A stretch of DNA of 64,000 nucleotides, taken from positions 1 to 64,000 of the forward strand of contig CASFFN010000002.1 of NCBI GenBank assembly GCA_949293985.1. The letters are read 5' to 3'. Positions 1 to 64,000 of this stretch are shown here, one piece after another. The translations under genes and the position numbers were made by a program. Under the pieces are notes generated by a model, which did no database searches, was not told the DNA's origin, and worked only from the letters and a program-made list of their open reading frames with translations. Origin of the DNA: an uncultured Eubacteriales bacterium (GTDB lineage Bacteria; Bacillota; Clostridia; Oscillospirales; Oscillospiraceae). Position 1 is the first letter of the stretch, and every line of letters begins with the position of its first letter.

Positions 1-40
1 TTTTGCCTGGTTGTCAAGTCTTTTTTGGGATATTTACAAA

Positions 41-80
41 AAAGATAGACCCCGCATTCCTGCGAAGTCTATCTTTTCTT
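41..80. terminator. Intrinsic terminator hairpin
   Basis: A perfect 10-bp stem pairs AAAGATAGAC (41-50) with GTCTATCTTT (67-76). A nested CGCA/TGCG pair lies inside, and T- or A-rich sequence flanks both sides. It can terminate transcription in either direction, so it probably ends a gene lying left of the window and insulates the cas locus. Confidence 0.65.
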
Positions 81-173
81 AACTTAATGACATTGCCCTC
101 CATTCTGACTGGGGAAAAGGAGAATTTATCTAAATAGCACCCGATTTATTGGACTGTTTCTTTGATAGAGTGA

Positions 174-259
174 GGACGGTGGGAAAAGAAAATACTCTGC
201 CCCACCGTCCTTGCTACTATTCTACAAATTATTTCAATCCACAGGGCGAAGCCCCGACA
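174..259 (-). ncRNA. CreR-like single-repeat guide RNA, predicted repressor of the cas promoter
   Basis: Read on the minus strand, 258-231 is a diverged CRISPR repeat. It begins GTCG like the array repeat, has a GGGC-TTC-GCCC stem in place of the array stem, and ends in the same GTGGATTGAAAT, so the full 11-nt crRNA handle is kept. The guide starts at 230 as AATTTGTAGAATAGTA. It matches minus-strand 338-323 beside the cas promoter at positions 1-5, 7-11 and 13-16, with mismatches at 6 and 12. The target is preceded by TTC, the known type I-C PAM. A 10-bp hairpin (201-210 with 174-183) follows and may form the RNA 3' end. A divergent promoter ends 7 nt before the repeat. Known CreR RNAs of other type I and V systems direct Cascade to repress their own cas promoter by partial complementarity. 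That role is inferred here. A decayed relic repeat is the main alternative. Confidence 0.75.
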
Positions 260-265
260 ACAGAA

Positions 266-294
266 AGTATGTCATATAAAGGCTAAAAAGTCAA
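266..294 (-). promoter_or_regulatory. Promoter of the CreR-like RNA
   Basis: On the minus strand, -35 TTGACT (294-289), a 17-nt spacer and -10 CATACT (271-266). Initiation about 7 nt downstream would fall at roughly 259, at the first base of the repeat-like element. It is divergent from the cas promoter. Confidence 0.6.
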
Positions 295-322
295 TCAAAA
301 ATAAATACTGTTTGGCTTTAAT

Positions 323-341
323 TACTTTTCTATAAATTGAA
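323..341 (-). promoter_or_regulatory. Partial protospacer with TTC PAM next to the cas -35 box
   Basis: On the minus strand, TTC (341-339) is followed by AATTTATAGAAAAGTA (338-323). This equals the guide encoded at 230-215 except at positions 6 and 12. In type I Cascade every sixth guide base is flipped out and does not pair, so these mismatches should be tolerated. Complementarity stops at position 17, too short for a full R-loop, which would favour binding without cleavage. Bound Cascade would abut the cas -35 at 343 and could also cover the RNA's own promoter. Confidence 0.7.
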
Positions 342-342
342 G

Positions 343-371
343 TTGACAAATATAAATGATCGTGTTATAGT
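343..371 (+). promoter_or_regulatory. Promoter of the cas operon
   Basis: -35 TTGACA (343-348), a 17-nt spacer and -10 TATAGT (366-371), a near-consensus sigma-A promoter. The transcript would have a leader of about 70 nt before cas5c. The region is markedly AT-rich compared with the genes around it. Confidence 0.8.
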
Positions 372-447
372 ATTGCTATCAAAAGGCGGTACAGGAAGAT
401 ACCTGAGTATCTGACAGCCGCTGAAACATAAGGAAAGGAGAATGCCA

Positions 448-1107
448 ATGTCAGTAAAGATTGAGGTTTGGGGCGACTATGGCTGCTTTGCAAGACCGGA
501 GATGAAGACGGAAAGAGTCAGTTATGATGTTATGACACCCTCTGCTGCCAGGGGGCTTTTGGACAGCATATACTTTCACCCAGGTCTGCGCTGGAAAGTG
601 AGCAGAATCCATGTATGCGCCCCCATCCGCTTCACCAACATTCGCCGCAACGAGGTGAAGGACACCATCAGCGCCAGAAGGGTGAAGACGGTAATGGAAA
701 AAGGGGGCGAGCTGTATCTGGCAGCCCCGGAGAGCATCCAACAGCGGGCAGCCATGGTGCTGCGGGATGTGCGTTATGTCATTGAGGCCCATTTTGAAAT
801 GACAGACAAGGCAAATCCCTCGGACAATCCTGGAAAATTTCAGGATATCATGCGCCGCAGGGTGGAAAAGGGACAGTTCTACCACCAGCCATATTTTGGC
901 AACCGGGAATTTCCGGCGTTTTTCCGCCCCTGCGACCGGATTCCTCCCTGCCCGGAGGAGCTGAAGGGGGAGCGGGATTTGGGCTGGATGCTGCTGGATT
1001 TGGATTATTCCAATCCGGAGAACATCATCCCCCATTTTTTCCGGGCAGTCCTGCGGGACGGTGTTTTGGAAGTGCCGCCCATGGATAGTCAGGAGGTGCG
1101 GAGATGA
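448..1107 (+). CDS. cas5c: CRISPR-associated protein Cas5c (Cas5d), type I-C
   Basis: Cas5c of type I-C replaces Cas6. It cleaves pre-crRNA at the base of the repeat stem, leaving an 11-nt 5' handle, and stays in Cascade. The 219-residue protein begins MSVKIEVWGDYGCFARPEMK and carries the conserved MTPSAARGLLDSIYF segment near residue 30, followed by PIRFTNIRRNEV. I chose the second of two in-frame ATGs (448, not 442) because the GGAG at 437-440 then sits 7 nt upstream instead of 1. It overlaps cas8c by ATGA. It is the first gene of the operon, which is odd because cas3 usually precedes it in type I-C loci. Confidence 0.93.
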   Translation: MSVKIEVWGDYGCFARPEMKTERVSYDVMTPSAARGLLDSIYFHPGLRWKVSRIHVCAPIRFTNIRRNEVKDTISARRVKTVMEKGGELYLAAPESIQQRAAMVLRDVRYVIEAHFEMTDKANPSDNPGKFQDIMRRRVEKGQFYHQPYFGNREFPAFFRPCDRIPPCPEELKGERDLGWMLLDLDYSNPENIIPHFFRAVLRDGVLEVPPMDSQEVRR

Positions 1108-2825
1108 TTTTGCAAGCATTGACCGGGTTGTTTGAAGCGTTGACCCGGAAGGGCGTGCTGTCTAAACCGGGATGGAGTTCTGTGAAAATCAGCTATGCCC
1201 TCTGCCTGGATGGGGACGGTAGGTTGGAAAGCCTGGTTCCTCGGATGCAAGAGGAAACGGTGGGCAAGAAAACGGTGCTGCGCCCACGGACTATGGAGCT
1301 TCCCGCACCGGTAACCCGTACTGTGGGAGTGCTGCCCAATTTCCTGTGGGACAATTCCAGCTATCTGCTGGGAGTAGACGGTAAGGGCAAGCCGGAGCGG
1401 AGCAAAAACTGCTTTCAGGCCTGTGCCCGGCTGCACCATCAGCTTCTGGATGAAATCGACACCCCCACAGCCAGAGGAATTTTGCGCTTTCTGGATACCT
1501 GGGAGCCGGAAAAGGCCCGGGAGAACCCGGCACTACAGGAAAGCTGGGAGGACCTGATGAAAGGCGGCAATCTGGTATTCCGGGTGGCGGGCATCTACCC
1601 CTGGGAGGACTCGGAAATCTGTGCAGCTTGGGATCGGTATTATGCTGCTGAGGAGGGTGAGACCGTTCAGTGCATGGTGACCGGGGAACAGGTGGTGCCG
1701 GAGGCGGTGCACCCTGCCATCAAGGGAGTTGCCGGTGCCCAGTCCAGCGGCGCCGCTCTGGTTTCCTTTAATGCCCCGGCCTTTTGCTCCTATGGGAAGG
1801 AGCAGAGCCTCAATGCCCCCATGGGAAAGTATGCGGCCTTTGCCTATACGGCGGCGCTGAACTACCTGCTGTCGGACCGGGAAAATGTCCAGCGCATAGG
1901 AGATACCACGGTGGTCTGTTGGGCGGAGGAGGCGGAGCCCCAATACAATCTGCTGGCAAACTTTGCCATATTCGGTATGGATACGGAAGCGCCAATCACC
2001 CGGGAGGAGTTGGTGGCAGCGGTGGGCAGACTGGCCCAGGGCCTGCCCTGTCCGGAACTGGGGGTGGAGGCCCGGCAGAATTTCTACATTCTGGGACTTG
2101 CGCCTAACTCTGCCCGGCTGTCTGTGCGGTTTTTCTACCGCAGCACCTTTGGGGAGCTGATGGCCCATGTCCGGGCCCACCACGAAAGAATGGAAATTGC
2201 GGGCAGCCGGGAGCCGATGATGCCCCTGTGGAAGCTGCTGCGGGAAACGGTGAACCTGAATTCCAAGGATAAATCCCCCAGTCCGGTGATGGCGGGGGCA
2301 GTAGCCCGGGCGATTTTTGCAGGAACAGCCTACCCTGCTTCCTTGCTGGAGGCGACCATGCTTCGCATCCGCAGTGAGCGGAACATCACCCCTGGCCGGG
2401 CAGCCATTCTGAAAGCCTACTATCTGAAAAATACCCATCCCCAATGTCCAAAGGAGGTTTTAACCGTGAGCTTGAACGAAAACAGCACCAATATTCCATA
2501 CACCCTGGGCAGGTTGTTCGCCATCTATGAGTGGGTGCAGGAAACAGCAAACCCCAAAATCAATACCACCATCAAAGACAAGTATTTCAGTTCCGCTGCT
2601 GCCACCCCGGCTACCATTTTCCCGGTGCTGGACAACCTGGCCCAGAAGCACCTGCGGAAGCTGAAACCCGGTCAGCAGGTGGATTTTGACAAGAAGATTG
2701 GGCAAATAAAAAATATACTGGGAGAAACCTATCCCGTCCGGCAGACCCTTCCGGAGCAGGGCTCTTTCAACCTGGGATATTACCATCAGAAACAAAACCG
2801 CTACACCAAGAAGGAGGAAAAGTAA
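1104..2825 (+). CDS. cas8c: CRISPR-associated protein Cas8c (Csd1), type I-C large subunit
   Basis: Large subunit of type I-C Cascade, which recognises the PAM and starts target unwinding. It has 573 residues, normal for Csd1. Its Csd1 character shows in the N-terminal MILQALTGLFEAL, the early GVLPNFLWDNSSYLLG segment (near residue 75), SFNAPAFCSYGKEQ (near 220) and the helical C-terminus. The ATG overlaps the cas5c stop as ATGA, indicating translational coupling. The C-terminal 119 codons are probably also translated separately as Cas11c from an internal ribosome binding site (see 2466-2825). Cas7c follows with almost no gap. Confidence 0.93.
   Translation: MILQALTGLFEALTRKGVLSKPGWSSVKISYALCLDGDGRLESLVPRMQEETVGKKTVLRPRTMELPAPVTRTVGVLPNFLWDNSSYLLGVDGKGKPERSKNCFQACARLHHQLLDEIDTPTARGILRFLDTWEPEKARENPALQESWEDLMKGGNLVFRVAGIYPWEDSEICAAWDRYYAAEEGETVQCMVTGEQVVPEAVHPAIKGVAGAQSSGAALVSFNAPAFCSYGKEQSLNAPMGKYAAFAYTAALNYLLSDRENVQRIGDTTVVCWAEEAEPQYNLLANFAIFGMDTEAPITREELVAAVGRLAQGLPCPELGVEARQNFYILGLAPNSARLSVRFFYRSTFGELMAHVRAHHERMEIAGSREPMMPLWKLLRETVNLNSKDKSPSPVMAGAVARAIFAGTAYPASLLEATMLRIRSERNITPGRAAILKAYYLKNTHPQCPKEVLTVSLNENSTNIPYTLGRLFAIYEWVQETANPKINTTIKDKYFSSAAATPATIFPVLDNLAQKHLRKLKPGQQVDFDKKIGQIKNILGETYPVRQTLPEQGSFNLGYYHQKQNRYTKKEEK
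2466..2825 (+). CDS. cas11c: Cas11c small subunit, internal translation product of cas8c
   Basis: Inside cas8c a strong Shine-Dalgarno, AAAGGAGG (2450-2457), stands 8 nt before an in-frame GTG at 2466 (Cas8c codon 455). This gives a 119-residue, mostly helical product starting (V/M)SLNENSTNIPYTLGRLF and ending at the cas8c stop. In the type I-C system of Desulfovibrio vulgaris the small subunit Cas11c is known to be made from an internal start in cas8c. The position and length here match that arrangement. An SD this strong inside a gene is unlikely without a purpose, but the product is predicted rather than demonstrated. Confidence 0.75.
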   Translation: MSLNENSTNIPYTLGRLFAIYEWVQETANPKINTTIKDKYFSSAAATPATIFPVLDNLAQKHLRKLKPGQQVDFDKKIGQIKNILGETYPVRQTLPEQGSFNLGYYHQKQNRYTKKEEK

Positions 2826-2826
2826 A

Positions 2827-3720
2827 ATGGCAGCCATTGAAAATCGTTATGAATTTGTTGTTTTCTTTGATGTGGAGAACGGAAACCCCAACGGCGACCC
2901 GGATGCGGGGAATATGCCCCGCATCGACCCGGAAACCGGCTACGGTCTGGTGACGGATGTGTGCCTGAAGCGGAAAATCCGCAACTATGTGGAGGCAGTG
3001 AAGGAGGGGGAGCCGGGCTATCGTATCTATGTGAAGGATGGGGTGCCCCTGAACCGAAGCGATGCAGAGGCCTGTAACCATTTTGGAGTTCCTACTGATA
3101 AGGAAAAGTTGAAGGCGGCAAAGAAGAAGGATGACAAGCTGGACGAGAAAATCCGGGATTTTATGTGTGAGCAATTCTACGATATCCGAACCTTCGGCGC
3201 CGTAATGACTACCTTTGTGAAGGGAGCGCTCAACTACGGACAGGTACGGGGACCGGTGCAGCTGGGCTTTGCCCGGAGCGTGGACCCCATCATGCCCCAG
3301 GAGGTGACCATCACCCGGGTGGCTATTACTACGGAGGAGGATGCGGAAAACAAGGAAACGGAAATGGGCAGAAAGTACATTGTGCCCTATGGCCTGTATC
3401 GGGCGGAAGGGTATGTATCCGCAAACCTGGCGAAGAAAACCACCGGCTTCACCCAGGAGGATCTGGAGCTTTTGTGGCAGGCAATCCTTAATATGTTTGA
3501 ACTGGACCGGTCCGCGGCCCGGGGAAAGATGGCGGTCCGGGAGCTGATTGTGTTCCGGCATGATTCCTCCCTGGGCAATGCGCCTGCCTACAAGCTGTTT
3601 GATTTGGTAAAGGCAGAGAAAGCGCCCCAGGTCACCACCCCCAGAGCCTACTCCGACTATACGGTTACGGTAGACGAAGCCCACCTGCCGGAGGGCGTGA
3701 CCTGTACCCGGATGGGGTGA
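2827..3720 (+). CDS. cas7c: CRISPR-associated protein Cas7c (Csd2), type I-C backbone
   Basis: Forms the helical backbone of Cascade that holds the crRNA guide. The 297-residue protein has the diagnostic N-terminus of Csd2/Csh2 proteins, FDVENGNPNGDPDAGNMPR (residues 13-31), followed by GYGLVTDVCLKRKIRNYV. Further in it has DIRTFGAVMT and GQVRGPVQLGFARS, both typical of the family. The start is preceded by AAGGAGG (2811-2817) at good spacing, two bases after the cas8c stop, as expected for a highly translated backbone subunit. It overlaps cas4 through TGATG. Confidence 0.94.
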   Translation: MAAIENRYEFVVFFDVENGNPNGDPDAGNMPRIDPETGYGLVTDVCLKRKIRNYVEAVKEGEPGYRIYVKDGVPLNRSDAEACNHFGVPTDKEKLKAAKKKDDKLDEKIRDFMCEQFYDIRTFGAVMTTFVKGALNYGQVRGPVQLGFARSVDPIMPQEVTITRVAITTEEDAENKETEMGRKYIVPYGLYRAEGYVSANLAKKTTGFTQEDLELLWQAILNMFELDRSAARGKMAVRELIVFRHDSSLGNAPAYKLFDLVKAEKAPQVTTPRAYSDYTVTVDEAHLPEGVTCTRMG

Positions 3721-4379
3721 TGTACCGGGAGGAGGACTTCCTCCAGCTTTCCGGATTGCAGCATTTTGCCTTTTGCAGGAGACAGTGGGCGCTGATTCAT
3801 ATCGAAAAGCAGTGGTCGGAAAATTACCGCACCATGGACGGCCAGATTTTCCATGAAAGAGCCCACAATCGGGAGCTGGAGGAAAGCAGGGGAAATCTGC
3901 TGATTTTCCGTGGCGTCAGTGTATTTTCTGCCGAGCTGGGGATTTCCGGGCAGTGTGATGTGGTGGAATACCGGCGTTGCGCCACCGGTATTCCCCTGGA
4001 CGGCCGGGAAGGGCTGTGGCAGCCCTTCCCGGTGGAGTACAAGCGGGGAGAACCCAAGGAAAACGCGGCGGATGCCCTGCAGTTGTGTGCCCAGGCCATG
4101 TGCCTGGAAGCCATGCTGTGCTGCCCGGTTCCGGAAGGCGCATTGTTCTACGGAGAGACCAGGCGCAGGGTGCGTGTGGTGTTCACGGAGGAGCTGCGCT
4201 GCCGGGTGAAAGAAATGCTTGCCCAGATGCATGAATGGTACAGCCGGGGGCACACGCCCAAGGTGAAGCCCACAAAATCCTGCAATGCCTGTTCGCTGAA
4301 GGATTTGTGCTTGCCCAAGCTGATGAAGCAGCGGCCGGTGACCGCTTATCTGAAAGCCGCCATGGAGGAAGACCTATGA
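3720..4379 (+). CDS. cas4: CRISPR-associated exonuclease Cas4
   Basis: RecB-family nuclease with an iron-sulphur cluster that helps trim prespacers and choose their PAM during adaptation. The 219-residue protein has FCRRQWALIHIE near residue 20, which supplies the first cluster cysteine. It has GQCDVVEY and the nuclease core FPVEYKRG (near residues 80-108), and a C-terminal CNACSLKDLC triplet of cluster cysteines (near 181-190). The ATG overlaps the cas7c stop as TGATG; a GTG one codon upstream is possible. It overlaps cas1 by ATGA. The adaptation module is therefore translationally coupled to the effector module. Confidence 0.92.
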   Translation: MYREEDFLQLSGLQHFAFCRRQWALIHIEKQWSENYRTMDGQIFHERAHNRELEESRGNLLIFRGVSVFSAELGISGQCDVVEYRRCATGIPLDGREGLWQPFPVEYKRGEPKENAADALQLCAQAMCLEAMLCCPVPEGALFYGETRRRVRVVFTEELRCRVKEMLAQMHEWYSRGHTPKVKPTKSCNACSLKDLCLPKLMKQRPVTAYLKAAMEEDL

Positions 4380-5407
4380 AACAGCTGCTCAATACCTTGT
4401 TTGTAACCTCGGAGGATGTGTACCTCTCCCTGGAGGGGGAAAATGTGCTGGCGAACAAAGATGGTCAGGTGGTGGCCCGGTATCCGCTGCACACCCTGCA
4501 AACCATTGTGAGCTTTTCCTATTCCGGAGCTTCTCCGGCGCTGATGGGGGCCTGTGCCGGACGGGGAATCGGTCTGGCTCTCTGCACCCCCAGAGGCAGG
4601 TTTCTTGCCCGGGTCTGCGGAGAAAACAGCGGTAATGTGCTGTTGCGCAGAACCCAGTACCGGATGGCGGACGACCCGGCTGCGGGCTTGGCAATCGCCA
4701 GGCATATGATTTTCGGAAAAATCCGCAACAGCGCCGCTGTGATACAGCGGACACTCCGGGATCATGGCCCCAGGGTCACAGGCTGCGGCCTGGAGGATAC
4801 GGTTGGCCAGTTGAAGGCCCTGTTGCCCCAGGTTCTGGAAGCGGCGGACGAAAAAACGCTGCGAGGGCTGGAGGGAGTGGGAGCTTCTGCCTACTTTCAG
4901 GTATTTGACAACCTTCTGCTGAACCGAAAGGAGGAATTTTTCTTCCACGGAAGAAACCGCCGTCCCCCTCTGGACCGGGTAAATGCCATGCTGTCCTTTG
5001 CATACAGCTTGCTTGCCCATGATTGCGGCAGCGCTTTGGAAAGCGTGGGACTGGATTCCTATGTGGGCTTTCTCCATGCGGACCGTCCGGGACGGGCTTC
5101 CCTGGCGCTGGATTTGATGGAGGAGCTGCGGCCCTGCATGGCGGATCGCTTTGTGCTGACGCTTGTGAATAACCGCATGGTGAAGCCGGAGGATTTTCAG
5201 CGGGAGGACAGCGGAGCGGTGCTGCTGACGGACAGCGGCCGGAAGCTGTTTCTGAAAGCCTGGCAGGAGAGAAAGCGGGATACCTTGACCCACCCCTATT
5301 TGGGAGAGAAAATCCAGTGGGGAATGGTTCCGTATATGCAGGCCCTGCTGCTGGCCCGGTATCTCCGGGGTGACACGGATGCCTATCCGCCGTTTGTATG
5401 GAAGTGA
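4376..5407 (+). CDS. cas1: CRISPR-associated integrase Cas1
   Basis: Metal-dependent integrase that, with Cas2, inserts new spacers at the leader end of the array. The 343-residue protein starts [18 protein letters not shown], as type I-C Cas1 proteins do. The beta-rich N-terminal domain runs to about residue 85. The catalytic helical domain includes [15 protein letters not shown] and [19 protein letters not shown], which holds the active-site histidine and acidic residues. I used the ATG overlapping the cas4 stop (ATGA) rather than the upstream open extension, which is not conserved-looking. Cas2 begins 4 nt after the stop. Confidence 0.94.
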
Positions 5408-5411
5408 TAAG

Positions 5412-5702
5412 ATGTTGGTACTGATTACATATGATGTGAATACGGAGGACGGCGCCGGGAAAAAGCGGCTGCGCCAGATTGCGAAAAAGTGCGTGGATTA
5501 CGGACAACGGGTACAGAACTCCGTGTTTGAATGCAGTCTGGATGCGGCCCAATGCCGGCGTTTGCAGGCTCAGCTGCTAAAAATTATGGATGGGGAAAAA
5601 GACAGCCTGCGCTTTTACTACCTGGGAAACAACTATGAAAAGAAAGTGGAACACTTTGGCGCTAAGAGCGCCCATTTGCCGAATGACACGCTGATGGTTT
5701 GA
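5412..5702 (+). CDS. cas2: CRISPR-associated protein Cas2
   Basis: Small dimeric scaffold of the Cas1-Cas2 integrase. The 96-residue protein begins [20 protein letters not shown], with the characteristic ferredoxin-fold beta1 and YDV. It continues with [14 protein letters not shown] and SLRFYYLGN, both conserved in the family. It is the last gene of the cas operon, 4 nt after cas1, and the array leader begins at its stop codon. Confidence 0.94.
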
Positions 5703-5872
5703 TTGCGAAGCCCGGGCAAACAGAAAATCCCCGGCAGGTTCGCACCGCTTTTTGATGGGAAACACCCCGCACAAAAGCAGCTGCCGGAGATGAAAAGGAG
5801 GAGATTTGTAGAAAAATTCTATTTTGCAAAGAATATCGCCAGTCCCGGCAGTGTTCTTTGTCTATTTTTGCA
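5703..5872 (+). promoter_or_regulatory. CRISPR leader
   Basis: A 170-nt non-coding stretch between the cas2 stop and the first repeat, becoming AT-rich towards the array. Its position on the cas side, opposite the degenerate terminal repeat, marks it as the leader that carries the array promoter and the site of new spacer insertion. I could not pick a convincing promoter by eye. An AAAAGGAGGAG at about 5794 looks like an SD but no plausible gene follows. Confidence 0.6.
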
Positions 5873-7115
5873 GTCGCTCCCCACAAGGGGAGCGTGGATT
5901 GAAATGGTGACAATTGGGAAGCGTTGAGAAACATTCTGGGTCGCTCCCCACAAGGGGAGCGTGGATTGAAATAACCAATCCCCGCGACAGCCTCCCCAAC
6001 GTCTAGTCGCTCCCCACAAGGGGAGCGTGGATTGAAATCTGGAGAAGAAGGTCATAAACGATGAACGCATAGAGTCGCTCCCCACAAGGGGAGCGTGGAT
6101 TGAAATACCTGCCCGTCCGGCTCCACCACATCTCCGATTCGTCGCTCCCCACAAGGGGAGCGTGGATTGAAATGATAAGGGTTTCAAAATTGATAACCCA
6201 CAGATCGTCGCTCCCCACAAGGGGAGCGTGGATTGAAATTCATCGCTGTCAATGAAGAACGCACCACGCATAGAGTCGCTCCCCACAAGGGGAGCGTGGA
6301 TTGAAATTGCGCTATCCATATGATGAACGCCCTGTCCACCGGGTCGCTCCCCACAAGGGGAGCGTGGATTGAAATTGCTATCTTGAAATATGGTTGGGAT
6401 TCTTTTTCAGTCGCTCCCCACAAGGGGAGCGTGGATTGAAATACAGGCAAAACTCCGGCGTTTACACGGGGCCGTGTCGCTCCCCACAAGGGGAGCGTGG
6501 ATTGAAATTCCAAACTGTACTGACCGTTTGCATTGTAGCTGGTCGCTCCCCACAAGGGGAGCGTGGATTGAAATGGCTTGCGGTGATTGAAACAAAGCTG
6601 GGTCAAATGTCGCTCCCCACAAGGGGAGCGTGGATTGAAATACTGGCGTCCTTTAATCAGAAAGCCCAAGACGCAGTCGCTCCCCACAAGGGGAGCGTGG
6701 ATTGAAATATAATAATACCTCCAAAAGTTAAAAATGTTTGAGTCGCTCCCCACAAGGGGAGCGTGGATTGAAATTGAATGCAGACATATAAAAACCAATT
6801 AAGGAGGAGTCGCTCCCCACAAGGGGAGCGTGGATTGAAATTAACTTTTTGGCTGCATAAACCCCATATTTACCCGTCGCTCCCCACAAGGGGAGCGTGG
6901 ATTGAAATTGTAAAGCTGGTCTAAAGACATGGTCCGAATCTGGTCGGGGTTGCTCCCCACAAGGGGAGCGTGGATTGAAATCAGTTCATTTCCTCGTCCC
7001 CCTGCCACAAAACTTGTCGCTCCCCACAAGGGGAGCGTGGATTGAAATCGGCCATACAATGGGCTTTCTATCGCAGCGGGCTGTCGCTCCCCGCAAGGGG
7101 AGTGGGGGTAGGATT
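5873..7115 (+). CRISPR. Type I-C CRISPR array, 19 repeats and 18 spacers
   Basis: The repeat is 33 nt: it starts GTCGCTCCCC, has an ACAA loop and GGGGAG arm, and ends CGTGGATTGAAAT, as type I-C repeats do. Repeats begin at 5873, 5940, 6006, 6074, 6141, 6207, 6275, 6343, 6410, 6476, 6542, 6609, 6676, 6742, 6809, 6876, 6949, 7016 and 7083. The first sixteen and the eighteenth look identical. The seventeenth has GTTG for GTCG. The last (7083) keeps the hairpin but loses the 3' end, marking the leader-distal end. Spacers are 33-35 nt except the sixteenth (6909-6948), which is 40 nt. Spacer targets cannot be named without a search. Confidence 0.98.
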
Positions 7116-7184
7116 TGGGGACAGCTTTTGCTGCCTGAAAACTGCCTGTGGGCGGTATGGCGGTTATTTTTTGGAAAACAACGG

Positions 7185-7212
7185 TTGAAAACGCCGGTAT
7201 CTGTGATATGGT
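7185..7212 (+). promoter_or_regulatory. Possible promoter of the MFS transporter gene
   Basis: -35 TTGAAA (7185-7190), a 16-nt spacer and -10 TATGGT (7207-7212), 33 nt before the MFS start. The -10 is a weak match. The 130 nt between the array and the gene hold nothing else I can name. Confidence 0.4.
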
Positions 7213-7245
7213 GTGCCTGATTATGTACCGGGTGGGAAGGTGCCT

Positions 7246-8475
7246 ATGAAAAATGCTTACAACAAAACCGTTGCCGCCTGTTTTCTTGCCTATATCGTGC
7301 AGGCGGTCATCAACAATTTTGCACCGCTGCTTTTTTTGACTTTCCAGTCTGACTATGGGATCCCCCTGTCCCAAATCACTTTGCTGGTGACCTTTCATTT
7401 CGGAATCCAGCTGGCGGCGGATTTGCTTTCTGTGGGATTTGTGGACAGGATCGGATACCGGGCTTCCATGGTGTTGGCCCACATTCTCTCCGGAGTGGGA
7501 CTGCTGCTTCTGACGGTGCTGCCGGAGCTTTTCGGGTTCGGTGGGATTTTGTTTTCCGTGATGGTGTATGCCGCCGGCGGCGGACTTCTGGAGGTGCTGG
7601 TCAGTCCGGTGGTGGATGCCTGCCCCTCCGACCATAAGGAAAAAGCCATGAGTATGCTCCATTCCTTTTATTGCTGGGGCCATGTGGGGGTGGTGCTGCT
7701 CTCCACGGTGTTTTTCCATATCTGGGGCGTGGAGAACTGGAAAATTCTTGCGCTGGTATGGGCGTTGCTCCCCCTTTTGAATGCGCTGGCCTTTACCCGG
7801 GGCCCCATGGCGTCCCTCATTCAGGATGGGGAGCAGGGGATGAAAGTTGGACAGCTATTTTCCAGGAAGACCTTTTGGCTTCTGCTTCTTATGATGCTCT
7901 GCGCCGGCGCCAGTGAGCAGGCGGTCAGCCAGTGGGCTTCCGCCTTTGCGGAAAAGGGCTTGGGAATTTCCAAAACCGCCGGAGACCTGGCAGGCCCCAT
8001 GGCCTTTGCCGTGCTGATGGGACTGTCCAGAGTGTTTTACGGAAAATATGGGGACAGGATTCTTTTGGAACGGTTTATGGTGCTGAGCTGTGGGCTGTGC
8101 ATCCTGGCATACCTGGGAGTTTCGCTGTTTCCGTCGCCCCAGCTCAGCTTGGCGGCCTGCGCTGTGTGCGGACTTTCTGTGGGTATTATGTGGCCGGGCA
8201 CTTTCAGCAAGGCGGCGGCCATGCTGCCTGCCGGCGGGACGGCCATGTTCGCCCTGCTGGCTCTGGGCGGTGACGCGGGTTGTTCTCTGGGGCCGACCCT
8301 GGCGGGCATGGTGTCCGGCGCTGCCGGGGACAATCTGAAGCTGGGAATCCTGGCAGGAGCGGTTTTCCCGGTGATACTGTTCGCTTGTCTGGTACTTTTC
8401 CGGAAACAGAGCCATAAATCCGGGATGAATGTTTATATGCAGGGAAAAAACAGTACAACTTGCATAAAATTGTAG
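7246..8475 (+). CDS. Major facilitator superfamily transporter
   Basis: A 410-residue integral membrane protein with about 12 hydrophobic segments in two bundles split by a short polar loop near residue 200 (SLIQDGEQGMKVGQLFSRK). The first half carries an MFS motif-A-like loop with GFVDRIGYR near residue 65, and the second half has the equivalent GKYGDR. Substrate cannot be inferred; sugar or drug transport are both possible. I took the ATG at 7246 because AAGG stands 5 nt upstream. The alternative upstream GTG (7213) lacks a site. No terminator is visible before the next promoter. Confidence 0.8.
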   Translation: MKNAYNKTVAACFLAYIVQAVINNFAPLLFLTFQSDYGIPLSQITLLVTFHFGIQLAADLLSVGFVDRIGYRASMVLAHILSGVGLLLLTVLPELFGFGGILFSVMVYAAGGGLLEVLVSPVVDACPSDHKEKAMSMLHSFYCWGHVGVVLLSTVFFHIWGVENWKILALVWALLPLLNALAFTRGPMASLIQDGEQGMKVGQLFSRKTFWLLLLMMLCAGASEQAVSQWASAFAEKGLGISKTAGDLAGPMAFAVLMGLSRVFYGKYGDRILLERFMVLSCGLCILAYLGVSLFPSPQLSLAACAVCGLSVGIMWPGTFSKAAAMLPAGGTAMFALLALGGDAGCSLGPTLAGMVSGAAGDNLKLGILAGAVFPVILFACLVLFRKQSHKSGMNVYMQGKNSTTCIKL

Positions 8476-8509
8476 AATTGGAATGGGGATTATTCAACCA
8501 TTGTTGCCA

Positions 8510-8539
8510 TTGCCTTTTTCATGGGAGATGGATTATAAT
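8510..8539 (+). promoter_or_regulatory. Promoter of the O-antigen-ligase-like gene
   Basis: -35 TTGCCT (8510-8515), an 18-nt spacer and a perfect -10 TATAAT (8534-8539). It lies 81 nt before the chosen start. Confidence 0.6.
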
Positions 8540-8620
8540 AGCGTAATCCATGAAAAGGTTTTTCTGCCTGCTCGTAATGACGGAAGGGCCTTTACAAAAC
8601 CTTTTGGAAAGGAAATGGAA

Positions 8621-9817
8621 ATGATGAAAACAGCAAAAGCATCTTTTATGCCTGCGTGGTCTTTCCTGGTATCTGCCATTCCCATTGTGCTGACAGTTTC
8701 CATTTTTTTGCCTCATTCTGTGACGAAAACGGTGGTTTATCTGATTGCAGGTTTGGTGGTGTGCAGCCGGGAGCTGCGGGAGCGGGTGTTTGACAATCCC
8801 TGGGCCAGCTGGCTGGTGCTGCCGATGCTGATACCCTTTTATATCGCGGCCTTTTATCGCAATTATAACGGTATTGTGGAAATGGCTTTGCTGCTGGCCG
8901 CGGTGATTTGCGCTATGTATTTAAGAACCGTCATGACCCGGGAACTGTTTGGGCGGCTTTTGCATATTGCCTGCCTGTGCAGCATTGTCTGCGCCGGGGT
9001 GGCGGTGGCGCAGAAGGTTATGATGTGGTCGTCCAATCCCCTTTTCCGCCCGGAGTCCGTGTTTTTCAATGCCAATTATTACGGCACAATGGCGGTCTTT
9101 ATGGTTCTGGTTGGCATTTACCAGATTTTGAACCATGTCCGTTTCCGCTGGGTGTATTTGCTGACGGTGTTTGCCAACCTGCTGGGGCTGTACCTGTGTG
9201 CCAGTATGTCCTCTTTGGCCACCATGGTAATCTCCGTAATGGCTATGCTGCTGATGTACCGGCGGAAGAAGCTGGTCATAATCGGCGCTTTGCTGGTGCT
9301 GGCAGGCGGCGTTCTGGTGATGCTGGCGCCGGAGCTGTACCCCCGGTTGGGTGATGTGGAGGACACCTTTGGAAGCCGTGTGACCATTTGGAGCACAGCT
9401 CTGAAAGGAATTATGGAAACTCCCCTGTTTGGCCGCGGTCCGAAAGCCTATCCTTTGGCCTATGCCCAGTTTGGCGGCTATGATACATATCACTGCCACA
9501 ATCTGCTGCTGGACGCTCTGCTGAACTTCGGTATTGTAGGCACCGGACTTACGGGTGTATTTGTGATTTGCCAGGCTCGCCAGCTGTACCTGCGGTATAA
9601 GAATTATATCTGCCGGGAACAGACCATTTTGATTGCCGCGGTTTCCCTTGCGGTACTGGTTCACGGCATCACGGATGTGACCGTGTCCTGGATTCAGACA
9701 GGAATGTTCTATCTGCTCCTGTTTTCCTCTTCCGGGATCCGGCCTGCTTGGCGGACAATCCCCAGACGGCTGACGGTGCCCGGGATGCTGTCCATGCCCG
9801 CGCCGTTTTTGCGTTGA
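8621..9817 (+). CDS. O-antigen ligase/polymerase-like membrane protein
   Basis: A 398-residue polytopic membrane protein with roughly ten hydrophobic segments and one long loop near residues 245-315. That loop holds GRGPKAYPLAYAQFGGYD and HCHNLLLDALLNFGIVG, the signature of the Wzy_C/WaaL O-antigen ligase family, whose conserved histidine takes part in glycan transfer. In a Gram-positive it would polymerise or ligate a surface polysaccharide or teichoic-like glycan, but no glycosyltransferases are nearby, so the substrate is unknown. The start at 8621 follows GGAAAGG (8606-8612) by 8 nt. A strong terminator follows, so it is transcribed alone. Confidence 0.72.
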   Translation: MMKTAKASFMPAWSFLVSAIPIVLTVSIFLPHSVTKTVVYLIAGLVVCSRELRERVFDNPWASWLVLPMLIPFYIAAFYRNYNGIVEMALLLAAVICAMYLRTVMTRELFGRLLHIACLCSIVCAGVAVAQKVMMWSSNPLFRPESVFFNANYYGTMAVFMVLVGIYQILNHVRFRWVYLLTVFANLLGLYLCASMSSLATMVISVMAMLLMYRRKKLVIIGALLVLAGGVLVMLAPELYPRLGDVEDTFGSRVTIWSTALKGIMETPLFGRGPKAYPLAYAQFGGYDTYHCHNLLLDALLNFGIVGTGLTGVFVICQARQLYLRYKNYICREQTILIAAVSLAVLVHGITDVTVSWIQTGMFYLLLFSSSGIRPAWRTIPRRLTVPGMLSMPAPFLR

Positions 9818-9827
9818 TTGGAATAAT

Positions 9828-9874
9828 AGCTCCCCATGGCATGGGAATCCCCTCATGCCATGGGGAGCTTTTTC
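9828..9874 (+). terminator. Intrinsic terminator
   Basis: A 16-bp perfect stem pairs AGCTCCCCATGGCATG (9828-9843) with CATGCCATGGGGAGCT (9854-9869), followed by a run of five T. The 116 nt from here to 9990 show nothing I can assign. Confidence 0.9.
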
Positions 9875-9990
9875 TAAATGTGAAAGGGCAGCGTGTATAA
9901 CGGCGGTATCATAGGCGGCGTAGTTGTCTGTTTCCTTGCCGCCGTCATAGGGTTCCGCGGCGGCGGTGAATCCGCCCCCAAAATAAAAAA

Positions 9991-10758
9991 TCAGTGCTGC
10001 CCGCAGCTGCCATGGCCGCAGGTGTGGCCTTCGTGGCTGCCGCAGTGGTGTTCCCCTTCACCGTGGTGATGGCTGCACTGCACATCCGGATTGTAGGAAA
10101 GCCGGTTTTCCAGCAGAGAGGCAACCGCCTCATCGGCGTTCCCGGAGACGCCGCCGTAAAGCCGGATACCGGCCTCCTCCAGCGCCATCCGGGCACCGCC
10201 GCCGATGCCGCCGCAAATCAGCGCATCGGCCTTCAGACCCGACAGTACCCCGGCCAGGGCGCCATGCCCCTGTCCGTTGGTGTCTACCACCTGGGCGCTG
10301 ACGACATGACCGTCCTGCACATCGTAGACCTTAAACTGGGCGGTGTGACCGAAATGCTGATAAATTTCTCCGTTTTCATAAGTGACCGCAATTCTCATGG
10401 TATTTTCTCCTTTTTCCGTTTGGTAATTGACTGTGTATCTCGGGCAGCGGCCCCGGGGACAGTCCCCGCCGGCGCAAAGCCGGTAGTCGCCTCCCTGAAT
10501 CTTGATGGGCAGCCCCATAACCAGGGCCTTTGCCAGGCGCTTTCGGGCCTGGGCGTAAATGCTCTGGACCGTAGCCCGGCTCACCCCCAGGAGCTGTCCG
10601 CATTCTTCCTGGCTCAGATCCTCCAGGTCCATGAGCCGGAGGGTCTCCACCTGTTCAAAGGTGAGCACCACAGGGGCGGCGTCTGCCGGGGTATCGGGAT
10701 AGAAGGCCAGCGCCTCCGGCAGCTGACATACCCGCCGGGATTTGACCGGTCTGGCCAT
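9991..10758 (-). CDS. Fusion of DUF134 DNA-binding domain and NifX/NafY-type cofactor-binding domain
   Basis: A 255-residue two-domain protein. Residues 1-100 are a UPF0251/DUF134 domain: MARPVKSRRVCQLPEALAFYP, then a sigma-factor-like helix-turn-helix (LSQEECGQLLGVSRATVQSIY) and a CAGGDCPRGRCPRY cysteine cluster. Residues 119-235 are a dinitrogenase iron-molybdenum cofactor-binding domain (MRIAVTYENGEIYQHFGHTA, ending LICGGIGGGARMALEEAGI). The tail is rich in His and Cys. The family binds Fe-S or Mo clusters. The fusion suggests a regulator or carrier sensing a metal cluster. No nitrogenase genes are nearby. The start follows AAGGGGG by 8 nt. An internal ATG at the second domain could also be used. 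Confidence 0.82.
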   Translation of the reverse strand: MARPVKSRRVCQLPEALAFYPDTPADAAPVVLTFEQVETLRLMDLEDLSQEECGQLLGVSRATVQSIYAQARKRLAKALVMGLPIKIQGGDYRLCAGGDCPRGRCPRYTVNYQTEKGENTMRIAVTYENGEIYQHFGHTAQFKVYDVQDGHVVSAQVVDTNGQGHGALAGVLSGLKADALICGGIGGGARMALEEAGIRLYGGVSGNADEAVASLLENRLSYNPDVQCSHHHGEGEHHCGSHEGHTCGHGSCGQH

Positions 10759-10791
10759 GGCATTGCCCCCTTTCTATTCTGGTATGATTCC

Positions 10792-10820
10792 ATTGTAGCG
10801 CTGTTTCTGGCATATGTCAA
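10792..10820 (-). promoter_or_regulatory. Promoter of the DUF134-NifX gene
   Basis: On the minus strand, -35 TTGACA (10820-10815), a 17-nt spacer and -10 TACAAT (10797-10792), a strong sigma-A promoter. It sits just downstream of the rnpB terminator, so the gene is transcribed independently. Confidence 0.8.
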
Positions 10821-10830
10821 TAACTTCCGT

Positions 10831-10860
10831 AAAAAAGAATCCCCCGGAAAATCCGGGGGA
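10831..10860 (-). terminator. rnpB terminator
   Basis: On the minus strand CCCCCGGA (10859-10852) pairs with TCCGGGGG (10848-10841) across a short loop, and a run of T follows (10836-10831). It directly follows the RNase P RNA 3' end. Confidence 0.85.
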
Positions 10861-11205
10861 GGATCAGGTCTGTAAGCCGGGTTCTGTTTTGACAGCCATC
10901 TATCTAGTCCCGGGATTGCTCCCGGGATCCAGCCACCTCTTGGGGACGGCCGGGCAAGCCATCTGTCCCACACACGGTGTTGCTTCGGATAGAGTTTACA
11001 TCTTAAAACCCATGTCTCCATGGGCAGGGTGCGCTCTTACCGCACCTTTTCACCCTTACCCTCCGGGGAGGGCGGTATATCTCTGTTGCACTTGTCCTGG
11101 GGTCACCCCCGGCGGGCGTTACCCGTTATCCTTGCCCTGTGAAGCCCGGACTTTCCTCACCCGGATCCTTTCGGATTCCGGCCGCGGCTGTCCAACCTGG
11201 TCCGG
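10861..11205 (-). ncRNA. rnpB: RNase P RNA
   Basis: The catalytic RNA of RNase P, which matures tRNA 5' ends. On the minus strand the conserved core GAGGAAAGTCCGGGC occurs near 11163-11149, followed by TTCACAGGGCAAGGATAACG. The universally conserved ACAGAGATATACCGCC lies near 11085-11070, and the 3' strand AGAACCCGGCTTACAGACC lies near 10883-10865. Length is about 345 nt, consistent with a bacterial type A RNA. The 5' end is inferred from the promoter 6-7 nt upstream and is approximate. A terminator follows at once. Confidence 0.93.
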
Positions 11206-11210
11206 AGGCT

Positions 11211-11239
11211 ATTTTACCTTATCCCCGGCGGATTGTCAA
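11211..11239 (-). promoter_or_regulatory. rnpB promoter
   Basis: On the minus strand, -35 TTGACA (11239-11234), a 17-nt spacer and -10 TAAAAT (11216-11211), as expected for a strong stable-RNA promoter. It is divergent from and adjacent to the murD promoter. Confidence 0.85.
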
Positions 11240-11244
11240 ATGTC

Positions 11245-11273
11245 TTGCAAAATCTTTTCTCAGGGGATATACT
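11245..11273 (+). promoter_or_regulatory. murD promoter
   Basis: -35 TTGCAA (11245-11250), a 17-nt spacer and -10 TATACT (11268-11273). It is back-to-back with the rnpB promoter, with only 5 nt between the two -35 boxes. Confidence 0.75.
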
Positions 11274-11316
11274 ATAGACATAGAGAAACGGAATCTTCTG
11301 ATAACGAGGGATCACT

Positions 11317-12684
11317 ATGGCAGATACATTTACACAGTATTTTGAAGGGCTGAAGGATAAGAAAATCCTGGTGCTGGGTCTGGGGGTGAGCAACCGGCCT
11401 TTGGTGCGGCTGCTGCTGAATGCCGGGTGCCGGGTCACCGGCTGTGACCGCACCCCCCGGGAGAAACTGGAGCCGGAGGTGCTGGAGCTGGAAAGGCTGG
11501 GCTGCCGCCTGCATTTGGGGGAGACCTACCTGGAGGGGCTTTCCGCCGATGTGGTGTTCCGTACCCCGGGTATGCACCCGGGCAATCCTGCCCTGGAAGC
11601 CCTGAGAGCCTCCGGAGCGAAAGTTACCTCGGAGATGGAAGTGTTCTTCCAGCTTTGCCCCTGTAAAATCATCGGCGTTACCGGCTCCGACGGAAAAACC
11701 ACCACCACGACCCTGATTTCCGAAATGCTGAAGGCCCAGGGCTGCCGGGTGTGGCTGGGAGGCAACATCGGCACGCCCCTCCTTTCGGAAATTCCCCGCA
11801 TGAGCCGGGAGGATATGGCGGTGGTGGAGCTGAGCTCCTTCCAGCTGATGGATATGGACAGAAGCCCCCAGGTGGCGGTGGTCACCAACCTGGCTCCCAA
11901 CCATCTGGATGTCCATAAGGATATGCAGGAGTATGTGGAGGCCAAGAAGAATATCTTCCGCTACCAGGACGAAACCGGCGTGCTGATTACCAACGGGGAT
12001 AACGCCATTACGGCTCCTTTCCGGGGCAAGGGCAAGACCCGGTTCTTTACCCGCCAGGGACACACGGACAATGGCGTGACCTTGGAAGAGGGCTGGATCT
12101 GCCGGGACGGGGAGAAGGTGCTGGATACCCGGGACATTCTCCTGCCGGGGGTACACAATATTGAAAACTATATGGCGGCCATCCTGGCGGTGGAGGGGCT
12201 GGTGTCCGACGAAAATATCCGCCAGGTGGCAAAGACCTTTACCGGCGTGGAGCACCGCATTGAGCTGGTGACGGTGAAAAATGGGGTAACATACTATAAC
12301 GACTCCATTGCCTCCTCTCCCAGCCGCACCATTGCGGGGCTGGAAAGCTTTTCCCAGAAGGTGCTGCTGATTGCCGGGGGCTACGACAAGCATATCCCCT
12401 ACGATGCGCTGGGGCCGGTCATCTGCGCCCATGTAAAGAAGCTGTACCTCAACGGCGCCACGGCGGAGAAAATCCGTCAGGCGGTGATTCAATGCCCTCA
12501 GTATGGGGAAGGTTCTCCCGAAATTGCCATGTGCGGTGATTTGTACCGGGCGGTGGACGCGGCCTCCCGGGAGGCGCAGCCCGGGGATGTGGTGCTGCTG
12601 AGTCCCGCCAGCGCCGGATTTGACCAGTTCAAGAACTTTATGGAGCGGGGCAATGTATTCAAAAAGCTTGTAAAGGAGCTGTGA
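11317..12684 (+). CDS. murD: UDP-N-acetylmuramoyl-L-alanine--D-glutamate ligase (MurD)
   Basis: Cytoplasmic ligase that adds D-glutamate to UDP-MurNAc-L-Ala in peptidoglycan precursor synthesis, using ATP. The 455-residue length is normal. The N-terminal Rossmann segment KKILVLGLGVSNRPLVRLLL binds the nucleotide substrate. The ATP loop GVTGSDGKTTTTT (near residues 119-131), the ELSSFQL segment and NHLDVHKDMQEYVEAKKNIF are family signatures. The C-terminal domain has GVEHRIELV and DSIASSP. The start is preceded by GAGGG at 6 nt. It sits with isoprenoid genes rather than in a mur/fts cluster, which is unusual. Confidence 0.95.
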   Translation: MADTFTQYFEGLKDKKILVLGLGVSNRPLVRLLLNAGCRVTGCDRTPREKLEPEVLELERLGCRLHLGETYLEGLSADVVFRTPGMHPGNPALEALRASGAKVTSEMEVFFQLCPCKIIGVTGSDGKTTTTTLISEMLKAQGCRVWLGGNIGTPLLSEIPRMSREDMAVVELSSFQLMDMDRSPQVAVVTNLAPNHLDVHKDMQEYVEAKKNIFRYQDETGVLITNGDNAITAPFRGKGKTRFFTRQGHTDNGVTLEEGWICRDGEKVLDTRDILLPGVHNIENYMAAILAVEGLVSDENIRQVAKTFTGVEHRIELVTVKNGVTYYNDSIASSPSRTIAGLESFSQKVLLIAGGYDKHIPYDALGPVICAHVKKLYLNGATAEKIRQAVIQCPQYGEGSPEIAMCGDLYRAVDAASREAQPGDVVLLSPASAGFDQFKNFMERGNVFKKLVKEL

Positions 12685-12686
12685 CC

Positions 12687-13409
12687 ATGGATTTGCGGAA
12701 GACGGCAGCAAAAATGCGTGAAATCATTCCGGTAAAATACTGCGGCGCGGTGATTGTGGCGGCCGGTTCTGCCACCCGGATGGGTGGCATTGACAAGGTG
12801 ATGGCCCCCCTGGGGGGAGAGCCTATGGTGGCAAAGACCATCCGGGCCTTTCAGAAAAGCCCGGTCATTTCGGAAATCGTGGTGGTGACCCGGCAGGATT
12901 TGATTCCCCGGATGGAGGAACTGTGCCGGGAATTTCCGAAAGTCATTCAGGTCGTGTCGGGGGGTGCTGACCGGGCAGCCTCCGTGGAGGCAGGCATCGG
13001 CGCTCTTTCCAAAAAAGTGAAGCTCATTGCCATTCAGGACGGAGCCAGACCCCTGGTGTCCCAGGCTCTGATTGACAGAACCGTCCGGGCTGCCCATAGC
13101 TATGGGGCGGCGGCGCCGGGGATTCCGGTGAAGGATACCATCAAGTCGGAGAACAAGGGCTTTGTGGCGGAAACCCTGCCCCGGGCGCGGCTGCGGGCGA
13201 TCCAGACCCCTCAAGTCTTTGACGTGGATCTGATTCGGGGAGCGCTGGAGAAGGCGAGCCGTGAGAAACTGCCCATTACCGACGACAGCTCCGCCGTGGA
13301 GCTTTTGAAAATGTCGGTGAAGATTGTGGAGGGGGAGGAGAGGAACATCAAAATCACCACCCCTCTGGATTTGCGGATTGCCCGGGCATTTATGGAGGAG
13401 GAAGCATGA
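12687..13409 (+). CDS. ispD: 2-C-methyl-D-erythritol 4-phosphate cytidylyltransferase (IspD)
   Basis: Third step of the MEP isoprenoid pathway: joins CTP and MEP to give CDP-ME. The 240-residue protein has the nucleotidyltransferase motif [16 protein letters not shown] near residues 18-33, followed by the K of DKVMAPLGG, then [14 protein letters not shown] and [10 protein letters not shown]. The C-terminal [10 protein letters not shown] is also conserved. ATG 12687 follows AAGGAG by 8 nt; a GTG two codons earlier overlaps the murD stop. It overlaps ispF by ATGA, so the two pathway enzymes are coupled. Confidence 0.95.
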
Positions 13410-13879
13410 GAATCGGACACGGATACGATGTGCATAAGCTGGTGGAGGGCCGCCCCTTGATTTTGGGCGGGGTGGAGATTCCCTATGAGCTGGGGCTTTT
13501 GGGCCACTCCGATGCGGATGTGCTGCTCCACAGCGTGATGGACGCCCTCCTGGGGGCCGCCGGGCTGGGGGACATCGGCCGTCATTTTCCCGATACGGAT
13601 CCGGCCTATAAAGGGGCGGATTCCATGGCGCTTCTGAAGACGGTGGCGGAAAAGATTTTTGCCGCAGGCTACCGGGTGGGGAATGTGGATGTGACCATGA
13701 TTGCCCAAAACCCCAAACTGAAAGACCACATTGCAGCCATGGAAAATAACATTGCCGGGGCTTTGGGGGTATCCAAAGACCGTATCAATGTGAAAGCCAC
13801 CACCGAAGAGCGCCTGGGCTTTACCGGGGAGGGACTGGGAATGTCCTGCCATGCAGTATGCGTTTTGGAGGAAATATAG
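13406..13879 (+). CDS. ispF: 2-C-methyl-D-erythritol 2,4-cyclodiphosphate synthase (IspF)
   Basis: Fifth step of the MEP pathway: cyclises CDP-ME 2-phosphate with loss of CMP. The 157 residues match the family length. [18 protein letters not shown] opens the protein and contains the DVH metal-binding motif. It is followed by [29 protein letters not shown], which supplies the third ligand, and by the conserved [14 protein letters not shown] near the C-terminus. It overlaps ispD, and a terminator follows. Confidence 0.96.
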
Positions 13880-13884
13880 ACGCG

Positions 13885-13932
13885 AATCACCTTCCGGGGC
13901 GGAAATTCCCCCGGAGGGTGATTGATTTTTTC
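13885..13932 (+). terminator. Terminator of the murD-ispD-ispF unit
   Basis: AATCACCTTCCGGGG (13885-13899) pairs with CCCCGGAGGGTGATT (13909-13923), with one G-T wobble, followed by GA and six T. It closes the operon before the cdaA promoter. Confidence 0.85.
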
Positions 13933-13963
13933 CTGAGAAATTAAGAAAAAACTGTGAAACCTA

Positions 13964-13992
13964 TTGCCATCTATCCCTCAATCCGCTATAAT
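13964..13992 (+). promoter_or_regulatory. cdaA promoter
   Basis: -35 TTGCCA (13964-13969), a 17-nt spacer and a perfect -10 TATAAT (13987-13992). The leader to the cdaA start is about 70 nt. This is the only clear promoter upstream of the long run of co-directional genes that ends at 29228. Confidence 0.8.
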
Positions 13993-14068
13993 GGTACGGA
14001 TAATAGGGTAGTTATGCAGAAAGTGTACCCTGTTTTGAAAGACAGAGGAAAGGGGAATAGGAAAGGAC

Positions 14069-14938
14069 ATGGAAGCCATTCAAAATTTGTTCCAACAGGT
14101 GGGCAGAATGCAATGGACAGACTATCTGGACATTATCATTGTGGCCTTTCTGATTTATTGGCTGCTGCCGCTGCTGCGCACCACAGGTACGGGAAGAATT
14201 GCCAAAATCGTGGTTGCCATACTGGTGGTGGCATCTCTGACGGAGGTTTTGAATCTATATACCCTTAGCTTTATTATCAATCAGTTTTTGGCCATTGGCC
14301 TGTTGGCGCTGGTGGTGCTGTTCCAGCCGGAGCTGCGGCGGATGATTGACCACTTGAGCAATGTGAAGCTGAAAAGACTCTTTTCCGGTGAGAAGATTCA
14401 GGAGGAGATGCTTCCCATCATTGCCCAGACCGTCCGGGCCTGCGAGGTGATGAGCCGGGAGAAGGTGGGAGCGCTCATTGTATTTGCCCGGGACAGCCGT
14501 TTGGAGGAGTACTTCAAAACCGGCACCATCATCAACGGGCAGGTTTCGGAGCAGCTGATTCGTAATATCTTCTTCCCGAAGGCGGCGCTGCACGACGGGG
14601 CAATGATTATCCGGGACGGCTGCATTGCCGCCGCCGGCTGCGTGCTGCCCCTTTCCGAAAGCGACCGGCTGAGCGCGGATTTGGGGACCCGGCACCGGGC
14701 CGGTGTGGGCATGAGCGAAAATTCCGATGCGGTGGTGGTGATCGTCTCCGAGGAAACGGGCGCTATCTCCGTGGCCATCGGCGGTATGCTCAAGCGCCAC
14801 CTGGCGCCCCAGACCCTGGAGCGGCTGCTGCGGAATGAATTGTGCCATGACCAGCCGGAACAGGAGCAAGGCCTGGTGGTGACGCTGCGGCAGAAGCTCC
14901 ATAAGCGGGACAAAGGAGGCCATAAGGATGAAAAATAA
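14069..14938 (+). CDS. cdaA: Diadenylate cyclase CdaA
   Basis: Membrane-bound enzyme that makes c-di-AMP from two ATP, controlling potassium uptake and cell-wall homeostasis. The 289-residue protein has three N-terminal transmembrane segments (about residues 18-36, 45-62 and 67-85) and a DAC domain. The catalytic motifs LHDGAMII (near 174-181) and GTRHRAGVG (near 207-215) are intact. It overlaps cdaR, its usual partner. In many Firmicutes glmM comes third in this operon; here it is missing and yicC follows. Confidence 0.95.
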   Translation: MEAIQNLFQQVGRMQWTDYLDIIIVAFLIYWLLPLLRTTGTGRIAKIVVAILVVASLTEVLNLYTLSFIINQFLAIGLLALVVLFQPELRRMIDHLSNVKLKRLFSGEKIQEEMLPIIAQTVRACEVMSREKVGALIVFARDSRLEEYFKTGTIINGQVSEQLIRNIFFPKAALHDGAMIIRDGCIAAAGCVLPLSESDRLSADLGTRHRAGVGMSENSDAVVVIVSEETGAISVAIGGMLKRHLAPQTLERLLRNELCHDQPEQEQGLVVTLRQKLHKRDKGGHKDEK

Positions 14939-16154
14939 GGTACTTACCGCGTTGTTTTCCCTGGTGGTTGCCTTCGGCCTGTGGCTATATGTGATTACGG
15001 TGGTAAGCCCCGGCTCCGAGGCTACCTTCTACAATATCCCCGTGGTTTTCCAGGGGGAAGGGGAGCTGACCAACCGGGGGCTCATGATTGCCTCTGAGGA
15101 TACCCCCACCGTGACCCTGAAAATCGCCGGCAACCGATCGGATTTGAACAATCTGAACTCCTCCAATATTACGGTGATTGCGGATGTGTCCAAAGTCTGG
15201 GAGGCGGGAACGACCACTTTGGATTATACCGTCTCCTATCCCGGCAACATCCGGGAGGACTCCATGACCATTATCAGCAAAAACCCCGGCAAAATTGAAG
15301 TAAAGGTAGAGGAGCGTATCAACAAGACCGTCAATGTGGAGGTTGACTACATTGGCTCCGTGCCGGAAGGTTTTATCTGCGACAAAGAGAATATTGAAAT
15401 GGATATCCCCACCATCCGGGTCACCGGACCCAAGCCGGTGGTGGATCAGATCGAGAGCGCCAGAATCCAGGTGGATTTGACCGGAAAGACCCAGACCATT
15501 TCCGACCGGTTCACCTACACCCTGTGCGACAAGGACGGCAACCCGGTGGACGCCCAGCTGATTGAGACGAACGCCGATGCGGTAAGCATCGTGCTGACGA
15601 TCCAGAGAGTGAAGCAGATCGCGCTGGCTGTAGAAGTGAAAGACGGCGGCGGCGCTACGGCCCAGACCAGTACGATTATATTGGATCCGGCTACCATTAC
15701 GGTATCCGGCAGTGAGAGCCTGCTGGATAACCTGGAAAGCCCGCGGGTGATTGGTACCGTCGAATTGGGCAAGATTCAGGCGGATACGGAGCTGACCTTC
15801 CCCCTGGAGCTTCCGGAGGGGATTACCAATGAGACCGGCATTACGGAAGTAAAGGTGCAGGTGAAATTCCCGGAGCTGGGAACCAAAACCCTGCAAGTGA
15901 GCCGGTTCCAGGCCAGGGGCGTCCCGGATGGCATGAATGTGGAATTCATCACCCAGAACCTGGAAATTACGGTTCGCGGCCCCAAAGGCCTGGTGGAGGC
16001 CCTGACCGCCAATGATGTGACCGTGACGGTGGACTTCTCCGATGCCGAACCGGGCACCGTCAAGCTGAAGGCGGAAGTGACCTTTGACGCAGGATATGAG
16101 GATGTGGGCGTGCTGGGCAACCCGATGGTTACGGCTACCCTGAGGGACGGATAG
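14928..16154 (+). CDS. cdaR: CdaA regulatory protein CdaR, YbbR-domain protein
   Basis: Extracytoplasmic regulator of the diadenylate cyclase. The 408-residue protein has one N-terminal membrane anchor (VLTALFSLVVAFGLWLYVITV, about residues 5-25). Beyond it lie about four YbbR repeats of 80-90 residues, recognisable by recurring patterns such as RVTGPKPVVDQIESARIQVDL (from about residue 164) and ITVSGSESLLDNLESPRV. Its first 11 bases lie within the end of cdaA, so translation is coupled. Confidence 0.92.
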   Translation: MKNKVLTALFSLVVAFGLWLYVITVVSPGSEATFYNIPVVFQGEGELTNRGLMIASEDTPTVTLKIAGNRSDLNNLNSSNITVIADVSKVWEAGTTTLDYTVSYPGNIREDSMTIISKNPGKIEVKVEERINKTVNVEVDYIGSVPEGFICDKENIEMDIPTIRVTGPKPVVDQIESARIQVDLTGKTQTISDRFTYTLCDKDGNPVDAQLIETNADAVSIVLTIQRVKQIALAVEVKDGGGATAQTSTIILDPATITVSGSESLLDNLESPRVIGTVELGKIQADTELTFPLELPEGITNETGITEVKVQVKFPELGTKTLQVSRFQARGVPDGMNVEFITQNLEITVRGPKGLVEALTANDVTVTVDFSDAEPGTVKLKAEVTFDAGYEDVGVLGNPMVTATLRDG

Positions 16155-16178
16155 AATCTGGAAAAGGGGATAATTGCA

Positions 16179-17057
16179 GTGATAAAAAGTATGACGGGAT
16201 ACGGCCGTGCTGTGGAGACGGTGAACGGCAGAGAATTTACCGTGGAGATCCGCTCCGTAAACAATCGCTACCTGGACTGCTCCGTCCGCCTGCCCAGGAA
16301 CCTGGCGTTCTGCGAGGACGCGGTGAAGCAGGCGGTGAAGGCCGCCATTTCCAGAGGTAAGACGGAGGTGTATGTCACCCTCCGCACGGAAAGCGGGGAG
16401 GAAGTCAAAATCAGCCTGAACAAGCCTGTGGTGGAAGGGTATCTGGAAGCCATGGGTCAGATGGTGAAAGATTACGGCTTGAAGGACGACATTTCTGTGT
16501 CGGTACTCTCCCGGATGCCGGATGTGTTTGCGGTGGAAAAGCCCCAGGTGGACGAGGAGCAGCTGCAAAAGGACTTGCTGGGAGTTGTTTCCCGGGCCCT
16601 TTCCGGCTTTGACGCCATGCGCACGACCGAAGGCCAGGCTATGGCGGAGGATTTGCGGAGCCGGGGGCGGACTATCTTACACCTGGTAGAGCAGGTGGAA
16701 GCCGGCAGCGGCCAGACCGTGGCGGACTACCGGGCCAGGCTGGAGGCCAAGCTCCGGGAGGTGCTGGAGAATACCGCCATTGACGAAAGCAGAATTTTAA
16801 CGGAAGCGGCGATTTTTGCGGACAAAGTGGCGGTGGATGAGGAAACCGTCCGCCTGCGCAGTCACCTGAGCCAGATGAACGCCATGCTGGATGCCGGAGG
16901 CGCCGTGGGCCGGAAGCTGGATTTCCTGCTCCAGGAGATGAACCGGGAGGCCAATACCATCGGCTCCAAGTGCGCCGATGTCCGGCTGGCACGGGTGGTT
17001 GTGGACATCAAGGCGGAGCTGGAAAAAATCCGGGAACAGACCCAGAATATCGAGTAA
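16179..17057 (+). CDS. yicC: YicC/YloC family endoribonuclease
   Basis: Member of the YicC/YloC endoribonuclease family involved in RNA turnover. The 292-residue protein begins at GTG with [10 protein letters not shown], the family hallmark, followed by [11 protein letters not shown] and the C-terminal [17 protein letters not shown] with conserved acidic and histidine/asparagine positions. GTG 16179 places the hallmark at residue 2, and AAAAGGGG lies about 9 nt upstream. It heads the classic remA-gmk-rpoZ group, as yloC does in Bacillus. Confidence 0.92.
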
Positions 17058-17061
17058 GCCT

Positions 17062-17337
17062 ATGGAAATGAAACTCATCAATATCGGATTTGGCAGCCTG
17101 ATTGCCGCCGGACGGGTGCTTTCGGTGCTGGAACCGGATTCCGCCCCGATTAAGCGGGTGGTGCAGGAGGCCCGGGAGCGGGGAATGCTCATTGACGCTT
17201 CCTACGGCAGAAAGACCAAATCGGTAATCTTAATGGATACGGACCATGTGATCCTCAGCGCTCTGACCCCGGAAACGCTTGCCGGCCGCTGGAGCGAAAA
17301 GACACAGAATATCATGCAGGAGGATGAAAATGGATAA
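17062..17337 (+). CDS. remA: DUF370 DNA-binding regulator RemA
   Basis: Small DNA-binding protein. In Bacillus subtilis it activates extracellular matrix and osmoprotection genes and forms ring-shaped oligomers. The 91-residue protein contains [20 protein letters not shown], as all RemA proteins do, and the basic turn [11 protein letters not shown] near residue 47. Start is either 17062 (used here) or the ATG two codons later. Neither has a strong SD. Its 3' end overlaps gmk by 8 nt. Confidence 0.92.
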
Positions 17338-17887
17338 AGGCTGTATTTTTGTGATTTCCGGAACCTCCGGCGTGGGGAAAAGTACGGTTCTGGCAAAGGT
17401 TATGGAAAAGCGGAAGGACTTGATTTTTTCCGTTTCCGCCACTACGCGAGCGCCCCGCCCCGGTGAAAAGGAGGGCGTGGACTACTACTTTGTCACCCAG
17501 GAGCAGTTCCGGAAGATGATTGACCAGGACGAATTTCTGGAATACGATGCCCACATGAATAACTCCTACGGAACCCCCAAGGCGCAGGTGGAGGAGAAGC
17601 GGAAAAAGGGTCATGTGATTCTGGACATCGACCCCAACGGCGCTTATCAGGTCCGGACATCCTGCCCGGAAGCGGTGCTGATTTTCATCGCTCCGCCCTC
17701 CATGGAGGAACTGGAGCGGCGGCTCCGGGGGCGGGGAGATACTTCCCCCGAGCAGATGGAGCTGCGGCTGCACCGGGCCAGATGGGAGCTGGCTCAGCAG
17801 GAAAAATATGACTATGTGGTAGTCAATAACCAGGTGGATGCCTGTGTGGACGAAATACTGAAGATTATCGAGGAAAAAGCAAACTAA
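17330..17887 (+). CDS. gmk: Guanylate kinase
   Basis: Phosphorylates GMP to GDP with ATP. The 185-residue protein has the P-loop GTSGVGKST at residues 10-18, the GMP-binding [20 protein letters not shown], and [13 protein letters not shown], where most homologues have DIDVQGA. Start 17330 lies 6 nt after AGGAGG (17318-17323). It overlaps remA, and rpoZ follows after 20 nt, the standard Firmicutes order. Confidence 0.96.
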
Positions 17888-17907
17888 AATTTTGGAGGAA
17901 TGAGATT

Positions 17908-18114
17908 ATGCTGTACCCCCCTGTTGCGGATATGCTGAAGAATGTGGATAACCGTTACCTGCTGGTAAATGTGGTTGCCCAGCGGGCCAGAGAGATTGCC
18001 GCCCGCGCGGAGGAAATGCAGGAGGAGCTGCCGGAAAAGCCCGTAACCATGGCCATCTGGGAGGTGGCCGACGGCCAGCTGGCGGCTACCCTGAAGGACG
18101 AATACAAAAAATAA
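17908..18114 (+). CDS. rpoZ: RNA polymerase omega subunit
   Basis: Small subunit that aids assembly of the beta' subunit into RNA polymerase. The 68-residue protein has the conserved NRYLLVNVVAQRAREIA helix near residues 14-30. It has a GGAGGAA site upstream. In Bacillus coaBC would come next; here priA follows directly. Confidence 0.92.
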   Translation: MLYPPVADMLKNVDNRYLLVNVVAQRAREIAARAEEMQEELPEKPVTMAIWEVADGQLAATLKDEYKK

Positions 18115-18149
18115 GTTTCGGGTAGAATACCCAATCAAGGAGGGGCTTT

Positions 18150-20594
18150 ATGATTGCAAGAATTGCTGTTTCCGCGGCTACTTTTGCCATTGACAAGCCC
18201 TATTCCTATTTTGTCCCCCCTGCCATGCACCTGCAGCCCGGTGTCCGGGTGATGGTTCCCTTCAGCCGGAGTAACCGCCGGGTGGAAGGGGTAGTGCTGG
18301 AGACTGGGGAAGGCCTGGAGGAAAACCTCAAGCCGGTGGAGCAGGTGCTGGACGAGGAACCGGTGCTGTCCGCTGCCATGCTGCAGCTGGCTGCCTTCCT
18401 CCGTGGCCGGTGCTTCTGCACCTACTTTGATGTGGTGCGGGCCATGCTTCCCGGCGGGCTGTGGTTTGAGGCCAAGGACAGCTACGCTTTGACCCAGGAT
18501 AGAAGCTGGCAGGACAAGCCCATCCGCCAGCCGGATGCCGGGAAAATTCTGGAGTTTCTCCGGGACAAGGGCGGCGCCGCCTCCGGAAACCAGCTTATGG
18601 GACTGATGGAGCGGGAGGCCTTTGAAAAGGCAATCGCCTACCTGGTTCGGAAGAAATGGATCACCGCCCAGCGGAGTTTGTCCCGGAAAACCCGGGACAA
18701 AACGGAAAAAATCGCGGTTCTGGGGGTGGAGGTGTCGGCGGCCCTGGCCTTTGCCGCCTCCCGTTCCAAAGCCGCCGCCATGCAGCGCAGCGTCCTGGAG
18801 CTGCTGTGCAGCGTGGGCAGCGCCAGCGTCAAGGACATCTGCTACTATACCGGCTGCGGAACGCGGACGGTAAACCGCCTGGCGGACTTGGGGCTGATTC
18901 AGTTCAGGGAGCGGAAAGTGCTCCGTTGCCGGGAGATTGTCCCGACGGAGATTGACGGCCCGGTGGTATTGAACCCGGAGCAGGCAGCGGTTTTCGAGGG
19001 ACTGTGTGAGCAGCTATCCCGGAAAGAGCCGGGGGGCGCGCTCCTTCATGGGGTCACCGGCTCCGGTAAGACCTCCGTGTATATCCGATTGATTGCGCAG
19101 TGCCTGTCCCTGGGCAAGCAGGCCGTCCTGCTGGTACCGGAAATCGCCCTGACCCCTCAGCTGCTGGGACTGATGGCCGCCTACTTTGGACAAAAGGTGG
19201 CGGTACTCCACAGCAGCCTGCCTGCTGCGGAGCGGTACGACCAATGGAAACGCACCGCTCAGGGAAAAGCTCAGGTAGTGGTGGGGACCCGCTCGGCGGT
19301 GTTTGCCCCTTGCCCTCGGTTGGGCCTAATCATTCTGGACGAGGAACAGGAGCATTCCTACCAGTCGGAAACCAATCCCCGGTATGCCGCCAAAGAGGTG
19401 GCGTTGTGGCGGGGACTGAAAGAGGGGGCGCTGGTGCTTTTCGGCTCCGCAACCCCCAGTATTGAAACCATGTACCAGGCCAAATCCGGAAAACTTGCGC
19501 TCTACACCCTGAAAAACCGGTATAACGGCAAGGCTCTGCCCCGGGTGGAGATTGTGGATATGCGCCAGGAGCTGAAGCTGGGGAATCCCCTGAGCCTGAG
19601 CCTTCCTCTGCAGGAGGGCATCCGAAAACGGGCGGAGGCGGGGGAGCAGACCATACTGTTTCTGAACCGCCGGGGCAACAGCCGGGCTTTGGTGTGCGTG
19701 GACTGCCGGAAGGCGCCCGAGTGCCCCCGGTGCAGCGCAAGACTTACCTATCACAGTGCCAACGGACGGCTGATGTGTCACTACTGCGGCTACTCCCAGC
19801 CGGCACCCAGCCGGTGCCCCACCTGCGGCGGCCCCATGAAGGCCCTGGGAACCGGCACCCAGAAGGTGCAGCAGGAGCTGGAGGCGCTGAATCCGGAATA
19901 CCCCGTGATTCGCATGGATGCGGATACGGTCAGCGCGGTGAACACCCACGAGAAGATTCTGGAGCGTTTTGAAAAAGAAAACATCCCGGTTCTTGTAGGC
20001 ACCCAGATGGTGGCCAAGGGCTTGAATCTGCCCAAGGTTACCCTGGTGGGGGTGCTGGACGGGGACCTGAGCTTATATAACAACAGCTTCCGGGCTGGGG
20101 AGACGACCTTCAATATGCTTACCCAGGTGGTGGGCAGAGCCGGGCGGGGAGACCTGCCGGGGGAGGCCATCATCCAGACCCTGGTGCCGGAGCATAAGAT
20201 TATCACTCTGGCGGCCCGGCAGGATTACGACGGCTTTTACGAGCTGGAGCTGGAGCTGCGGCGGGTGCAGCACTGCCCCCCCTTCGGAGATGTGGTGCAG
20301 CTGACTTTTTCCGGGGAGCAGGAGCCGCAGGTGATTGCCGGAGCGGTGAAGTTCCGGGACAGTCTGCTGGCCTGCCTGGCCCAGCCGGAGTACCGGCAGG
20401 AAAATTGCCGGGTGCTGGGGCCTGCCCCCTGCCCGGTGGTGAAGGTCAATTACCATTACCGCCACCGCCTGACGGTGAATTGCCGGATGACCCAGCCTTT
20501 GCGGCTGCTGCTGGCCCATTTGCTGCGGCAGTTCTTCCAGGACAGGCAGAACAAGGGCGTCAGCGCATTTGTGGATGTGAACGGATATGAATAG
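18150..20594 (+). CDS. priA: Primosomal replication restart helicase PriA
   Basis: 3'-5' helicase that reloads the replisome at stalled forks. The 814-residue protein has the N-terminal DNA 3'-end-binding domain (to about residue 105) and a winged-helix region. Helicase motifs are GVTGSGKTSVY (near 301), DEEQEHSY (near 399), LFGSATPS and QVVGRAGRG (near 660). The zinc-binding insert CVDCRKAPECPRC continues with CHYCGYSQPAPSRCPTC, giving eight cysteines. Ribosome binding site AAGGAGGGG precedes the start. Confidence 0.96.
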   Translation: MIARIAVSAATFAIDKPYSYFVPPAMHLQPGVRVMVPFSRSNRRVEGVVLETGEGLEENLKPVEQVLDEEPVLSAAMLQLAAFLRGRCFCTYFDVVRAMLPGGLWFEAKDSYALTQDRSWQDKPIRQPDAGKILEFLRDKGGAASGNQLMGLMEREAFEKAIAYLVRKKWITAQRSLSRKTRDKTEKIAVLGVEVSAALAFAASRSKAAAMQRSVLELLCSVGSASVKDICYYTGCGTRTVNRLADLGLIQFRERKVLRCREIVPTEIDGPVVLNPEQAAVFEGLCEQLSRKEPGGALLHGVTGSGKTSVYIRLIAQCLSLGKQAVLLVPEIALTPQLLGLMAAYFGQKVAVLHSSLPAAERYDQWKRTAQGKAQVVVGTRSAVFAPCPRLGLIILDEEQEHSYQSETNPRYAAKEVALWRGLKEGALVLFGSATPSIETMYQAKSGKLALYTLKNRYNGKALPRVEIVDMRQELKLGNPLSLSLPLQEGIRKRAEAGEQTILFLNRRGNSRALVCVDCRKAPECPRCSARLTYHSANGRLMCHYCGYSQPAPSRCPTCGGPMKALGTGTQKVQQELEALNPEYPVIRMDADTVSAVNTHEKILERFEKENIPVLVGTQMVAKGLNLPKVTLVGVLDGDLSLYNNSFRAGETTFNMLTQVVGRAGRGDLPGEAIIQTLVPEHKIITLAARQDYDGFYELELELRRVQHCPPFGDVVQLTFSGEQEPQVIAGAVKFRDSLLACLAQPEYRQENCRVLGPAPCPVVKVNYHYRHRLTVNCRMTQPLRLLLAHLLRQFFQDRQNKGVSAFVDVNGYE

Positions 20595-20609
20595 AAAGAA
20601 GGATAAACA

Positions 20610-21086
20610 ATGGGACTGCGTAAAATTTTGACAGATAAAGAGCCGGCGCTTCACAAGGTCTGCAAACCGGTGGTGAATTTTGACCAGCGGCTGCACAAGC
20701 TCCTGGACGATATGCGCGAAACCCTGGCAGAGGCCGGGGGCGTAGGCCTGGCGGCTCCCCAGGTGGGAATCCTCCGCCGGGTGGTGCTGGTGGACAACGG
20801 GGAAGAAGTTCTGGAGCTGGTGAACCCCACCCTGGTGGAAACCGACGGAATCCAGGAGGGGCCGGAGGGGTGCCTGAGCATTCCCGGCAAGTGCGGCCTG
20901 GTAAAGCGGCCCTTCTATGCCAAAGTCCGGGCCCAGGACCGGAACGGCAACTGGTACGAGGCTGAGGGGGAGGAACTGACCGCCCGGTGCTTCTGCCACG
21001 AGCTGGACCACCTGGACGGCATTGTTTACACAGAGGTTATGGAGCGCTTCCTGTCGGAGGAGGAGCTGACGGAAGAAGCAGAATAA
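20610..21086 (+). CDS. def: Peptide deformylase
   Basis: Removes the formyl group from nascent proteins, using a metal ion. The 158-residue protein carries all three motifs: GGVGLAAPQVG (near 45-55), EGPEGCLSIPG with the metal-binding cysteine (near 88-98), and CHELDHLDG with the HExxH metal site (near 131-139). It is followed by fmt, the enzyme that adds the formyl group it removes. Confidence 0.96.
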   Translation: MGLRKILTDKEPALHKVCKPVVNFDQRLHKLLDDMRETLAEAGGVGLAAPQVGILRRVVLVDNGEEVLELVNPTLVETDGIQEGPEGCLSIPGKCGLVKRPFYAKVRAQDRNGNWYEAEGEELTARCFCHELDHLDGIVYTEVMERFLSEEELTEEAE

Positions 21087-21105
21087 AGGGAAAGGAGACT
21101 TGCCC

Positions 21106-22020
21106 ATGCGTGTGGTATTTATGGGAACGCCGGATATTTCGGCAACCTGTTTGAAGCAGATTCTGGAGGATGGTTTTTCCGTGGTGGGCGTCTACACCCA
21201 GCCGGACCGGCCCAAGAACCGGGGCATGAAGCTCACCGCCTCTCCTGTGAAGGAGCTGGCCCTGGAGAAGGGAATCCCGGTGTACCAGCCGGAGAACTTC
21301 AAATCCCAGGAGGCCGTTGACCAGCTGAAGGCTTTGGAGCCGGATGTGGTGGCGGTGGTGGCCTTCGGGCAGATTCTGCCCCAGAGCGTGCTGGATGTGC
21401 CTACCAGAGGCTGTATCAACATCCATGCAAGCCTCCTGCCCAAGTACCGGGGCTCTGCCCCTTATCAGTGGGCGGTGCTGGACGGGGAAAAAGAAACCGG
21501 CGTTACCGCCATGTACCTGACCCGGAAGATGGATGCGGGAGATATGATTGACACCGCCGTGACCCCTATCGACCCGGAGGAAACCGCCGGGGAGCTGCTG
21601 GACCGTCTGGCCGTGCTGGGGGCGGGGCTTCTCAGCAAGACCCTGGGACGATTCGCCCAGGGAGAGGTGGAAGGGACAAAGCAGGACGAGAGCCTGGTGA
21701 CCTACGCCCCCATGCTGGACAAATCCATGAGCCCCATCTCCTGGGAAAAGACCGCCCGGCAGGTACACGACCAGGTGCGGGGCCTGAATCCCTGGCCCAT
21801 TGCCACCATGGAGCTGGGGGGCAAACGCTTTAAGGTATATAAGACGGTAATCGTCCCCGGAAAGCCCGGGGCAAAGCCCGGCACCGTGCTGGGACTGACC
21901 AAAACCGGATTGCAGATTGCCTGCTCCGAAGGTGCCGTGGAAATTCAGATTCTCCAGGCAGAAGGCGGCAAGCGGATGGGCGCACCGGATTACTTCCGGG
22001 GCCATCCCCTGGGAGGCTGA
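21106..22020 (+). CDS. fmt: Methionyl-tRNA formyltransferase
   Basis: Formylates initiator Met-tRNA using 10-formyl-tetrahydrofolate. The 304-residue protein begins MRVVFMGTPDISATCLKQ, has the loop QPDRPKNRGMK and the catalytic NIHASLLPKYRGSAP (near 107-121), and a C-terminal tRNA-binding domain from about residue 205. The ATG at 21106 is 8 nt after AAAGGAG; the TTG two codons earlier is too close. It is 2 nt from rsmB. Confidence 0.96.
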   Translation: MRVVFMGTPDISATCLKQILEDGFSVVGVYTQPDRPKNRGMKLTASPVKELALEKGIPVYQPENFKSQEAVDQLKALEPDVVAVVAFGQILPQSVLDVPTRGCINIHASLLPKYRGSAPYQWAVLDGEKETGVTAMYLTRKMDAGDMIDTAVTPIDPEETAGELLDRLAVLGAGLLSKTLGRFAQGEVEGTKQDESLVTYAPMLDKSMSPISWEKTARQVHDQVRGLNPWPIATMELGGKRFKVYKTVIVPGKPGAKPGTVLGLTKTGLQIACSEGAVEIQILQAEGGKRMGAPDYFRGHPLGG

Positions 22021-22022
22021 AG

Positions 22023-23342
22023 GTGAGCGGACGGGAGACGGCCCTGCAGGTGCTGATGGCCTGCCGGAAGGACGGGGGCTGGTCCAACGGCGTGCTGAAA
22101 GCCTACACCGCCCGGAACCGGCTGGACAGCCGGGAGGCGGCTCTGGCAGCCCGGCTGTGCTACGGGGTGCTGCAAAACCGGGGAAAGCTGGACTTTTACC
22201 TGAATCAGCTCCTGCGGAGCAAGGGTAAGACCTTGCATCCCGTGGTGCGGGACATCCTCCACCTGGGACTGTACCAGTTGCTGGAAATGGACAAGATTCC
22301 CGATTCCGCCGCCGTGAACGAGGCGGTGCTTCTCACCCGGCAGTATTGCCCCGGGCAGAAAAACGCCCCGGGGTTTGTCAACGGCGTGCTGCGAAACGCC
22401 GCCCGCAGCCGGAAAACCCTGGCGGAGCCACGGGATTGGGAGAGCCTTTACAGCCACCCGGCAGAGCTTATCTCCCTATTCAAGGAGCGGCTGGGAGGCA
22501 GGCGGCTGGAGGCTATGCTTCGGGCCAACAATGAAATCGCCCCGCTGGCGGTGCAGGTAAACACCCTGAAAATCACCGTACAGGAATTAAAAGAAACTCT
22601 GGCGGCCCAGGGAGTGGAGGGCCGGCCTCACAGCTGGATGGAAAACTGCCTGATTCTGTCGGGCACAGGCAACTTAGAGCAGCTGCCTGCTTTCCGGGAG
22701 GGACTGTTCTATGTTCAGGATCCGGCCTCCAAGCTGGCGGTGCAGTGTGCGGAGCTTCCTGAGGAACAGAATTTTCAGGTACTGGACTGCTGCGCCGCCC
22801 CCGGCGGCAAGAGCTTTGCCGCCGCTATCGCGATGGAGGGCAGGGGAACGGTTTATTCCTGCGACATTCACCCCCACAAAATAGAACTGATTCAAAAGGG
22901 CGCTCAGCGGCTGGGTCTAACCAACCTGAAAGCCGTGGTGCAGGATGCCACGGCCTTTGTTCCCCGGTGGGAAAACGCTATGGATGCGGTACTGGCGGAT
23001 GTGCCTTGCTCCGGCTACGGAATCATCCGAAAAAAGCCGGATATCCGCTATAAAGACCCCAAAACCATGGAAAAGCTTCCAATCCTGCAAGGACAGATCC
23101 TTGCCAATCAGGCCCGGTATGTAAAGCCCGGCGGGGTGCTGATTTATTCCACCTGCACCATTTTGCGCCGGGAAAACGAAGGGGTCGTAGAGAGCTTCTT
23201 GCAGGAGCACCGGGACTTTTCCCTGGAAAAACTGCCCCTTCCCCCGGTTTTCGGGGAGGAAAACAACGGGATGCTTACTTTGATTCCCGGAGAACAGGAC
23301 ACAGACGGCTTCTTTATCAGCCGCCTGCGGAGAGAGAAATGA
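22023..23342 (+). CDS. rsmB: 16S rRNA (cytosine-967-C5)-methyltransferase RsmB
   Basis: Methylates C967 of 16S rRNA. The 439-residue protein has an N-terminal NusB-like RNA-binding domain (about 1-130: SGRETALQVLMACRKDG onward) and a C-terminal methyltransferase domain. That domain has the SAM loop DCCAAPGGKSFA (near 256-267), the DVPCSGYGI motif and the YSTCTI motif, which together contain the two catalytic cysteines. It starts at GTG 22023, directly after fmt. The stop overlaps rlmN (ATGA). Confidence 0.94.
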   Translation: MSGRETALQVLMACRKDGGWSNGVLKAYTARNRLDSREAALAARLCYGVLQNRGKLDFYLNQLLRSKGKTLHPVVRDILHLGLYQLLEMDKIPDSAAVNEAVLLTRQYCPGQKNAPGFVNGVLRNAARSRKTLAEPRDWESLYSHPAELISLFKERLGGRRLEAMLRANNEIAPLAVQVNTLKITVQELKETLAAQGVEGRPHSWMENCLILSGTGNLEQLPAFREGLFYVQDPASKLAVQCAELPEEQNFQVLDCCAAPGGKSFAAAIAMEGRGTVYSCDIHPHKIELIQKGAQRLGLTNLKAVVQDATAFVPRWENAMDAVLADVPCSGYGIIRKKPDIRYKDPKTMEKLPILQGQILANQARYVKPGGVLIYSTCTILRRENEGVVESFLQEHRDFSLEKLPLPPVFGEENNGMLTLIPGEQDTDGFFISRLRREK

Positions 23343-24373
23343 TGAACCATATCAAATCCATGACATTGCCGGAAATCGGAGATGTGCTGAAACAGTGGAA
23401 CCAGCCGGCCTTCCGGGCCAAGCAGGTGTTTACCTGGCTGCACAAAGGTGTGGGCAGCTATCAGGAGATGACCAATCTTCCCCAGAGCCTGCGGCGGCAG
23501 CTGGAAGAGAACTACCCCCTCTACCGCCCCCAGGTGGCGCGGAAGCAGCAGTCCCGGAAGGACGGTACAATCAAATATCTGTGGCGTCTGGCTGACGGCA
23601 ACTGCGTGGAAACGGTGCTCATGCGCTATCACTACGGCAACACCGTGTGTATCTCCACGGAAGTGGGGTGCGCCATGGGCTGCGCTTTCTGTGCCTCCAC
23701 CTTAGGCGGCTTGGTGCGGCGGCTGGAGCCCCACGAAATGCTGGACCAGGTGCTCTTCACCCAGCTTGATTCCGGCCTGCCGGTGTCTCACATTGTGCTT
23801 ATGGGCATCGGAGAGCCGCTGGACAATTTTGACAATGTGCTGCGGTTTCTGGAGCTGGTGAACAGTCCGGAGGGGATGAACATCTCTATGCGGCACATCA
23901 GCCTTTCCACCTGCGGCCTGGTGCCGAAGATTGACAAATTGGCAGAGCACAAGCTCCAGCTGACCTTGTCCGTATCCCTGCACGCGCCCACCAATGAGAT
24001 TCGCAACACCATCATGCCGGTGAACAAAGCCTACCCGGTGGAGGCGCTTCTGGCGGCCTGCCGCCGGTACTATGAGGCCACCGGACGGCGGATTTCCTTT
24101 GAATACGCCATGATTCACGGGGTAAACGATACGGAAGCCGCTGCAAAGCAGCTGCTTCTGGATTTGAAGGGCCTGCCTGCCCATGTGAACCTGATTCCCC
24201 TGAATCATGTAGAAGAAAGCCCCCTGAAGCCCAGCACCCGTCAGGCGGTGCAGCGCTTCCAGAAGATTCTGGAAGACGGTGGGGTACCTGCCACGGTGCG
24301 CAGAACCTTGGGGGGCGACATTGACGCTTCCTGCGGCCAGCTCCGCAGAAAATATACGAAGCAAAACACCTGA
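23339..24373 (+). CDS. rlmN: 23S rRNA/tRNA adenine-C2 methyltransferase RlmN
   Basis: Radical SAM methyltransferase for A2503 of 23S rRNA, and A37 of some tRNAs. The 344-residue protein has an N-terminal RNA-binding region with LPEIGDVLKQWNQPAFRAKQVFTWL, the cluster motif CAMGCAFC (near residues 112-119), GIGEPLDNFDN and a C-terminal catalytic cysteine in DIDASCGQL. Start overlaps the rsmB stop; a second ATG follows immediately. Anaerobes keep this oxygen-sensitive chemistry without difficulty. Confidence 0.95.
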   Translation: MMNHIKSMTLPEIGDVLKQWNQPAFRAKQVFTWLHKGVGSYQEMTNLPQSLRRQLEENYPLYRPQVARKQQSRKDGTIKYLWRLADGNCVETVLMRYHYGNTVCISTEVGCAMGCAFCASTLGGLVRRLEPHEMLDQVLFTQLDSGLPVSHIVLMGIGEPLDNFDNVLRFLELVNSPEGMNISMRHISLSTCGLVPKIDKLAEHKLQLTLSVSLHAPTNEIRNTIMPVNKAYPVEALLAACRRYYEATGRRISFEYAMIHGVNDTEAAAKQLLLDLKGLPAHVNLIPLNHVEESPLKPSTRQAVQRFQKILEDGGVPATVRRTLGGDIDASCGQLRRKYTKQNT

Positions 24374-24405
24374 ACGAAAACAGTTACACAAAGGAGGGAA
24401 GGGGT

Positions 24406-25137
24406 ATGCAGTATTGGGCGCTGACGGACCCGGGCTGTGTCCGGGCCCAGAACCAGGATGCTTACCAAATCGAAAAGCTGGACAAAGATACCCTTTTGTG
24501 CGTTGTGTGCGATGGCATGGGCGGCGCAAAATCCGGCAATGTAGCCAGCAGTCTGGCGGTGGAGGTTTTTGTCCAGGAGGTAAAGCGGGCTTATCGGGAG
24601 GATATGGATTCGGATCTGGTGGACCAGATGCTCCAAAGCGCGGTAAAGCTCACCAACTTTACGGTTTACGACCAAGCTTGTCAGTTTGAGGAGTTTGACG
24701 GCATGGGCACCACCCTGGTGGCGGCTCTCATCCAGGGCAATATCGCCACCGTTGTGAACGTGGGAGACAGCCGGGCCTACACCATCGGCACCGGCGGCAT
24801 CCGGCAGCTGACGGTGGACCACTCCGTGGTGCAGATGATGGTGGACCGGGGAGAGCTGACCCCGGAGCGGGCGAAAAATTACCCGGGCCGGAACCTCATT
24901 ACCCGTGCTATCGGCACGGAGTCCGTGGTAAACTGTGATGTGTTCCACAAGAAGCTGAACAAGGGGGATTGGCTGCTGCTGTGTACCGACGGTCTGAGCA
25001 ATCAGCTGGATGACCAGGAGATTCTCTTTGAAGTGGTGCATGGGCAGGATAAGCAGAAATGCTGCCAACGCCTGCTGGATATTGCCAAGGGCCGGGGTGC
25101 GCCGGACAATGTGACCACCGTGCTGGTGCTGGCCTGA
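24406..25137 (+). CDS. prpC: PP2C-family serine/threonine phosphatase (PrpC/Stp)
   Basis: Metal-dependent phosphatase that reverses phosphorylation by the neighbouring PrkC kinase. The 243-residue protein has the PP2C motifs in order: DPGCVRAQNQDAYQ (residues 6-19), CDGMGG (near 35-40), GTTLVAALI, NVGDSRAY (near 120) and TDGLSNQ with the final DNVT. The spacing and size match Stp proteins. prkC starts 16 nt after the stop, the standard pairing. Confidence 0.95.
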   Translation: MQYWALTDPGCVRAQNQDAYQIEKLDKDTLLCVVCDGMGGAKSGNVASSLAVEVFVQEVKRAYREDMDSDLVDQMLQSAVKLTNFTVYDQACQFEEFDGMGTTLVAALIQGNIATVVNVGDSRAYTIGTGGIRQLTVDHSVVQMMVDRGELTPERAKNYPGRNLITRAIGTESVVNCDVFHKKLNKGDWLLLCTDGLSNQLDDQEILFEVVHGQDKQKCCQRLLDIAKGRGAPDNVTTVLVLA

Positions 25138-25153
25138 AAGGAGTCGTGAGATT

Positions 25154-27223
25154 ATGGATAAGTACATAGGACGGCTGCTGGATAACCGGTACGAGATCCT
25201 GGAAGTGATTGGTACCGGCGGCATGGCTGTTGTTTATAAAGCCCGGTGTCACCGCCTGAATCGACTGGTGGCAATCAAGATTCTGAAAGACGATTTTCTG
25301 GAGGACGAGGACTTCCGGCGGCGTTTCCACTCGGAGAGCCAGGCCGTTGCCATGCTCAGCCACCCCAATATTGTGGCGGTGTACGATGTGTCCACCTCCC
25401 CGGAGGCGGATTACATCGTCATGGAGCTGATTGAAGGCATCAGCCTGAAGCAGTACATGGAGATGAAGGGCGTTCTCAACTGGAAGGAAACCTTGCATTT
25501 TGCCATCCAGATTGCCAAGGCGTTGGAGCACGCCCACAGCCGGGGCATTGTCCACCGGGACATCAAGCCCCACAATGTGATGGTGCTGAAGAACGGCTCC
25601 GTCAAGGTGACGGACTTCGGCATCGCCCGGATGATGTCCAAGGGCAACACCCTGACCAAGGAGGCTCTGGGTTCGGTGCATTACATCTCTCCGGAGCAGG
25701 CCAAGGGCGGCCGGGTGGACAGCCGCTCGGATATTTACTCTTTGGGCGTTGTGATGTATGAGATGATTACGGGACGGCCTCCCTATGATGGGGAATCCCC
25801 GGTGTCCGTTGCCATCCAGCACATCAACGGCGGAGCGCCCATGCCCTCCACCCTGAATCCCAACATTCCCGGGGGGCTGGAGCAGATTATTATGAAGGCC
25901 ATGGCCCATGACCCGGCGGAGCGTTATCCCTCCGCCACCGCCATGCTGGCGGATATGGATGAGTTCCGGAAGGAGCCCACCATGCTCTTTGATTACCATA
26001 CGCCTCCTCTGGATGCGGTGACCAAGCTGACCCAGAAGCCTCTGGAGCTGACCCCCAACCGTACCGCCCCCAAAACCACGGCGGAGCGGGTGGCGGGGCC
26101 CGGCGGCAGCACGGCGAACCGCGGCGCCACCGGCCGAAACCAGCCGGTGCGGAAATCCCAGGAGCAGCTGGACAGGGAGCGCCGGGAACGGCGGCGGCTC
26201 CAGCAGGAGGAAGCGGCCAGAAAAAACAAAGGCGCGACCATAGCGATTATTGTGTGCTCCATCGTTGCCCTTATCGCCATCGGCGTGTTTGTGGTGATCC
26301 TCTTCTCGGAGTTTGGTTCCGGGGAGCAGCCTCAGGAGCTGGTACCGGTTCCCAATCTGGTGGGTCAGAATTACGAGGGCATTGCCCAGCTGTACCCGGA
26401 TTGGGAGATACGGCTGCAAACAGAGGTTTATGACGACACCTACGAGGCGGGCGTCATCATTGACCAGGAGCCGGGGAACGGGACCCAGGTGGAGGCCGGC
26501 ACCCCTGTTTTTGTGACGGTCAGTCTGGGAAAGGAAACAGAGCCTACCTACATGGAAAACCTGGTGAACATATCTGTGGACCGGGCCAAGGAAATTCTTG
26601 CAGAGTCCGGCCTTGCCCTGGATGTGCAGGTGCAGGAGGAAAACAGCGATCTGATCGTGGAAAAGAACGTCATCCGCACCGAGCCCAAGGAAGGAGAACC
26701 CCTGACCATGGGACAGACAGTGATTCTGTATGTGAGCAAGGGCCGGGAGGTTAAAGAAACCAGTATGCCTAACCTGGTAGGTTTGAATGTGGATACGGCC
26801 ATGAGCGTCCTGGAACGGTACGGCTTCCCGGTGCCGGAGCTTGTGCCGGTTTACAGCAACGCCGCAGAAAATGAGGTGGTGAAACAGTCTGTGGAGCGGG
26901 GAGAACTGGTGAAGGTGGATACGGTCATTACTTTGGAAGTGTCCAAGGGACCGGAGCCCACAGAGCCCACTCAGCCAACGGAAACCGAGCCCACCGAACC
27001 CACGCCGGTGAAAAAGGATGTGACCTTCCAGCTTCCTGAGCTGACGGAGGAGACCCAGGTGGATATCTGCCAGGGTGGGGAAACGGTGCACTCCAGAACC
27101 GTATCCGCCGGAACCAAGAGCATTGTAGTGAGCCTGGTGGGCACCGGCACCCAGTATTATGAAGTGGTGATTAACGGAGAGGTTTACAGCTCCGTAGAGG
27201 TGGTATTTTCAACGGATGAGTGA
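25154..27223 (+). CDS. prkC: PASTA-domain serine/threonine kinase PrkC
   Basis: Membrane kinase that senses muropeptides or lipid II through PASTA repeats and regulates cell wall, dormancy and germination. The 689-residue protein has a kinase domain at about 10-275 (GTGGMAVVYKA, HRDIKPHNV, DFGIARM, SPEQAKGG), a basic linker, one transmembrane helix (about 361-383) and three PASTA repeats. These begin near 397 (VPNLVGQNYE), 465 (MENLVNISVD) and 536 (MPNLVGLNVD). A Pro/Thr/Glu-rich linker and a C-terminal beta-rich domain (about 615-689) follow. It overlaps rsgA. Confidence 0.96.
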   Translation: MDKYIGRLLDNRYEILEVIGTGGMAVVYKARCHRLNRLVAIKILKDDFLEDEDFRRRFHSESQAVAMLSHPNIVAVYDVSTSPEADYIVMELIEGISLKQYMEMKGVLNWKETLHFAIQIAKALEHAHSRGIVHRDIKPHNVMVLKNGSVKVTDFGIARMMSKGNTLTKEALGSVHYISPEQAKGGRVDSRSDIYSLGVVMYEMITGRPPYDGESPVSVAIQHINGGAPMPSTLNPNIPGGLEQIIMKAMAHDPAERYPSATAMLADMDEFRKEPTMLFDYHTPPLDAVTKLTQKPLELTPNRTAPKTTAERVAGPGGSTANRGATGRNQPVRKSQEQLDRERRERRRLQQEEAARKNKGATIAIIVCSIVALIAIGVFVVILFSEFGSGEQPQELVPVPNLVGQNYEGIAQLYPDWEIRLQTEVYDDTYEAGVIIDQEPGNGTQVEAGTPVFVTVSLGKETEPTYMENLVNISVDRAKEILAESGLALDVQVQEENSDLIVEKNVIRTEPKEGEPLTMGQTVILYVSKGREVKETSMPNLVGLNVDTAMSVLERYGFPVPELVPVYSNAAENEVVKQSVERGELVKVDTVITLEVSKGPEPTEPTQPTETEPTEPTPVKKDVTFQLPELTEETQVDICQGGETVHSRTVSAGTKSIVVSLVGTGTQYYEVVINGEVYSSVEVVFSTDE

Positions 27224-28103
27224 ACGAAGAACAGGGCGTATTGTCCGCTCCCTCAGCGGTTTTTATGAAGTGCAGACCCCGGCAGGTGTGGTCACCTGCC
27301 GGGGACGGGGGAGCCTGCGCCGGGGCGGCGAGAGTCCCCTCACCGGCGACATGGTGGAAATCACCGTGGAAGGCGGCAAAGGCATGGTGGAGCGGATTCT
27401 CCCCCGGAAAAACAGCTTTGTCCGTCCGGCGGTTGCCAATGTGGACGCCCTGGTGGTGTTTGCCGCCAATGTCAATCCTGTTACCGAGCCGTTTCTCATT
27501 GACCGGGTGGCGGCCATTGCCGGTGACCAGGGGGTAGAGGTTTATATCTGCATCAATAAATGCGACCTGGACCCGGCGGTGGATTTGGAGCGTATCTACA
27601 CCCGGGCAGGCTTTCCGGTGATTCGGGCCAGCGCCCAGACCGGGGAAGGGGTGGCCCAGCTGCGCTGCCTCCTTTCCGGTAAGCTTACGGCGTTTACCGG
27701 CAACACGGGCGTGGGAAAAAGCAGTATGCTCAATGCCCTGTGCCCGGGGCTGGAATTGGCCACCGGCCAGGTATCCCAGAAACTGGGCAGAGGACGGCAC
27801 ACCACCCGCCATGTGGAGCTTTTTGCCCTGGATGAGAACACCTATGTGGCGGATACCCCGGGCTTTGCCTCTTTCGATACGGAGCAGATGGAGGTCATTC
27901 TCAAGGAGAACCTCCAGTATGCTTTCCGGGACTTTGCCCCATACCTGGGGGAATGCCAGTTCCACGACTGCTCTCACAGAGCGGAGCCGGGGTGTGCCGT
28001 GCGCCGGGCGGTGGAGGAGGGAGAGATTGAGACTTCCCGCTATAAAAGCTATTTGCGGCTGTATGACCAGTACAGCCGTATCAAAGAGTGGGAAAGAAAG
28101 TGA
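27216..28103 (+). CDS. rsgA: Small ribosomal subunit biogenesis GTPase RsgA
   Basis: Circularly permuted GTPase that checks late 30S assembly. The 295-residue protein has an N-terminal OB fold (residues 1-65). The GTPase domain is in permuted order, with NKCDLD before the P-loop GNTGVGKSSM (near 164-173) and then DTPGF. A C-terminal zinc site follows (CQFHDCSHRAEPGC). The ATG overlaps the prkC stop. In Bacillus rpe follows; here a membrane protein gene does. Confidence 0.95.
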   Translation: MSERRTGRIVRSLSGFYEVQTPAGVVTCRGRGSLRRGGESPLTGDMVEITVEGGKGMVERILPRKNSFVRPAVANVDALVVFAANVNPVTEPFLIDRVAAIAGDQGVEVYICINKCDLDPAVDLERIYTRAGFPVIRASAQTGEGVAQLRCLLSGKLTAFTGNTGVGKSSMLNALCPGLELATGQVSQKLGRGRHTTRHVELFALDENTYVADTPGFASFDTEQMEVILKENLQYAFRDFAPYLGECQFHDCSHRAEPGCAVRRAVEEGEIETSRYKSYLRLYDQYSRIKEWERK

Positions 28104-28108
28104 GAGGT

Positions 28109-28684
28109 ATGGCAAAGAAGAAAACAATGTGGGTTACCCGCACAGGCGTCCTTTTGGCCCTGCTTCTGGCATTGCAATGGGTGACCCTGGGTACCAAGGC
28201 CTTTGCCGGACAGTACATCACCGGTTCTTTGGTGAACTGTGTGCTGGCGGTGTCCGCAATGACGGCGGGACTGAGCGGCGGTCTGGTGATTGCTCTCCTC
28301 TCGCCTATTTTTGCCTATCTTCTGGGCATTGCGCCTCAGCTGGTGGTGGTCCCAGCCATTATGGCTGGCAACTGTGCTCTGGTTCTGGTGCTTTGGGCCC
28401 TGGGCCGGGGAAACGCCCCGCTGTGGCGGAAGGCTGTGGCTGTGGCGCTGGCGGCTTTCTGCAAATTTGCGGTGCTGTACCTGCTGGTGGTGCAGGTCAT
28501 CTGCGGCGCAGGCGCCAGCTTTCTGCTGGGGCAGAGCTTTTTCGGCGCCCCGGTGCTGCTCCGGCCTATGATTCAGGCCCTGCCCCTGACTTTTTCCTGG
28601 CCTCAGCTGATTACCGCCCTGATTGGCGGCGCTTTGGGCGTCCTGGTAAGCAGGATTTCCCGTAAGGCCCAGACAAAAACTTAA
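28109..28684 (+). CDS. Integral membrane protein, ECF-transporter S-component-like
   Basis: A 191-residue protein with about six hydrophobic segments. The first is VTRTGVLLALLLALQW after a basic start (MAKKKTMW), an arrangement common in substrate-binding S components of energy-coupling-factor transporters. The segment AGQYITGSLVNCVLAVSAMTAGLSGGL resembles that family, but I see no ligand-specific motif, and no EcfA/T genes are near. Start at 28109 or at the GTG 28100 that overlaps the rsgA stop. It is probably co-transcribed with rsgA. Confidence 0.55.
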   Translation: MAKKKTMWVTRTGVLLALLLALQWVTLGTKAFAGQYITGSLVNCVLAVSAMTAGLSGGLVIALLSPIFAYLLGIAPQLVVVPAIMAGNCALVLVLWALGRGNAPLWRKAVAVALAAFCKFAVLYLLVVQVICGAGASFLLGQSFFGAPVLLRPMIQALPLTFSWPQLITALIGGALGVLVSRISRKAQTKT

Positions 28685-28700
28685 GTTAAGGAGAATCGCC

Positions 28701-29228
28701 GTGCTTGTGGAGAAAACCGATGTCAGAGAGTTTGACGAAATTTACGCGCTGATGGAAAAGAGCTTTCCCCTGGACGAGTACAGAACCTACCCGGAGCAAA
28801 AGGCGCTTCTGAGCCGGCCGGCCTACGGGCTTTATTCTGCCAGGGGTGACCAAGGGGGGGATCTTCTGGGATTCGCCGCCGTGTGGGAATGGGCGGATTT
28901 CGCCTTTATCGAGCACATCGCCGTGAATCCCGCCTACCGCAATGGCGGACTGGGAGGCAAACTCCTGAATCAGGTGGTGACTCTTCTGGGAAAGCCGGTC
29001 TGCCTGGAGGTGGAGCCTCCGGACGGGGCTATGGCCTCCCGCCGTATCGGCTTCTATCAGCGCAACGGATTCTGTCTGAACCCGTACCCATATTTTCAGC
29101 CCTCCATCTCAGAGGGCAGAAAGCCTATCCCCTTGCAGATTATGACTTACGGTAGGGAGATTTCGGAAGCGGAATTTCTGACCGTCCGTGACCGCCTGTA
29201 TACGAAGGTTTACCAGGTGGAAGCATAA
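28701..29228 (+). CDS. GNAT-family N-acetyltransferase
   Basis: A 175-residue acetyl-CoA-dependent transferase of unknown substrate. The acetyl-CoA-binding beta4-alpha3 segment is visible as IEHIAVNPAYRNGGLGGKLLNQVV (near 73-96; RNGGLG is the Q/RxxGxG/A motif), and FYQRNGFCLNP is the usual beta6 region. It starts at GTG 28701, preceded by AAGGAG. It is the last gene before a strong terminator and so closes the long cdaA-to-rsgA run. Confidence 0.8.
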   Translation: MLVEKTDVREFDEIYALMEKSFPLDEYRTYPEQKALLSRPAYGLYSARGDQGGDLLGFAAVWEWADFAFIEHIAVNPAYRNGGLGGKLLNQVVTLLGKPVCLEVEPPDGAMASRRIGFYQRNGFCLNPYPYFQPSISEGRKPIPLQIMTYGREISEAEFLTVRDRLYTKVYQVEA

Positions 29229-29230
29229 TA

Positions 29231-29278
29231 AGAACCGGAGGAAGCGCGAATTCTCGCCCTTCCTCCGGTTCTTACTTT
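29231..29278. terminator. Bidirectional terminator between convergent units
   Basis: A 15-bp perfect stem pairs AAGAACCGGAGGAAG (29231-29245) with CTTCCTCCGGTTCTT (29260-29274). It serves the acetyltransferase gene on the plus strand and nrdD on the minus strand. Confidence 0.8.
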
Positions 29279-29284
29279 GCGTTA

Positions 29285-31459
29285 TTACAGGTGCAATACC
29301 CGATCCTTAATCTCCTGGGTGCGGCCCTGGTTCCAGAACTGGGTGCCGATGTAGCCGCAGGTACGCCGGGCTACATTCATCTTGTTCTGGTCGGTGTTGC
29401 CGCACTGGGGGCAGACCCATACCAGCTTGCCGTCGTCCTCCTGAATCTGGATTTCTCCGTCGTAGCCGCAGACCTGGCAGTAGTCGCTCTTGGTGTTCAG
29501 CTCCGCGTACATGATGTTGTCGTAGATGAACTTCATGAGCTGCAAGACGGCGTCGATGTTCTGCTGCATATTGGGCACTTCCACATAGCTGATGGCGCCG
29601 CCGGGGCTGAGCTGCTGGAACTCCGCCTCGAAGGACAGCTTGGTGAAAGCGTCAATCTCCTCGGACACATGGACATGATAGGAATTGGTAATGTAATTCT
29701 TATCGGTAATCCCGGGAATCACGCCGAAGCGGTTTTGCAGGCACTTGGCGAACTTATAGGTGGTGGATTCCAGAGGAGTGCCGTAGAGGGAGAAGTCAAT
29801 GTTGTGCTCTGCCTTCCAGCCCTTGCAGGCGTCGTTCATGTGCTGCATCACCTTCAGCGCGAAGGGCTTGGCCTCCGGGTCGGTGTGGGAGCGGCCGGTC
29901 ATATACTTGACGCACTCGTAAAGACCGGCGTAGCCCAGGCTGATGGTGGAGTAGCCGCCGTAGAGCAGCTTGTCGATGGGCTCGCCCTTCTTGAGCCGGG
30001 CCAAAGCGCCGTACTGCCACAAAATGGGGGCGGCGTCGGAGAGGGTGCCTTTGAGCCGGTTGTGACGGCACATGAGGGCCTGATGGCACAGCTCCAGCCG
30101 CTCGTCAAAAATCTCCCAGAACTTCTTTTCGTCCTTGCCGGAGGACAGGGCCACATCCACCAGGTTGATGGTGACCACGCCCTGATTAAACCGGCCGTAG
30201 TACTTGGGCTTGCCGTTTTCGTCCACATAGGGGGTCAGGAAGGAGCGGCAGCCCATGCAGGTGTAGCAGTGGCCTTCTCCGTTCTTGTCCACCTTCAGCT
30301 CCAGCATCTTCTTCTCGCTGATGTAGTCCGGCACCATCCGCTTGGCGGTGCACTGGGCAGCCAGCCGGGTCAGATACCAGTAGGGGGAGTCCTCGGTGAT
30401 GTTGTCCTCCTCCAGCACATAGATGAGCTTGGGGAAGGCGGGGGTAATCCATACGCCCTTTTCGTTCTTCACGCCTTCGTACCGCTGCCGGAGCATCTCC
30501 TCAATGATGAGAGCCAAATCCTGCTTCTCCTGGGGATTCCGGGCTTCATTCAGATACATGAACACGGTGATGAAGGGAGCCTGACCGTTGGTGGTCATGA
30601 GGGTAACCACCTGATACTGGATGGTCTGCACGCCCCGGCTTACCTCGTCCCGGAGCCGATCTTCCACCAGCTTGGCGATGGTTGCCTCCTCCGGCTGAAC
30701 CCCCAGGGTTTCCAGCTCCTTTTCCACTACCTTGCGGATTTTTTCCCGGCTGACCTGGACAAAGGGAGCCAGATGGGTCAGGCTGATGGACTGACCGCCG
30801 TACTGGTTGGAAGCCACCTGGGCGATAATCTGGGTGGCAATGTTGCAGGCGGTGGAGAAGGAATGGGGCTTTTCGATGAGGGTGCCGGAGATGACGGTGC
30901 CGTTTTGCAGCATATCCTCCAGGTTTACCAGATCGCAGTTGTGCATATGCTGGGCATAGTAGTCCGCGTCGTGGAAGTGGATGATACCGGCCTTGTGGGC
31001 GTCCACAATCTCCCGGGGCAGGAGAATCCGGCTGGTAATGTCCTTGGAAACCTCACCGGCCATATAGTCCCGCTGCACGGCGTTGATGGTGGGGTTCTTG
31101 TTGGCGTTTTCCTGCTTTACCTCTTCATTGTTGCACTCAATGAGGCTGAGGATCCGGTCGTCGGTGGTGTTGGCCTGACGGAGAAGGCTTCTGGTGTAGC
31201 GGTAGGTGATGTACTCCTTGGCCACCTCGTAGGCGCCGTGGGACATAATCTCCTTTTCCACCAAATCCTGGATTTCCTCCACGGCAGGGCTTCTGCCCAT
31301 CTCGTCGCAGCAAATCTGTACCCGGTTGGCGATCCGCTGGATCTGCAAAGGGGTCATGCGGACACTCTCGTCGGCGGCGGCATTGGCCTTGGTGATGGCG
31401 GTGATGATTTTCTGAATGTCGAAAACCGCCTCCGCACCGTTTCGCTTGATAATCTTCAT
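29285..31459 (-). CDS. nrdD: Anaerobic ribonucleoside-triphosphate reductase (class III)
   Basis: Glycyl-radical enzyme that reduces NTPs to dNTPs without oxygen. The 724-residue protein has an N-terminal ATP-cone (MKIIKRNGAEAVFDIQKI onward, about 1-95), the long catalytic barrel, a C-terminal zinc site (CQVCGYDG ... CPQCGN, near 665-696) and the glycyl-radical motif RRTCGYIGTQFWNQGR near residue 705. A GGAGGAG site precedes the start. The activating enzyme gene nrdG, often adjacent, is not in the window. An NrdR box lies upstream. Confidence 0.96.
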   Translation of the reverse strand: MKIIKRNGAEAVFDIQKIITAITKANAAADESVRMTPLQIQRIANRVQICCDEMGRSPAVEEIQDLVEKEIMSHGAYEVAKEYITYRYTRSLLRQANTTDDRILSLIECNNEEVKQENANKNPTINAVQRDYMAGEVSKDITSRILLPREIVDAHKAGIIHFHDADYYAQHMHNCDLVNLEDMLQNGTVISGTLIEKPHSFSTACNIATQIIAQVASNQYGGQSISLTHLAPFVQVSREKIRKVVEKELETLGVQPEEATIAKLVEDRLRDEVSRGVQTIQYQVVTLMTTNGQAPFITVFMYLNEARNPQEKQDLALIIEEMLRQRYEGVKNEKGVWITPAFPKLIYVLEEDNITEDSPYWYLTRLAAQCTAKRMVPDYISEKKMLELKVDKNGEGHCYTCMGCRSFLTPYVDENGKPKYYGRFNQGVVTINLVDVALSSGKDEKKFWEIFDERLELCHQALMCRHNRLKGTLSDAAPILWQYGALARLKKGEPIDKLLYGGYSTISLGYAGLYECVKYMTGRSHTDPEAKPFALKVMQHMNDACKGWKAEHNIDFSLYGTPLESTTYKFAKCLQNRFGVIPGITDKNYITNSYHVHVSEEIDAFTKLSFEAEFQQLSPGGAISYVEVPNMQQNIDAVLQLMKFIYDNIMYAELNTKSDYCQVCGYDGEIQIQEDDGKLVWVCPQCGNTDQNKMNVARRTCGYIGTQFWNQGRTQEIKDRVLHL

Positions 31460-31490
31460 AGGGACTCCTCCTGTGTCTTTTTAAGAGAAT

Positions 31491-31506
31491 ACACAATATA
31501 TTGTGG
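31491..31506. promoter_or_regulatory. NrdR box
   Basis: ACACAATATATTGTGG, whose inner 14 bp are a perfect palindrome, matches the known NrdR-box pattern (acaCwATATwGtgt). NrdR represses ribonucleotide reductase genes when dATP is plentiful. It lies 32 nt before the nrdD start. The usual second box at about 31-bp spacing is not convincing. Confidence 0.75.
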
Positions 31507-31547
31507 TTGGATTTCAAAATACACCCATATTTAGATGTGCAAGTCAT

Positions 31548-31575
31548 ATTATACATAATCTTCGGTTTTTTGCAA
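31548..31575 (-). promoter_or_regulatory. Probable nrdD promoter
   Basis: On the minus strand, -35 TTGCAA (31575-31570), a 16-nt spacer and a perfect -10 TATAAT (31553-31548). The NrdR box would then lie about 40 nt downstream of the transcription start. The remaining 31576-31904 (about 330 nt) holds no gene I recognise and no clear promoter for the next gene. Confidence 0.6.
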
Positions 31576-31904
31576 GAGGGAAAAGGGAACTTCCCAAATT
31601 CCCCGTTGTGCAATTTTACCCCGGAAATTTGAGGAAAAACGGTGGAGAAAAATGCTGTGGAAAAATGGAATCCCCCTGAGATTGGCCGGTTTCTCCGGGA
31701 AATTTCCCGTTCGGCAAAAAGATTATGGAAACACGCAAAGGGGGAAGCTCTTTGCCGGTGGAAAAGGGACGGCGATAGATTGTAAACTCTGCTGAAATTT
31801 TCAAAGAGGTCTTGACAAACTTCGCACAGACCCGGGGATGCGGCATAAACTGTCCTGTAAGCGAAACGCTTCGTCCAAATCCAAATGGGGAGGTAACGAA
31901 AATC

Positions 31905-32759
31905 ATGGCAGATAACTGTAATGCAGTGTCCCAATGCGGACAGGACAGTTCCACGCTGTCCATCCATACACGAAAAATAACCGACAGCTGCCGGGATAAG
32001 GATTGTATTGAAGGGCTGCGGGTCTACCTGACCAAAGGCTCTCAGGCAATTCTGGATACGGCGGCCTGCACGAAGGTGCGGTGCGCCGAACTGATTTACA
32101 CCTATATTGATGTGGAGCCGGTGGCCTTCGACCGGAATCACTACTGCGTGAATGTGACCTATTACTATCGGGTGCTGGCGGACGCCACCGTGGGCGGCTG
32201 CCGTCCCACCACCTTGTACGGGCTGGCGGTATTTTCCAAGCAGGCGGTACTGTGCGGCGAGGAAAGCACCGCCCACATCTTCACCAGCCATACGGTGCTG
32301 GATGGGCAGGATGGTTCCAGCGTATACAGCACCAATCTGCCCACGGCGGTGGTGGAGGTGCTGGATCCCATGGTGCTGTGCTCTCAGGTCAAGGATGTGC
32401 GGGAGTGCGGCTGCCACCACGACACCTGCCAGGAGCAGATTCCCCAGTGCGTCTGCAAGCTGTTCGACGAGCAGCTGGTGCTGGACGGGGAGAGCCGCCG
32501 GCTGTATGTGACCCTGGGCCAGTTCTCGGTCATCCGGCTGGAGCGGGATGTGCAGCTGGTGGTGCCGGTGGTATCTTACAGTATGCCCACCAAGGCCTGC
32601 TGCGAGAATCCCGGCTGCGCCGAGGACCCCTGCGAGATGTTCTCCCGGATTCCCTTCCCCACGGAGCGGTTCAATCCCACCAGCTGCGACCGGAAGGACG
32701 GGGACTGCGGCTGCTCCTGCGGCTACACCACCACCAAAAACTGCGGCTGCGGCCAGTAA
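31905..32759 (+). CDS. Cysteine-rich conserved hypothetical protein, possible spore-surface protein
   Basis: A 284-residue soluble protein without signal peptide or membrane segment, with about 26 cysteines. Cysteines are spread through the N-terminal half (SCRDKDCIEGLRVYL, near residue 26) and dense at the C-terminus (CSCGYTTTKNCGCGQ). The middle is beta-rich. Cysteine-rich, self-cross-linking proteins of this type are common in spore coats and exosporia, and this organism appears to sporulate, but I do not recognise a named family. Start at ATG 31905 after GGGGAGG. A TTGACA at 31812 has no -10 at normal spacing. A terminator follows. Confidence 0.65.
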   Translation: MADNCNAVSQCGQDSSTLSIHTRKITDSCRDKDCIEGLRVYLTKGSQAILDTAACTKVRCAELIYTYIDVEPVAFDRNHYCVNVTYYYRVLADATVGGCRPTTLYGLAVFSKQAVLCGEESTAHIFTSHTVLDGQDGSSVYSTNLPTAVVEVLDPMVLCSQVKDVRECGCHHDTCQEQIPQCVCKLFDEQLVLDGESRRLYVTLGQFSVIRLERDVQLVVPVVSYSMPTKACCENPGCAEDPCEMFSRIPFPTERFNPTSCDRKDGDCGCSCGYTTTKNCGCGQ

Positions 32760-32766
32760 TCAAAAA

Positions 32767-32793
32767 GGGCTGCCCATCGGGCAGCCCATTTTT
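32767..32793. terminator. Bidirectional terminator
   Basis: GGGCTGCCC (32767-32775) pairs with GGGCAGCCC (32779-32787) across a 3-nt loop, with A tract before and ATTTTT after. It serves the cysteine-rich gene on the plus strand and the ylmH-ynzC unit on the minus strand. Confidence 0.85.
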
Positions 32794-32795
32794 GC

Positions 32796-32999
32796 TTACT
32801 TATGACCAACTTTCTTCTTGGTACCGTCGGGATAGACAATGTAGGTATTTTCCAGCTGCCCGGTGAGGTTGGCCTTTACGGAGTCGATGTAAATCCGGCG
32901 GAGCTTGTCCCGTTCCTGAAGCTCCTCCGGGGTCAGGGGGCCTTGCTTGGCTTTGTGGGCCAGCTCGTTGATTCTTGCGATTACTTCATCCATTTTCAT
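32796..32999 (-). CDS. DUF896 (YnzC/UPF0291) family protein
   Basis: A 67-residue helical protein of the DUF896 family: MKMDEVIARINELAHKAKQG, then LTPEELQERDKLRRIYIDSVKANL, the family core. In Bacillus subtilis the homologue YnzC lies beside the SOS gene yneA, and its role is unclear. I chose the ATG at 32999, 5 nt after AGGTGA. It lies 10 nt downstream of ylmH and is probably co-transcribed with it. Confidence 0.88.
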   Translation of the reverse strand: MKMDEVIARINELAHKAKQGPLTPEELQERDKLRRIYIDSVKANLTGQLENTYIVYPDGTKKKVGHK

Positions 33000-33009
33000 A
33001 GGAATCACC

Positions 33010-33795
33010 TCATACATAGCGGTCAATGACCACGGAAATCCGGCCTTTTTTCGTCTGACCGTTGACGGCCTTCAGGCATATTTTGCCCATTCCCCTAAGG
33101 GATATTTTGGCCCCTTCCGCCACTTGCCTGTCGGGCTTTTCCCAGGTCTGCCCGTCCACAGCCACCCGCCCGGCGGCGATGTGCTGGGCCGCCTGGGACC
33201 GGCCTATGGAAAAGCCTGCGCTTACCACCCCGTCCAGCCGAAGGGATGCCAGGGTGTCCTTTATCTCTCGGGTTTTTGCCTGGGGCAGAGACAGGCTTTC
33301 AAGGGAAACCTGCCGCAGGGACAGATGGACTCTTCCGGCTTGGGTGAGATTTTGCAGGATAAAGGGGGCCATCTGGGGGGTAACAAACACAAAGAAGCAC
33401 CCATCTCCTACGGCAATATCCCCAATGGCCTGGCGCTGCACCCCGGCGCCCATGAGGCTTCCCAGAATGTCCCGGTGGGTCAGACAATCTCCTGCGTAGA
33501 AGCTGCCCTCCACACACACAACAGGAGAATCCTCTCCGGTAAGATACTCCCTATCCAGATAGTCGGGAAGATATACGAGCATTTTCCGCTCCGCCTCCGG
33601 GTATCCCCCGAAGAACACCAGCTCCGCCTGCTGTCCAAAAAGATACTTTGCCATCTCCTGCTCCCGGGGGGAGAGAAAGCCGGTGGCGGCAGGAATGTTC
33701 CTGCGCATACCGTTTTGAATCTTATCCCAGATTTTTGCCAGCAGCAGCCGGTCCTCCGGGTCCTGGGAGATTTTTTCAATGTTGCTTCTGTCCAT
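33010..33795 (-). CDS. ylmH: S4-domain RNA-binding protein YlmH
   Basis: RNA-binding protein related to those in the divisome clusters of Firmicutes. Its homologues act in rescue of stalled large ribosomal subunits and affect cell division. The 261-residue protein has an N-terminal domain (FLSPREQEMAKYLF, VFFGGYPEAERKML) and a C-terminal S4 fold from about residue 180 (LRLDGVVSAGFSIGRSQAAQHIAAGRVAVDGQ). Start at 33795, 5 nt after AGGTG. It is not beside ftsZ/sepF/divIVA, where ylmH usually lies. Confidence 0.88.
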   Translation of the reverse strand: MDRSNIEKISQDPEDRLLLAKIWDKIQNGMRRNIPAATGFLSPREQEMAKYLFGQQAELVFFGGYPEAERKMLVYLPDYLDREYLTGEDSPVVCVEGSFYAGDCLTHRDILGSLMGAGVQRQAIGDIAVGDGCFFVFVTPQMAPFILQNLTQAGRVHLSLRQVSLESLSLPQAKTREIKDTLASLRLDGVVSAGFSIGRSQAAQHIAAGRVAVDGQTWEKPDRQVAEGAKISLRGMGKICLKAVNGQTKKGRISVVIDRYV

Positions 33796-33831
33796 TTTGC
33801 ACCTGCCCATGAGAAATGCTCTGATAGGCCC

Positions 33832-33859
33832 ATTATAGCATAGGTTTTTTCCATTGCAA
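33832..33859 (-). promoter_or_regulatory. ylmH promoter
   Basis: On the minus strand, -35 TTGCAA (33859-33854), a 16-nt spacer and a perfect -10 TATAAT (33837-33832). Confidence 0.75.
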
Positions 33860-33870
33860 GAAAGTTTTTC

Positions 33871-33899
33871 TTGTGCAGGAAGGTCATTTCCATTATAAT
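33871..33899 (+). promoter_or_regulatory. Promoter of the flavoprotein pair
   Basis: -35 TTGTGC (33871-33876), a 17-nt spacer and a perfect -10 TATAAT (33894-33899), 23 nt before the flavoprotein start. It is divergent from the ylmH promoter. Confidence 0.65.
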
Positions 33900-33922
33900 G
33901 ACACCAGAAAGCAGGTGAAACC

Positions 33923-35134
33923 ATGAAAATTGGGATTATTGGCGCAGGCGCTTCCGGCATGGCGGCGGCCCTGGCGGCGGCGGAAAACCCGGATGTGGAG
34001 GTTCTGGTTCTGGAGCGCCAGAGCCGGGTGGGGCGGAAGCTCCTGGCCACCGGCAACGGCCGGTGCAACCTGACAAACCTTCACGCCTTGGAAGGAGGCT
34101 ATCATGGGGAGTCGCCGGATTTTTCCCGGGCGGCCCTGACCCGGTTTTCCCCGGAGGAAACCCTTGCCTGGTTTCGCTCTCTGGGGCTTTATACGGTGGC
34201 GGAGCCTTCCGGGCGGGTGTACCCTTATTCCGACCAGGCCAACTCCGTGGTGGATGTGCTGCGGCTGGCCATGGATAAGCCCAATATTACCCTCATCACC
34301 GGGTTCCAGGTGGAGAAAATCCGCCGGGAGCCGGAGGGCTTTACCCTCAGCGGCCGGGAAGACAGCTATTTTTGCAATAAAGTCATTGTGGCCTGCGGCG
34401 GTCTTGCGGGGAGCAAGCTGGGGGGCACCATGTCCGGCTACCAGCTTCTGGGCAAGCTGGGCCACCGCAGTACCCGCCTCCGCCCGGCCCTGGTGCAGAT
34501 CAAATGCGGCTGGGGCGGCGTTGTGGGCTTAAAAGGCGTGAGAGCCAACTGCCATGCGGAGATTCTCCGGGACGATCATGTATTTGCCCAAAGCACCGGG
34601 GAGCTGCAATTTACGGAAATGGGCCTGTCCGGACCGGTGATTTTTGAAATCTCCCGGGATGTGTGCTTCGGAAAGGGCGACTGGAGGGCAAGGCTTGACT
34701 TCCTGCCGGAAATGTCCCCGGAGGAGCTGGAAGAAATGCTTCTGGAACGGCAGCAGCGGAACTTTCCTATGGAGGAGCTGCTGACGGGAATCCTTCACAA
34801 CCGGCTGGGCCGGGTGCTGACCAAGGCCGCCGGTATCCGGAGAAGCCGGGCGGGGGATTTGACCCGGGAGGAGATTGCCCAGGTGTGCCGCGCCGTGAAG
34901 GATTTTGACATACCCCTGACAGAGCCTTTGGGGATGGACAGCGCCCAGGTCACCGCCGGCGGGGCGCTGACGGAAAACTTTGACCCCCGGACCATGGAAA
35001 GCCGCCTGGTGCCGGGGCTCTACGCCTGCGGGGAGGTGCTGGATGTGGACGGGGACTGCGGCGGATACAATTTACAATGGGCCTGGAGCTCCGGAAGGAC
35101 CGCCGGGCTTCATGCGGGAAAGGAAAGCGTATGA
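33923..35134 (+). CDS. HI0933/YhiN-family flavoprotein
   Basis: A 403-residue FAD-binding protein of the HI0933/BaiN-like group, several of which are described as NAD(P)/FAD-dependent oxidoreductases. The N-terminal dinucleotide fold is MKIGIIGAGASGMAAALAAA, followed by the hallmark GRKLLATGNGRCNLTN (near 36-51). The C-terminal FAD segment ACGEVLDVDGDCGGYNLQWAWSSG is typical. Substrate unknown; reduction of steroid-like or other hydrophobic compounds is possible by analogy. It overlaps the next flavoprotein gene by ATGA. Confidence 0.85.
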   Translation: MKIGIIGAGASGMAAALAAAENPDVEVLVLERQSRVGRKLLATGNGRCNLTNLHALEGGYHGESPDFSRAALTRFSPEETLAWFRSLGLYTVAEPSGRVYPYSDQANSVVDVLRLAMDKPNITLITGFQVEKIRREPEGFTLSGREDSYFCNKVIVACGGLAGSKLGGTMSGYQLLGKLGHRSTRLRPALVQIKCGWGGVVGLKGVRANCHAEILRDDHVFAQSTGELQFTEMGLSGPVIFEISRDVCFGKGDWRARLDFLPEMSPEELEEMLLERQQRNFPMEELLTGILHNRLGRVLTKAAGIRRSRAGDLTREEIAQVCRAVKDFDIPLTEPLGMDSAQVTAGGALTENFDPRTMESRLVPGLYACGEVLDVDGDCGGYNLQWAWSSGRTAGLHAGKESV

Positions 35135-36711
35135 TTCGGATTCGGGAAATTTCCATGCCGCCGGAGCATTCCGTGGCCCAGCTGGGCTATGAAGCTGCTC
35201 GGCTTTTGAAGGTGCCCAGCTCCAAAATCCGGAAGGTGAAGCTGGTGCGCCGGTCGGTGGACGCCCGGAAAAAGCCCCAGGTGCGGATTGTCTATACCAT
35301 CGATGTGGCGGTGGACGGAAGCGAAAAGAAAATTTTGAAGCAAAGCGGCTGTAAGCGGGCGTCCGTTGCGCCTGTTGCTTATTATAAGGTGGCAAAGGCG
35401 GAAAAGCTGCCGGAGCATCCCCCGGTGGTGGTGGGCTTCGGCCCTGCGGGAATGTTTGCCGCCCTGGTACTGGCCCTGGCAGGCTTGAAGCCTCTGGTGC
35501 TGGAGCGGGGAGAGGATGCTGCCACCCGCCATGAAAAGGTACAGACCTTCTTCCGGGAGGGGAAGCTGGACGAAAATAGCAACGTGCAGTTTGGAGAGGG
35601 GGGCGCGGGCACCTTCTCCGACGGAAAGCTGAACACCGGGGTGAACAACGAAAGAATCGGCTGGATTCTGGAGCAGCTGGTAGCCGCCGGGGCAGGGGAG
35701 GATATCCTCTTTGACGCCAAGCCCCATGTGGGCACGGATGTGCTTTTGACGGTAGTGCGGAATATCCGCCGCCGTATCTGCGCTTTGGGAGGTCAGGTGC
35801 GTTTCCAGGCCCAGGTGACGGATATTTACAGCCGGGAGGGAAAGCTCACCGGTTTGCAGGTAAACGGCAATGAGGATATTCCCTGCGACCGGGCGATTTT
35901 TGCCATCGGACACAGCGCAAGAGATACCTTTCGCCAGCTTCAAAAGCTGGGAATCCCCATGGAGCAAAAGCCCTTTTCCATGGGGGTGCGGATTGAGCAC
36001 CTGCAAAAGACTGTAAACGAAGCCCAATATGGGGAAGATTCTCCCATTTTGCCCCCGGCGGATTATAAGCTGGCGGAGCATTTGGAGAAGGAGACGGTGT
36101 ATACCTTCTGTATGTGCCCCGGAGGCTATGTGGTGGCGGCGGCTTCGGAAACCGGCGGCGTAGTCACCAACGGCATGAGCTACGCCGACCGGGCCGGGGA
36201 GAACGCCAATGCGGCGCTCCTCGTCACGCTGAACCCGGAGGATTTCCCGGAAAAGGACCCCTTATCCGGTATGCGGTGGCAGGCAGAGATTGAAAGACGG
36301 GCCTTCGTCCTGGGCGGCGGGAATTACTTTGCTCCTGCTCAGCTGGTGGGGGATTTCCTGACGGGACGGCCCAGCACCGGCCCCGGCGCTGTGGAGCCAA
36401 CTTACCGCCCCGGGGTGACCTGGTGCGATCTGCGTGAGGTGCTGCCGGAAAAGATTACCCGCGCCCTGGCGGAAGCCCTGCCCCGGTTGGAGGGAAAGCT
36501 CCGTGGCTTTTCCCACCCGGAGGCGGTTCTCACCGCCCCGGAAACCCGCAGTTCCTGCCCGGTGCGGATTGTCCGCAATGCGGAAAGACAGTCCACAGGC
36601 CTTGCCGGTCTCTACCCGGCAGGAGAAGGCGCCGGCTACGCCGGCGGAATCATGTCCGCCGCCGTCGACGGTATGCTTTCCGCCGAGGCGGTTGTGGAAA
36701 GTATACAATGA
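35131..36711 (+). CDS. FAD-dependent oxidoreductase, GidA/ThiF-like "FAD-dependent protein" family
   Basis: A 526-residue flavoprotein common in clostridia. Residues 1-90 are a small alpha/beta domain (MIRIREISMPPEHSV, SKIRKVKLVRRSVDARKK). The FAD-binding domain starts PPVVVGFGPAGMFAALVLA (near 99) and has NVQFGEGGAGTFSDGKLNTG (near 152). The C-terminus is GLYPAGEGAGYAGGIMSAAVDG, a GidA-like FAD closing motif. The reaction is unknown. The start overlaps the previous gene (ATGA), so the two probably act together. The last codons are the first unit of an 87-bp tandem duplication. Confidence 0.82.
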   Translation: MIRIREISMPPEHSVAQLGYEAARLLKVPSSKIRKVKLVRRSVDARKKPQVRIVYTIDVAVDGSEKKILKQSGCKRASVAPVAYYKVAKAEKLPEHPPVVVGFGPAGMFAALVLALAGLKPLVLERGEDAATRHEKVQTFFREGKLDENSNVQFGEGGAGTFSDGKLNTGVNNERIGWILEQLVAAGAGEDILFDAKPHVGTDVLLTVVRNIRRRICALGGQVRFQAQVTDIYSREGKLTGLQVNGNEDIPCDRAIFAIGHSARDTFRQLQKLGIPMEQKPFSMGVRIEHLQKTVNEAQYGEDSPILPPADYKLAEHLEKETVYTFCMCPGGYVVAAASETGGVVTNGMSYADRAGENANAALLVTLNPEDFPEKDPLSGMRWQAEIERRAFVLGGGNYFAPAQLVGDFLTGRPSTGPGAVEPTYRPGVTWCDLREVLPEKITRALAEALPRLEGKLRGFSHPEAVLTAPETRSSCPVRIVRNAERQSTGLAGLYPAGEGAGYAGGIMSAAVDGMLSAEAVVESIQ

Positions 36712-36817
36712 GCGGACAAATGTTTCGGATGCGGAATCATGTCCGCCGCCGTCGACGGTATGCTTTCCGCCGAGGCGGTTGTGGAAAGTATACAATAAGC
36801 GGACAAATGTTGCGGAT
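36644..36817 (+). repeat. 87-bp tandem duplication at the end of the flavoprotein gene
   Basis: Unit 1 (36644-36730) and unit 2 (36731-36817) are nearly identical, beginning GCGGAATCATGTCCGCCGCC. The visible differences are TGA versus TAA at the stop and TTTCGG versus TTGCGG near the end. Unit 1 encodes the last 22 residues, the stop and some downstream DNA. Unit 2 repeats the same 19-codon MSAAVDGM... frame plus stop but has no ribosome binding site. The length is a multiple of three. Confidence 0.95.
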
Positions 36818-36874
36818 TTTGCAAAGACGAATTCACAAATAATACAAATTATTGGGAAGGGGTTTCTTGAGCCA

Positions 36875-36903
36875 TTGACAAATAGAACGGCGAATTATAT
36901 AAT
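36875..36903 (+). promoter_or_regulatory. Promoter of the pilus operon
   Basis: -35 TTGACA (36875-36880), a 17-nt spacer and -10 TATAAT (36898-36903), a perfect consensus promoter. It leaves an untranslated leader of about 65 nt. I see no other convincing promoter before 46324, so all pilus genes may depend on it. Confidence 0.88.
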
Positions 36904-36974
36904 CTAACTGTATATGTAAGATACATCATAGATATTTTGCACAAAATTCGACAACATGGAAATGGGGGAAGCAA

Positions 36975-39900
36975 ATGAAAGTGGGTATGAAACGAATACT
37001 GACCCTGCTTCTGGCGGTGCTTCTGGTGATTCCCCAGGTGCCGCTGCGCTCTTATGGCGCGGAAGAAAATCCGGCAGAAGCCGGTCAGATGGTTACAGTT
37101 ACATTTGCTGTTGAAGAGGAGGCATATACCAGGGACCCCGGTTCCGGCCAAACCCATATTACGGTGGACGAGCCGATGACAGGCGGGGAATTGGTATATA
37201 CCGACTGGGCCGGAAGATACAAGGTAACGGGCACGGGTACGCTGTGCAGCTTTACCATTCCGGCGGGCACCACCTTGGCCCAGGGCGGGTTTTCTTTGCC
37301 CAAGCTGACCGTTGCCAATATTGGGACGGAAAACGCCGCAACCTATATTTCCTCTTATTCCTGGGTTACGGATCAGGGAATGGTGTGCAACGCCAATACG
37401 GTTTTCAATCAGGATACCACTCTGTCCCTGTCCCTTTACACGGATAGCGACAATCACTCTCTGAATTTTGTCTGCGGCGGGGGAAGCTGTTCGGGAAATC
37501 ACAGCATTCCTTATGTCCTGGGGGGCTATCCCTCTGCCACCTTCTCTCTTGGACAGAGCGTGTCTGCACCCTATATCCCCACCAAGGAGGATATTGACGC
37601 CAATTACTCCAGCCAGTGGTGTTCCCATGGGAAAGACCATGGCGAGACCTTCGTCAAATGGCAGCTGAAAAATACAGCGACCGGGGAAATGGTCGATTTT
37701 ACTGCCGGCACGCCGATTACAGCGGATTATGTGGAAAACGGCAGCCACAGCATTCGGGTTTACGCGGTGTGGGGCAGCGAACCGGTAACGGCCACCTTTA
37801 GGAATGGAGATACGGTGGCACACACGGCGCAGATTCCGGCCGGCGCGGCTTTGGGAGAGCTGCCTTCCGTGACGCCGCCGGAGGGACAGCGTTTCCAGGG
37901 GTGGCAGTATACGGACGAAAATGGTGAAACCCGGTTTGCCACATCCCAGACCGTTATCACTCAGGACACGATATTTACAGCCGTATTTGTTCCGGTGGAA
38001 ACGGTGACCGTTCAGGTTCAGGATATCCGTTTTGACGGCAAGACGGCACAAACGCTGGAGCTTTCCGGAGAAAAAGGGCAGACATTGGAGGCGCTTTTCC
38101 AGGATACGGCCTTTGCGGACGGTACTGCCCTTAGCGGGTGCGTATGGTACGCCGTTTCGGAGGATGGCACAAAGACAAAGGTTCAGAAGGATACGGTTGT
38201 AGATGGAGCAATGCGGCTGTATACCTACTCTTATCAGCTGGTTTTGAAGCTGAGCGCCGCGGAAGCGGCGGCCCTCCGGTATGCGGCAGTGGACCAGGAT
38301 GGGGCCGGCGGCCTGACTTTGACCATCACAGCCAGAGAGGGACAGCCGCTGGCGGCTTCCGACTTTGTAGTAGATGGTGTGGACTATACCGCCTATGCCT
38401 GGGAAACCGCTGATGGCCAGCCGGTGGATATCCAAAATCTGATTGCGGACGGAATCACGGAAAATATCACCCTTACCGGAACCCGGCAGGCAACTGCCCA
38501 AATGTCCATCAACTTCTATGTGGCGGTGGACGGCAGATGGATTTTACTGACCCATCAGGAGATGGAGGTGTATCAGCCCGAGGCGGGCAGATACTACATC
38601 ACCGCCGGTCAGCTGGAGAGCGTTTACGGGGAATACGGTTTCCGCGCGGAGCAGCTGAAAGCCGGGACCAAGTATTTCCCCCATACGACGCGGGATGACG
38701 CAACCATCTGGGCGGATGCCTCTGTTGTGATTAAGGATGGGATTGCATACAGCCCCCTCTTGCGGGCCGAAAATGTGTACCAATGCGATGTGTACTATCT
38801 GCCCAATCAAAGCTGTGCAGACTCCGGAAGCTGGAGTTCCTACCTGTCCAGTGACAGCTTCTATTCTGTCACAGTTCTGGATCCGGAGGGACGTGTCTAC
38901 CAGCCCGGTGAGCTGCCGCCCGTTACCTACCATGTCAAAGACTCCCAGGCGATGGTAACCGTAAAGGCGCCGGAGAATGTACAGTGGCAGTGTATTGGAG
39001 ATGATGGCACACAGATAGGGGAAGGCGTGGATAACGGAGACGGTACGGTTACCTTTACCATTCCGCAAATCTCTCAGCCCTACACCCTGACGCCTTCTCA
39101 GCCGGGGGCGGAGGTTCATAAGATCGTGTACCATATCAATGTAACGGAACCCCCCAAGGACCCGGATTACGGCAGACCTACCATTCAGGGCGGAGAAACC
39201 TACCGGGCGCTGGAGACGGGAGCTGCGCACAATGTCCTTGCCCCCAGCATGACGGTGTATTTCTACGAATCCGACAGCAAGTACCTGGGCGAGGCCACCT
39301 TCCGGGGATGGCTCATCAACGATACCCAGGAACTGATCCAACCGGGAGAGGAACTGAATCTTGACCAATATGACACAACCATTCACTTGACCGCCAAATG
39401 GGAGTTTTCCATCGGCGGAACCGATCCCGATGAGGGCGCGGTGAACAAGTCCTCCATGGTCAATTTCTTCGTGGCCCTGAAGGCTGCCCCGGAGGGCAGT
39501 GTCAGCTGGGCCGGCAATGTGCAAGCGAGTGCATTTACAGACTCGGTCTTTACCACGGACTGCGGCGTGACGGGCAAGCAGACCGTTGATCAAGAGCTAT
39601 ATGAGGTCGGGCCTGTGGGGAGTACCGGCTCAGAGCAGTATTTTGTTTTGGGGGCTACCGACGGCAATCTGAATGAGCTGCACAATGAGGTGGTCAACAA
39701 TCTTACAAATGGCTATGTTAAGACGGGCGCCGACGAAAATAACTATACCTTCCAGCTGGACTTCCCCACGGACGAGCAGGTGCTCCGGCAAGTCCGAAGC
39801 ATGGTGGCCGATGGCACAGTTATCAGCATTAACGGGAAAACCGTTGCGGTAGAGGATCTGACCGCGGATAATTTTACCGTCAAGTGGCATGTTTTTAAGT

Positions 39901-41930
39901 TCGACCAAGGTGACGGCTGGCATATAGACGGCGTTCTGGTGGCCAAGATGGGTACCATGCGCATTACCAAGACATTTGCCGGTGACGCCGAGGCAATCCA
40001 GGCGGTGAAAAATGGCTTCCAAATCCGGGTGGAGGCGGTGGAAAACGAATTTGACTCGCCGCATCCCGGTGCGACCCTGACAATCGCCAATGCCACATCC
40101 TCTAATCCGGCTACCGGCACCTATACCTGGGAGATCCCGGTGGACCAGTACCGGGATTATGAGGTTACAGAGGAAAACTACATACCTGAAGATGCGTATG
40201 TCAATACCTCGGCAAGGTATATGGTAAACGGCTCCAAGTATATGGAGCAGAATACCGGCGGTTGGGTGGCCTTTGCGGGAACCGCCGTCACGGTTACAGG
40301 ACAGACCGGGGAACAAAACCGGGTTCAGACGGTTTCCTTCCTCAACACCTACACAAAGCCCGAGGTTATTACCCTGAAAAAGGTGGACGCCTTTACAGGT
40401 ACCCTGATGGCAAATGTTTCCTTCACCGTTGAAAAGGACGGCGCCCCCCTTGCGCTCTATCGCCTGGAAGACGGCAGCTATACTGTCGAGAACGATAAGG
40501 GCGGAGAACTGGTATCTCGGATAGCCACAGATGCCAATGGTCAGGGGTTCCTTTTTCTGGGAACGGGAACCTTTACCTTCCGGGAGAATGTTCCCGCCGG
40601 ATATGACGATCCGGGAGCTATCACCGTTGTGGTGGACGAAAACGGTACCATTACCCAGGCGTCTGCCGCAAACGACGGTGGAAGCCTGAATCGGAAATTT
40701 GTAACCACCAATGGCGCTTCAGAGTTTCAGGTGAACAATTACTCCAAAACCGTACCGGTGACCGTTCATAAAAACTGGACCGACGGGGAGAATCGGGAAG
40801 TAGTGCTTCAGCTGTACTGCAATGGGCAGAGCATGGCTCCCCAAAACTTCAGCAAAACGCTCAATGGCGGGGAAGACCGGTGGACCCATACCTTTACTTT
40901 AACGGTTCCCCTCTATATTGATGGACAGCCTGCCCGGTACAGCCTCCTGGAGACCCGAATCGGCGATTGGCTCTATTCCCAGGAGTACAGCGGAGACGGC
41001 TACCGCTACTACGATGTATCTTACAGTCCCGCCGTCTATCGGGATGGGGAAGGGCAGACCACAGATGTGGCCAATGCCCGGGAAATCTACCTGGAGGTCA
41101 GCAACCGGCGTACCACCGGCCAGCTGATTGTCCGAAAGACGGATGAGAACAATCGCCCCCTGGGAGGCGCGGAGTTTTACCTGTATCAGGCTCCGGCAGA
41201 GAATCCCGGCTATGTGACAGTAATAAAAGACGCGGATGGACACAATGTGTTGGAGGGACAGGTGCCGGTAAAGAGCGTCACCTCCGCTGCCAGCGGGGAC
41301 ACGGCTTTCGGCAGCATTCCCGCGGGAAACTATTATCTCATTGAGCATGCAGCACCCCAGTTCTATCAGGGGACGGATGCGGTATATCTGGTGGAAGTCA
41401 GCGGTACAGAGTCCGTTATGAAGCGGTGGCAGGATGACCAGTGGGTGGCTGTGGGCAACACCACAATTGTCAACACCCGCCAGGTGATTCCGGTTACGAT
41501 CGATAAAACGGTAGACGGAAACATGGGAGACCGGTCCAAATCCTTCGAATTTAAGGTTACTTCCGATTTGCCCATGGAGGCTGGCACAGGGTATACGCTG
41601 TCGGTGGACAAGCTGACCGCAACCTTCCGCCTGGCACACGGACAGAATATTACCCTCAATGTGAGAAGGGGCGCAACGCTGAAAATCACAGAGGACAATG
41701 CCCAGGGCTATACCATGACCCTTACCCTGGATGATAACCCGGTTGAGGGAAATTCCGTTACAATTCCCGGGGATGCTGTCCATACCTTTGTCCATGTACG
41801 CAATACCAAGAATCTGGAGGTGGATACGGGAGTAATCCTGGATTCTCTGCCCTATGTTCTGCTTTTGTCCACGGCCGGCTGTGGAAGCCTGCTCCTTGCA
41901 GGAGGTCGGAAACGCCGGAAAAAGCAATAG
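36975..41930 (+). CDS. Giant sortase-anchored surface adhesin, probable pilus tip protein
   Basis: A 1651-residue cell-surface protein. It has a signal peptide (residues 1-30, ending SYGAEE) and a large N-terminal region containing an InlB/Flg_new-type beta-grasp repeat near 271-337 (PPEGQRFQGWQYTDENGE). The C-terminal third is a string of collagen-binding-type (SpaA/CnaB) domains, starting near 1126 (ITLKKVDAFTG), 1260 (VPVTVHKNWTDGENREV) and 1379 (GQLIVRKTDENNRPLGGA), then a DUF7601-like module near 1505. The end is a sorting signal: VDTGVILDSLPY, a hydrophobic stretch and GGRKRRKKQ. Such domains form intramolecular isopeptide bonds. First in an operon with sipA-like, pilin and sortase genes, it matches the position of Cpa in the streptococcal FCT region. 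Confidence 0.82.
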   Translation: MKVGMKRILTLLLAVLLVIPQVPLRSYGAEENPAEAGQMVTVTFAVEEEAYTRDPGSGQTHITVDEPMTGGELVYTDWAGRYKVTGTGTLCSFTIPAGTTLAQGGFSLPKLTVANIGTENAATYISSYSWVTDQGMVCNANTVFNQDTTLSLSLYTDSDNHSLNFVCGGGSCSGNHSIPYVLGGYPSATFSLGQSVSAPYIPTKEDIDANYSSQWCSHGKDHGETFVKWQLKNTATGEMVDFTAGTPITADYVENGSHSIRVYAVWGSEPVTATFRNGDTVAHTAQIPAGAALGELPSVTPPEGQRFQGWQYTDENGETRFATSQTVITQDTIFTAVFVPVETVTVQVQDIRFDGKTAQTLELSGEKGQTLEALFQDTAFADGTALSGCVWYAVSEDGTKTKVQKDTVVDGAMRLYTYSYQLVLKLSAAEAAALRYAAVDQDGAGGLTLTITAREGQPLAASDFVVDGVDYTAYAWETADGQPVDIQNLIADGITENITLTGTRQATAQMSINFYVAVDGRWILLTHQEMEVYQPEAGRYYITAGQLESVYGEYGFRAEQLKAGTKYFPHTTRDDATIWADASVVIKDGIAYSPLLRAENVYQCDVYYLPNQSCADSGSWSSYLSSDSFYSVTVLDPEGRVYQPGELPPVTYHVKDSQAMVTVKAPENVQWQCIGDDGTQIGEGVDNGDGTVTFTIPQISQPYTLTPSQPGAEVHKIVYHINVTEPPKDPDYGRPTIQGGETYRALETGAAHNVLAPSMTVYFYESDSKYLGEATFRGWLINDTQELIQPGEELNLDQYDTTIHLTAKWEFSIGGTDPDEGAVNKSSMVNFFVALKAAPEGSVSWAGNVQASAFTDSVFTTDCGVTGKQTVDQELYEVGPVGSTGSEQYFVLGATDGNLNELHNEVVNNLTNGYVKTGADENNYTFQLDFPTDEQVLRQVRSMVADGTVISINGKTVAVEDLTADNFTVKWHVFKFDQGDGWHIDGVLVAKMGTMRITKTFAGDAEAIQAVKNGFQIRVEAVENEFDSPHPGATLTIANATSSNPATGTYTWEIPVDQYRDYEVTEENYIPEDAYVNTSARYMVNGSKYMEQNTGGWVAFAGTAVTVTGQTGEQNRVQTVSFLNTYTKPEVITLKKVDAFTGTLMANVSFTVEKDGAPLALYRLEDGSYTVENDKGGELVSRIATDANGQGFLFLGTGTFTFRENVPAGYDDPGAITVVVDENGTITQASAANDGGSLNRKFVTTNGASEFQVNNYSKTVPVTVHKNWTDGENREVVLQLYCNGQSMAPQNFSKTLNGGEDRWTHTFTLTVPLYIDGQPARYSLLETRIGDWLYSQEYSGDGYRYYDVSYSPAVYRDGEGQTTDVANAREIYLEVSNRRTTGQLIVRKTDENNRPLGGAEFYLYQAPAENPGYVTVIKDADGHNVLEGQVPVKSVTSAASGDTAFGSIPAGNYYLIEHAAPQFYQGTDAVYLVEVSGTESVMKRWQDDQWVAVGNTTIVNTRQVIPVTIDKTVDGNMGDRSKSFEFKVTSDLPMEAGTGYTLSVDKLTATFRLAHGQNITLNVRRGATLKITEDNAQGYTMTLTLDDNPVEGNSVTIPGDAVHTFVHVRNTKNLEVDTGVILDSLPYVLLLSTAGCGSLLLAGGRKRRKKQ

Positions 41931-41941
41931 GGGGTGGGACT

Positions 41942-42214
41942 GTGACGAAAGAGGAACAGGTTCTCCAGGAGGAGAGCAGTGAAAAGCCACAGGTACCCCC
42001 CACGCCCGCGGGAAACTTCGCTTTTGATGCCATCGGAACCTGGCTGCGGAAGGTGCACTTTCGCCATCAGGTTTTCGGTGGTGTCAACGAGGTAGATGTC
42101 TGGCAAAAAATTGAGGAGCTGAACAACCTGTATGAGGCTGCGCTGATGGCAGAACGTGCCCGATACGACACCCTCCTGCGGCTGCTCTCTGAGAAAGCAG
42201 GTGAGGAGGAATAG
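41942..42214 (+). CDS. Small hypothetical protein of the pilus locus
   Basis: A 90-residue charged protein with no signal peptide or membrane segment. It starts at GTG 41942, 11 nt after the adhesin stop, preceded by GGGGGTGGG. The N-terminal 30 residues are acidic and proline-containing (EESSEKPQVPPTPAG). Residues 45-88 (VNEVDVWQKIEELNNLYEAALMAERARYDTLL) look like an amphipathic helix or coiled coil, with a DivIVA-like FGGVNEVDVWQKIEEL segment. I do not recognise a named family. Its position between the adhesin and signal peptidase-like genes suggests a cytoplasmic role in pilus assembly, perhaps locating it in the cell. Confidence 0.65.
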   Translation: MTKEEQVLQEESSEKPQVPPTPAGNFAFDAIGTWLRKVHFRHQVFGGVNEVDVWQKIEELNNLYEAALMAERARYDTLLRLLSEKAGEEE

Positions 42215-42321
42215 GGAAACAAAATGCACAACCCGGTGCCATCATCCGCCGCCGCAGGAACCGCCTTCTGGACAGGCGGGACGCCGTTTCCCTTCTGCTG
42301 AGGATTTCGCTGCTGCTTCTG

Positions 42322-42753
42322 GTGGGCTGGCTGCTGGCCACCCAGGTCTTCCTGTTTACCCAGGTGCAGGGAAACAGTATGTTTCCCGCCCTGAAGGACG
42401 GAGACCTGGCCATCGGCTTCCGCCTGCAGCAGGTATACCAGAAGGGGGATGTGGTGATCTTTGAGCTGGACGGTCAGTTGCGGACAGGTCGGGTGGCGGC
42501 CAGAGCCGGAGATTTTGTGACCATCCAGGAGGATGGCACCCTCCTGGTAAACGGCACCGTCCAGACCGGGGAAATACTCTACCCCACCTACCCCAAGGAA
42601 ACCCTTACTTACCCCTATCAGGTGCCGGAGGACACCCTGTTCATCCTGGGCGATTACCGCACCCAATCGGAGGACAGCCGGGACTTCGGCCCCGTACCCC
42701 TGGAGAATGTGAAGGCCAAGGTCATTACCATTCTCCGGCGAAGAGGCCTGTAA
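42322..42753 (+). CDS. SipA-like signal peptidase I homologue, probably frameshifted at its 5' end
   Basis: Signal peptidase I family protein. The box with the nucleophile, GNSMFPALKDGD (near residue 18 of the GTG-start form), and the C-terminal GDYRTQSEDSRDFGPVP are clear. In the catalytic-base box, usually KRVxxxPGD, the sequence is GRVAARAGD, so the lysine is replaced by glycine. Pilus-linked SipA of Streptococcus pyogenes has the same loss and acts as a pilus assembly factor. The only in-frame start is GTG 42322, which truncates the membrane anchor. Codons 42226-42321 in this frame encode a basic stretch and hydrophobic LLLRISLLLLVGW, and an ATG with good SD (42224) lies one frame off. 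A 1-base loss near 42235 would explain this. Confidence 0.75.
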   Translation: MGWLLATQVFLFTQVQGNSMFPALKDGDLAIGFRLQQVYQKGDVVIFELDGQLRTGRVAARAGDFVTIQEDGTLLVNGTVQTGEILYPTYPKETLTYPYQVPEDTLFILGDYRTQSEDSRDFGPVPLENVKAKVITILRRRGL

Positions 42754-42810
42754 ACAAACGGAAGCAGGGACTTCCGAAAATTATCAAACAAAAGAATTGG
42801 AGGAATTACG

Positions 42811-43815
42811 ATGAAAAAACTGTTGTCTTTGGCTCTGGCACTGATTATGGTGCTGACTTTGAGCGTTGCCGTTTTTGCGGCAGAGAATCAAGACGCAACC
42901 TTTTCCTTGACCTACAAGCTGGTAAATGACGGCACCAGTAACCCTGCGGAAACATTTACCTTTACCTTCACCAACGGTCAGGTAACGGAAGCGTCTGCCG
43001 GTGCGGCGGCTCCGGCGATTCCCAATGCCACTGTGACCTTTGACGCCGGTACGGCAACGGTTGCTGGCCTTAAAAAGCAAGTAAGTGTTGCCCTGAGTGA
43101 AGTTGAATGGCCTTCTGTGGGAATCTACACTTATGATGTACAGCAAGTAGCCGGTAGTACTGCGGGCGTGACCTATTCCGATGTGACCGCAAAGCTGAAA
43201 GTAACCGTAGCCCGGGATGATGCGACCGGCGAATATTACACCGCTTTTGTAACTTTAAGCCTGGCTGATGATAACAATGATGGACAGACCGACACCAAAA
43301 CAGCGAATTTTGAGAACACCTACTCCGCCGGTTCTCTGTCCGTTACCAAGAATGTTACCGGCAACCTGGGTGACCGGGAGAAGTACTTCGCAATCACCGT
43401 TACCCTGACCGGCGAGGCTGGAAAGACCTATGCTGACAGCTACACCGTGACCGGCGGTTCCAAGCTGGAAGACGGCGTCGCCGACGCGGCGGCGGCCGCC
43501 ATCTCCGTGGGAACCCCTGAAACCTTCTATCTGAAGCATGGTGAAACCCTGACCATTGCCAATCTGCCCTATGGCGTAACCTACACGGTAACCGAAGCAG
43601 ACTATACCACTGAAGGCTATGACGATGAGGTTATTACTTACGACGATACCAACAAGAAAATTGACAGCGCGGCCGACACCGTCACCATTACCAACAACAA
43701 GGGCACCACTGTGGACACCGGTGTTGTGCTGGACAGCCTGCCCTATATTCTGCTGATTGCCGTGGCTGTGGTGGGCGTTGTGGCCTTCACCGCCAAGAAG
43801 CGCACGATCGATTGA
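42811..43815 (+). CDS. FctA/Spy0128-type major pilin 1
   Basis: A 334-residue secreted, wall-anchored pilin. It has a signal peptide (1-24, KKLLSLALALIMVLTLSVAVFAA) and an FctA/Spy0128 isopeptide domain (about 28-165: FSLTYKLVNDGTSNPAETFTF, GIYTYDVQQVAGSTAGVTY, ending FENTYSAG). A second module follows (about 168-300: LSVTKNVTGNLGDREKYF, GVTYTVTEADY). The C-terminal sorting signal has TVDTGVVLDSLPY, a hydrophobic helix and KKR. These modules normally carry Lys-Asn isopeptide bonds. The SD is GGAGG before 42811. The same domain order recurs in the next gene, suggesting duplication. Confidence 0.88.
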   Translation: MKKLLSLALALIMVLTLSVAVFAAENQDATFSLTYKLVNDGTSNPAETFTFTFTNGQVTEASAGAAAPAIPNATVTFDAGTATVAGLKKQVSVALSEVEWPSVGIYTYDVQQVAGSTAGVTYSDVTAKLKVTVARDDATGEYYTAFVTLSLADDNNDGQTDTKTANFENTYSAGSLSVTKNVTGNLGDREKYFAITVTLTGEAGKTYADSYTVTGGSKLEDGVADAAAAAISVGTPETFYLKHGETLTIANLPYGVTYTVTEADYTTEGYDDEVITYDDTNKKIDSAADTVTITNNKGTTVDTGVVLDSLPYILLIAVAVVGVVAFTAKKRTID

Positions 43816-43828
43816 TGTTTCTCCGTCC

Positions 43829-43852
43829 CTGCCGGGGAAACCTCCCCGGCAG
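43829..43852 (+). other. Hairpin between the two pilin genes
   Basis: CTGCCGGGG (43829-43837) pairs with CCCCGGCAG (43844-43852). No T run follows, so it is more likely an mRNA-stabilising or processing element, perhaps raising pilin 1 levels, than a terminator. Confidence 0.5.
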
Positions 43853-43882
43853 ATTCATACTACTTACAATGAGGTGTGATTT

Positions 43883-44890
43883 ATGAAAAAGCTATTTGCT
43901 CTGCTGCTGACTCTGGCGTTGGTGCTGAGCTTCGGCATCACCGCCATGGCCGCCGAGCCTACCACTATGACCAGCGCACCCTCCACCTATGAGGCCCTGA
44001 TCAAGACCTACACCCTGGTGGGTTCCAACGACTCCGCACTGTACCCGGCGGAAGAACTTTCCTTTACCTCTACGCCTGCGGATGGCAATCCCGACGACAC
44101 CAATCTGACGGTGAATGCGTTGACCGTGACCGGCAATACCGACCAGAAGCTGGTTATCAATGTGCCTGCCTATGACAAGGTTGGTGTTTACCACTATACC
44201 ATTACCGAGAATGCCGGCAACACCCAGGGTGTCACCTACGCCGATGGCACCGTGGAACTGTCCGTACTGGTGGAATATGACTACGATGATGCCGATGGCG
44301 ACGGCTACGGTTTGAAGGCTACCATCGGCGTGACCAATACGGCAGGGGAAGGGGAAGAAGCGGTCAAGCATAATACCTTCACCAACACCTACTCCCTGGG
44401 CGCTCTCACGGTTTCTAAGGAGGTTTCCGGCAACCTGGCCAGCCAGACCCAGAAGTTCGACATCGATGTGACCTTTACATCCGATAAGCCTGTTCTGAGC
44501 GCCATTACCTGTGGTGATGGCCAGACGATTGCTCCCGGCGACTGGCAGGATGGTTCCGCTGCCGTAACGGTGCGCCTGGCCCACGGGGAGGATGTGACCT
44601 TCAACAATATCCCCGCCGGTGTTACCTACACCGTTACCGAGCAGGCCAAGCACGAAGCTGCGGATCCCAACGGCAGCAACTCTGAAACCGGCTATACTGT
44701 GACTTATGAGGGCGAGACTGGTACCATTGCTGAAAATGTAACGGCAGCGGCCAAGGTCATCAATACCAAGGGTACCACCGTTAATACCGGCGTGGTGCTG
44801 GACAGCCTGCCCTATGTGCTCCTGATTGCTGTGGCTGTGGTGGCCGTTGTGCTCTTCACTGTCAGAAAGCGCAGAAACCGGGAAGTCTGA
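43883..44890 (+). CDS. FctA/Spy0128-type major pilin 2
   Basis: A 335-residue paralogue of the preceding pilin. It has a signal peptide (1-23, KKLFALLLTLALVLSFGITAMAA) and an FctA-type domain (about 30-172: YEALIKTYTLVGSNDSALYPAEELSF, GVYHYTITENAGNTQGVTY, ending FTNTYSLG). The second module (about 174-300) has LTVSKEVSGNLASQTQKF and GVTYTVTEQAK, and the sorting signal is TVNTGVVLDSLPY plus helix plus RKRRNR. It differs from pilin 1 mainly in the N-terminal domain. Two backbone candidates in one operon suggest either a backbone and ancillary pair or alternative shafts. Confidence 0.88.
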   Translation: MKKLFALLLTLALVLSFGITAMAAEPTTMTSAPSTYEALIKTYTLVGSNDSALYPAEELSFTSTPADGNPDDTNLTVNALTVTGNTDQKLVINVPAYDKVGVYHYTITENAGNTQGVTYADGTVELSVLVEYDYDDADGDGYGLKATIGVTNTAGEGEEAVKHNTFTNTYSLGALTVSKEVSGNLASQTQKFDIDVTFTSDKPVLSAITCGDGQTIAPGDWQDGSAAVTVRLAHGEDVTFNNIPAGVTYTVTEQAKHEAADPNGSNSETGYTVTYEGETGTIAENVTAAAKVINTKGTTVNTGVVLDSLPYVLLIAVAVVAVVLFTVRKRRNREV

Positions 44891-44955
44891 TATAATATAA
44901 GCTCCGGGGGCTTCACCGCCCCCCGGGGAGACCATGAGGAAGGGAGCGAAAAGCC

Positions 44956-45723
44956 GTGCGATACTGGATTCGGGGACTGAACGCCCTGTTCAGCCTGGTG
45001 GTGCTTCTCTGCTTCTTTGTGGTGGTGGCCTACGCCGGTTACGCCCTGTGGGACAACAGCCAGGTGTATGCGGCTGCGGAAAATGTCCGGGATGAGATGC
45101 TCCAATTCAAACCCCAGCCGGATTCGGAGGAAGAGGCCCCCACATTTGACGAGCTCCAGGCGGTCAACCCGGATGTGTGTGCTTGGGTTACCCTGGATCA
45201 TACCAACATCGATCATCCGGTTCTCCAGGGAGCGGACAACCTGTCCTATATCAACCGGGATGTATACGGCAATTTCTCCCTGGCGGGAAGCATTTTCCTG
45301 GATTCCCGGAATGACAGCCATTTTTCAGACCCCTATTCCTTGCTGTACGGCCATCATATGGAAAACAGCGGAATGTTTGGGGATTTGGACCTGTATAAGG
45401 ACGCGGCGTTCTTTCAGGAGAACAGGACCGGCCTTTTGATGACGCCGGACGGTGTGTATGATTTGGAAATTTTTGCCTGTTTGCTGGTTGAGGCTTCGGA
45501 TGGTTATATTTTTGAACCCGAGGCTTGGCAGGGGGATTTGGAAAGCGCATTTGCCCATATCAAGGAAAATGCCATGTATCTCCGGGAGGAGATTTGGGAG
45601 GATTTGGGAAAAGATTCCCGGATTTTGGCTCTGACGACCTGCTCCGGAGAGTTCAGCGATGCCAGAACGGTGGTTTTGGCGTTGATGCACCCTCGTCATT
45701 TGGATGCACAGGAGGGCATATAA
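44956..45723 (+). CDS. Class B-like sortase, probable pilus polymerase
   Basis: Membrane transpeptidase that cleaves sorting signals and links pilins. The 255-residue protein has an N-terminal transmembrane anchor (LFSLVVLLCFFVVVAYAGYAL, about 10-30). The sortase domain has the catalytic histidine in LLYGHHMENSGMFGDL (near 132-147), the cysteine in LALTTCSGE (near 225) and the arginine in SDARTVVLA eight residues later. The layout is class B, as with the FCT-region pilus sortase. It starts at GTG 44956 after AGGAAGGGAG. It is the only sortase in the window, so it must either accept both sorting motif types here or rely on a housekeeping sortase elsewhere. Confidence 0.9.
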   Translation: MRYWIRGLNALFSLVVLLCFFVVVAYAGYALWDNSQVYAAAENVRDEMLQFKPQPDSEEEAPTFDELQAVNPDVCAWVTLDHTNIDHPVLQGADNLSYINRDVYGNFSLAGSIFLDSRNDSHFSDPYSLLYGHHMENSGMFGDLDLYKDAAFFQENRTGLLMTPDGVYDLEIFACLLVEASDGYIFEPEAWQGDLESAFAHIKENAMYLREEIWEDLGKDSRILALTTCSGEFSDARTVVLALMHPRHLDAQEGI

Positions 45724-45724
45724 G

Positions 45725-46324
45725 ATGAAAAAAACCATGAAATTCAGATTTTTGACCGTTATGCTGATGCTGCTGTGTGTGGCGGCGTTGGGTCAGACGG
45801 CACAGGCCCAGGAGGCGCTCACCGGGGAGATTATTTTCCCGGTGACCATCCGGGAGGAGGGCGCTCTGCCGGAAACCCCCGGGGTTTACACGCTGGTGCT
45901 GGAGGGGGAGGAAGGAGCGCCCATGCCTGAAGGCAGTCGGGATCAGCGCTTCCAATGGCAGGTTACCGGCGCCCAAACCACGGCTTTCCCCACAATCGCC
46001 TGCAACAGCGTGGGTATCTACCACTACACCATTACCCAGGAGCCTGGCAAGAATGCCTACTGCACCTACGATCGGGTGAAGTACCAGGTAGAGGTTACCA
46101 TCACCTATCCGGAACAGGGGGACAAGCTGGAAGTGGCTGTAGCCATTGCTCCGGAAAATGCCGCCATGAAGTCGGATACCGCCATGTTTGTCAACAGCTA
46201 CGAAAAGCCGCCTGTGGAGATTCCCCAGACCGGTGAATCCGGGAATCTGTCCCTGATGTTGGGGCTGTGGGTATGCAGCCTGCTGGCTGTGGCCTTTTTG
46301 TGGAAGCAAAGAAAAACGGTATAA
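45725..46324 (+). CDS. FctB-like minor pilin with IPQTG sorting signal
   Basis: A 199-residue wall-anchored protein. Signal peptide about 1-30 (FRFLTVMLMLLCVAALGQTAQA), one FctA-type beta domain (about 33-160: VGIYHYTITQEPGKNAYCTY, ending MFVNSYEKPP), then an IPQTGES motif, hydrophobic segment and KQRK tail. IPQTG is close to the canonical LPxTG motif recognised by housekeeping class A sortases. In streptococcal FCT loci the last pilin, FctB, anchors the fibre base to the wall; that role is inferred here. ATG 45725 follows AGGAGGG by 8-9 nt. Confidence 0.85.
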   Translation: MKKTMKFRFLTVMLMLLCVAALGQTAQAQEALTGEIIFPVTIREEGALPETPGVYTLVLEGEEGAPMPEGSRDQRFQWQVTGAQTTAFPTIACNSVGIYHYTITQEPGKNAYCTYDRVKYQVEVTITYPEQGDKLEVAVAIAPENAAMKSDTAMFVNSYEKPPVEIPQTGESGNLSLMLGLWVCSLLAVAFLWKQRKTV

Positions 46325-46368
46325 AAAATCGCCTCGCAGAAGGAAAAACCTTCCTGTGAGGCGATTTT
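46325..46368. terminator. Bidirectional terminator after the pilus operon
   Basis: AAAATCGCCTC (46325-46335) pairs with GAGGCGATTTT (46358-46368), with a further AAGG/CCTT pair inside. It ends the pilus operon and the convergent DUF1294 gene. Confidence 0.85.
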
Positions 46369-46371
46369 GCG

Positions 46372-46644
46372 TCAGAAGTAAAGGAAGCGGTAAACCAAAA
46401 GTCCCAGCACAATTTGCAGAGCCAGCAGTACCGGTATCCCGATGGTAAATTTGGGGTGCTTTGTTTTGTGGCGTACCGCATACATTCCCAAAAGGGAGCC
46501 CGCGCTGCCGCCCAGGGCGGCGACCCACATGAGGGTGGCCTCGGGAATCCGCCAAAGTTTTTTTCTGGCTTTATACTTGTCAATAAGCATAAGCAGGAAC
46601 CCCAGCGCATTGATTGATAACAGATAAATGAGGACTGGCTTCAT
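46372..46644 (-). CDS. DUF1294 family membrane protein
   Basis: A 90-residue membrane protein with three hydrophobic segments. The family core is visible: LLSINALGFLLMLIDKYKARKKLWRIPE, then LGGSAGSLLGMYAVRHKTKHPKF. DUF1294 proteins are widespread and of unknown function. The start at 46644 follows AAAGG. It is divergent from the lipoprotein gene with only 26 nt between start codons. Confidence 0.88.
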   Translation of the reverse strand: MKPVLIYLLSINALGFLLMLIDKYKARKKLWRIPEATLMWVAALGGSAGSLLGMYAVRHKTKHPKFTIGIPVLLALQIVLGLLVYRFLYF

Positions 46645-46670
46645 AAAATACCTTTCTTGGAGGGATGGAC

Positions 46671-47195
46671 TTGAAAAAATTGTTTGTCTGTGCCGCCCTG
46701 GCGCTGCTGCTTTGCGGCTGCGCCCCGGAGCAGGCGTCGGAGACCGTGGAGGATGTGTACCAGCCGGTTTTGGAGAAGGAGGCCCAGCAGGTGCTGCTGG
46801 AAGTGCCTATTCAGGCAGGCGATCCGGTGCTGACCAACGAGCAGGGGGACACTTTGTACCTGTGGGACGACTACACCCTGACCGTGGCCACCCGGAAATC
46901 CGGGGATGTTACCGGCGTGATTCAGGAAACCACCGGCTTTACGCCGGACCAGCTGCAATTGGTGGAAACCTCCCGGATGGAGGGCACCCAGTACGACTGC
47001 ATCTGGACGGCTGCCGGGGAAGGGGGCAGTCAGGTGGGGCGGATGCGGTTGATTGACGACGGGCACCACCTGTATGTGATGACCATCATGGCGCCGGAGG
47101 CAAAGGCGGCGGCCCTTCAGGAATCCGCCTGGGTGCAGGTGTTCAACTCCTTCCGGGTGATTGAACCGGGCAGCCTTGTCAGTAGCGGCTCATAG
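46671..47195 (+). CDS. Putative lipoprotein
   Basis: A 174-residue predicted lipoprotein: (M)KKLFVCAALALLLCGC is a signal peptide with the lipobox LCGC, so the mature protein would be lipid-anchored at Cys16. The rest is a small soluble domain of unknown function (DVYQPVLEKEAQQVLLEVPI, GDTLYLWDDYTLTVATRKSGD). I used TTG 46671, which lies 6 nt after GGAGGG (46659-46664). The ATG at 46665 touches the SD. Its 3' end overlaps the convergent WYL regulator gene by 17 nt. Confidence 0.7.
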   Translation: MKKLFVCAALALLLCGCAPEQASETVEDVYQPVLEKEAQQVLLEVPIQAGDPVLTNEQGDTLYLWDDYTLTVATRKSGDVTGVIQETTGFTPDQLQLVETSRMEGTQYDCIWTAAGEGGSQVGRMRLIDDGHHLYVMTIMAPEAKAAALQESAWVQVFNSFRVIEPGSLVSSGS

Positions 47196-48156
47196 CCGCC
47201 TGACAAAGGGCTTTGCACTGGTCAATCACCGACTGAGGATAGAGGATTTGGGCCTTGTCCCCGAATCCGATAATCCAGCTTAAAAACATGGGAGAAACCG
47301 CCACCTGTACCGTGAAGGTGAAGTGTTCCTCGTCCTGAGGAATCAGCATGGTGTCCTTGCCGAAGCGGTCGATTACCACATTGATGAGGCTCCGGTGGAA
47401 CAGCAGCTTTACCGTTACCGCGTCCCCGGAGTACATCTGAAACAGCTGCCTGGCGTGTTCCACCAGGGCTTTCCCTGTCAGCTCCGGGCAGGGGGTGCGG
47501 TTTAAGTCTGTGAGGCGGATATCCGTCATCCGGTCCACCCGGTAGGAGGTAACGCCATGACGCCGGGAGTGAGCCAGCAGGTAATAGTTTTCATTGTCCT
47601 GGCACAGTCCGTAAGGGCTTGCCAGGTATTCTTTGTCCCGGTACCGGCGTTTGCCGCCCAAATCCCAGTCAAAGTACCGGAAGGAGATTTGCCGGTTTTG
47701 TCCGATGGCCTCCTGAATGGCGTCCACATTGTAGTAGATGGATTCGTTCATGCTTTTGACCCGCCCGGACACCAGCACATTGCGCTTCATAAGCCGGGCG
47801 TCCTCCTCGTTGCACTGGCTGCACAGCTTTTCGATTAACTCCCGGGATTTGCGCTCCGTGAGGAAGCGGCTGGACTGGACCGCATCGATCAGCAGCTTCA
47901 GCTCCGGCAGCTGAAAGCGCTGGGAGGCGATGTAGTAGCCGCCGTTTCGCCCGGGGATGGAGACGATGTCCGCGCCATACTCCTGCAAAGCCGCCACATC
48001 GGAGTAAACGGTTTTCCGGTCGCAGTGAATCCCGTGGCGGTTTTCCAGCATGGCGATAAGCTCAGCGGCTCTCACAGGCTTGGTCTCGTGGGAATTTTTT
48101 TGCAGATAATCCAGGATATACAGAATTTTCAGCTTTTGGTTGTCATATTTTCCCAT
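47179..48156 (-). CDS. WYL-domain transcriptional regulator
   Basis: A 325-residue regulator. It has an N-terminal winged helix-turn-helix (about 5-70: KLKILYILDYLQKNSHETKP, DRKTVYSDVAALQEYG), then a WYL domain (about 135-215: ISFRYFDWDLGGKRRYRDKEYLASPYGL, YYLLAHSRRHG) and a C-terminal extension. WYL domains bind ligands such as nucleotides or nucleic acids in regulators of DNA damage, phage defence and metabolism. The target is unknown. ATG 48156 follows AGAGG by 8 nt; a GTG three codons earlier is possible. It is divergent from endonuclease IV, which it might control. Confidence 0.88.
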   Translation of the reverse strand: MGKYDNQKLKILYILDYLQKNSHETKPVRAAELIAMLENRHGIHCDRKTVYSDVAALQEYGADIVSIPGRNGGYYIASQRFQLPELKLLIDAVQSSRFLTERKSRELIEKLCSQCNEEDARLMKRNVLVSGRVKSMNESIYYNVDAIQEAIGQNRQISFRYFDWDLGGKRRYRDKEYLASPYGLCQDNENYYLLAHSRRHGVTSYRVDRMTDIRLTDLNRTPCPELTGKALVEHARQLFQMYSGDAVTVKLLFHRSLINVVIDRFGKDTMLIPQDEEHFTFTVQVAVSPMFLSWIIGFGDKAQILYPQSVIDQCKALCQAAMSRY

Positions 48157-48221
48157 GTTGCTCACCTCTTCCCAAATTATAACATATTTGTCGCAATGGT
48201 GGAAAGAGAAAATTCATAAAT

Positions 48222-48250
48222 TTGATTTTTTCCCTATTGTGTGATATGCT
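48222..48250 (+). promoter_or_regulatory. Promoter of the nfo gene
   Basis: -35 TTGATT (48222-48227), a 17-nt spacer and -10 TATGCT (48245-48250), 23 nt before the endonuclease IV start. Confidence 0.55.
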
Positions 48251-48273
48251 ATGGGCACTTGGAGGTACAAAAT

Positions 48274-49116
48274 ATGCTGTATTTAGGATGTCATCTGTCA
48301 ACCACCGGAGGCTTTGCCGCCACAGTGGATACGGCGGCGGAATTGGGTGCCAACACCTTTGCTTACTTTACCAGAAACCCCAGAGGCAGCCGAGCCCGGG
48401 CAGAGGACCTGCCCGACTGCCGGAAGGCCATGGAGAAAATGAACGACCTGTCTTTCGGAAAATTGGTAGCCCATGGGGCCTATACCATGAATCTTTGCAC
48501 CGGGAAAGAGGAGGACCGAGCCTTCGCCCGGAGTCTGCTGGAGGAGGATTTGCGCCGGATGGCGGCCCTGCCCGGAAATTTCTACAATTTTCATCCCGGC
48601 AGCCATGTGGGGCAGGGAGCGGATACAGGCATCGCCCAGATTTGTGAGGCCCTGACTGCCGCCATGGCTCCAAATTACCCAGTTACCGTCCTGCTGGAAA
48701 CCATGGCGGGCAAGGGCACCGAGGTAGGGGGAAGCTTTCAGGAGTTGAAGGCCATTCTGGACGGGGTAGGCCGTCAGGACCTGGGCGTCTGCCTGGATAC
48801 CTGCCATGTGTACGACGGCAGGTATGATATTGTGGGGAACCTGGATGGGGTTTTGGAGGAATTTGACCGGGTGATTGGCCTGGACCGCCTGAAAGCCCTC
48901 CATCTGAACGATTCCAAAAATCCCTTCGCCTCCCATAAGGACAGGCATGAAAAAATCGGGGAAGGCTCTCTGGGAATGGAAACCTTCCGAAAGATTGTGA
49001 ACCATCCCAAGCTCCGGGGACTTCCCATGATTTTGGAAACCCCTAACGAGCTTCCCGGCTATGCCCGGGAAATCGCCCTGCTTCGGCAGCTGGAAGACGG
49101 GGAACAGGAGGTGTAG
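48274..49116 (+). CDS. nfo: Deoxyribonuclease IV (AP endonuclease)
   Basis: Zinc-dependent endonuclease that cuts DNA at abasic sites in base excision repair. The 280-residue TIM-barrel protein has MLYLGCHLSTTGGFAATVDTA, FHPGSH (near 109), LLETMAGKG, the signature CLDTCHVYDGRYD (near 172-184) and HLNDSKNPFASHKDRHEKIGEG, which together supply the three-zinc site. The start follows GGAGG. The next gene begins one base after the stop, so nfo appears to share a transcript with cell-wall genes. Confidence 0.94.
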   Translation: MLYLGCHLSTTGGFAATVDTAAELGANTFAYFTRNPRGSRARAEDLPDCRKAMEKMNDLSFGKLVAHGAYTMNLCTGKEEDRAFARSLLEEDLRRMAALPGNFYNFHPGSHVGQGADTGIAQICEALTAAMAPNYPVTVLLETMAGKGTEVGGSFQELKAILDGVGRQDLGVCLDTCHVYDGRYDIVGNLDGVLEEFDRVIGLDRLKALHLNDSKNPFASHKDRHEKIGEGSLGMETFRKIVNHPKLRGLPMILETPNELPGYAREIALLRQLEDGEQEV

Positions 49117-49117
49117 T

Positions 49118-50836
49118 ATGCAGGATTTGGTGCAAAGCCTGCAAGGGGCGGAGTCCACCTTTTACTATGTGTTTTTGTCGGTGTTTCGCTATGTGGCCCC
49201 GGCCCTGGCGTTTCTGATTCTTTTCCGGGCGGTAAAGCCCCTGCTGTTTTTCCGCCGGGCGCCGGAGATTTGGGCCTGGCTTACCATGGAGGACGGCACC
49301 AAGCTGCCGGTTACCCATTGGGAAAATGTCATCGGCAGAAGCAAGGGCTGTGATGTGGTGCTGGATGTGCCCACCGTATCCCGGAACCACTGCGTCCTGA
49401 CCCGGTACGATGACGGCAGCTGGACCATTCGGGACACCGAGTCCTCCGGGGGCCTGTTTATCAACGGCAAGCGCAAATCCATCTGGGCCCTGAACCCGGA
49501 GGATGTGATTGAAATCGGCGGGGTCAAGATGACCCTGCAACCCATTACCCAGCGGCAGGAGGAGCGGCTGGCCCAGCTCCGGGGCAGAGCCGGCAGCTTT
49601 GGCAGCAGCCTCATCAATGTGCTGCTGCTGACCATCTTCCAGGTGCTGTGCTGCCTGGGATTCCTCCTGAGCCGGCAGAAGGATGTGCAGTCGGTGCTGG
49701 TAGGCATCGGCGGCATTATGGTGTTGCAGTGGCTGCTGCTTTTGTTCTACTTCTGCATCCGCAGAACCTCCTTTGAGGTGGAGACCATTGCCTTTTTCAT
49801 TTCCACCATGGGCATGGCGGCCATTGCCGCCGTGGTGCCGGAGGAGGCCAGCAAGCAGTTTCTTTCCATCGTCATGGGCGTCGGGGCCTTTTTGGGCATC
49901 GGCTGGGCCCTGCGGGACTTGGAGCGGGCGAAGAAGCTCCGGTGGCTGGCGGCGGTGGCGGGTATCGGTTTCCTGCTCATCACCCTTGTGTTTGGCAAGG
50001 AAATCAACGGCGCCAAAAACTGGCTGATAATCGGCTCCTTTTCCCTTCAGCCCTCGGAGCTGAGCAAGGTCTGCTTTGTATTCGTGGGGGCTTCCACCAT
50101 GGACAGAATCCTTGCCAAGCGGAACCTGATTGGATTCATTGCGTATTCCGTGGCCATCTGCGGTTGTCTGGCTCTCATGAATGACTTTGGTACCGCCCTG
50201 ATCTTCTTCTGCGCCTTTTTGGTGATTGCCTATATGCGCTCGGGAAGCGTTGGTACCATAGCCCTGGCCTGCACCTCTTTGGGCTTTGCCGGGGTGGTGG
50301 CGTTGAAAATCGCTCCCCATGCCATGCAGCGGTTCTCCTCCTGGCGGCATATTTGGGAATCCCCTCTGTCCGCCGGTTACCAGCAGACCCAGGCGCTCAT
50401 GTGCATGGCCGCCGGCGGCCTGTTCGGACTGGGGGCCGGACAGGGTTACATGAAAAATATCTTTGCCGCCGATTCGGATATGGTGGTTGCCACCATCACG
50501 GAGGAGTGGGGACTCCTGATGGTGGTGATGATTATTTTCAGCATTGTGGCGCTGGGTGTGTTCGTGGTGCGCTCCGCGGCGGTAGGCCGGAGCAGCTTCT
50601 ACACCATCGGCGCTTGCACCGCAGCCAGCATTTTGCTGCTGCAAACCATTTTGAACGCTTTGGGTACCGTGGATGTGCTGCCCCTGACCGGTGTGACCTT
50701 TCCCTTCCTGTCCAACGGCGGCTCCAGCATGATAGGCGCCTGGGGCCTTCTGGCCTTTATCAAGGCGGGAGATACCCGGCAGAATGCCAGCTTTGCGGTG
50801 CGCCTGCAAAAGAAAGGAGGCAGGGAGGATGAATAG
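49118..50836 (+). CDS. FHA domain-SEDS (FtsW/RodA/SpoVE-family) fusion protein
   Basis: A 572-residue membrane protein. One N-terminal membrane segment (about 24-44) leads to a cytoplasmic FHA domain (about 55-135) with the phosphothreonine-binding pattern VIGRSKGCDVVLDVPTVSRNH. A SEDS glycosyltransferase core with about ten membrane segments follows, including GAKNWLIIGSFSLQPSEL and FPFLSNGGSSM, both FtsW/RodA hallmarks. SEDS proteins polymerise lipid II together with a class B PBP. The FHA domain suggests control by a Ser/Thr kinase such as PrkC, encoded in this window. Start 49118 is 7 nt after GGAGG. It overlaps the PBP gene by 8 nt. Confidence 0.9.
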   Translation: MQDLVQSLQGAESTFYYVFLSVFRYVAPALAFLILFRAVKPLLFFRRAPEIWAWLTMEDGTKLPVTHWENVIGRSKGCDVVLDVPTVSRNHCVLTRYDDGSWTIRDTESSGGLFINGKRKSIWALNPEDVIEIGGVKMTLQPITQRQEERLAQLRGRAGSFGSSLINVLLLTIFQVLCCLGFLLSRQKDVQSVLVGIGGIMVLQWLLLLFYFCIRRTSFEVETIAFFISTMGMAAIAAVVPEEASKQFLSIVMGVGAFLGIGWALRDLERAKKLRWLAAVAGIGFLLITLVFGKEINGAKNWLIIGSFSLQPSELSKVCFVFVGASTMDRILAKRNLIGFIAYSVAICGCLALMNDFGTALIFFCAFLVIAYMRSGSVGTIALACTSLGFAGVVALKIAPHAMQRFSSWRHIWESPLSAGYQQTQALMCMAAGGLFGLGAGQGYMKNIFAADSDMVVATITEEWGLLMVVMIIFSIVALGVFVVRSAAVGRSSFYTIGACTAASILLLQTILNALGTVDVLPLTGVTFPFLSNGGSSMIGAWGLLAFIKAGDTRQNASFAVRLQKKGGREDE

Positions 50837-52199
50837 AGTTGCGCCCCGCGCCCTGGCGGTGCTGCTGTTGGTTGCGGTACTGGTGGGAGGATTGTGCTTC
50901 TTCCTGTGGGAATACACCACCCAGGCATCCTCCTGGATCGTGTTCCCCGGTTCTCCTCATGTGTATACCGGCAATAATATTGACTGCGGCGTGGTGACCG
51001 ACGCCAACGGCACCCTGCTTTTGGATATGCGCCAGGACAGAACTTACAGCAGCGACGCGTTGCTGCGGATGGGGACGGTTCATTGGCTGGGAGACCGGGA
51101 CGGCTATGTGGAAGCGCCGGCCCTTTCCCACTATGCGGCCCAGATGGCGGGCTATTCCCTGGTAAACGGCGTGTACGCCTACGGAGAGACCGCCGGTGTG
51201 GCCCAGCTCACTCTGCTGGCAGAGGCCCAGAAGGCGGCGCTGGAGGCCATGGGAGCGTACAAAGGAACGGTGGCGGTGTATAATTACAAGACCGGACAGA
51301 TTCTGTGCGCCGTGTCCACCCCCACCTATGATCCGGACAATGTGCCGGATTTGGAAGCGGATACCACCGGAAAATACGAGGGAATGTATCTCAACCGCTT
51401 TACCCAGTCGGTGTATATTCCCGGTTCCATTTTCAAGGTGGTGACCCTGGCCGCGGCCTTGCAGGAGATTCCCGATTTGCAGGAGCAGACCTTTACCTGT
51501 ACCGGGGTCTACGAAATGGGCGTGGACAAAATCACCTGCGAAGGAGTCCACGGCACCCAAACGGTGAAGGAGGCCTTTGCCAATTCCTGCAACTGTGCCT
51601 TCGCCCAGATTTCCGAGGAGCTGGGCGGGGAAACCCTGGCAAAGTATGTGGAAGCTATGGGTATTACCGAGAGCCAGACCTTTGACGGCATTACCACGGC
51701 GGAGGGGAATTTCCAGGTGGACAACACCCCGGTGAATGTGGCCTGGAGCGCCATCGGTCAGTATATGGACCAAATCAATCCCTGCGCTTTCCTTACCTAC
51801 ATGGGAGCCATTGCCGCAGGCGGTGCAGCTGTGGAGCCTTACCTGGTGGAGAACATTACCGTGGGCAATACCACCACCTACCAGGCCAGCACCCACCGGT
51901 CAGAGCGGATTATGGACGCCCAAACCGCCAAAACCATGGAGGAATTTCTCCGGAATAATGTGGAAACCCGCTACGGCCCCGGAAACTTCGGCAGCCTCCG
52001 GGTGTGTGCCAAGACCGGCACGGCCCAGGTAGGCGGTGACCGAAAGTCCAACGCCATGCTGGCGGGCTTTACCACGGAAGAGGAATATCCCTTTGCCTTT
52101 ATCGTATGCGTGGAGGAGGGAGGCTACGGTGCCTCTACCTGTATCCCCATTGCTACCCAGGTGCTGGAGGCCTGTAAACAGGCGGTTGACAAAAATTGA
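50829..52199 (+). CDS. Class B penicillin-binding protein, probable SEDS partner
   Basis: Peptidoglycan transpeptidase of 456 residues. It has an N-terminal transmembrane anchor (about 7-29), a short dimerisation region, and a penicillin-binding domain from about residue 150. The active-site triad is present: SIFK (catalytic serine, near 200), SCN (near 255) and KTGTAQV (near 395). It resembles the short PbpA/FtsI type commonly paired with FHA-SEDS proteins in clostridia and actinobacteria. The start lies within the SEDS gene, so the pair is translationally coupled and probably forms one synthase. Confidence 0.92.
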   Translation: MNRVAPRALAVLLLVAVLVGGLCFFLWEYTTQASSWIVFPGSPHVYTGNNIDCGVVTDANGTLLLDMRQDRTYSSDALLRMGTVHWLGDRDGYVEAPALSHYAAQMAGYSLVNGVYAYGETAGVAQLTLLAEAQKAALEAMGAYKGTVAVYNYKTGQILCAVSTPTYDPDNVPDLEADTTGKYEGMYLNRFTQSVYIPGSIFKVVTLAAALQEIPDLQEQTFTCTGVYEMGVDKITCEGVHGTQTVKEAFANSCNCAFAQISEELGGETLAKYVEAMGITESQTFDGITTAEGNFQVDNTPVNVAWSAIGQYMDQINPCAFLTYMGAIAAGGAAVEPYLVENITVGNTTTYQASTHRSERIMDAQTAKTMEEFLRNNVETRYGPGNFGSLRVCAKTGTAQVGGDRKSNAMLAGFTTEEEYPFAFIVCVEEGGYGASTCIPIATQVLEACKQAVDKN

Positions 52200-52262
52200 A
52201 CATTGTGTGAATTCCACAAAACTCCCTTTGATTGCAAAAGTGTTTTTGGCGCTTTTGGGGTG

Positions 52263-52291
52263 TTGACAAATGTACGCCTCTGGGATACAAT
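52263..52291 (+). promoter_or_regulatory. Promoter of the liv operon leader
   Basis: -35 TTGACA (52263-52268), a 17-nt spacer and -10 TACAAT (52286-52291), a strong promoter. It drives the leader with the Leu-rich ORF and hairpins before livJ. Confidence 0.85.
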
Positions 52292-52321
52292 GTGAACATC
52301 TTAACAGGGAGGTACAAGACG

Positions 52322-52489
52322 ATGATGGTTTCCTACAATGCTTCTTCCAATCGGTCTTACTGCTGCATGAACGCTTCCGCAGCGGGTACCTCCGTGCGCG
52401 CCGGCATGATTATGGACATTGCTGTTCTGGCAATGTCCATTTTTTGCATTCTGTCCCTAAGCCTGCTGGCTCTGCTGGTTGCCCCATAG
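52322..52489 (+). CDS. Leucine-rich leader peptide or small membrane protein upstream of livJ
   Basis: A 55-codon ORF with a good start: AGGGAGG (52306-52312) lies 9 nt before ATG 52322. The C-terminal half is hydrophobic, and six of its last 13 sense codons are leucine (ILSLSLLALLVAP), with Ile and Val as well. The stop codon lies 1 nt before a segment that can pair with the livJ terminator stem (see 52491-52547). This is the layout of a leader peptide that senses leucine supply. An alternative is a genuine one-helix membrane protein. Its codons 31-41 also contain a perfect terminator-like hairpin. Confidence 0.6.
   Translation: MMVSYNASSNRSYCCMNASAAGTSVRAGMIMDIAVLAMSIFCILSLSLLALLVAP
52412..52445 (+). 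terminator. Terminator-like hairpin inside the leader ORF
   Basis: ATGGACATTGC (52412-52422) pairs perfectly with GCAATGTCCAT (52430-52440) across a 7-nt loop, followed by six T (52440-52445). A translating ribosome would prevent it forming, so it could shut off untranslated leader RNA. It would then act as a polarity checkpoint ahead of the main attenuator. Confidence 0.65.
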
Positions 52490-52490
52490 C

Positions 52491-52547
52491 ACCGCTTTTT
52501 ATGGTATAGAAGAAGCGGTTGTGTATAAGCACAGCCGCTTCCTTTTA
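52491..52547 (+). promoter_or_regulatory. Attenuator with competing antiterminator and terminator hairpins before livJ
   Basis: Three segments compete. ACCGCTT (52491-52497) pairs with AAGCGGT (52513-52519) to form an antiterminator, extendable by two pairs. The same middle segment GAAGCGGTTGTG (52512-52523) pairs with CACAGCCGCTTC (52530-52541) to form a terminator followed by C and TTTT. A ribosome at the leader stop (52487-52489) would cover the first segment and allow termination. One stalled on the preceding leucine codons would leave it free and favour read-through into livJ. Confidence 0.68.
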
Positions 52548-52583
52548 TAAATGTTATAAATGGAAAATGAAAGGGAGATTTTT

Positions 52584-53735
52584 ATGAAGAAGGTATTTGC
52601 ATTTGTCATGGCCGCATGTATGGCAGCAACCATGTTTGTGGGCTGCGCCCCCAAGAAGGGGGGAGAGGAAGAAGCCAGAGTGATTAAGGTTGGCACCAGC
52701 GGACCTCTCACCGGCGGCAACGCCATGTACGGCAACGCCGTCGCCAACGGCCTGAAGCTGGCCTTTGAGGAAATCAATGCCAAGGGCGGCCTGCAGTTTG
52801 AGGTCAATGCCCAGGACGACGAAGGCGACACCGAGAAGGCGGTCAACGCCTACACTACCCTGAGGGACTGGGGTATGCAGATTATGGCCGGACCCACTAC
52901 CTCCGCTGCCGCCGCCGCAACCGCCGCGGAATGCGCCTCTGACCGGGTGTTTATGATGACCCCCTCCGCTTCCGATGTATCCGTCATTGCCGCCGGTGAC
53001 AACATCTTCCAGATCTGCTTCACCGACCCCAACCAGGGCATTGGCTCTGCCGACTACATTTCCCAGCACAATCTGGGCACTGCCATTGGCGTCATCTATG
53101 ACTCCTCCAACCCCTACTCCACCGGAATTTACGAGAAGTTCCAGGAGAGAGCCGGCGAGATCGGTCTGAATGTGGTGGCCGTGGAAGCCTTTACCGAGGA
53201 CAACAAGGCAGACCTGACCACCCAGGTGACCAAGTGCCAGGCAGCCGGATGCGATTTGATTTTCCTGCCCATCTATGCGGCGGAAGCTACCCAGGTTCTG
53301 ACTTACGCTGATAAGATTGGCTACACCCCCAAGTTCTTCGGCTGTGACGGCCTGGACGGCATCCTGGCTGTGGAAGGCTTTGACCCGGCTCTGGCCGAGG
53401 GTGTCATGCTTCTGACCCCCTTCGACGCCACCGCAACCGACGAAAAGACCCAAAACTTTGTGAAGAACTATACCGAAAAGTTCGGCATTGCCCCCAACCA
53501 GTTCGCTGCGGATGCTTACGACGTGGCCTACGTGATTGCCGCCGCCTGCGAGGCCGGCAAGGTTACCCCGGATATGACTGCAGAGCAGATTTGCGACATC
53601 CTGGTGGAGCAGGTCCTGTCCATGAGCTTTGACGGCCTCACCGGCGAGGGAATGCAGTGGAGCGAGGACGGCGCCGTTTCCAAGGAGCCTAAGGCTGTGA
53701 AGATTGAAAACGGTGTTTATGTAGGTATCGAATAA
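52584..53735 (+). CDS. livJ: Branched-chain amino acid ABC transporter substrate-binding lipoprotein
   Basis: Extracellular Leu/Ile/Val-binding lipoprotein. The 383-residue protein has signal MKKVFAFVMAACMAATMFVGC with the lipobox cysteine at about residue 21. The periplasmic-binding type I fold follows: IKVGTSGPLTGGNAMYGNAVANGLKLAFEEIN, MAGPTTSAAAAATAAECASD and GVIYDSSNPYSTGIYEKF. I used ATG 52584 after AAGGGAG, not the weaker start 24 nt upstream. A GC-rich hairpin follows the gene, which probably lets it be made in excess over the permease genes. Confidence 0.93.
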   Translation: MKKVFAFVMAACMAATMFVGCAPKKGGEEEARVIKVGTSGPLTGGNAMYGNAVANGLKLAFEEINAKGGLQFEVNAQDDEGDTEKAVNAYTTLRDWGMQIMAGPTTSAAAAATAAECASDRVFMMTPSASDVSVIAAGDNIFQICFTDPNQGIGSADYISQHNLGTAIGVIYDSSNPYSTGIYEKFQERAGEIGLNVVAVEAFTEDNKADLTTQVTKCQAAGCDLIFLPIYAAEATQVLTYADKIGYTPKFFGCDGLDGILAVEGFDPALAEGVMLLTPFDATATDEKTQNFVKNYTEKFGIAPNQFAADAYDVAYVIAAACEAGKVTPDMTAEQICDILVEQVLSMSFDGLTGEGMQWSEDGAVSKEPKAVKIENGVYVGIE

Positions 53736-53752
53736 TACATAGACTGATTTGG

Positions 53753-53781
53753 AACCGGGCGGGGACTCCCCCCGCCCGGTT
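53753..53781 (+). terminator. Hairpin between livJ and livH, probable partial terminator
   Basis: A 12-bp perfect GC-rich stem pairs AACCGGGCGGGG (53753-53764) with CCCCGGCCC-type arm ending GGTT (53770-53781). Only ATTCGGTCTTT follows, a poor T run, so read-through to livH is likely and the stem may mainly stabilise livJ mRNA. Confidence 0.5.
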
Positions 53782-53857
53782 ATTCGGTCTTTCACCGGTC
53801 TATGAGAGCGCCCACCGGGGCTTTGTCATAGGCTGTTGAAGAAAGTGAGGAAGAAAC

Positions 53858-54739
53858 ATGGAATTTTTACAGTATACCATCAACGGTATCAGTATCGGCG
53901 CCGTGTATGCCATTATCGCTTTGGGCTATACCATGGTTTACGGCATTGCCAAGATGCTGAACTTTGCCCACGGCGATATCATTATGGTAGGCGCGTATAT
54001 CTCCTTCTCCGTTACCAGTTACCTGCATATGTCCCCCTACCTGAGCGTTTTGATAGCCATGGTGGGCTGCGTGGTGCTGGGTGTGCTGATTGAGGCTTTG
54101 GCCTACCGGCCCTTGCGGGGAGCGCCCAGCCTGGCGGTGCTGATTACGGCCATCGGAGCCAGCTACTTCCTGCAAAATGCCGCCCAGCTGATCTGGGGCA
54201 GCGATCCGAAAAACTTTACCAGTATCGTGACCTTTTCTCCCATCAAGCTCTTTGACGGCCAGGTTACCATTACCGGTGAGGTGCTGGTAACGGTTGTCAC
54301 TTGTATTGTGATTATGATTGGCCTGGTGCTTTTCACAGAGAAAACCAAGATCGGCAAGTCCATGCGGGCGGTTTCCGAGGACCGGGATGCAGCCCAGCTT
54401 ATGGGCATCCATGTGAACCGCACCATTTCCGTGACCTTTGCCATCGGCTCTGCCCTGGCAGCCATTGCGGGAATTCTCCTGTGCTCCACCGTGCCCACCC
54501 TCCAGCCCACCACCGGCTCCATGCCCGGTATCCGTGCCTTTACGGCGGCGGTGTTCGGCGGCATCGGCTCCATTCCCGGAGCTATGCTGGGCGGCCTGGT
54601 GCTGGGACTGGTAGAGACCTTTACCAAGGGCTATATTTCCACCCAGTTTTCCGATGCGGTGGTGTTCCTGGTGCTGATTGTGGTGCTGCTGGTGAAGCCG
54701 GCAGGCCTGCTTGGCAAGAACATCCAGGAGAAAGTGTAA
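53858..54739 (+). CDS. livH: Branched-chain amino acid ABC transporter permease LivH
   Basis: One of two membrane subunits. The 293-residue protein has about eight membrane segments and the LivH signature YTINGISIGAVYAIIALGYTMVYGIAKMLNFAHGD in its first 45 residues. The coupling loop RAVSEDRDAAQLMGIHVNRTI (near 170-190) contacts the ATPases. GAGGAAG precedes the start. Overlap with livM is nil, but only 10 nt separate them. Confidence 0.94.
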   Translation: MEFLQYTINGISIGAVYAIIALGYTMVYGIAKMLNFAHGDIIMVGAYISFSVTSYLHMSPYLSVLIAMVGCVVLGVLIEALAYRPLRGAPSLAVLITAIGASYFLQNAAQLIWGSDPKNFTSIVTFSPIKLFDGQVTITGEVLVTVVTCIVIMIGLVLFTEKTKIGKSMRAVSEDRDAAQLMGIHVNRTISVTFAIGSALAAIAGILLCSTVPTLQPTTGSMPGIRAFTAAVFGGIGSIPGAMLGGLVLGLVETFTKGYISTQFSDAVVFLVLIVVLLVKPAGLLGKNIQEKV

Positions 54740-54749
54740 GGTGATGGGT

Positions 54750-55821
54750 ATGCGTTTACAAAATATCTGGCAGAAAAACAAAACCAACCTGCTTACATAC
54801 GGAACGGTGACGGTGGCATTTCTGGTGCTGCAAATTTTGTCCAGCCAGGATATGCTGTCCCGATCCACCCAGGGCTATCTGGTTCCCATCTGCGCCTACA
54901 TTGTGATGGCGGTGTCTTTGAATCTGGTGGTGGGCGTTTCCGGCGAGCTGAGCCTGGGCCATGCGGGCTTCATGGGTGTGGGCGCCTTTGTGGGCGTGGT
55001 GATTTCCGGAAGCCTGAAGGGTGCAGTGGAAAGCGACGCTTTGCGGCTGGTGCTGTCCATGGTGGGCGGCGGCCTGATGGCAGGTGTGGCCGGTGTGATT
55101 ATCGGCGTGCCGGTACTTCGCCTCCGGGGTGACTATCTGGCAATCGTCACCCTGGCTTTCGGAGAAATTCTCAAGAATATCATCGGCAATATTTACATCG
55201 GCAAGGATTCTTCCGGATTGCACTTTGCCATGAGCGCCGGCGGCGTATCCCTGGAAGAGGGAGGCACCATGCTCCTGAAAGGCCCCATGGGCGCTACCGG
55301 CATTGAAAAGCTCTCCTCCTTCACGGCAGGCTTTTTGCTGATTCTCTTTACCCTCTTTGTGGTGCTGAATCTCATCCACTCCAAGGAAGGCCGGGCCATC
55401 AAGGCCATCCGGGACAACCGGATTGCGGCAGAGTGCGTAGGCATCCATGTGACCGCCTTCAAGCTGAAGGCCTTTGTGGTGGCGTCGGTGCTGGCAGGCA
55501 TGGCTGGCGCTCTGTTTGCCCAGAACTACTCGGCTATCACTGCGGATAAGTTTGACTTTACCAACTCCATCAACATTCTGGTGTTTGTGGTGCTGGGCGG
55601 CATGGGCAACATCCTGGGCTCTGTGATTTCCGCCACGGTGCTCTACCTGCTGCCGGAGCTGCTCCGGGGCCTGCAGGACTTCCGCATGATTTTGTACGCG
55701 GTGGTGCTGATTGTGGTAATGCTGTGCACCTGGTCTCCCCAGGTGAAGGGCAAGATGCAGGTGGCCCGGATGTGGCTGGGCAAGCAGAAAGACAAAATTT
55801 TCAGAAAGGGGGCGGCCGACC

Positions 55822-55829
<8 letters not shown>
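54750..55829 (+). CDS. livM: Branched-chain amino acid ABC transporter permease LivM
   Basis: Second membrane subunit, 359 residues with about nine membrane segments. LivM hallmarks are AVSLNLVVGVSGELSLGHAGFMGVGAF (near 51-77), RLRGDYLAIVTLAFGEI (near 121-137) and the coupling loop KAIRDNRIAAECVGIHV. ATG 54750 is 5 nt after AAGGTGA; ATG 54744 is too close. The last codons overlap livG by 8 nt. Confidence 0.93.
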
Positions 55830-56664
<835 letters not shown>

Positions 56665-56667
56665 GTT

Positions 56668-57366
56668 ATGCTGAAAATTCAGGATATTCATGTCTATTAC
56701 GGAGCCATCCACGCAGTCAAAGGAGTGAGCTTTCAGGTCAATCAGGGCGAAATTGTGGCCCTGATCGGGGCCAACGGCGCCGGAAAGAGTACGATTCTGA
56801 AAACCGTTTCCGGCCTGATGCATCCCCGCAGCGGCTCTATTACCTTTATGGACCAGGATATTACCCACACGGAAGCCTACAAGCTGGTGCGCCATGGCTT
56901 GGCCCATGTACCGGAGGGACGGCGGATTTTCCTGCAAATGAGCGTGCAGGAAAATCTGGAAATGGGCGCCTTTACCCAGAAAGAGGTCTCCAAAGAGGAT
57001 TTGGAGCGGGTCTACACCCTGTTTCCCAGGCTGAAGGAGCGGCGCAAGCAGGTGGCGGGCACCCTTTCCGGCGGCGAGCAGCAGATGCTGGCCATGAGCC
57101 GGGCTCTTATGAGTAAGCCCCGGCTTATGATGCTGGATGAGCCGTCCATGGGTCTTGCCCCTATTCTGGTGGACCAGATTTTTGACATTATCCGGGAGCT
57201 GCACCAGTCCGGCACCACCATTTTGCTGGTGGAGCAGAACGCCAGCAAGGCGCTGGAAATTGCGGACCGGGCCTATGTGCTGGAAACCGGCGTCGTGACC
57301 CTCTCCGGTACCGGCGCGGAGCTGGCCAGCAGCGACGAAGTACGAAAAGCCTACCTGGGCGGTTAA
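56668..57366 (+). CDS. livF: Branched-chain amino acid ABC transporter ATP-binding protein LivF
   Basis: Second ATPase subunit, 232 residues. It begins MLKIQDIHVYYGAIHAVKGV, typical of LivF, with Walker A GANGAGKST (near 36-44), LAHVPEGRRIF, signature LSGGEQQMLAMSRAL (near 133) and Walker B LMMLDEPSMGLAP (near 153). The C-terminal VLETGVVTLSGTGAEL is also family-typical. It completes the liv operon, which ends in a strong terminator. Confidence 0.94.
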   Translation: MLKIQDIHVYYGAIHAVKGVSFQVNQGEIVALIGANGAGKSTILKTVSGLMHPRSGSITFMDQDITHTEAYKLVRHGLAHVPEGRRIFLQMSVQENLEMGAFTQKEVSKEDLERVYTLFPRLKERRKQVAGTLSGGEQQMLAMSRALMSKPRLMMLDEPSMGLAPILVDQIFDIIRELHQSGTTILLVEQNASKALEIADRAYVLETGVVTLSGTGAELASSDEVRKAYLGG

Positions 57367-57371
57367 AAATG

Positions 57372-57409
57372 AACACCTCCTGCATAGAATCTGGCAGGAG
57401 GTGTTTTTT
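57372..57409 (+). terminator. liv operon terminator
   Basis: AACACCTCCTGC (57372-57383) pairs with GCAGGAGGTGT (57394-57404), followed by six T (57404-57409). The 3' arm contains AGGAGG, which doubles as the ribosome binding site of the next small ORF. Confidence 0.92.
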
Positions 57410-57568
57410 ATGTGCCGCTATCACCAGCTCTGGGGAAGTGCGCTGATTGCCTTTGGGGGAGGCATCCTGTTGGGAGCCTGGCTGGAAGGTGGTTTTTTGT
57501 GCAGCTGTCTTGGCATCGGCCTGATGCTTTTGGGATTTTATCTTTTCCGGCCCGGCTGTCGGTCATAA
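57410..57568 (+). CDS. Small hydrophobic membrane protein
   Basis: A 52-codon ORF starting ATG-TGC (MCRYHQLWGSALIAFGGGIL) and ending FYLFRPGCRS. Two hydrophobic, glycine-rich segments with a short loop suggest a two-helix membrane protein with four cysteines. The only SD is AGGAGG inside the 3' arm of the liv terminator, 8 nt upstream. Codon use resembles that of its neighbours and the ORF sits before a spore-coat gene, so it may be expressed during sporulation. I do not recognise a family. Confidence 0.5.
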   Translation: MCRYHQLWGSALIAFGGGILLGAWLEGGFLCSCLGIGLMLLGFYLFRPGCRS

Positions 57569-57624
57569 CCTTGTCCCGGGGTGAATAGGCTGTAACAGCA
57601 ATGGGGGAGAAGGAGTGATTTCCA

Positions 57625-59124
57625 ATGGAATTACAATTTGACAAGCAGCCCATTTCCTGCCTGAATCAGGTGAAATGGGAACAGAAAAATCAGGAGCTTA
57701 CCCAGGAAATCCGTCTGACGGAGGATTTGCCGGATGTGGGCAGCGTCCTGGGAGCCTGGGGGCAGTCAATCGTCCGGGGCAAGCAGTGGCGCAAAGGAAA
57801 TATGGAGGTAACCGGCGGGGTCATGGTGTTTGTACTCTATGCCCCGGAGGACGGCTCCGCCCCCCGGGGGGTACAGACCTGGCTGCCCTTCACCGCCACC
57901 TGGGAGCTTCCGGAGACCCGGCATGACGGCGCTATCTGCGTGTGCTGCCAGCTTACCGGAGTGGACGCCCGTTCTGCCTCTGCCCGGAAGCTCATTGTCC
58001 GGGCCGGGCTGGGAATCCAGGGAGAGGCTCTGGTACCGGAGGAACGGGAGCTGACCACCCTGGGAGAAATCCCGGAGGATGTGCAGGTGCTGCGAAGAAA
58101 GTATCCGGTGCGCCTGCCTACGGAGGCCGGGGAAAAGGCCTTTGCCCTGGAGGACTCCATGAATCCCCCCACCGCCGGGGGCGGGATTTCCCGGATTCTC
58201 CGGTACAGTCTGGCGCCGGAAATTCTGGATGAGAAGGTCATGGAGGACAAGGTGGTGTTCCGGGGAATCGCCCAGGTCCATGTGCTGTACCTGGGAACAG
58301 ACGATTGCATCTATCCCTGGGACTTCGAGATTCCCTTTTCCCAGTATACCCAGCTGGACCAGGAACACGCCCTGGAGGCCCAGGCCCGGATTGTTCCGGT
58401 AATCACCAGCCTGGAGCTGGAACCTGAGGAGGATGGACAGGTGCAGCTGAAAGCCGGGCTTGCCTGCCAGTATGTGATTTTTGACTCCAAGCTTCTGGAA
58501 GTGGCGGAGGATGGCTACAGCAACACCCGGAAGGTAAGTCCCTGCCGGGAACCGTTGGAACTGCCGGTGCTGCTGGATTGGGATACCCAGCCGGTGACGG
58601 TGGAGGAGAGCTTCGCCGCCCAGGGAACCCGGATGGCGGACGGAGCCGTGTATTGGGAGCAGCCCCAGATTCTCTGCCAGGAGCAGGAGGTTTCCCTGTG
58701 CCTTCGGGGAACGGCGCAAATGCTGTACTATGACTTGGAGGGGAACCTTCAATGCCAGAGCCAGCCCTGGGAGTGGTGCCGGAAGCTGGAAGCCCACCCC
58801 AATGCCCAGCTCCAGGCCCAGGTCCTTCCGGTGGGGAAGGTGTCCGGGAACCTTTCCGGCGCCGGCGGCACGCTGCGGGCGGAGCTGACCATGTCCTCCA
58901 CCACCCGGAACAGCCGGGGCATGAACCAGGTGACCGGACTGGAGCTGGGAGATCCTGTCCGCCCCGACCCCAACCGCCCCAGTCTGATTGTCCAGAAGCT
59001 GGGAGACGGGGATTTGTGGTCCCTGGCCAAAAGCTGCGGCTCCACGGTGGAAGCCATCACCCAGGCCAACGGTCTGGAAGGAGAGCCGGGCCCGGATACG
59101 CTGCTGCTGATTCCGGTAATGTAA
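57625..59124 (+). CDS. sipL: SipL-type spore coat morphogenesis protein (DUF3794/SPOCS and LysM)
   Basis: A 499-residue soluble protein with tandem DUF3794 (SPOCS) domains covering about 1-435, seen in the recurring pattern of DVGSVLGAWGQ (near 33), RFRGIAQ-like FRGIAQVHVLYLGTDDCIYPW (near 213) and LCLRGTAQMLYYDLEGN (near 355). A C-terminal LysM-like domain (about 450-499: LIVQKLGDGDLWSLAKSCGSTVEAITQANGL) follows. In Clostridioides difficile SipL has the same architecture and its LysM domain binds SpoIVA to localise the coat. It is therefore predicted to act in the mother cell during sporulation. No other coat genes adjoin. Preceded by GAAGGAG. Confidence 0.85.
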   Translation: MELQFDKQPISCLNQVKWEQKNQELTQEIRLTEDLPDVGSVLGAWGQSIVRGKQWRKGNMEVTGGVMVFVLYAPEDGSAPRGVQTWLPFTATWELPETRHDGAICVCCQLTGVDARSASARKLIVRAGLGIQGEALVPEERELTTLGEIPEDVQVLRRKYPVRLPTEAGEKAFALEDSMNPPTAGGGISRILRYSLAPEILDEKVMEDKVVFRGIAQVHVLYLGTDDCIYPWDFEIPFSQYTQLDQEHALEAQARIVPVITSLELEPEEDGQVQLKAGLACQYVIFDSKLLEVAEDGYSNTRKVSPCREPLELPVLLDWDTQPVTVEESFAAQGTRMADGAVYWEQPQILCQEQEVSLCLRGTAQMLYYDLEGNLQCQSQPWEWCRKLEAHPNAQLQAQVLPVGKVSGNLSGAGGTLRAELTMSSTTRNSRGMNQVTGLELGDPVRPDPNRPSLIVQKLGDGDLWSLAKSCGSTVEAITQANGLEGEPGPDTLLLIPVM

Positions 59125-59130
59125 AAAAGG

Positions 59131-59163
59131 TGCCGCTGCGTGGGAGATACGCAGCGGCATTTT
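59131..59163 (+). terminator. Terminator after sipL
   Basis: TGCCGCTGCGT (59131-59141) pairs with ACGCAGCGGCA (59149-59159), followed by four T. Confidence 0.85.
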
Positions 59164-59213
59164 GGCGGATGTCGCATTGGGAGAATATATCCGCCGCTTA
59201 TACCCTATGACAA

Positions 59214-59270
59214 ATGCAAGGGGATATGCAAGGGGAAGCTGTCGATAGCCCGGGGAATTTTTCCTTGCAT
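59214..59270 (+). promoter_or_regulatory. Repeated operator-like sites upstream of the CobW genes
   Basis: ATGCAAGGGG occurs twice in tandem 12 bp apart (59214-59223, 59226-59235). The inverted copy CCTTGCAT (59263-59270) overlaps the -35 box of the promoter. Spacing and placement suggest a regulator binding site, perhaps for a metal-responsive repressor given the metal GTPases downstream. The regulator is unknown. Confidence 0.45.
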
Positions 59271-59292
59271 ATTCTTCCGAAAGTGCTATACT
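59265..59292 (+). promoter_or_regulatory. Promoter of the CobW gene pair
   Basis: -35 TTGCAT (59265-59270), a 16-nt spacer and -10 TATACT (59287-59292). About 95 nt of leader precede the first CobW start. Confidence 0.6.
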
Positions 59293-59392
59293 ATATAATG
59301 CAAACGGTCAAAAGCGCCATTTTATCAGGGCGCTTTCCCGGAAGTCCGGGACTTTTTGACGGTTGTACTGAATTTACAGAAGGTGTTTGATT

Positions 59393-60538
59393 ATGACAAA
59401 AATTGATATTTACAGTGGTTTCCTGGGCGCAGGCAAAACCACCCTCATTAAGAAACTGCTGCAGGAGGCCTACCAGGGGCAGAAGCTGGTGCTGATTGAA
59501 AACGAGTTCGGCGAAATCGGCATTGACGGGGGCTTCTTGCAGGACGCGGGCATCAACATCCGGGAGATGAACTCCGGCTGCATCTGCTGCAGTCTGGTAG
59601 GCGACTTCGGCAAGGCCCTGACCCAGGTGATTTCCGACTATCACCCCGACCGGATTGTGATTGAGCCTTCCGGTGTGGGCAAGCTGTCCGATGTCATCGG
59701 TGCGGTGAACAAGGTAACAGGCAAAGATGTGACCCTGGGCTACACCGTGGCGGTGGTGGATGCCGGCAAGGTGAAGTCCTACAGCAAGAACTTTGGAGAG
59801 TTCTACAATAACCAGGTACAGACTGCCTCCACCATTATCCTGTCCCGGACGGACGCCATCCCTCAGGACAAGCTGGATAAGGCGGTGGAGCTGCTCCGGG
59901 AGCTGAACCCCCAGGCTACCATCGTCACCACTCCCTGGAACGCCCTCACCGGGGCACAGCTCATTGAGGCCATGGAGGGCAAGGCGACCCTGGCAGCGGA
60001 GCTGGCCCGGATGGAACAGGAGCACCACCATCACCACCACCATGACCATGAGGAAGGCTGCGGCTGCGGACACCACCACGACCATGACCACGAGGAAGGC
60101 TGCGGCTGCGGACACCACCACGACCACGACCACGAGGAAGGCTGCGGCTGCGGACACCACCACGACCATGACCACGAGGAGGGCTGCGGCTGCGGCCATC
60201 ACCACGACCATGACCACGAAGAGGGCTGCGGCTGCGGTCATCACCACCATCATGACCACCACGCCGACGAGGTGTTCACCTCCTGGGGGGTGGAAACTGC
60301 CCGGAAGTTTACCAAAGAGCAGATTACGAAGGCGCTGGAAGCTCTGGACAGCGGCAAGTACGGCACGGTACTCCGGGCCAAGGGCATTGTGGAAGCCCAG
60401 GACGGCACCTGGATTCACTTTGACCATGTGCCCCAGGAGGCAGATGTGCGCACCGGCAGCGCCGCCATCACCGGCAAGCTGTGCGTTATTGGCGCCAATC
60501 TGAATCAGGCGGAAATCGCCGCTTTGTTTGGAGTGTAA
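59393..60538 (+). CDS. CobW/ZNG1-family metal GTPase with tandem His/Cys-rich repeats
   Basis: A 381-residue COG0523 GTPase, a family that delivers zinc or other metals to client proteins. Walker A FLGAGKTT (near 9-16), the metal-binding SGCICCSL (CxCC, near 62-69), and a DxxG-like IEPSGVG are present. Between the GTPase and the C-terminal CobW_C domain is an insert of five His-Asp-rich blocks each ending EEGCGCG (about 205-290), a likely metal store or sensor. Start at ATG 59393 after AGAAGGTG. The partner gene follows after 3 nt. Confidence 0.92.
   Translation: MTKIDIYSGFLGAGKTTLIKKLLQEAYQGQKLVLIENEFGEIGIDGGFLQDAGINIREMNSGCICCSLVGDFGKALTQVISDYHPDRIVIEPSGVGKLSDVIGAVNKVTGKDVTLGYTVAVVDAGKVKSYSKNFGEFYNNQVQTASTIILSRTDAIPQDKLDKAVELLRELNPQATIVTTPWNALTGAQLIEAMEGKATLAAELARMEQEHHHHHHHDHEEGCGCGHHHDHDHEEGCGCGHHHDHDHEEGCGCGHHHDHDHEEGCGCGHHHDHDHEEGCGCGHHHHHDHHADEVFTSWGVETARKFTKEQITKALEALDSGKYGTVLRAKGIVEAQDGTWIHFDHVPQEADVRTGSAAITGKLCVIGANLNQAEIAALFGV
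60050..60259 (+). repeat. 42-bp tandem repeat, five copies, in the CobW gene
   Basis: Units start at 60050, 60092, 60134, 60176 and 60218 with GAGGAAGGCTGCGGCTGCGG or close variants, each encoding 14 residues (EEGCGCG plus HHHDHDH). Only synonymous-looking third-base changes separate them, so copy number probably changes by slippage or recombination. Confidence 0.92.
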
Positions 60539-60541
60539 GCC

Positions 60542-61483
60542 ATGATTCAGATCCCTGTTTATACTTTCACGGGCTTTTTGGACTCCGGAAAGACAAAATT
60601 CATTCAGGAGACTCTGGAAGACCCCCGGTTCAACGGGGGCGAGCGGACCCTGCTTCTGGTGTTTGAGGAAGGGGAGGAGGAATACGACTTCTCCACCTAT
60701 CCCCATAAGAATGTGTACCTGGAGGTGCTGGATCAGCAGACCGTGACCCCCAAGACCCTGCAAGCTCTGGCAAAAAAACACAAGGCCCAGCGGATTGTGG
60801 CGGAGCTGAACGGTATGCAGATGGTAGGCGACCTTTACAGCCGCTTCCCGGAGGAATGGGTGGTTGCCCAGGAAGTGATGTTTGCCGATTCCACCACCAT
60901 TATGACCTACAATGCCAACATGCGTAATCTGGTGATGGACAAGCTGGTAGGTGCCCAGATGGTGGTTTTCAACCGGGTAACCCCCGGGGCGGATACCCTG
61001 CCGCTGCATAAGCTGGCAAGAGCCGCCAACCGGCGGATTGACATTTTGTATGACTACACCGACGGCACCACCGCCTTTGACGAGCTGCAAGACCCCCTGC
61101 CCTTTGACATCAACGCCCCGGTCATTGAAATTCAGGACGAGGACTATGCTTTGTGGTACCGGGATGTGACGGAGGAGCCTAAGAAGTATGCAGGCAAAAC
61201 CGTCCGGTTCAAAGGCCAGGTGGCCATGCTTCGCCGGGACCGGAATACCATGTTTGCCCCCGGGCGGTTTGTTATGACCTGCTGTGAGGCGGATATTGAG
61301 TTTTTTGGGGTTCCCTGCCGGTATCCCCATTCCAAAGAGCTGAAGCCCCGCTCCTGGGTGATGGTAGAGGCCACCGTTGCTGCGGAGAAACACGCCGTGT
61401 ACCAGAACGAGCTGGGCCCGGTGCTCACCGCCATCCGGGTGGAGCCGGCAAATCCGGCAGATCCGGAGATTGCGACTTTTTAA
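60542..61483 (+). CDS. CobW-like GTPase fused to a TIGR03943/DUF1980-like domain
   Basis: A 313-residue protein. Residues 1-190 resemble a CobW GTPase with Walker A FTGFLDSGKTKF. The CxCC metal motif is missing: the expected position reads VAELNGMQ. Residues 205-305 (GKTVRFKGQVAMLRRDRNTMFAPGRFVMTCCEADIEF) resemble the C-terminal domain of TIGR03943 proteins, which in clostridia usually accompany a permease and a CobW protein. Here the permease is absent and the two parts are fused. Tight linkage to the His-rich GTPase suggests a shared metal-trafficking role. Confidence 0.75.
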   Translation: MIQIPVYTFTGFLDSGKTKFIQETLEDPRFNGGERTLLLVFEEGEEEYDFSTYPHKNVYLEVLDQQTVTPKTLQALAKKHKAQRIVAELNGMQMVGDLYSRFPEEWVVAQEVMFADSTTIMTYNANMRNLVMDKLVGAQMVVFNRVTPGADTLPLHKLARAANRRIDILYDYTDGTTAFDELQDPLPFDINAPVIEIQDEDYALWYRDVTEEPKKYAGKTVRFKGQVAMLRRDRNTMFAPGRFVMTCCEADIEFFGVPCRYPHSKELKPRSWVMVEATVAAEKHAVYQNELGPVLTAIRVEPANPADPEIATF

Positions 61484-61552
61484 CTTTCCAAACATGGCGG
61501 TATGGCAAAAGCTGTACCGCCATTGCAAAACTTAGAAAGGCAGGTGGAAGCT

Positions 61553-62815
61553 GTGTATCAGCCCCTTGCAGATTTGCTTCGTCCGACTACCTTGGACGAG
61601 GTGTATGGGCAGGAGCATATTCTGGGGCAGCAGGGCGTGCTGCGCCGGCTCATTGACTCCGGAAACATCCCCAATATGATTTTCTATGGCCCCAGCGGCA
61701 CGGGAAAGACAACCGTTGCCAACATTATTGCCAAGCAGACCAACCGCGCCTTGTACCAGCTCAACGCCACCACTGCCTCCACCGGGGATATAAAAAACAT
61801 TGTGGCCCAGCTGGATACCTTTATGGCGCCCAACGGAGTGCTTTTGTACCTGGACGAGATTCAGTCCTTCAACAAAAAGCAGCAGCAGACCCTGCTGGAA
61901 TACATTGAAAACGGAAAGATTACCCTCATTGCCTCCACCACGGAGAATCCCTATTTCTATGTGTTCAACGCTATCCTCAGCCGTTCCACCGTGTTTGAGT
62001 TCAAGCAGATTTCCCGGGAGGCGGCGCTGCAAGCCATCCGCCGGGCGGTGGCCTTTTTGGAGAAGCGGACAGCCCTCACCGCCCAGCCGGAGGAGGGGGC
62101 GCTGGAATACATTGCCGGCGCCTGCGGCGGGGATTTGCGGAAGGCCATGAATGCGGTAGAGGTGCTGTTCTCCGTGGGAGTTCCCCAGGGGGACAAGCTG
62201 CCCATTACCCTGACGGACGCCCAGGCGGTCACCCAGAAAAGCGCCATGCGGGCCGACCGGGACGGGGACAACTTTTACGATTTGCTCTCCGCTCTGCAAA
62301 AGTCCATCCGGGGTTCTGACCCGGATGCGGCGGTCCATTACCTGGGGCGGCTTCTGGAGGCGGGGCAGATGCAGTCCGCCTGCCGGCGGCTCATGGTGAT
62401 TGCGGCGGAGGATGTGGGGCTGGCATACCCCATGATTATTCCCATTGTGAAGTCCTGTGTGGATATGGCTCTCATGCTGGGTATGCCGGAAGCCCGGATC
62501 CCCCTGGGGGATGCGGCGGTGCTTATGGCCACCTCTCCCAAGTCCAACACCGGTCATATTGCCTTAGATGAGGCCATGGCGGACATCCGCAAGGGCCGGG
62601 GCGGAGATTTCCCCCGGCATTTGCAGAATGTCCACGCCGATACCTATACCATGGAGCGGGAGCAGGGCTACCTGTATCCTCACGACTTCCCCAACCATTG
62701 GGTAAAGCAGCAGTACCTGCCGGACGATCTGGTGGGGACGGTATACTACCACTACGGCAGCAACAAGCTGGAGCAGGCCGCCCAAAAGTATTGGCAGGCC
62801 ATTAAGGGGGAATGA
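61553..62815 (+). CDS. rarA: Replication-associated recombination protein RarA (MgsA)
   Basis: AAA+ ATPase that acts at stalled replication forks, related to clamp loaders. The 420-residue form starting at GTG 61553 gives YQPLADLLRPTTLDEVYGQEHILG, where RarA proteins normally begin, with AGGTGG just upstream. An ATG 51 nt earlier lacks a good SD. Motifs: Walker A GPSGTGKTT (near 45), Walker B LYLDEIQSFNKKQQ (near 100), sensor 1 IASTTENPYF, and the C-terminal GLAYPMIIPIVKSCVDMALMLG and YLYPHDFPNHWVKQQYLP of the oligomerisation domain. Confidence 0.93.
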   Translation: MYQPLADLLRPTTLDEVYGQEHILGQQGVLRRLIDSGNIPNMIFYGPSGTGKTTVANIIAKQTNRALYQLNATTASTGDIKNIVAQLDTFMAPNGVLLYLDEIQSFNKKQQQTLLEYIENGKITLIASTTENPYFYVFNAILSRSTVFEFKQISREAALQAIRRAVAFLEKRTALTAQPEEGALEYIAGACGGDLRKAMNAVEVLFSVGVPQGDKLPITLTDAQAVTQKSAMRADRDGDNFYDLLSALQKSIRGSDPDAAVHYLGRLLEAGQMQSACRRLMVIAAEDVGLAYPMIIPIVKSCVDMALMLGMPEARIPLGDAAVLMATSPKSNTGHIALDEAMADIRKGRGGDFPRHLQNVHADTYTMEREQGYLYPHDFPNHWVKQQYLPDDLVGTVYYHYGSNKLEQAAQKYWQAIKGE

Positions 62816-62817
62816 CC

Positions 62818-63003
62818 ATGGATGTGCAGGTAGGGGATACCCTGGTGATGAAGAAGCCCCACCCCTGTGGGGAGAAAAAGTGGTTGGTGCTGCGCACCGG
62901 GGCGGATTTCCGCCTCCGCTGCCTGGGGTGCGGCCACGAGGTGATGATTGACCGCTTCAAGGCGGAGAAAAATATCCGGCAAATTCTGCGCCCGGAGAAA
63001 TAA
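62818..63003 (+). CDS. DUF951 family zinc-ribbon-like protein
   Basis: A 61-residue protein of a family found across Firmicutes and often encoded near replication or chromosome partition genes. It begins MDVQVGDTLVMKKPHPCGEKKW and contains RLRCLGCGHEVM, giving three cysteines and a histidine that may bind a metal or nucleic acid. Function unknown. The start lies 2 nt after the rarA stop, with AAGGGGG upstream in the end of rarA. A strong terminator follows. Confidence 0.88.
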   Translation: MDVQVGDTLVMKKPHPCGEKKWLVLRTGADFRLRCLGCGHEVMIDRFKAEKNIRQILRPEK

Positions 63004-63015
63004 TCGACAGCATTG

Positions 63016-63050
63016 TCCGGCAGCCGATGGATTCGGCTGCCGGATTTTTT
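63016..63050 (+). terminator. Terminator after the DUF951 gene
   Basis: TCCGGCAGCCGA (63016-63027) pairs with TCGGCTGCCGGA (63033-63044) across a 5-nt loop, followed by six T. Confidence 0.95.
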
Positions 63051-63120
63051 ACAACCGGGAAGTCGTTGGGAGAAACCCCTCTGCCCCTGGGAATTCCTGG
63101 GGCCTGGCAGCCCCGTTTCT

Positions 63121-63153
63121 TTGACTGGATTTGAAAGGGACAGGGAGTATACT
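63121..63153 (+). promoter_or_regulatory. spoIIG promoter with long spacer
   Basis: -35 TTGACT (63121-63126) and -10 TATACT (63148-63153) separated by 21 nt, too long for ordinary sigma-A use. The Bacillus subtilis spoIIG promoter is known for a similar 22-nt spacing and depends on Spo0A~P. I did not find a clean 0A box (TGNCGAA) by eye. Confidence 0.6.
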
Positions 63154-63179
63154 GAGGGTACGCAAAGGGGGGACGGGAA

Positions 63180-63947
63180 TTGACGGTATATCTGGATGTG
63201 GTGCTGGCGCTGAATTTTCTGGTGGATTTTCTCCTGCTTTTGGGGACAAACCGGCTGATGGGCCACCCTTTGGAGCCGGGAAAGTGCGCATTGGGGGCGC
63301 TCCTGGGCAGCGTGTACGGTGGACTTTGTATGCTGCCCAGGTTCCGCTTTCTGGGGGGCTGGCTGTGGCGTCTGGTAAGCCTTTGGGCAATGGGGTGCAT
63401 TGCCTACGGCCTGAACCAAAGCGCCCTTCGCAGGAGCCTGGTGTTCGCCTTCTTGTGTCTTGCTCTGGGGGGACTGATGCTGTGCCTGGGGGGCGGCGGC
63501 TTCTTTACGGTGGGAGCCGCGGCGGCAGGCCTGTGCCTTTTGTGCCTCGTGTGCTTCGGCGGCAGGCTGGGAAGCAGAACTCTGGTGCCGGTGGAGCTGA
63601 CCTATGGGGACAGAATGCTGCACCTCACGGCCCTGCTGGACACCGGAAACACCCTGAAAGATCCCCTCACCGGCAGACCGGTGCTGGTGGTGAACTGGCA
63701 GACGGCGGAAAAACTCACGGGACTCACCCAGGAACAGCTGCGGCGGCCTGTGGAAGCCATGGGGGCGATTCCCGGGCTGCGGCTGATTCCCTATGAGGGA
63801 GTCGGACAATCGGGAGGGATGCTGTTGGCGCTGCGGCTGGGGCAGGTGCGGATTGGAAAGTGGACAGGAAGCGGATTGGTGGCGTTCGCCCCGGAGGGCC
63901 TCAGCGGCCGGGACGGATACCAGGCGTTGACAGGAGGTATGTTGTGA
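63180..63947 (+). CDS. spoIIGA: Sigma-E processing peptidase SpoIIGA
   Basis: Membrane aspartic protease that cleaves pro-sigma-E in the mother cell, in response to the forespore signal SpoIIR. The 255-residue protein starts at TTG 63180 after AAGGGGGG. It has about five N-terminal membrane segments (VYLDVVLALNFLVDFLLLLGTN, the family opening) and a cytoplasmic protease domain with the catalytic LLDTGNTLKDPLTGRPVLVV (near 153-172). Five hydrophobic segments and one DTG per monomer match the family, which dimerises. The stop overlaps the following gene by ATG, as spoIIGA-sigE pairs do. Confidence 0.93.
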   Translation: MTVYLDVVLALNFLVDFLLLLGTNRLMGHPLEPGKCALGALLGSVYGGLCMLPRFRFLGGWLWRLVSLWAMGCIAYGLNQSALRRSLVFAFLCLALGGLMLCLGGGGFFTVGAAAAGLCLLCLVCFGGRLGSRTLVPVELTYGDRMLHLTALLDTGNTLKDPLTGRPVLVVNWQTAEKLTGLTQEQLRRPVEAMGAIPGLRLIPYEGVGQSGGMLLALRLGQVRIGKWTGSGLVAFAPEGLSGRDGYQALTGGML

Positions 63948-64000
63948 TGGGTTGGCTTGTATGGTTGCTGCGGAAAATGGGACTCCTTTCTTCCGGCAGG
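63947..64000 (+). CDS. sigE: Start of a sigE-like gene (RNA polymerase sigma-E), truncated by the window edge
   Basis: ATG 63947 overlaps the spoIIGA stop and follows AGGAGG (63932-63937) by 9 nt. Only 18 codons are present (MGWLVWLLRKMGLLSSGR), too few to prove identity. The hydrophobic, amphipathic opening fits a sigma-E pro-sequence, and sigE follows spoIIGA in virtually all endospore formers. Confidence 0.7.
   Translation, partial: MGWLVWLLRKMGLLSSGR

Follow-up and report, generated by a model that had tools for sequence, protein, structure and literature searches.

A candidate type I-C CreR: a single-repeat guide RNA predicted to let Cascade repress its own cas operon

Results

Organization of the type I-C locus

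The window, which is the whole stretch of 64,000 nucleotides that was analysed, starts at a contig end. A type I-C operon with the gene order cas5c-cas8c-cas7-cas4-cas1-cas2 follows closely, and behind it lies the CRISPR array. The tail of cas3 reaches into the window, with its stop at about 131. Between this tail and cas5c an element was found on the minus strand, consisting of promoter-like boxes, a degenerate repeat, a guide and a hairpin. The features are as follows.

173 to 211, minus strand: hairpin of 12 pairs, proposed as RNA 3' end or terminator (score 30.5, compared with shuffles)
214 to 230, minus strand: predicted functional guide, 17 nt, AATTTGTAGAATAGTAG (14/15 informative positions match the target; the match in the family ends at 17)
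231 to 258, minus strand: degenerate single CRISPR repeat, 28 nt, GTCGGGGCTTCGCCCTGTGGATTGAAAT (by comparison with the array repeat)
266 to 294, minus strand: putative creR promoter, TTGACT (294-289), 17 nt, extended -10 TG-A-CATACT (271-266) (9/12 in a consensus scan)
322 to 338, minus strand: target protospacer of the guide, AATTTATAGAAAAGTAA (by sequence match)
339 to 341, minus strand: TTC PAM, GAA when read on the plus strand (by sequence)
343 to 371, plus strand: cas promoter, TTGACA (343-348), 17 nt, TATAGT (366-371) (11/12 to consensus)
448 to 1107, plus strand: cas5c, likely the crRNA-processing subunit and first gene of the operon proposed to be controlled (TIGR01876, E 5e-47)
1104 to 2825, plus strand: cas8c/csd1 (TIGR01863, E 4e-132)
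2827 to 3720, plus strand: cas7/csd2 (TIGR02589, E 2e-106)
3717 to 5702, plus strand: cas4 (3717-4379), cas1c (about 4376-5407) and cas2 (about 5412-5702) (TIGR00372, TIGR03640, TIGR01573)
5873 to 7118, plus strand: CRISPR array with 33-nt repeats, the last copy degenerate (by array sequence)

The Cascade genes downstream of the element are complete, and the start of cas5c is more likely the ATG at 448, preceded by AAGGAAAGGAG, than the one at 442. The array repeat is GTCGCTCCCCACAAGGGGAGCGTGGATTGAAAT, and its 18 spacers measure 33-35 nt as judged from the repeat spacing. In the final repeat (7083-7118) the 3' half has decayed, with GTGGGGGTAGGATTT replacing GTGGATTGAAAT, as is usual for the trailing end of an array. 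The cas leader (378-447) has a potential hairpin, GATAC-CTGA-GTATC, inside GGCGGT..AGCCGC. The leaders of two loci from the same genus (L013 and L096) have inverted repeats too, unrelated in sequence to this one.

The rest of cas3 lies on another contig of the same genome and has its own apparent promoter. A second target of the guide was sought at this promoter and none was found, and cas3 would therefore escape creR control. A mobile element lies in the last codons of cas3 (1-101 in the window; 1-93 in L007, contig C37 of the same genome), and keeps cas3 apart from creR and the other operon genes. At least five other contigs carry its first 95-99 bases, it is accompanied by an apparent 10-bp target duplication (CCCTCCATTC), and it swaps the cas3 C-terminus SDWGKGEFI for NVIKLVTLS. 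With its last codons replaced, cas3 may not provide full immunity in this genome.

Anatomy of the element

The initial annotation described a diverged single repeat on the minus strand (258-231) that keeps GTCG and the 3' end of the array repeat, and this is indeed seen: GTCG and the last 12 bases are retained. The stem, CGGGGC (256-251) with GCCCTG (247-242), is shortened in comparison to the array repeat, and the 11-nt handle TGGATTGAAAT (241-231) begins exactly where the stem ends. Type I-C crRNAs are made by Cas5c/Cas5d, with a handle of 11 nt and canonical guides of 33 nt (PMC5965380). The promoter attributed to the element (TTGACT, 17 nt, CATACT) was located at 294-266. Its -10 box is imperfect and is preceded by TG, transcription would be expected to start near 259-258, and the boxes are conserved in L013 and L096.

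No second repeat was found after the guide; there is a hairpin instead. Previously described as a 10-bp hairpin 20 nt into the guide, it does lie there (guide nt 20 to 58), but its stem has 12 pairs. Its score of 30.5 compares with a mean of 15.3 and a maximum of 26 for shuffles. The hairpin of the window is without a clean T-run and could belong to cas3. An Rfam search gave no match.

The guide matches a site at the cas promoter

The target lies one base upstream of the cas -35 box TTGACA (343-348). The annotated match was reproduced to the base: 14/16 of guide positions 1-16 pair, the mismatches are at 6 and 12 only, and TTC stands immediately 5' of the target. Position 17 is also mismatched. 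Positions 6 and 12 are the bases displaced by Cas7 subunits in type I Cascades, and without them the score is 14/15 informative matches. Among 200,000 shuffled guides none reached 14/15 at the eight TTC sites of the region, the best score being 13 (16 times), and the 18 array spacers reached at most 9/15. The target pattern with at most two mismatches occurs once in the 2.06-Mb genome.

A family of elements in other type I-C loci

With Cas5c as query 80 type I-C loci were fetched, and the sole criterion for the first candidates was that the minus strand upstream of cas5c should hold a sequence whose 3' end resembles the repeat. This gave 25 distinct candidate guides. Of these, 22 find a TTC-flanked match upstream of cas in their own locus, at 10-15 of 15 informative bases, and 19 of the 22 score 14 or 15. 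The match is thus not lost in relatives that keep both guide and target. When the best match was sought with no demand for a PAM, all 22 adjoined TTC, having originally been chosen by a TTC-flanked match. With loci from whole-genome searches and from a wider scan the number of distinct elements rose to 31: that of the window and 30 from other type I-C loci, mostly of Clostridia. The nine later elements were selected partly on match score, which makes 22/25 the fairer measure of conservation. At no stage was an element selected on positions 6, 12 or 18-34.

Over the 31 elements 437/465 informative bases are paired: 154/155 at positions 1-5, 150/155 at 7-11 and 133/155 at 13-17. Pairing is relaxed at position 6 (12/31) and position 12 (6/31), and at positions 18-34 it is at background (118/527, 22%), so that the paired part is about half of the canonical guide length. 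The best match adjoins TTC in 31/31 elements. The guide sequences differ between loci, each matching its own locus in this same pattern, and guides swapped onto the regions of other loci scored 11 or lower in 458/462 trials. Applied to the remainder of the window in 15 chunks, the search for elements had no hit. Neither chance nor simple duplication would be expected to produce, again and again, a match beside TTC that ends at 17 and leaves out 6 and 12.

A short direct duplication, or a promoter motif common to guide and target, could be imagined with no RNA involved, as the two are direct repeats in most loci. However, the match always follows a repeat-like handle and a TTC, and in 5/24 tabulated loci the target is on the opposite strand, which makes such an origin extremely improbable. 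The place of the target varies among loci: next to the -35 box, across the promoter or a little downstream of the presumed start.

The handle is conserved among the elements, and the stem persists through changes of sequence: in 15/31 elements at least 4 strict Watson-Crick pairs close at the handle, as compared to an average of 1.4 and a maximum of 7 in shuffles. A hairpin in place of the second repeat, as proposed for the 3' end in the window, turned out to be a trait of the family. It begins at a median of guide nt 24 and ends at a median of nt 58, a similar distance in nearly all elements, and often has a T-run. T-runs are only moderately richer on the creR side of the hairpin (4.9 vs 3.8 per 10 bases), and the hairpin could be purely a cas3 terminator. 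The cas3-cas5c gap, measured to the last cas3 match, has a median of 299 bases with the element and 88 without it; the element thus behaves like a regulatory cassette inserted into the locus.

Many type I-C loci, some of the same genus, lack the element, and relaxed and repeat-free searches there gave nothing convincing; its absence from these loci is mostly real and indicates that it is dispensable. No element was found in the type I-C plasmid loci of Nitratidesulfovibrio, Zymomonas, Thermus, Brevibacillus, Treponema and Geminicoccaceae. One Pelosinus type I-C locus (L086) has its element on the plus strand and far from cas5c, about 2846 bases upstream, and the guide matches 14/15 beside TTC. 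This element is probably placed before cas3 and may control the whole operon including cas3.

Covariation of guide and target

L013 is the closest counterpart of the window, and in these two loci and L096 the element promoter, repeat and flanks align. Between the window and L013 the guide differs at positions 4 (T/A), 5 (T/A), 9 (G/A), 15 (T/C) and 16 (A/T), and the target differs identically at all five. Position 6 has changed in the target only and position 12 in the guide only. Element and target thus covary in related genomes, with five compensating changes at this close range.

These changes bear on the reading that the element has no role today and is a relic, either a worn-out mini-array or a self-targeting spacer of the ordinary kind. 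The single degenerate repeat and the patchy occurrence agree with a relic, as does L019, which keeps the repeat with a poorer match (13/15 beside TTT). A relic would not be expected to mirror its guide changes in the target, nor to keep 437/465 informative bases paired over 31 loci while positions 6, 12 and 18 onwards drift, and we regard this origin as very unlikely. The L019 element (4780 downwards, minus strand) has a clear degenerate repeat and a terminator hairpin, and is perhaps decaying or retargeted.

Loci with a candidate repressed toxin

Three loci, L057 (Roseburia porci), L068 and L084, differ in that the promoter matched by the guide lies about 1 kb before cas5c, with two genes in between. 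One encodes a DUF3990 protein (PF13151, E 8e-47) that matches PADLOC PDC-M10A (E 1e-75), and its partner matches PDC-M10B (E 2e-67). DUF3990 is listed in the ADP-ribosyltransferase clan (PMC7955679). The pair lies between the guide-targeted promoter and cas5c at the following positions.

L057, about 5108-5996: DUF3990 (PDC-M10A) and partner (PDC-M10B)
L068, 4668-5559: DUF3990 (PDC-M10A) and partner (PDC-M10B)
L084, 2103-2991: DUF3990 (PDC-M10A) and partner (PDC-M10B)

Candidate toxin genes were found in these three loci only. In L069, where the guide is kept with a weaker match, only the last codons of the partner remain, and L074 keeps a fragment of the partner gene; these remnants suggest that some plain autoregulators may have arisen by toxin loss. 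By comparison with CrePA, the DUF3990 pair looks like a candidate CRISPR-repressed protein toxin or defence module, similar in principle and with a different protein.

Discussion

Known cas-regulating RNAs. According to PMC13131331, CreR is known for types I-B, I-E and V-A (as cited there), and PMC12737573 calls it widespread in type I; it is described as the product of a mini-CRISPR. The element shares with CreR a predicted crRNA-like RNA and a degenerate repeat beside the cas operon that retains the crRNA 5' handle, as seen in the window and in the handles of the 31 elements, and its guide is partly complementary to the cas promoter next to the PAM of the subtype. In contrast to CreR, the window is type I-C and has a Cas5c-type handle instead of a Cas6 product, and a single repeat is present instead of two flanking ones, with a 17-nt match in three blocks and then a hairpin.

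The creA of H. hispanica (type I-B) has a single repeat plus terminator, so this form is not wholly new, and since CreA is known with one repeat (PMC8501985), the one-repeat form marks a variant of CreR. CreA of CreTA further resembles the element in its degenerate repeat, 3' terminator, TTC PAM and pairing at 1-5 and 7-11. It differs in that its target is a toxin promoter and that of the window the cas promoter, and in that the elements described here pair a third block (13-17) and have a hairpin-type 3' end.

In another reading the element would act as antitoxin (CreA) to a toxin repressed by CRISPR: the silenced promoter would make, besides the cas transcript, a small toxic RNA or peptide from the leader that precedes cas5c, and losing Cascade would harm the cell. 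CreTA and CrePA share the guide logic (PMC8501985, PMC12737573), and in L057, L068 and L084 the targeted promoter drives the DUF3990 gene and its partner ahead of cas5c. These three related loci resemble CrePA in having a candidate protein toxin behind the silenced promoter, whereas CreP is a KilA-N protein (PMC12737573). The window has no such gene: mini-ORFs aside, none of the CreTA/CrePA kind lies between 371 and 448, and its promoter leads straight into cas5c, with about 70 bases from the -10 box to the cas5c start. For the window an antitoxin role is therefore improbable.

A further reading takes the element as a solitary-repeat decoy that ties up Cas proteins and guides nothing, in the manner of the RNA anti-CRISPRs (Racr) that, according to PMC10651486, are solitary repeats in viral genomes. 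The single repeat-like unit is common to both. However, the element of the window lies inside the cas cluster, between the cas3 tail and cas5c and not in a virus or mobile element, and carries a conserved guide under selection to match the cas promoter; we give a decoy almost no credence. Chance, direct duplication, relic, Racr and toxin-antitoxin readings all rank below a type I-C CreR.

We consider it very likely, from the DNA sequence, that the element is a type I-C CreR, a cas-regulating RNA through which Cascade represses its own cas operon. This agrees with the autoregulation originally proposed for the type I-C cas promoter, which the matching of guides and targets across the family and their coevolution now support at the level of sequence. 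The self-matching guide device itself is very probably real and widespread. Anatomy, conservation and guide-target coevolution are read directly from the loci; we infer transcription, processing, loading and binding, repression and the absence of cutting. A short RNA would start at the degenerate repeat and be cleaved by Cas5c at the foot of the small stem, which would give a normal 11-nt handle. The processed RNA would be built into Cascade, and three 5-nt blocks of its 17-nt guide would pair at the TTC-flanked site next to the cas -35 box. By analogy with CreR (PMC13131331, PMC12737573) and CreA (PMC8501985), Cascade carrying the RNA would occupy the cas promoter and so block transcription from it. 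The pairing may be too short to license cutting by Cas3, so that transcription of cas5-cas8c-cas7-cas4-cas1-cas2 would be blocked and the chromosome spared.

The feedback logic is taken from published CreR work. Free Cascade would shut its own operon, and array crRNAs or anti-CRISPR proteins that occupy or disable Cascade would relieve it, a circuit by which cas expression would go up whenever the system is engaged or attacked. The RNA was also suggested to limit itself. This is possible, with weak support in the window, as a 33-nt footprint would end about 12 bp before the -35 box of the element; in L018 (Butyricicoccus pullicaecorum), L022 and L026 the footprint would take in this box or border on it.

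The target logic is known, and what differs is the subtype, the Cas5c-type handle, the single repeat with a hairpin end and the three-block 17-nt guide. RNA-guided control of a type I-C operon was not described in the literature searched, in which CreR and type I-C were not combined and one review mentions both apart; the primary CreR paper was outside this search. More tentatively, and with somewhat less than even confidence, gut Clostridia may hold an interchangeable cassette between cas3 and cas5c of type I-C loci, made of a single-repeat guide RNA with a 17-nt three-block guide and a hairpin, which controls either cas alone or also the DUF3990/PDC-M10 pair, some plain autoregulators having arisen by toxin loss. 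If so, blocking Cascade would release new Cas proteins, and a toxin where the pair is present.

Type I-C is one of the commonest CRISPR subtypes. A type I-C CreR would mean that autorepression of cas genes also occurs in a system without Cas6, and in many gut bacteria; the carriers include the cultured species Butyricicoccus pullicaecorum, Fusicatenibacter saccharivorans, Roseburia porci and Eubacterium barkeri. The natural variation among the loci gives a base-resolution view of the pairing that is kept, 5+5+5 with 6 and 12 relaxed and nothing beyond 17. It is also predicted that anti-CRISPR proteins against type I-C Cascade would raise cas expression.
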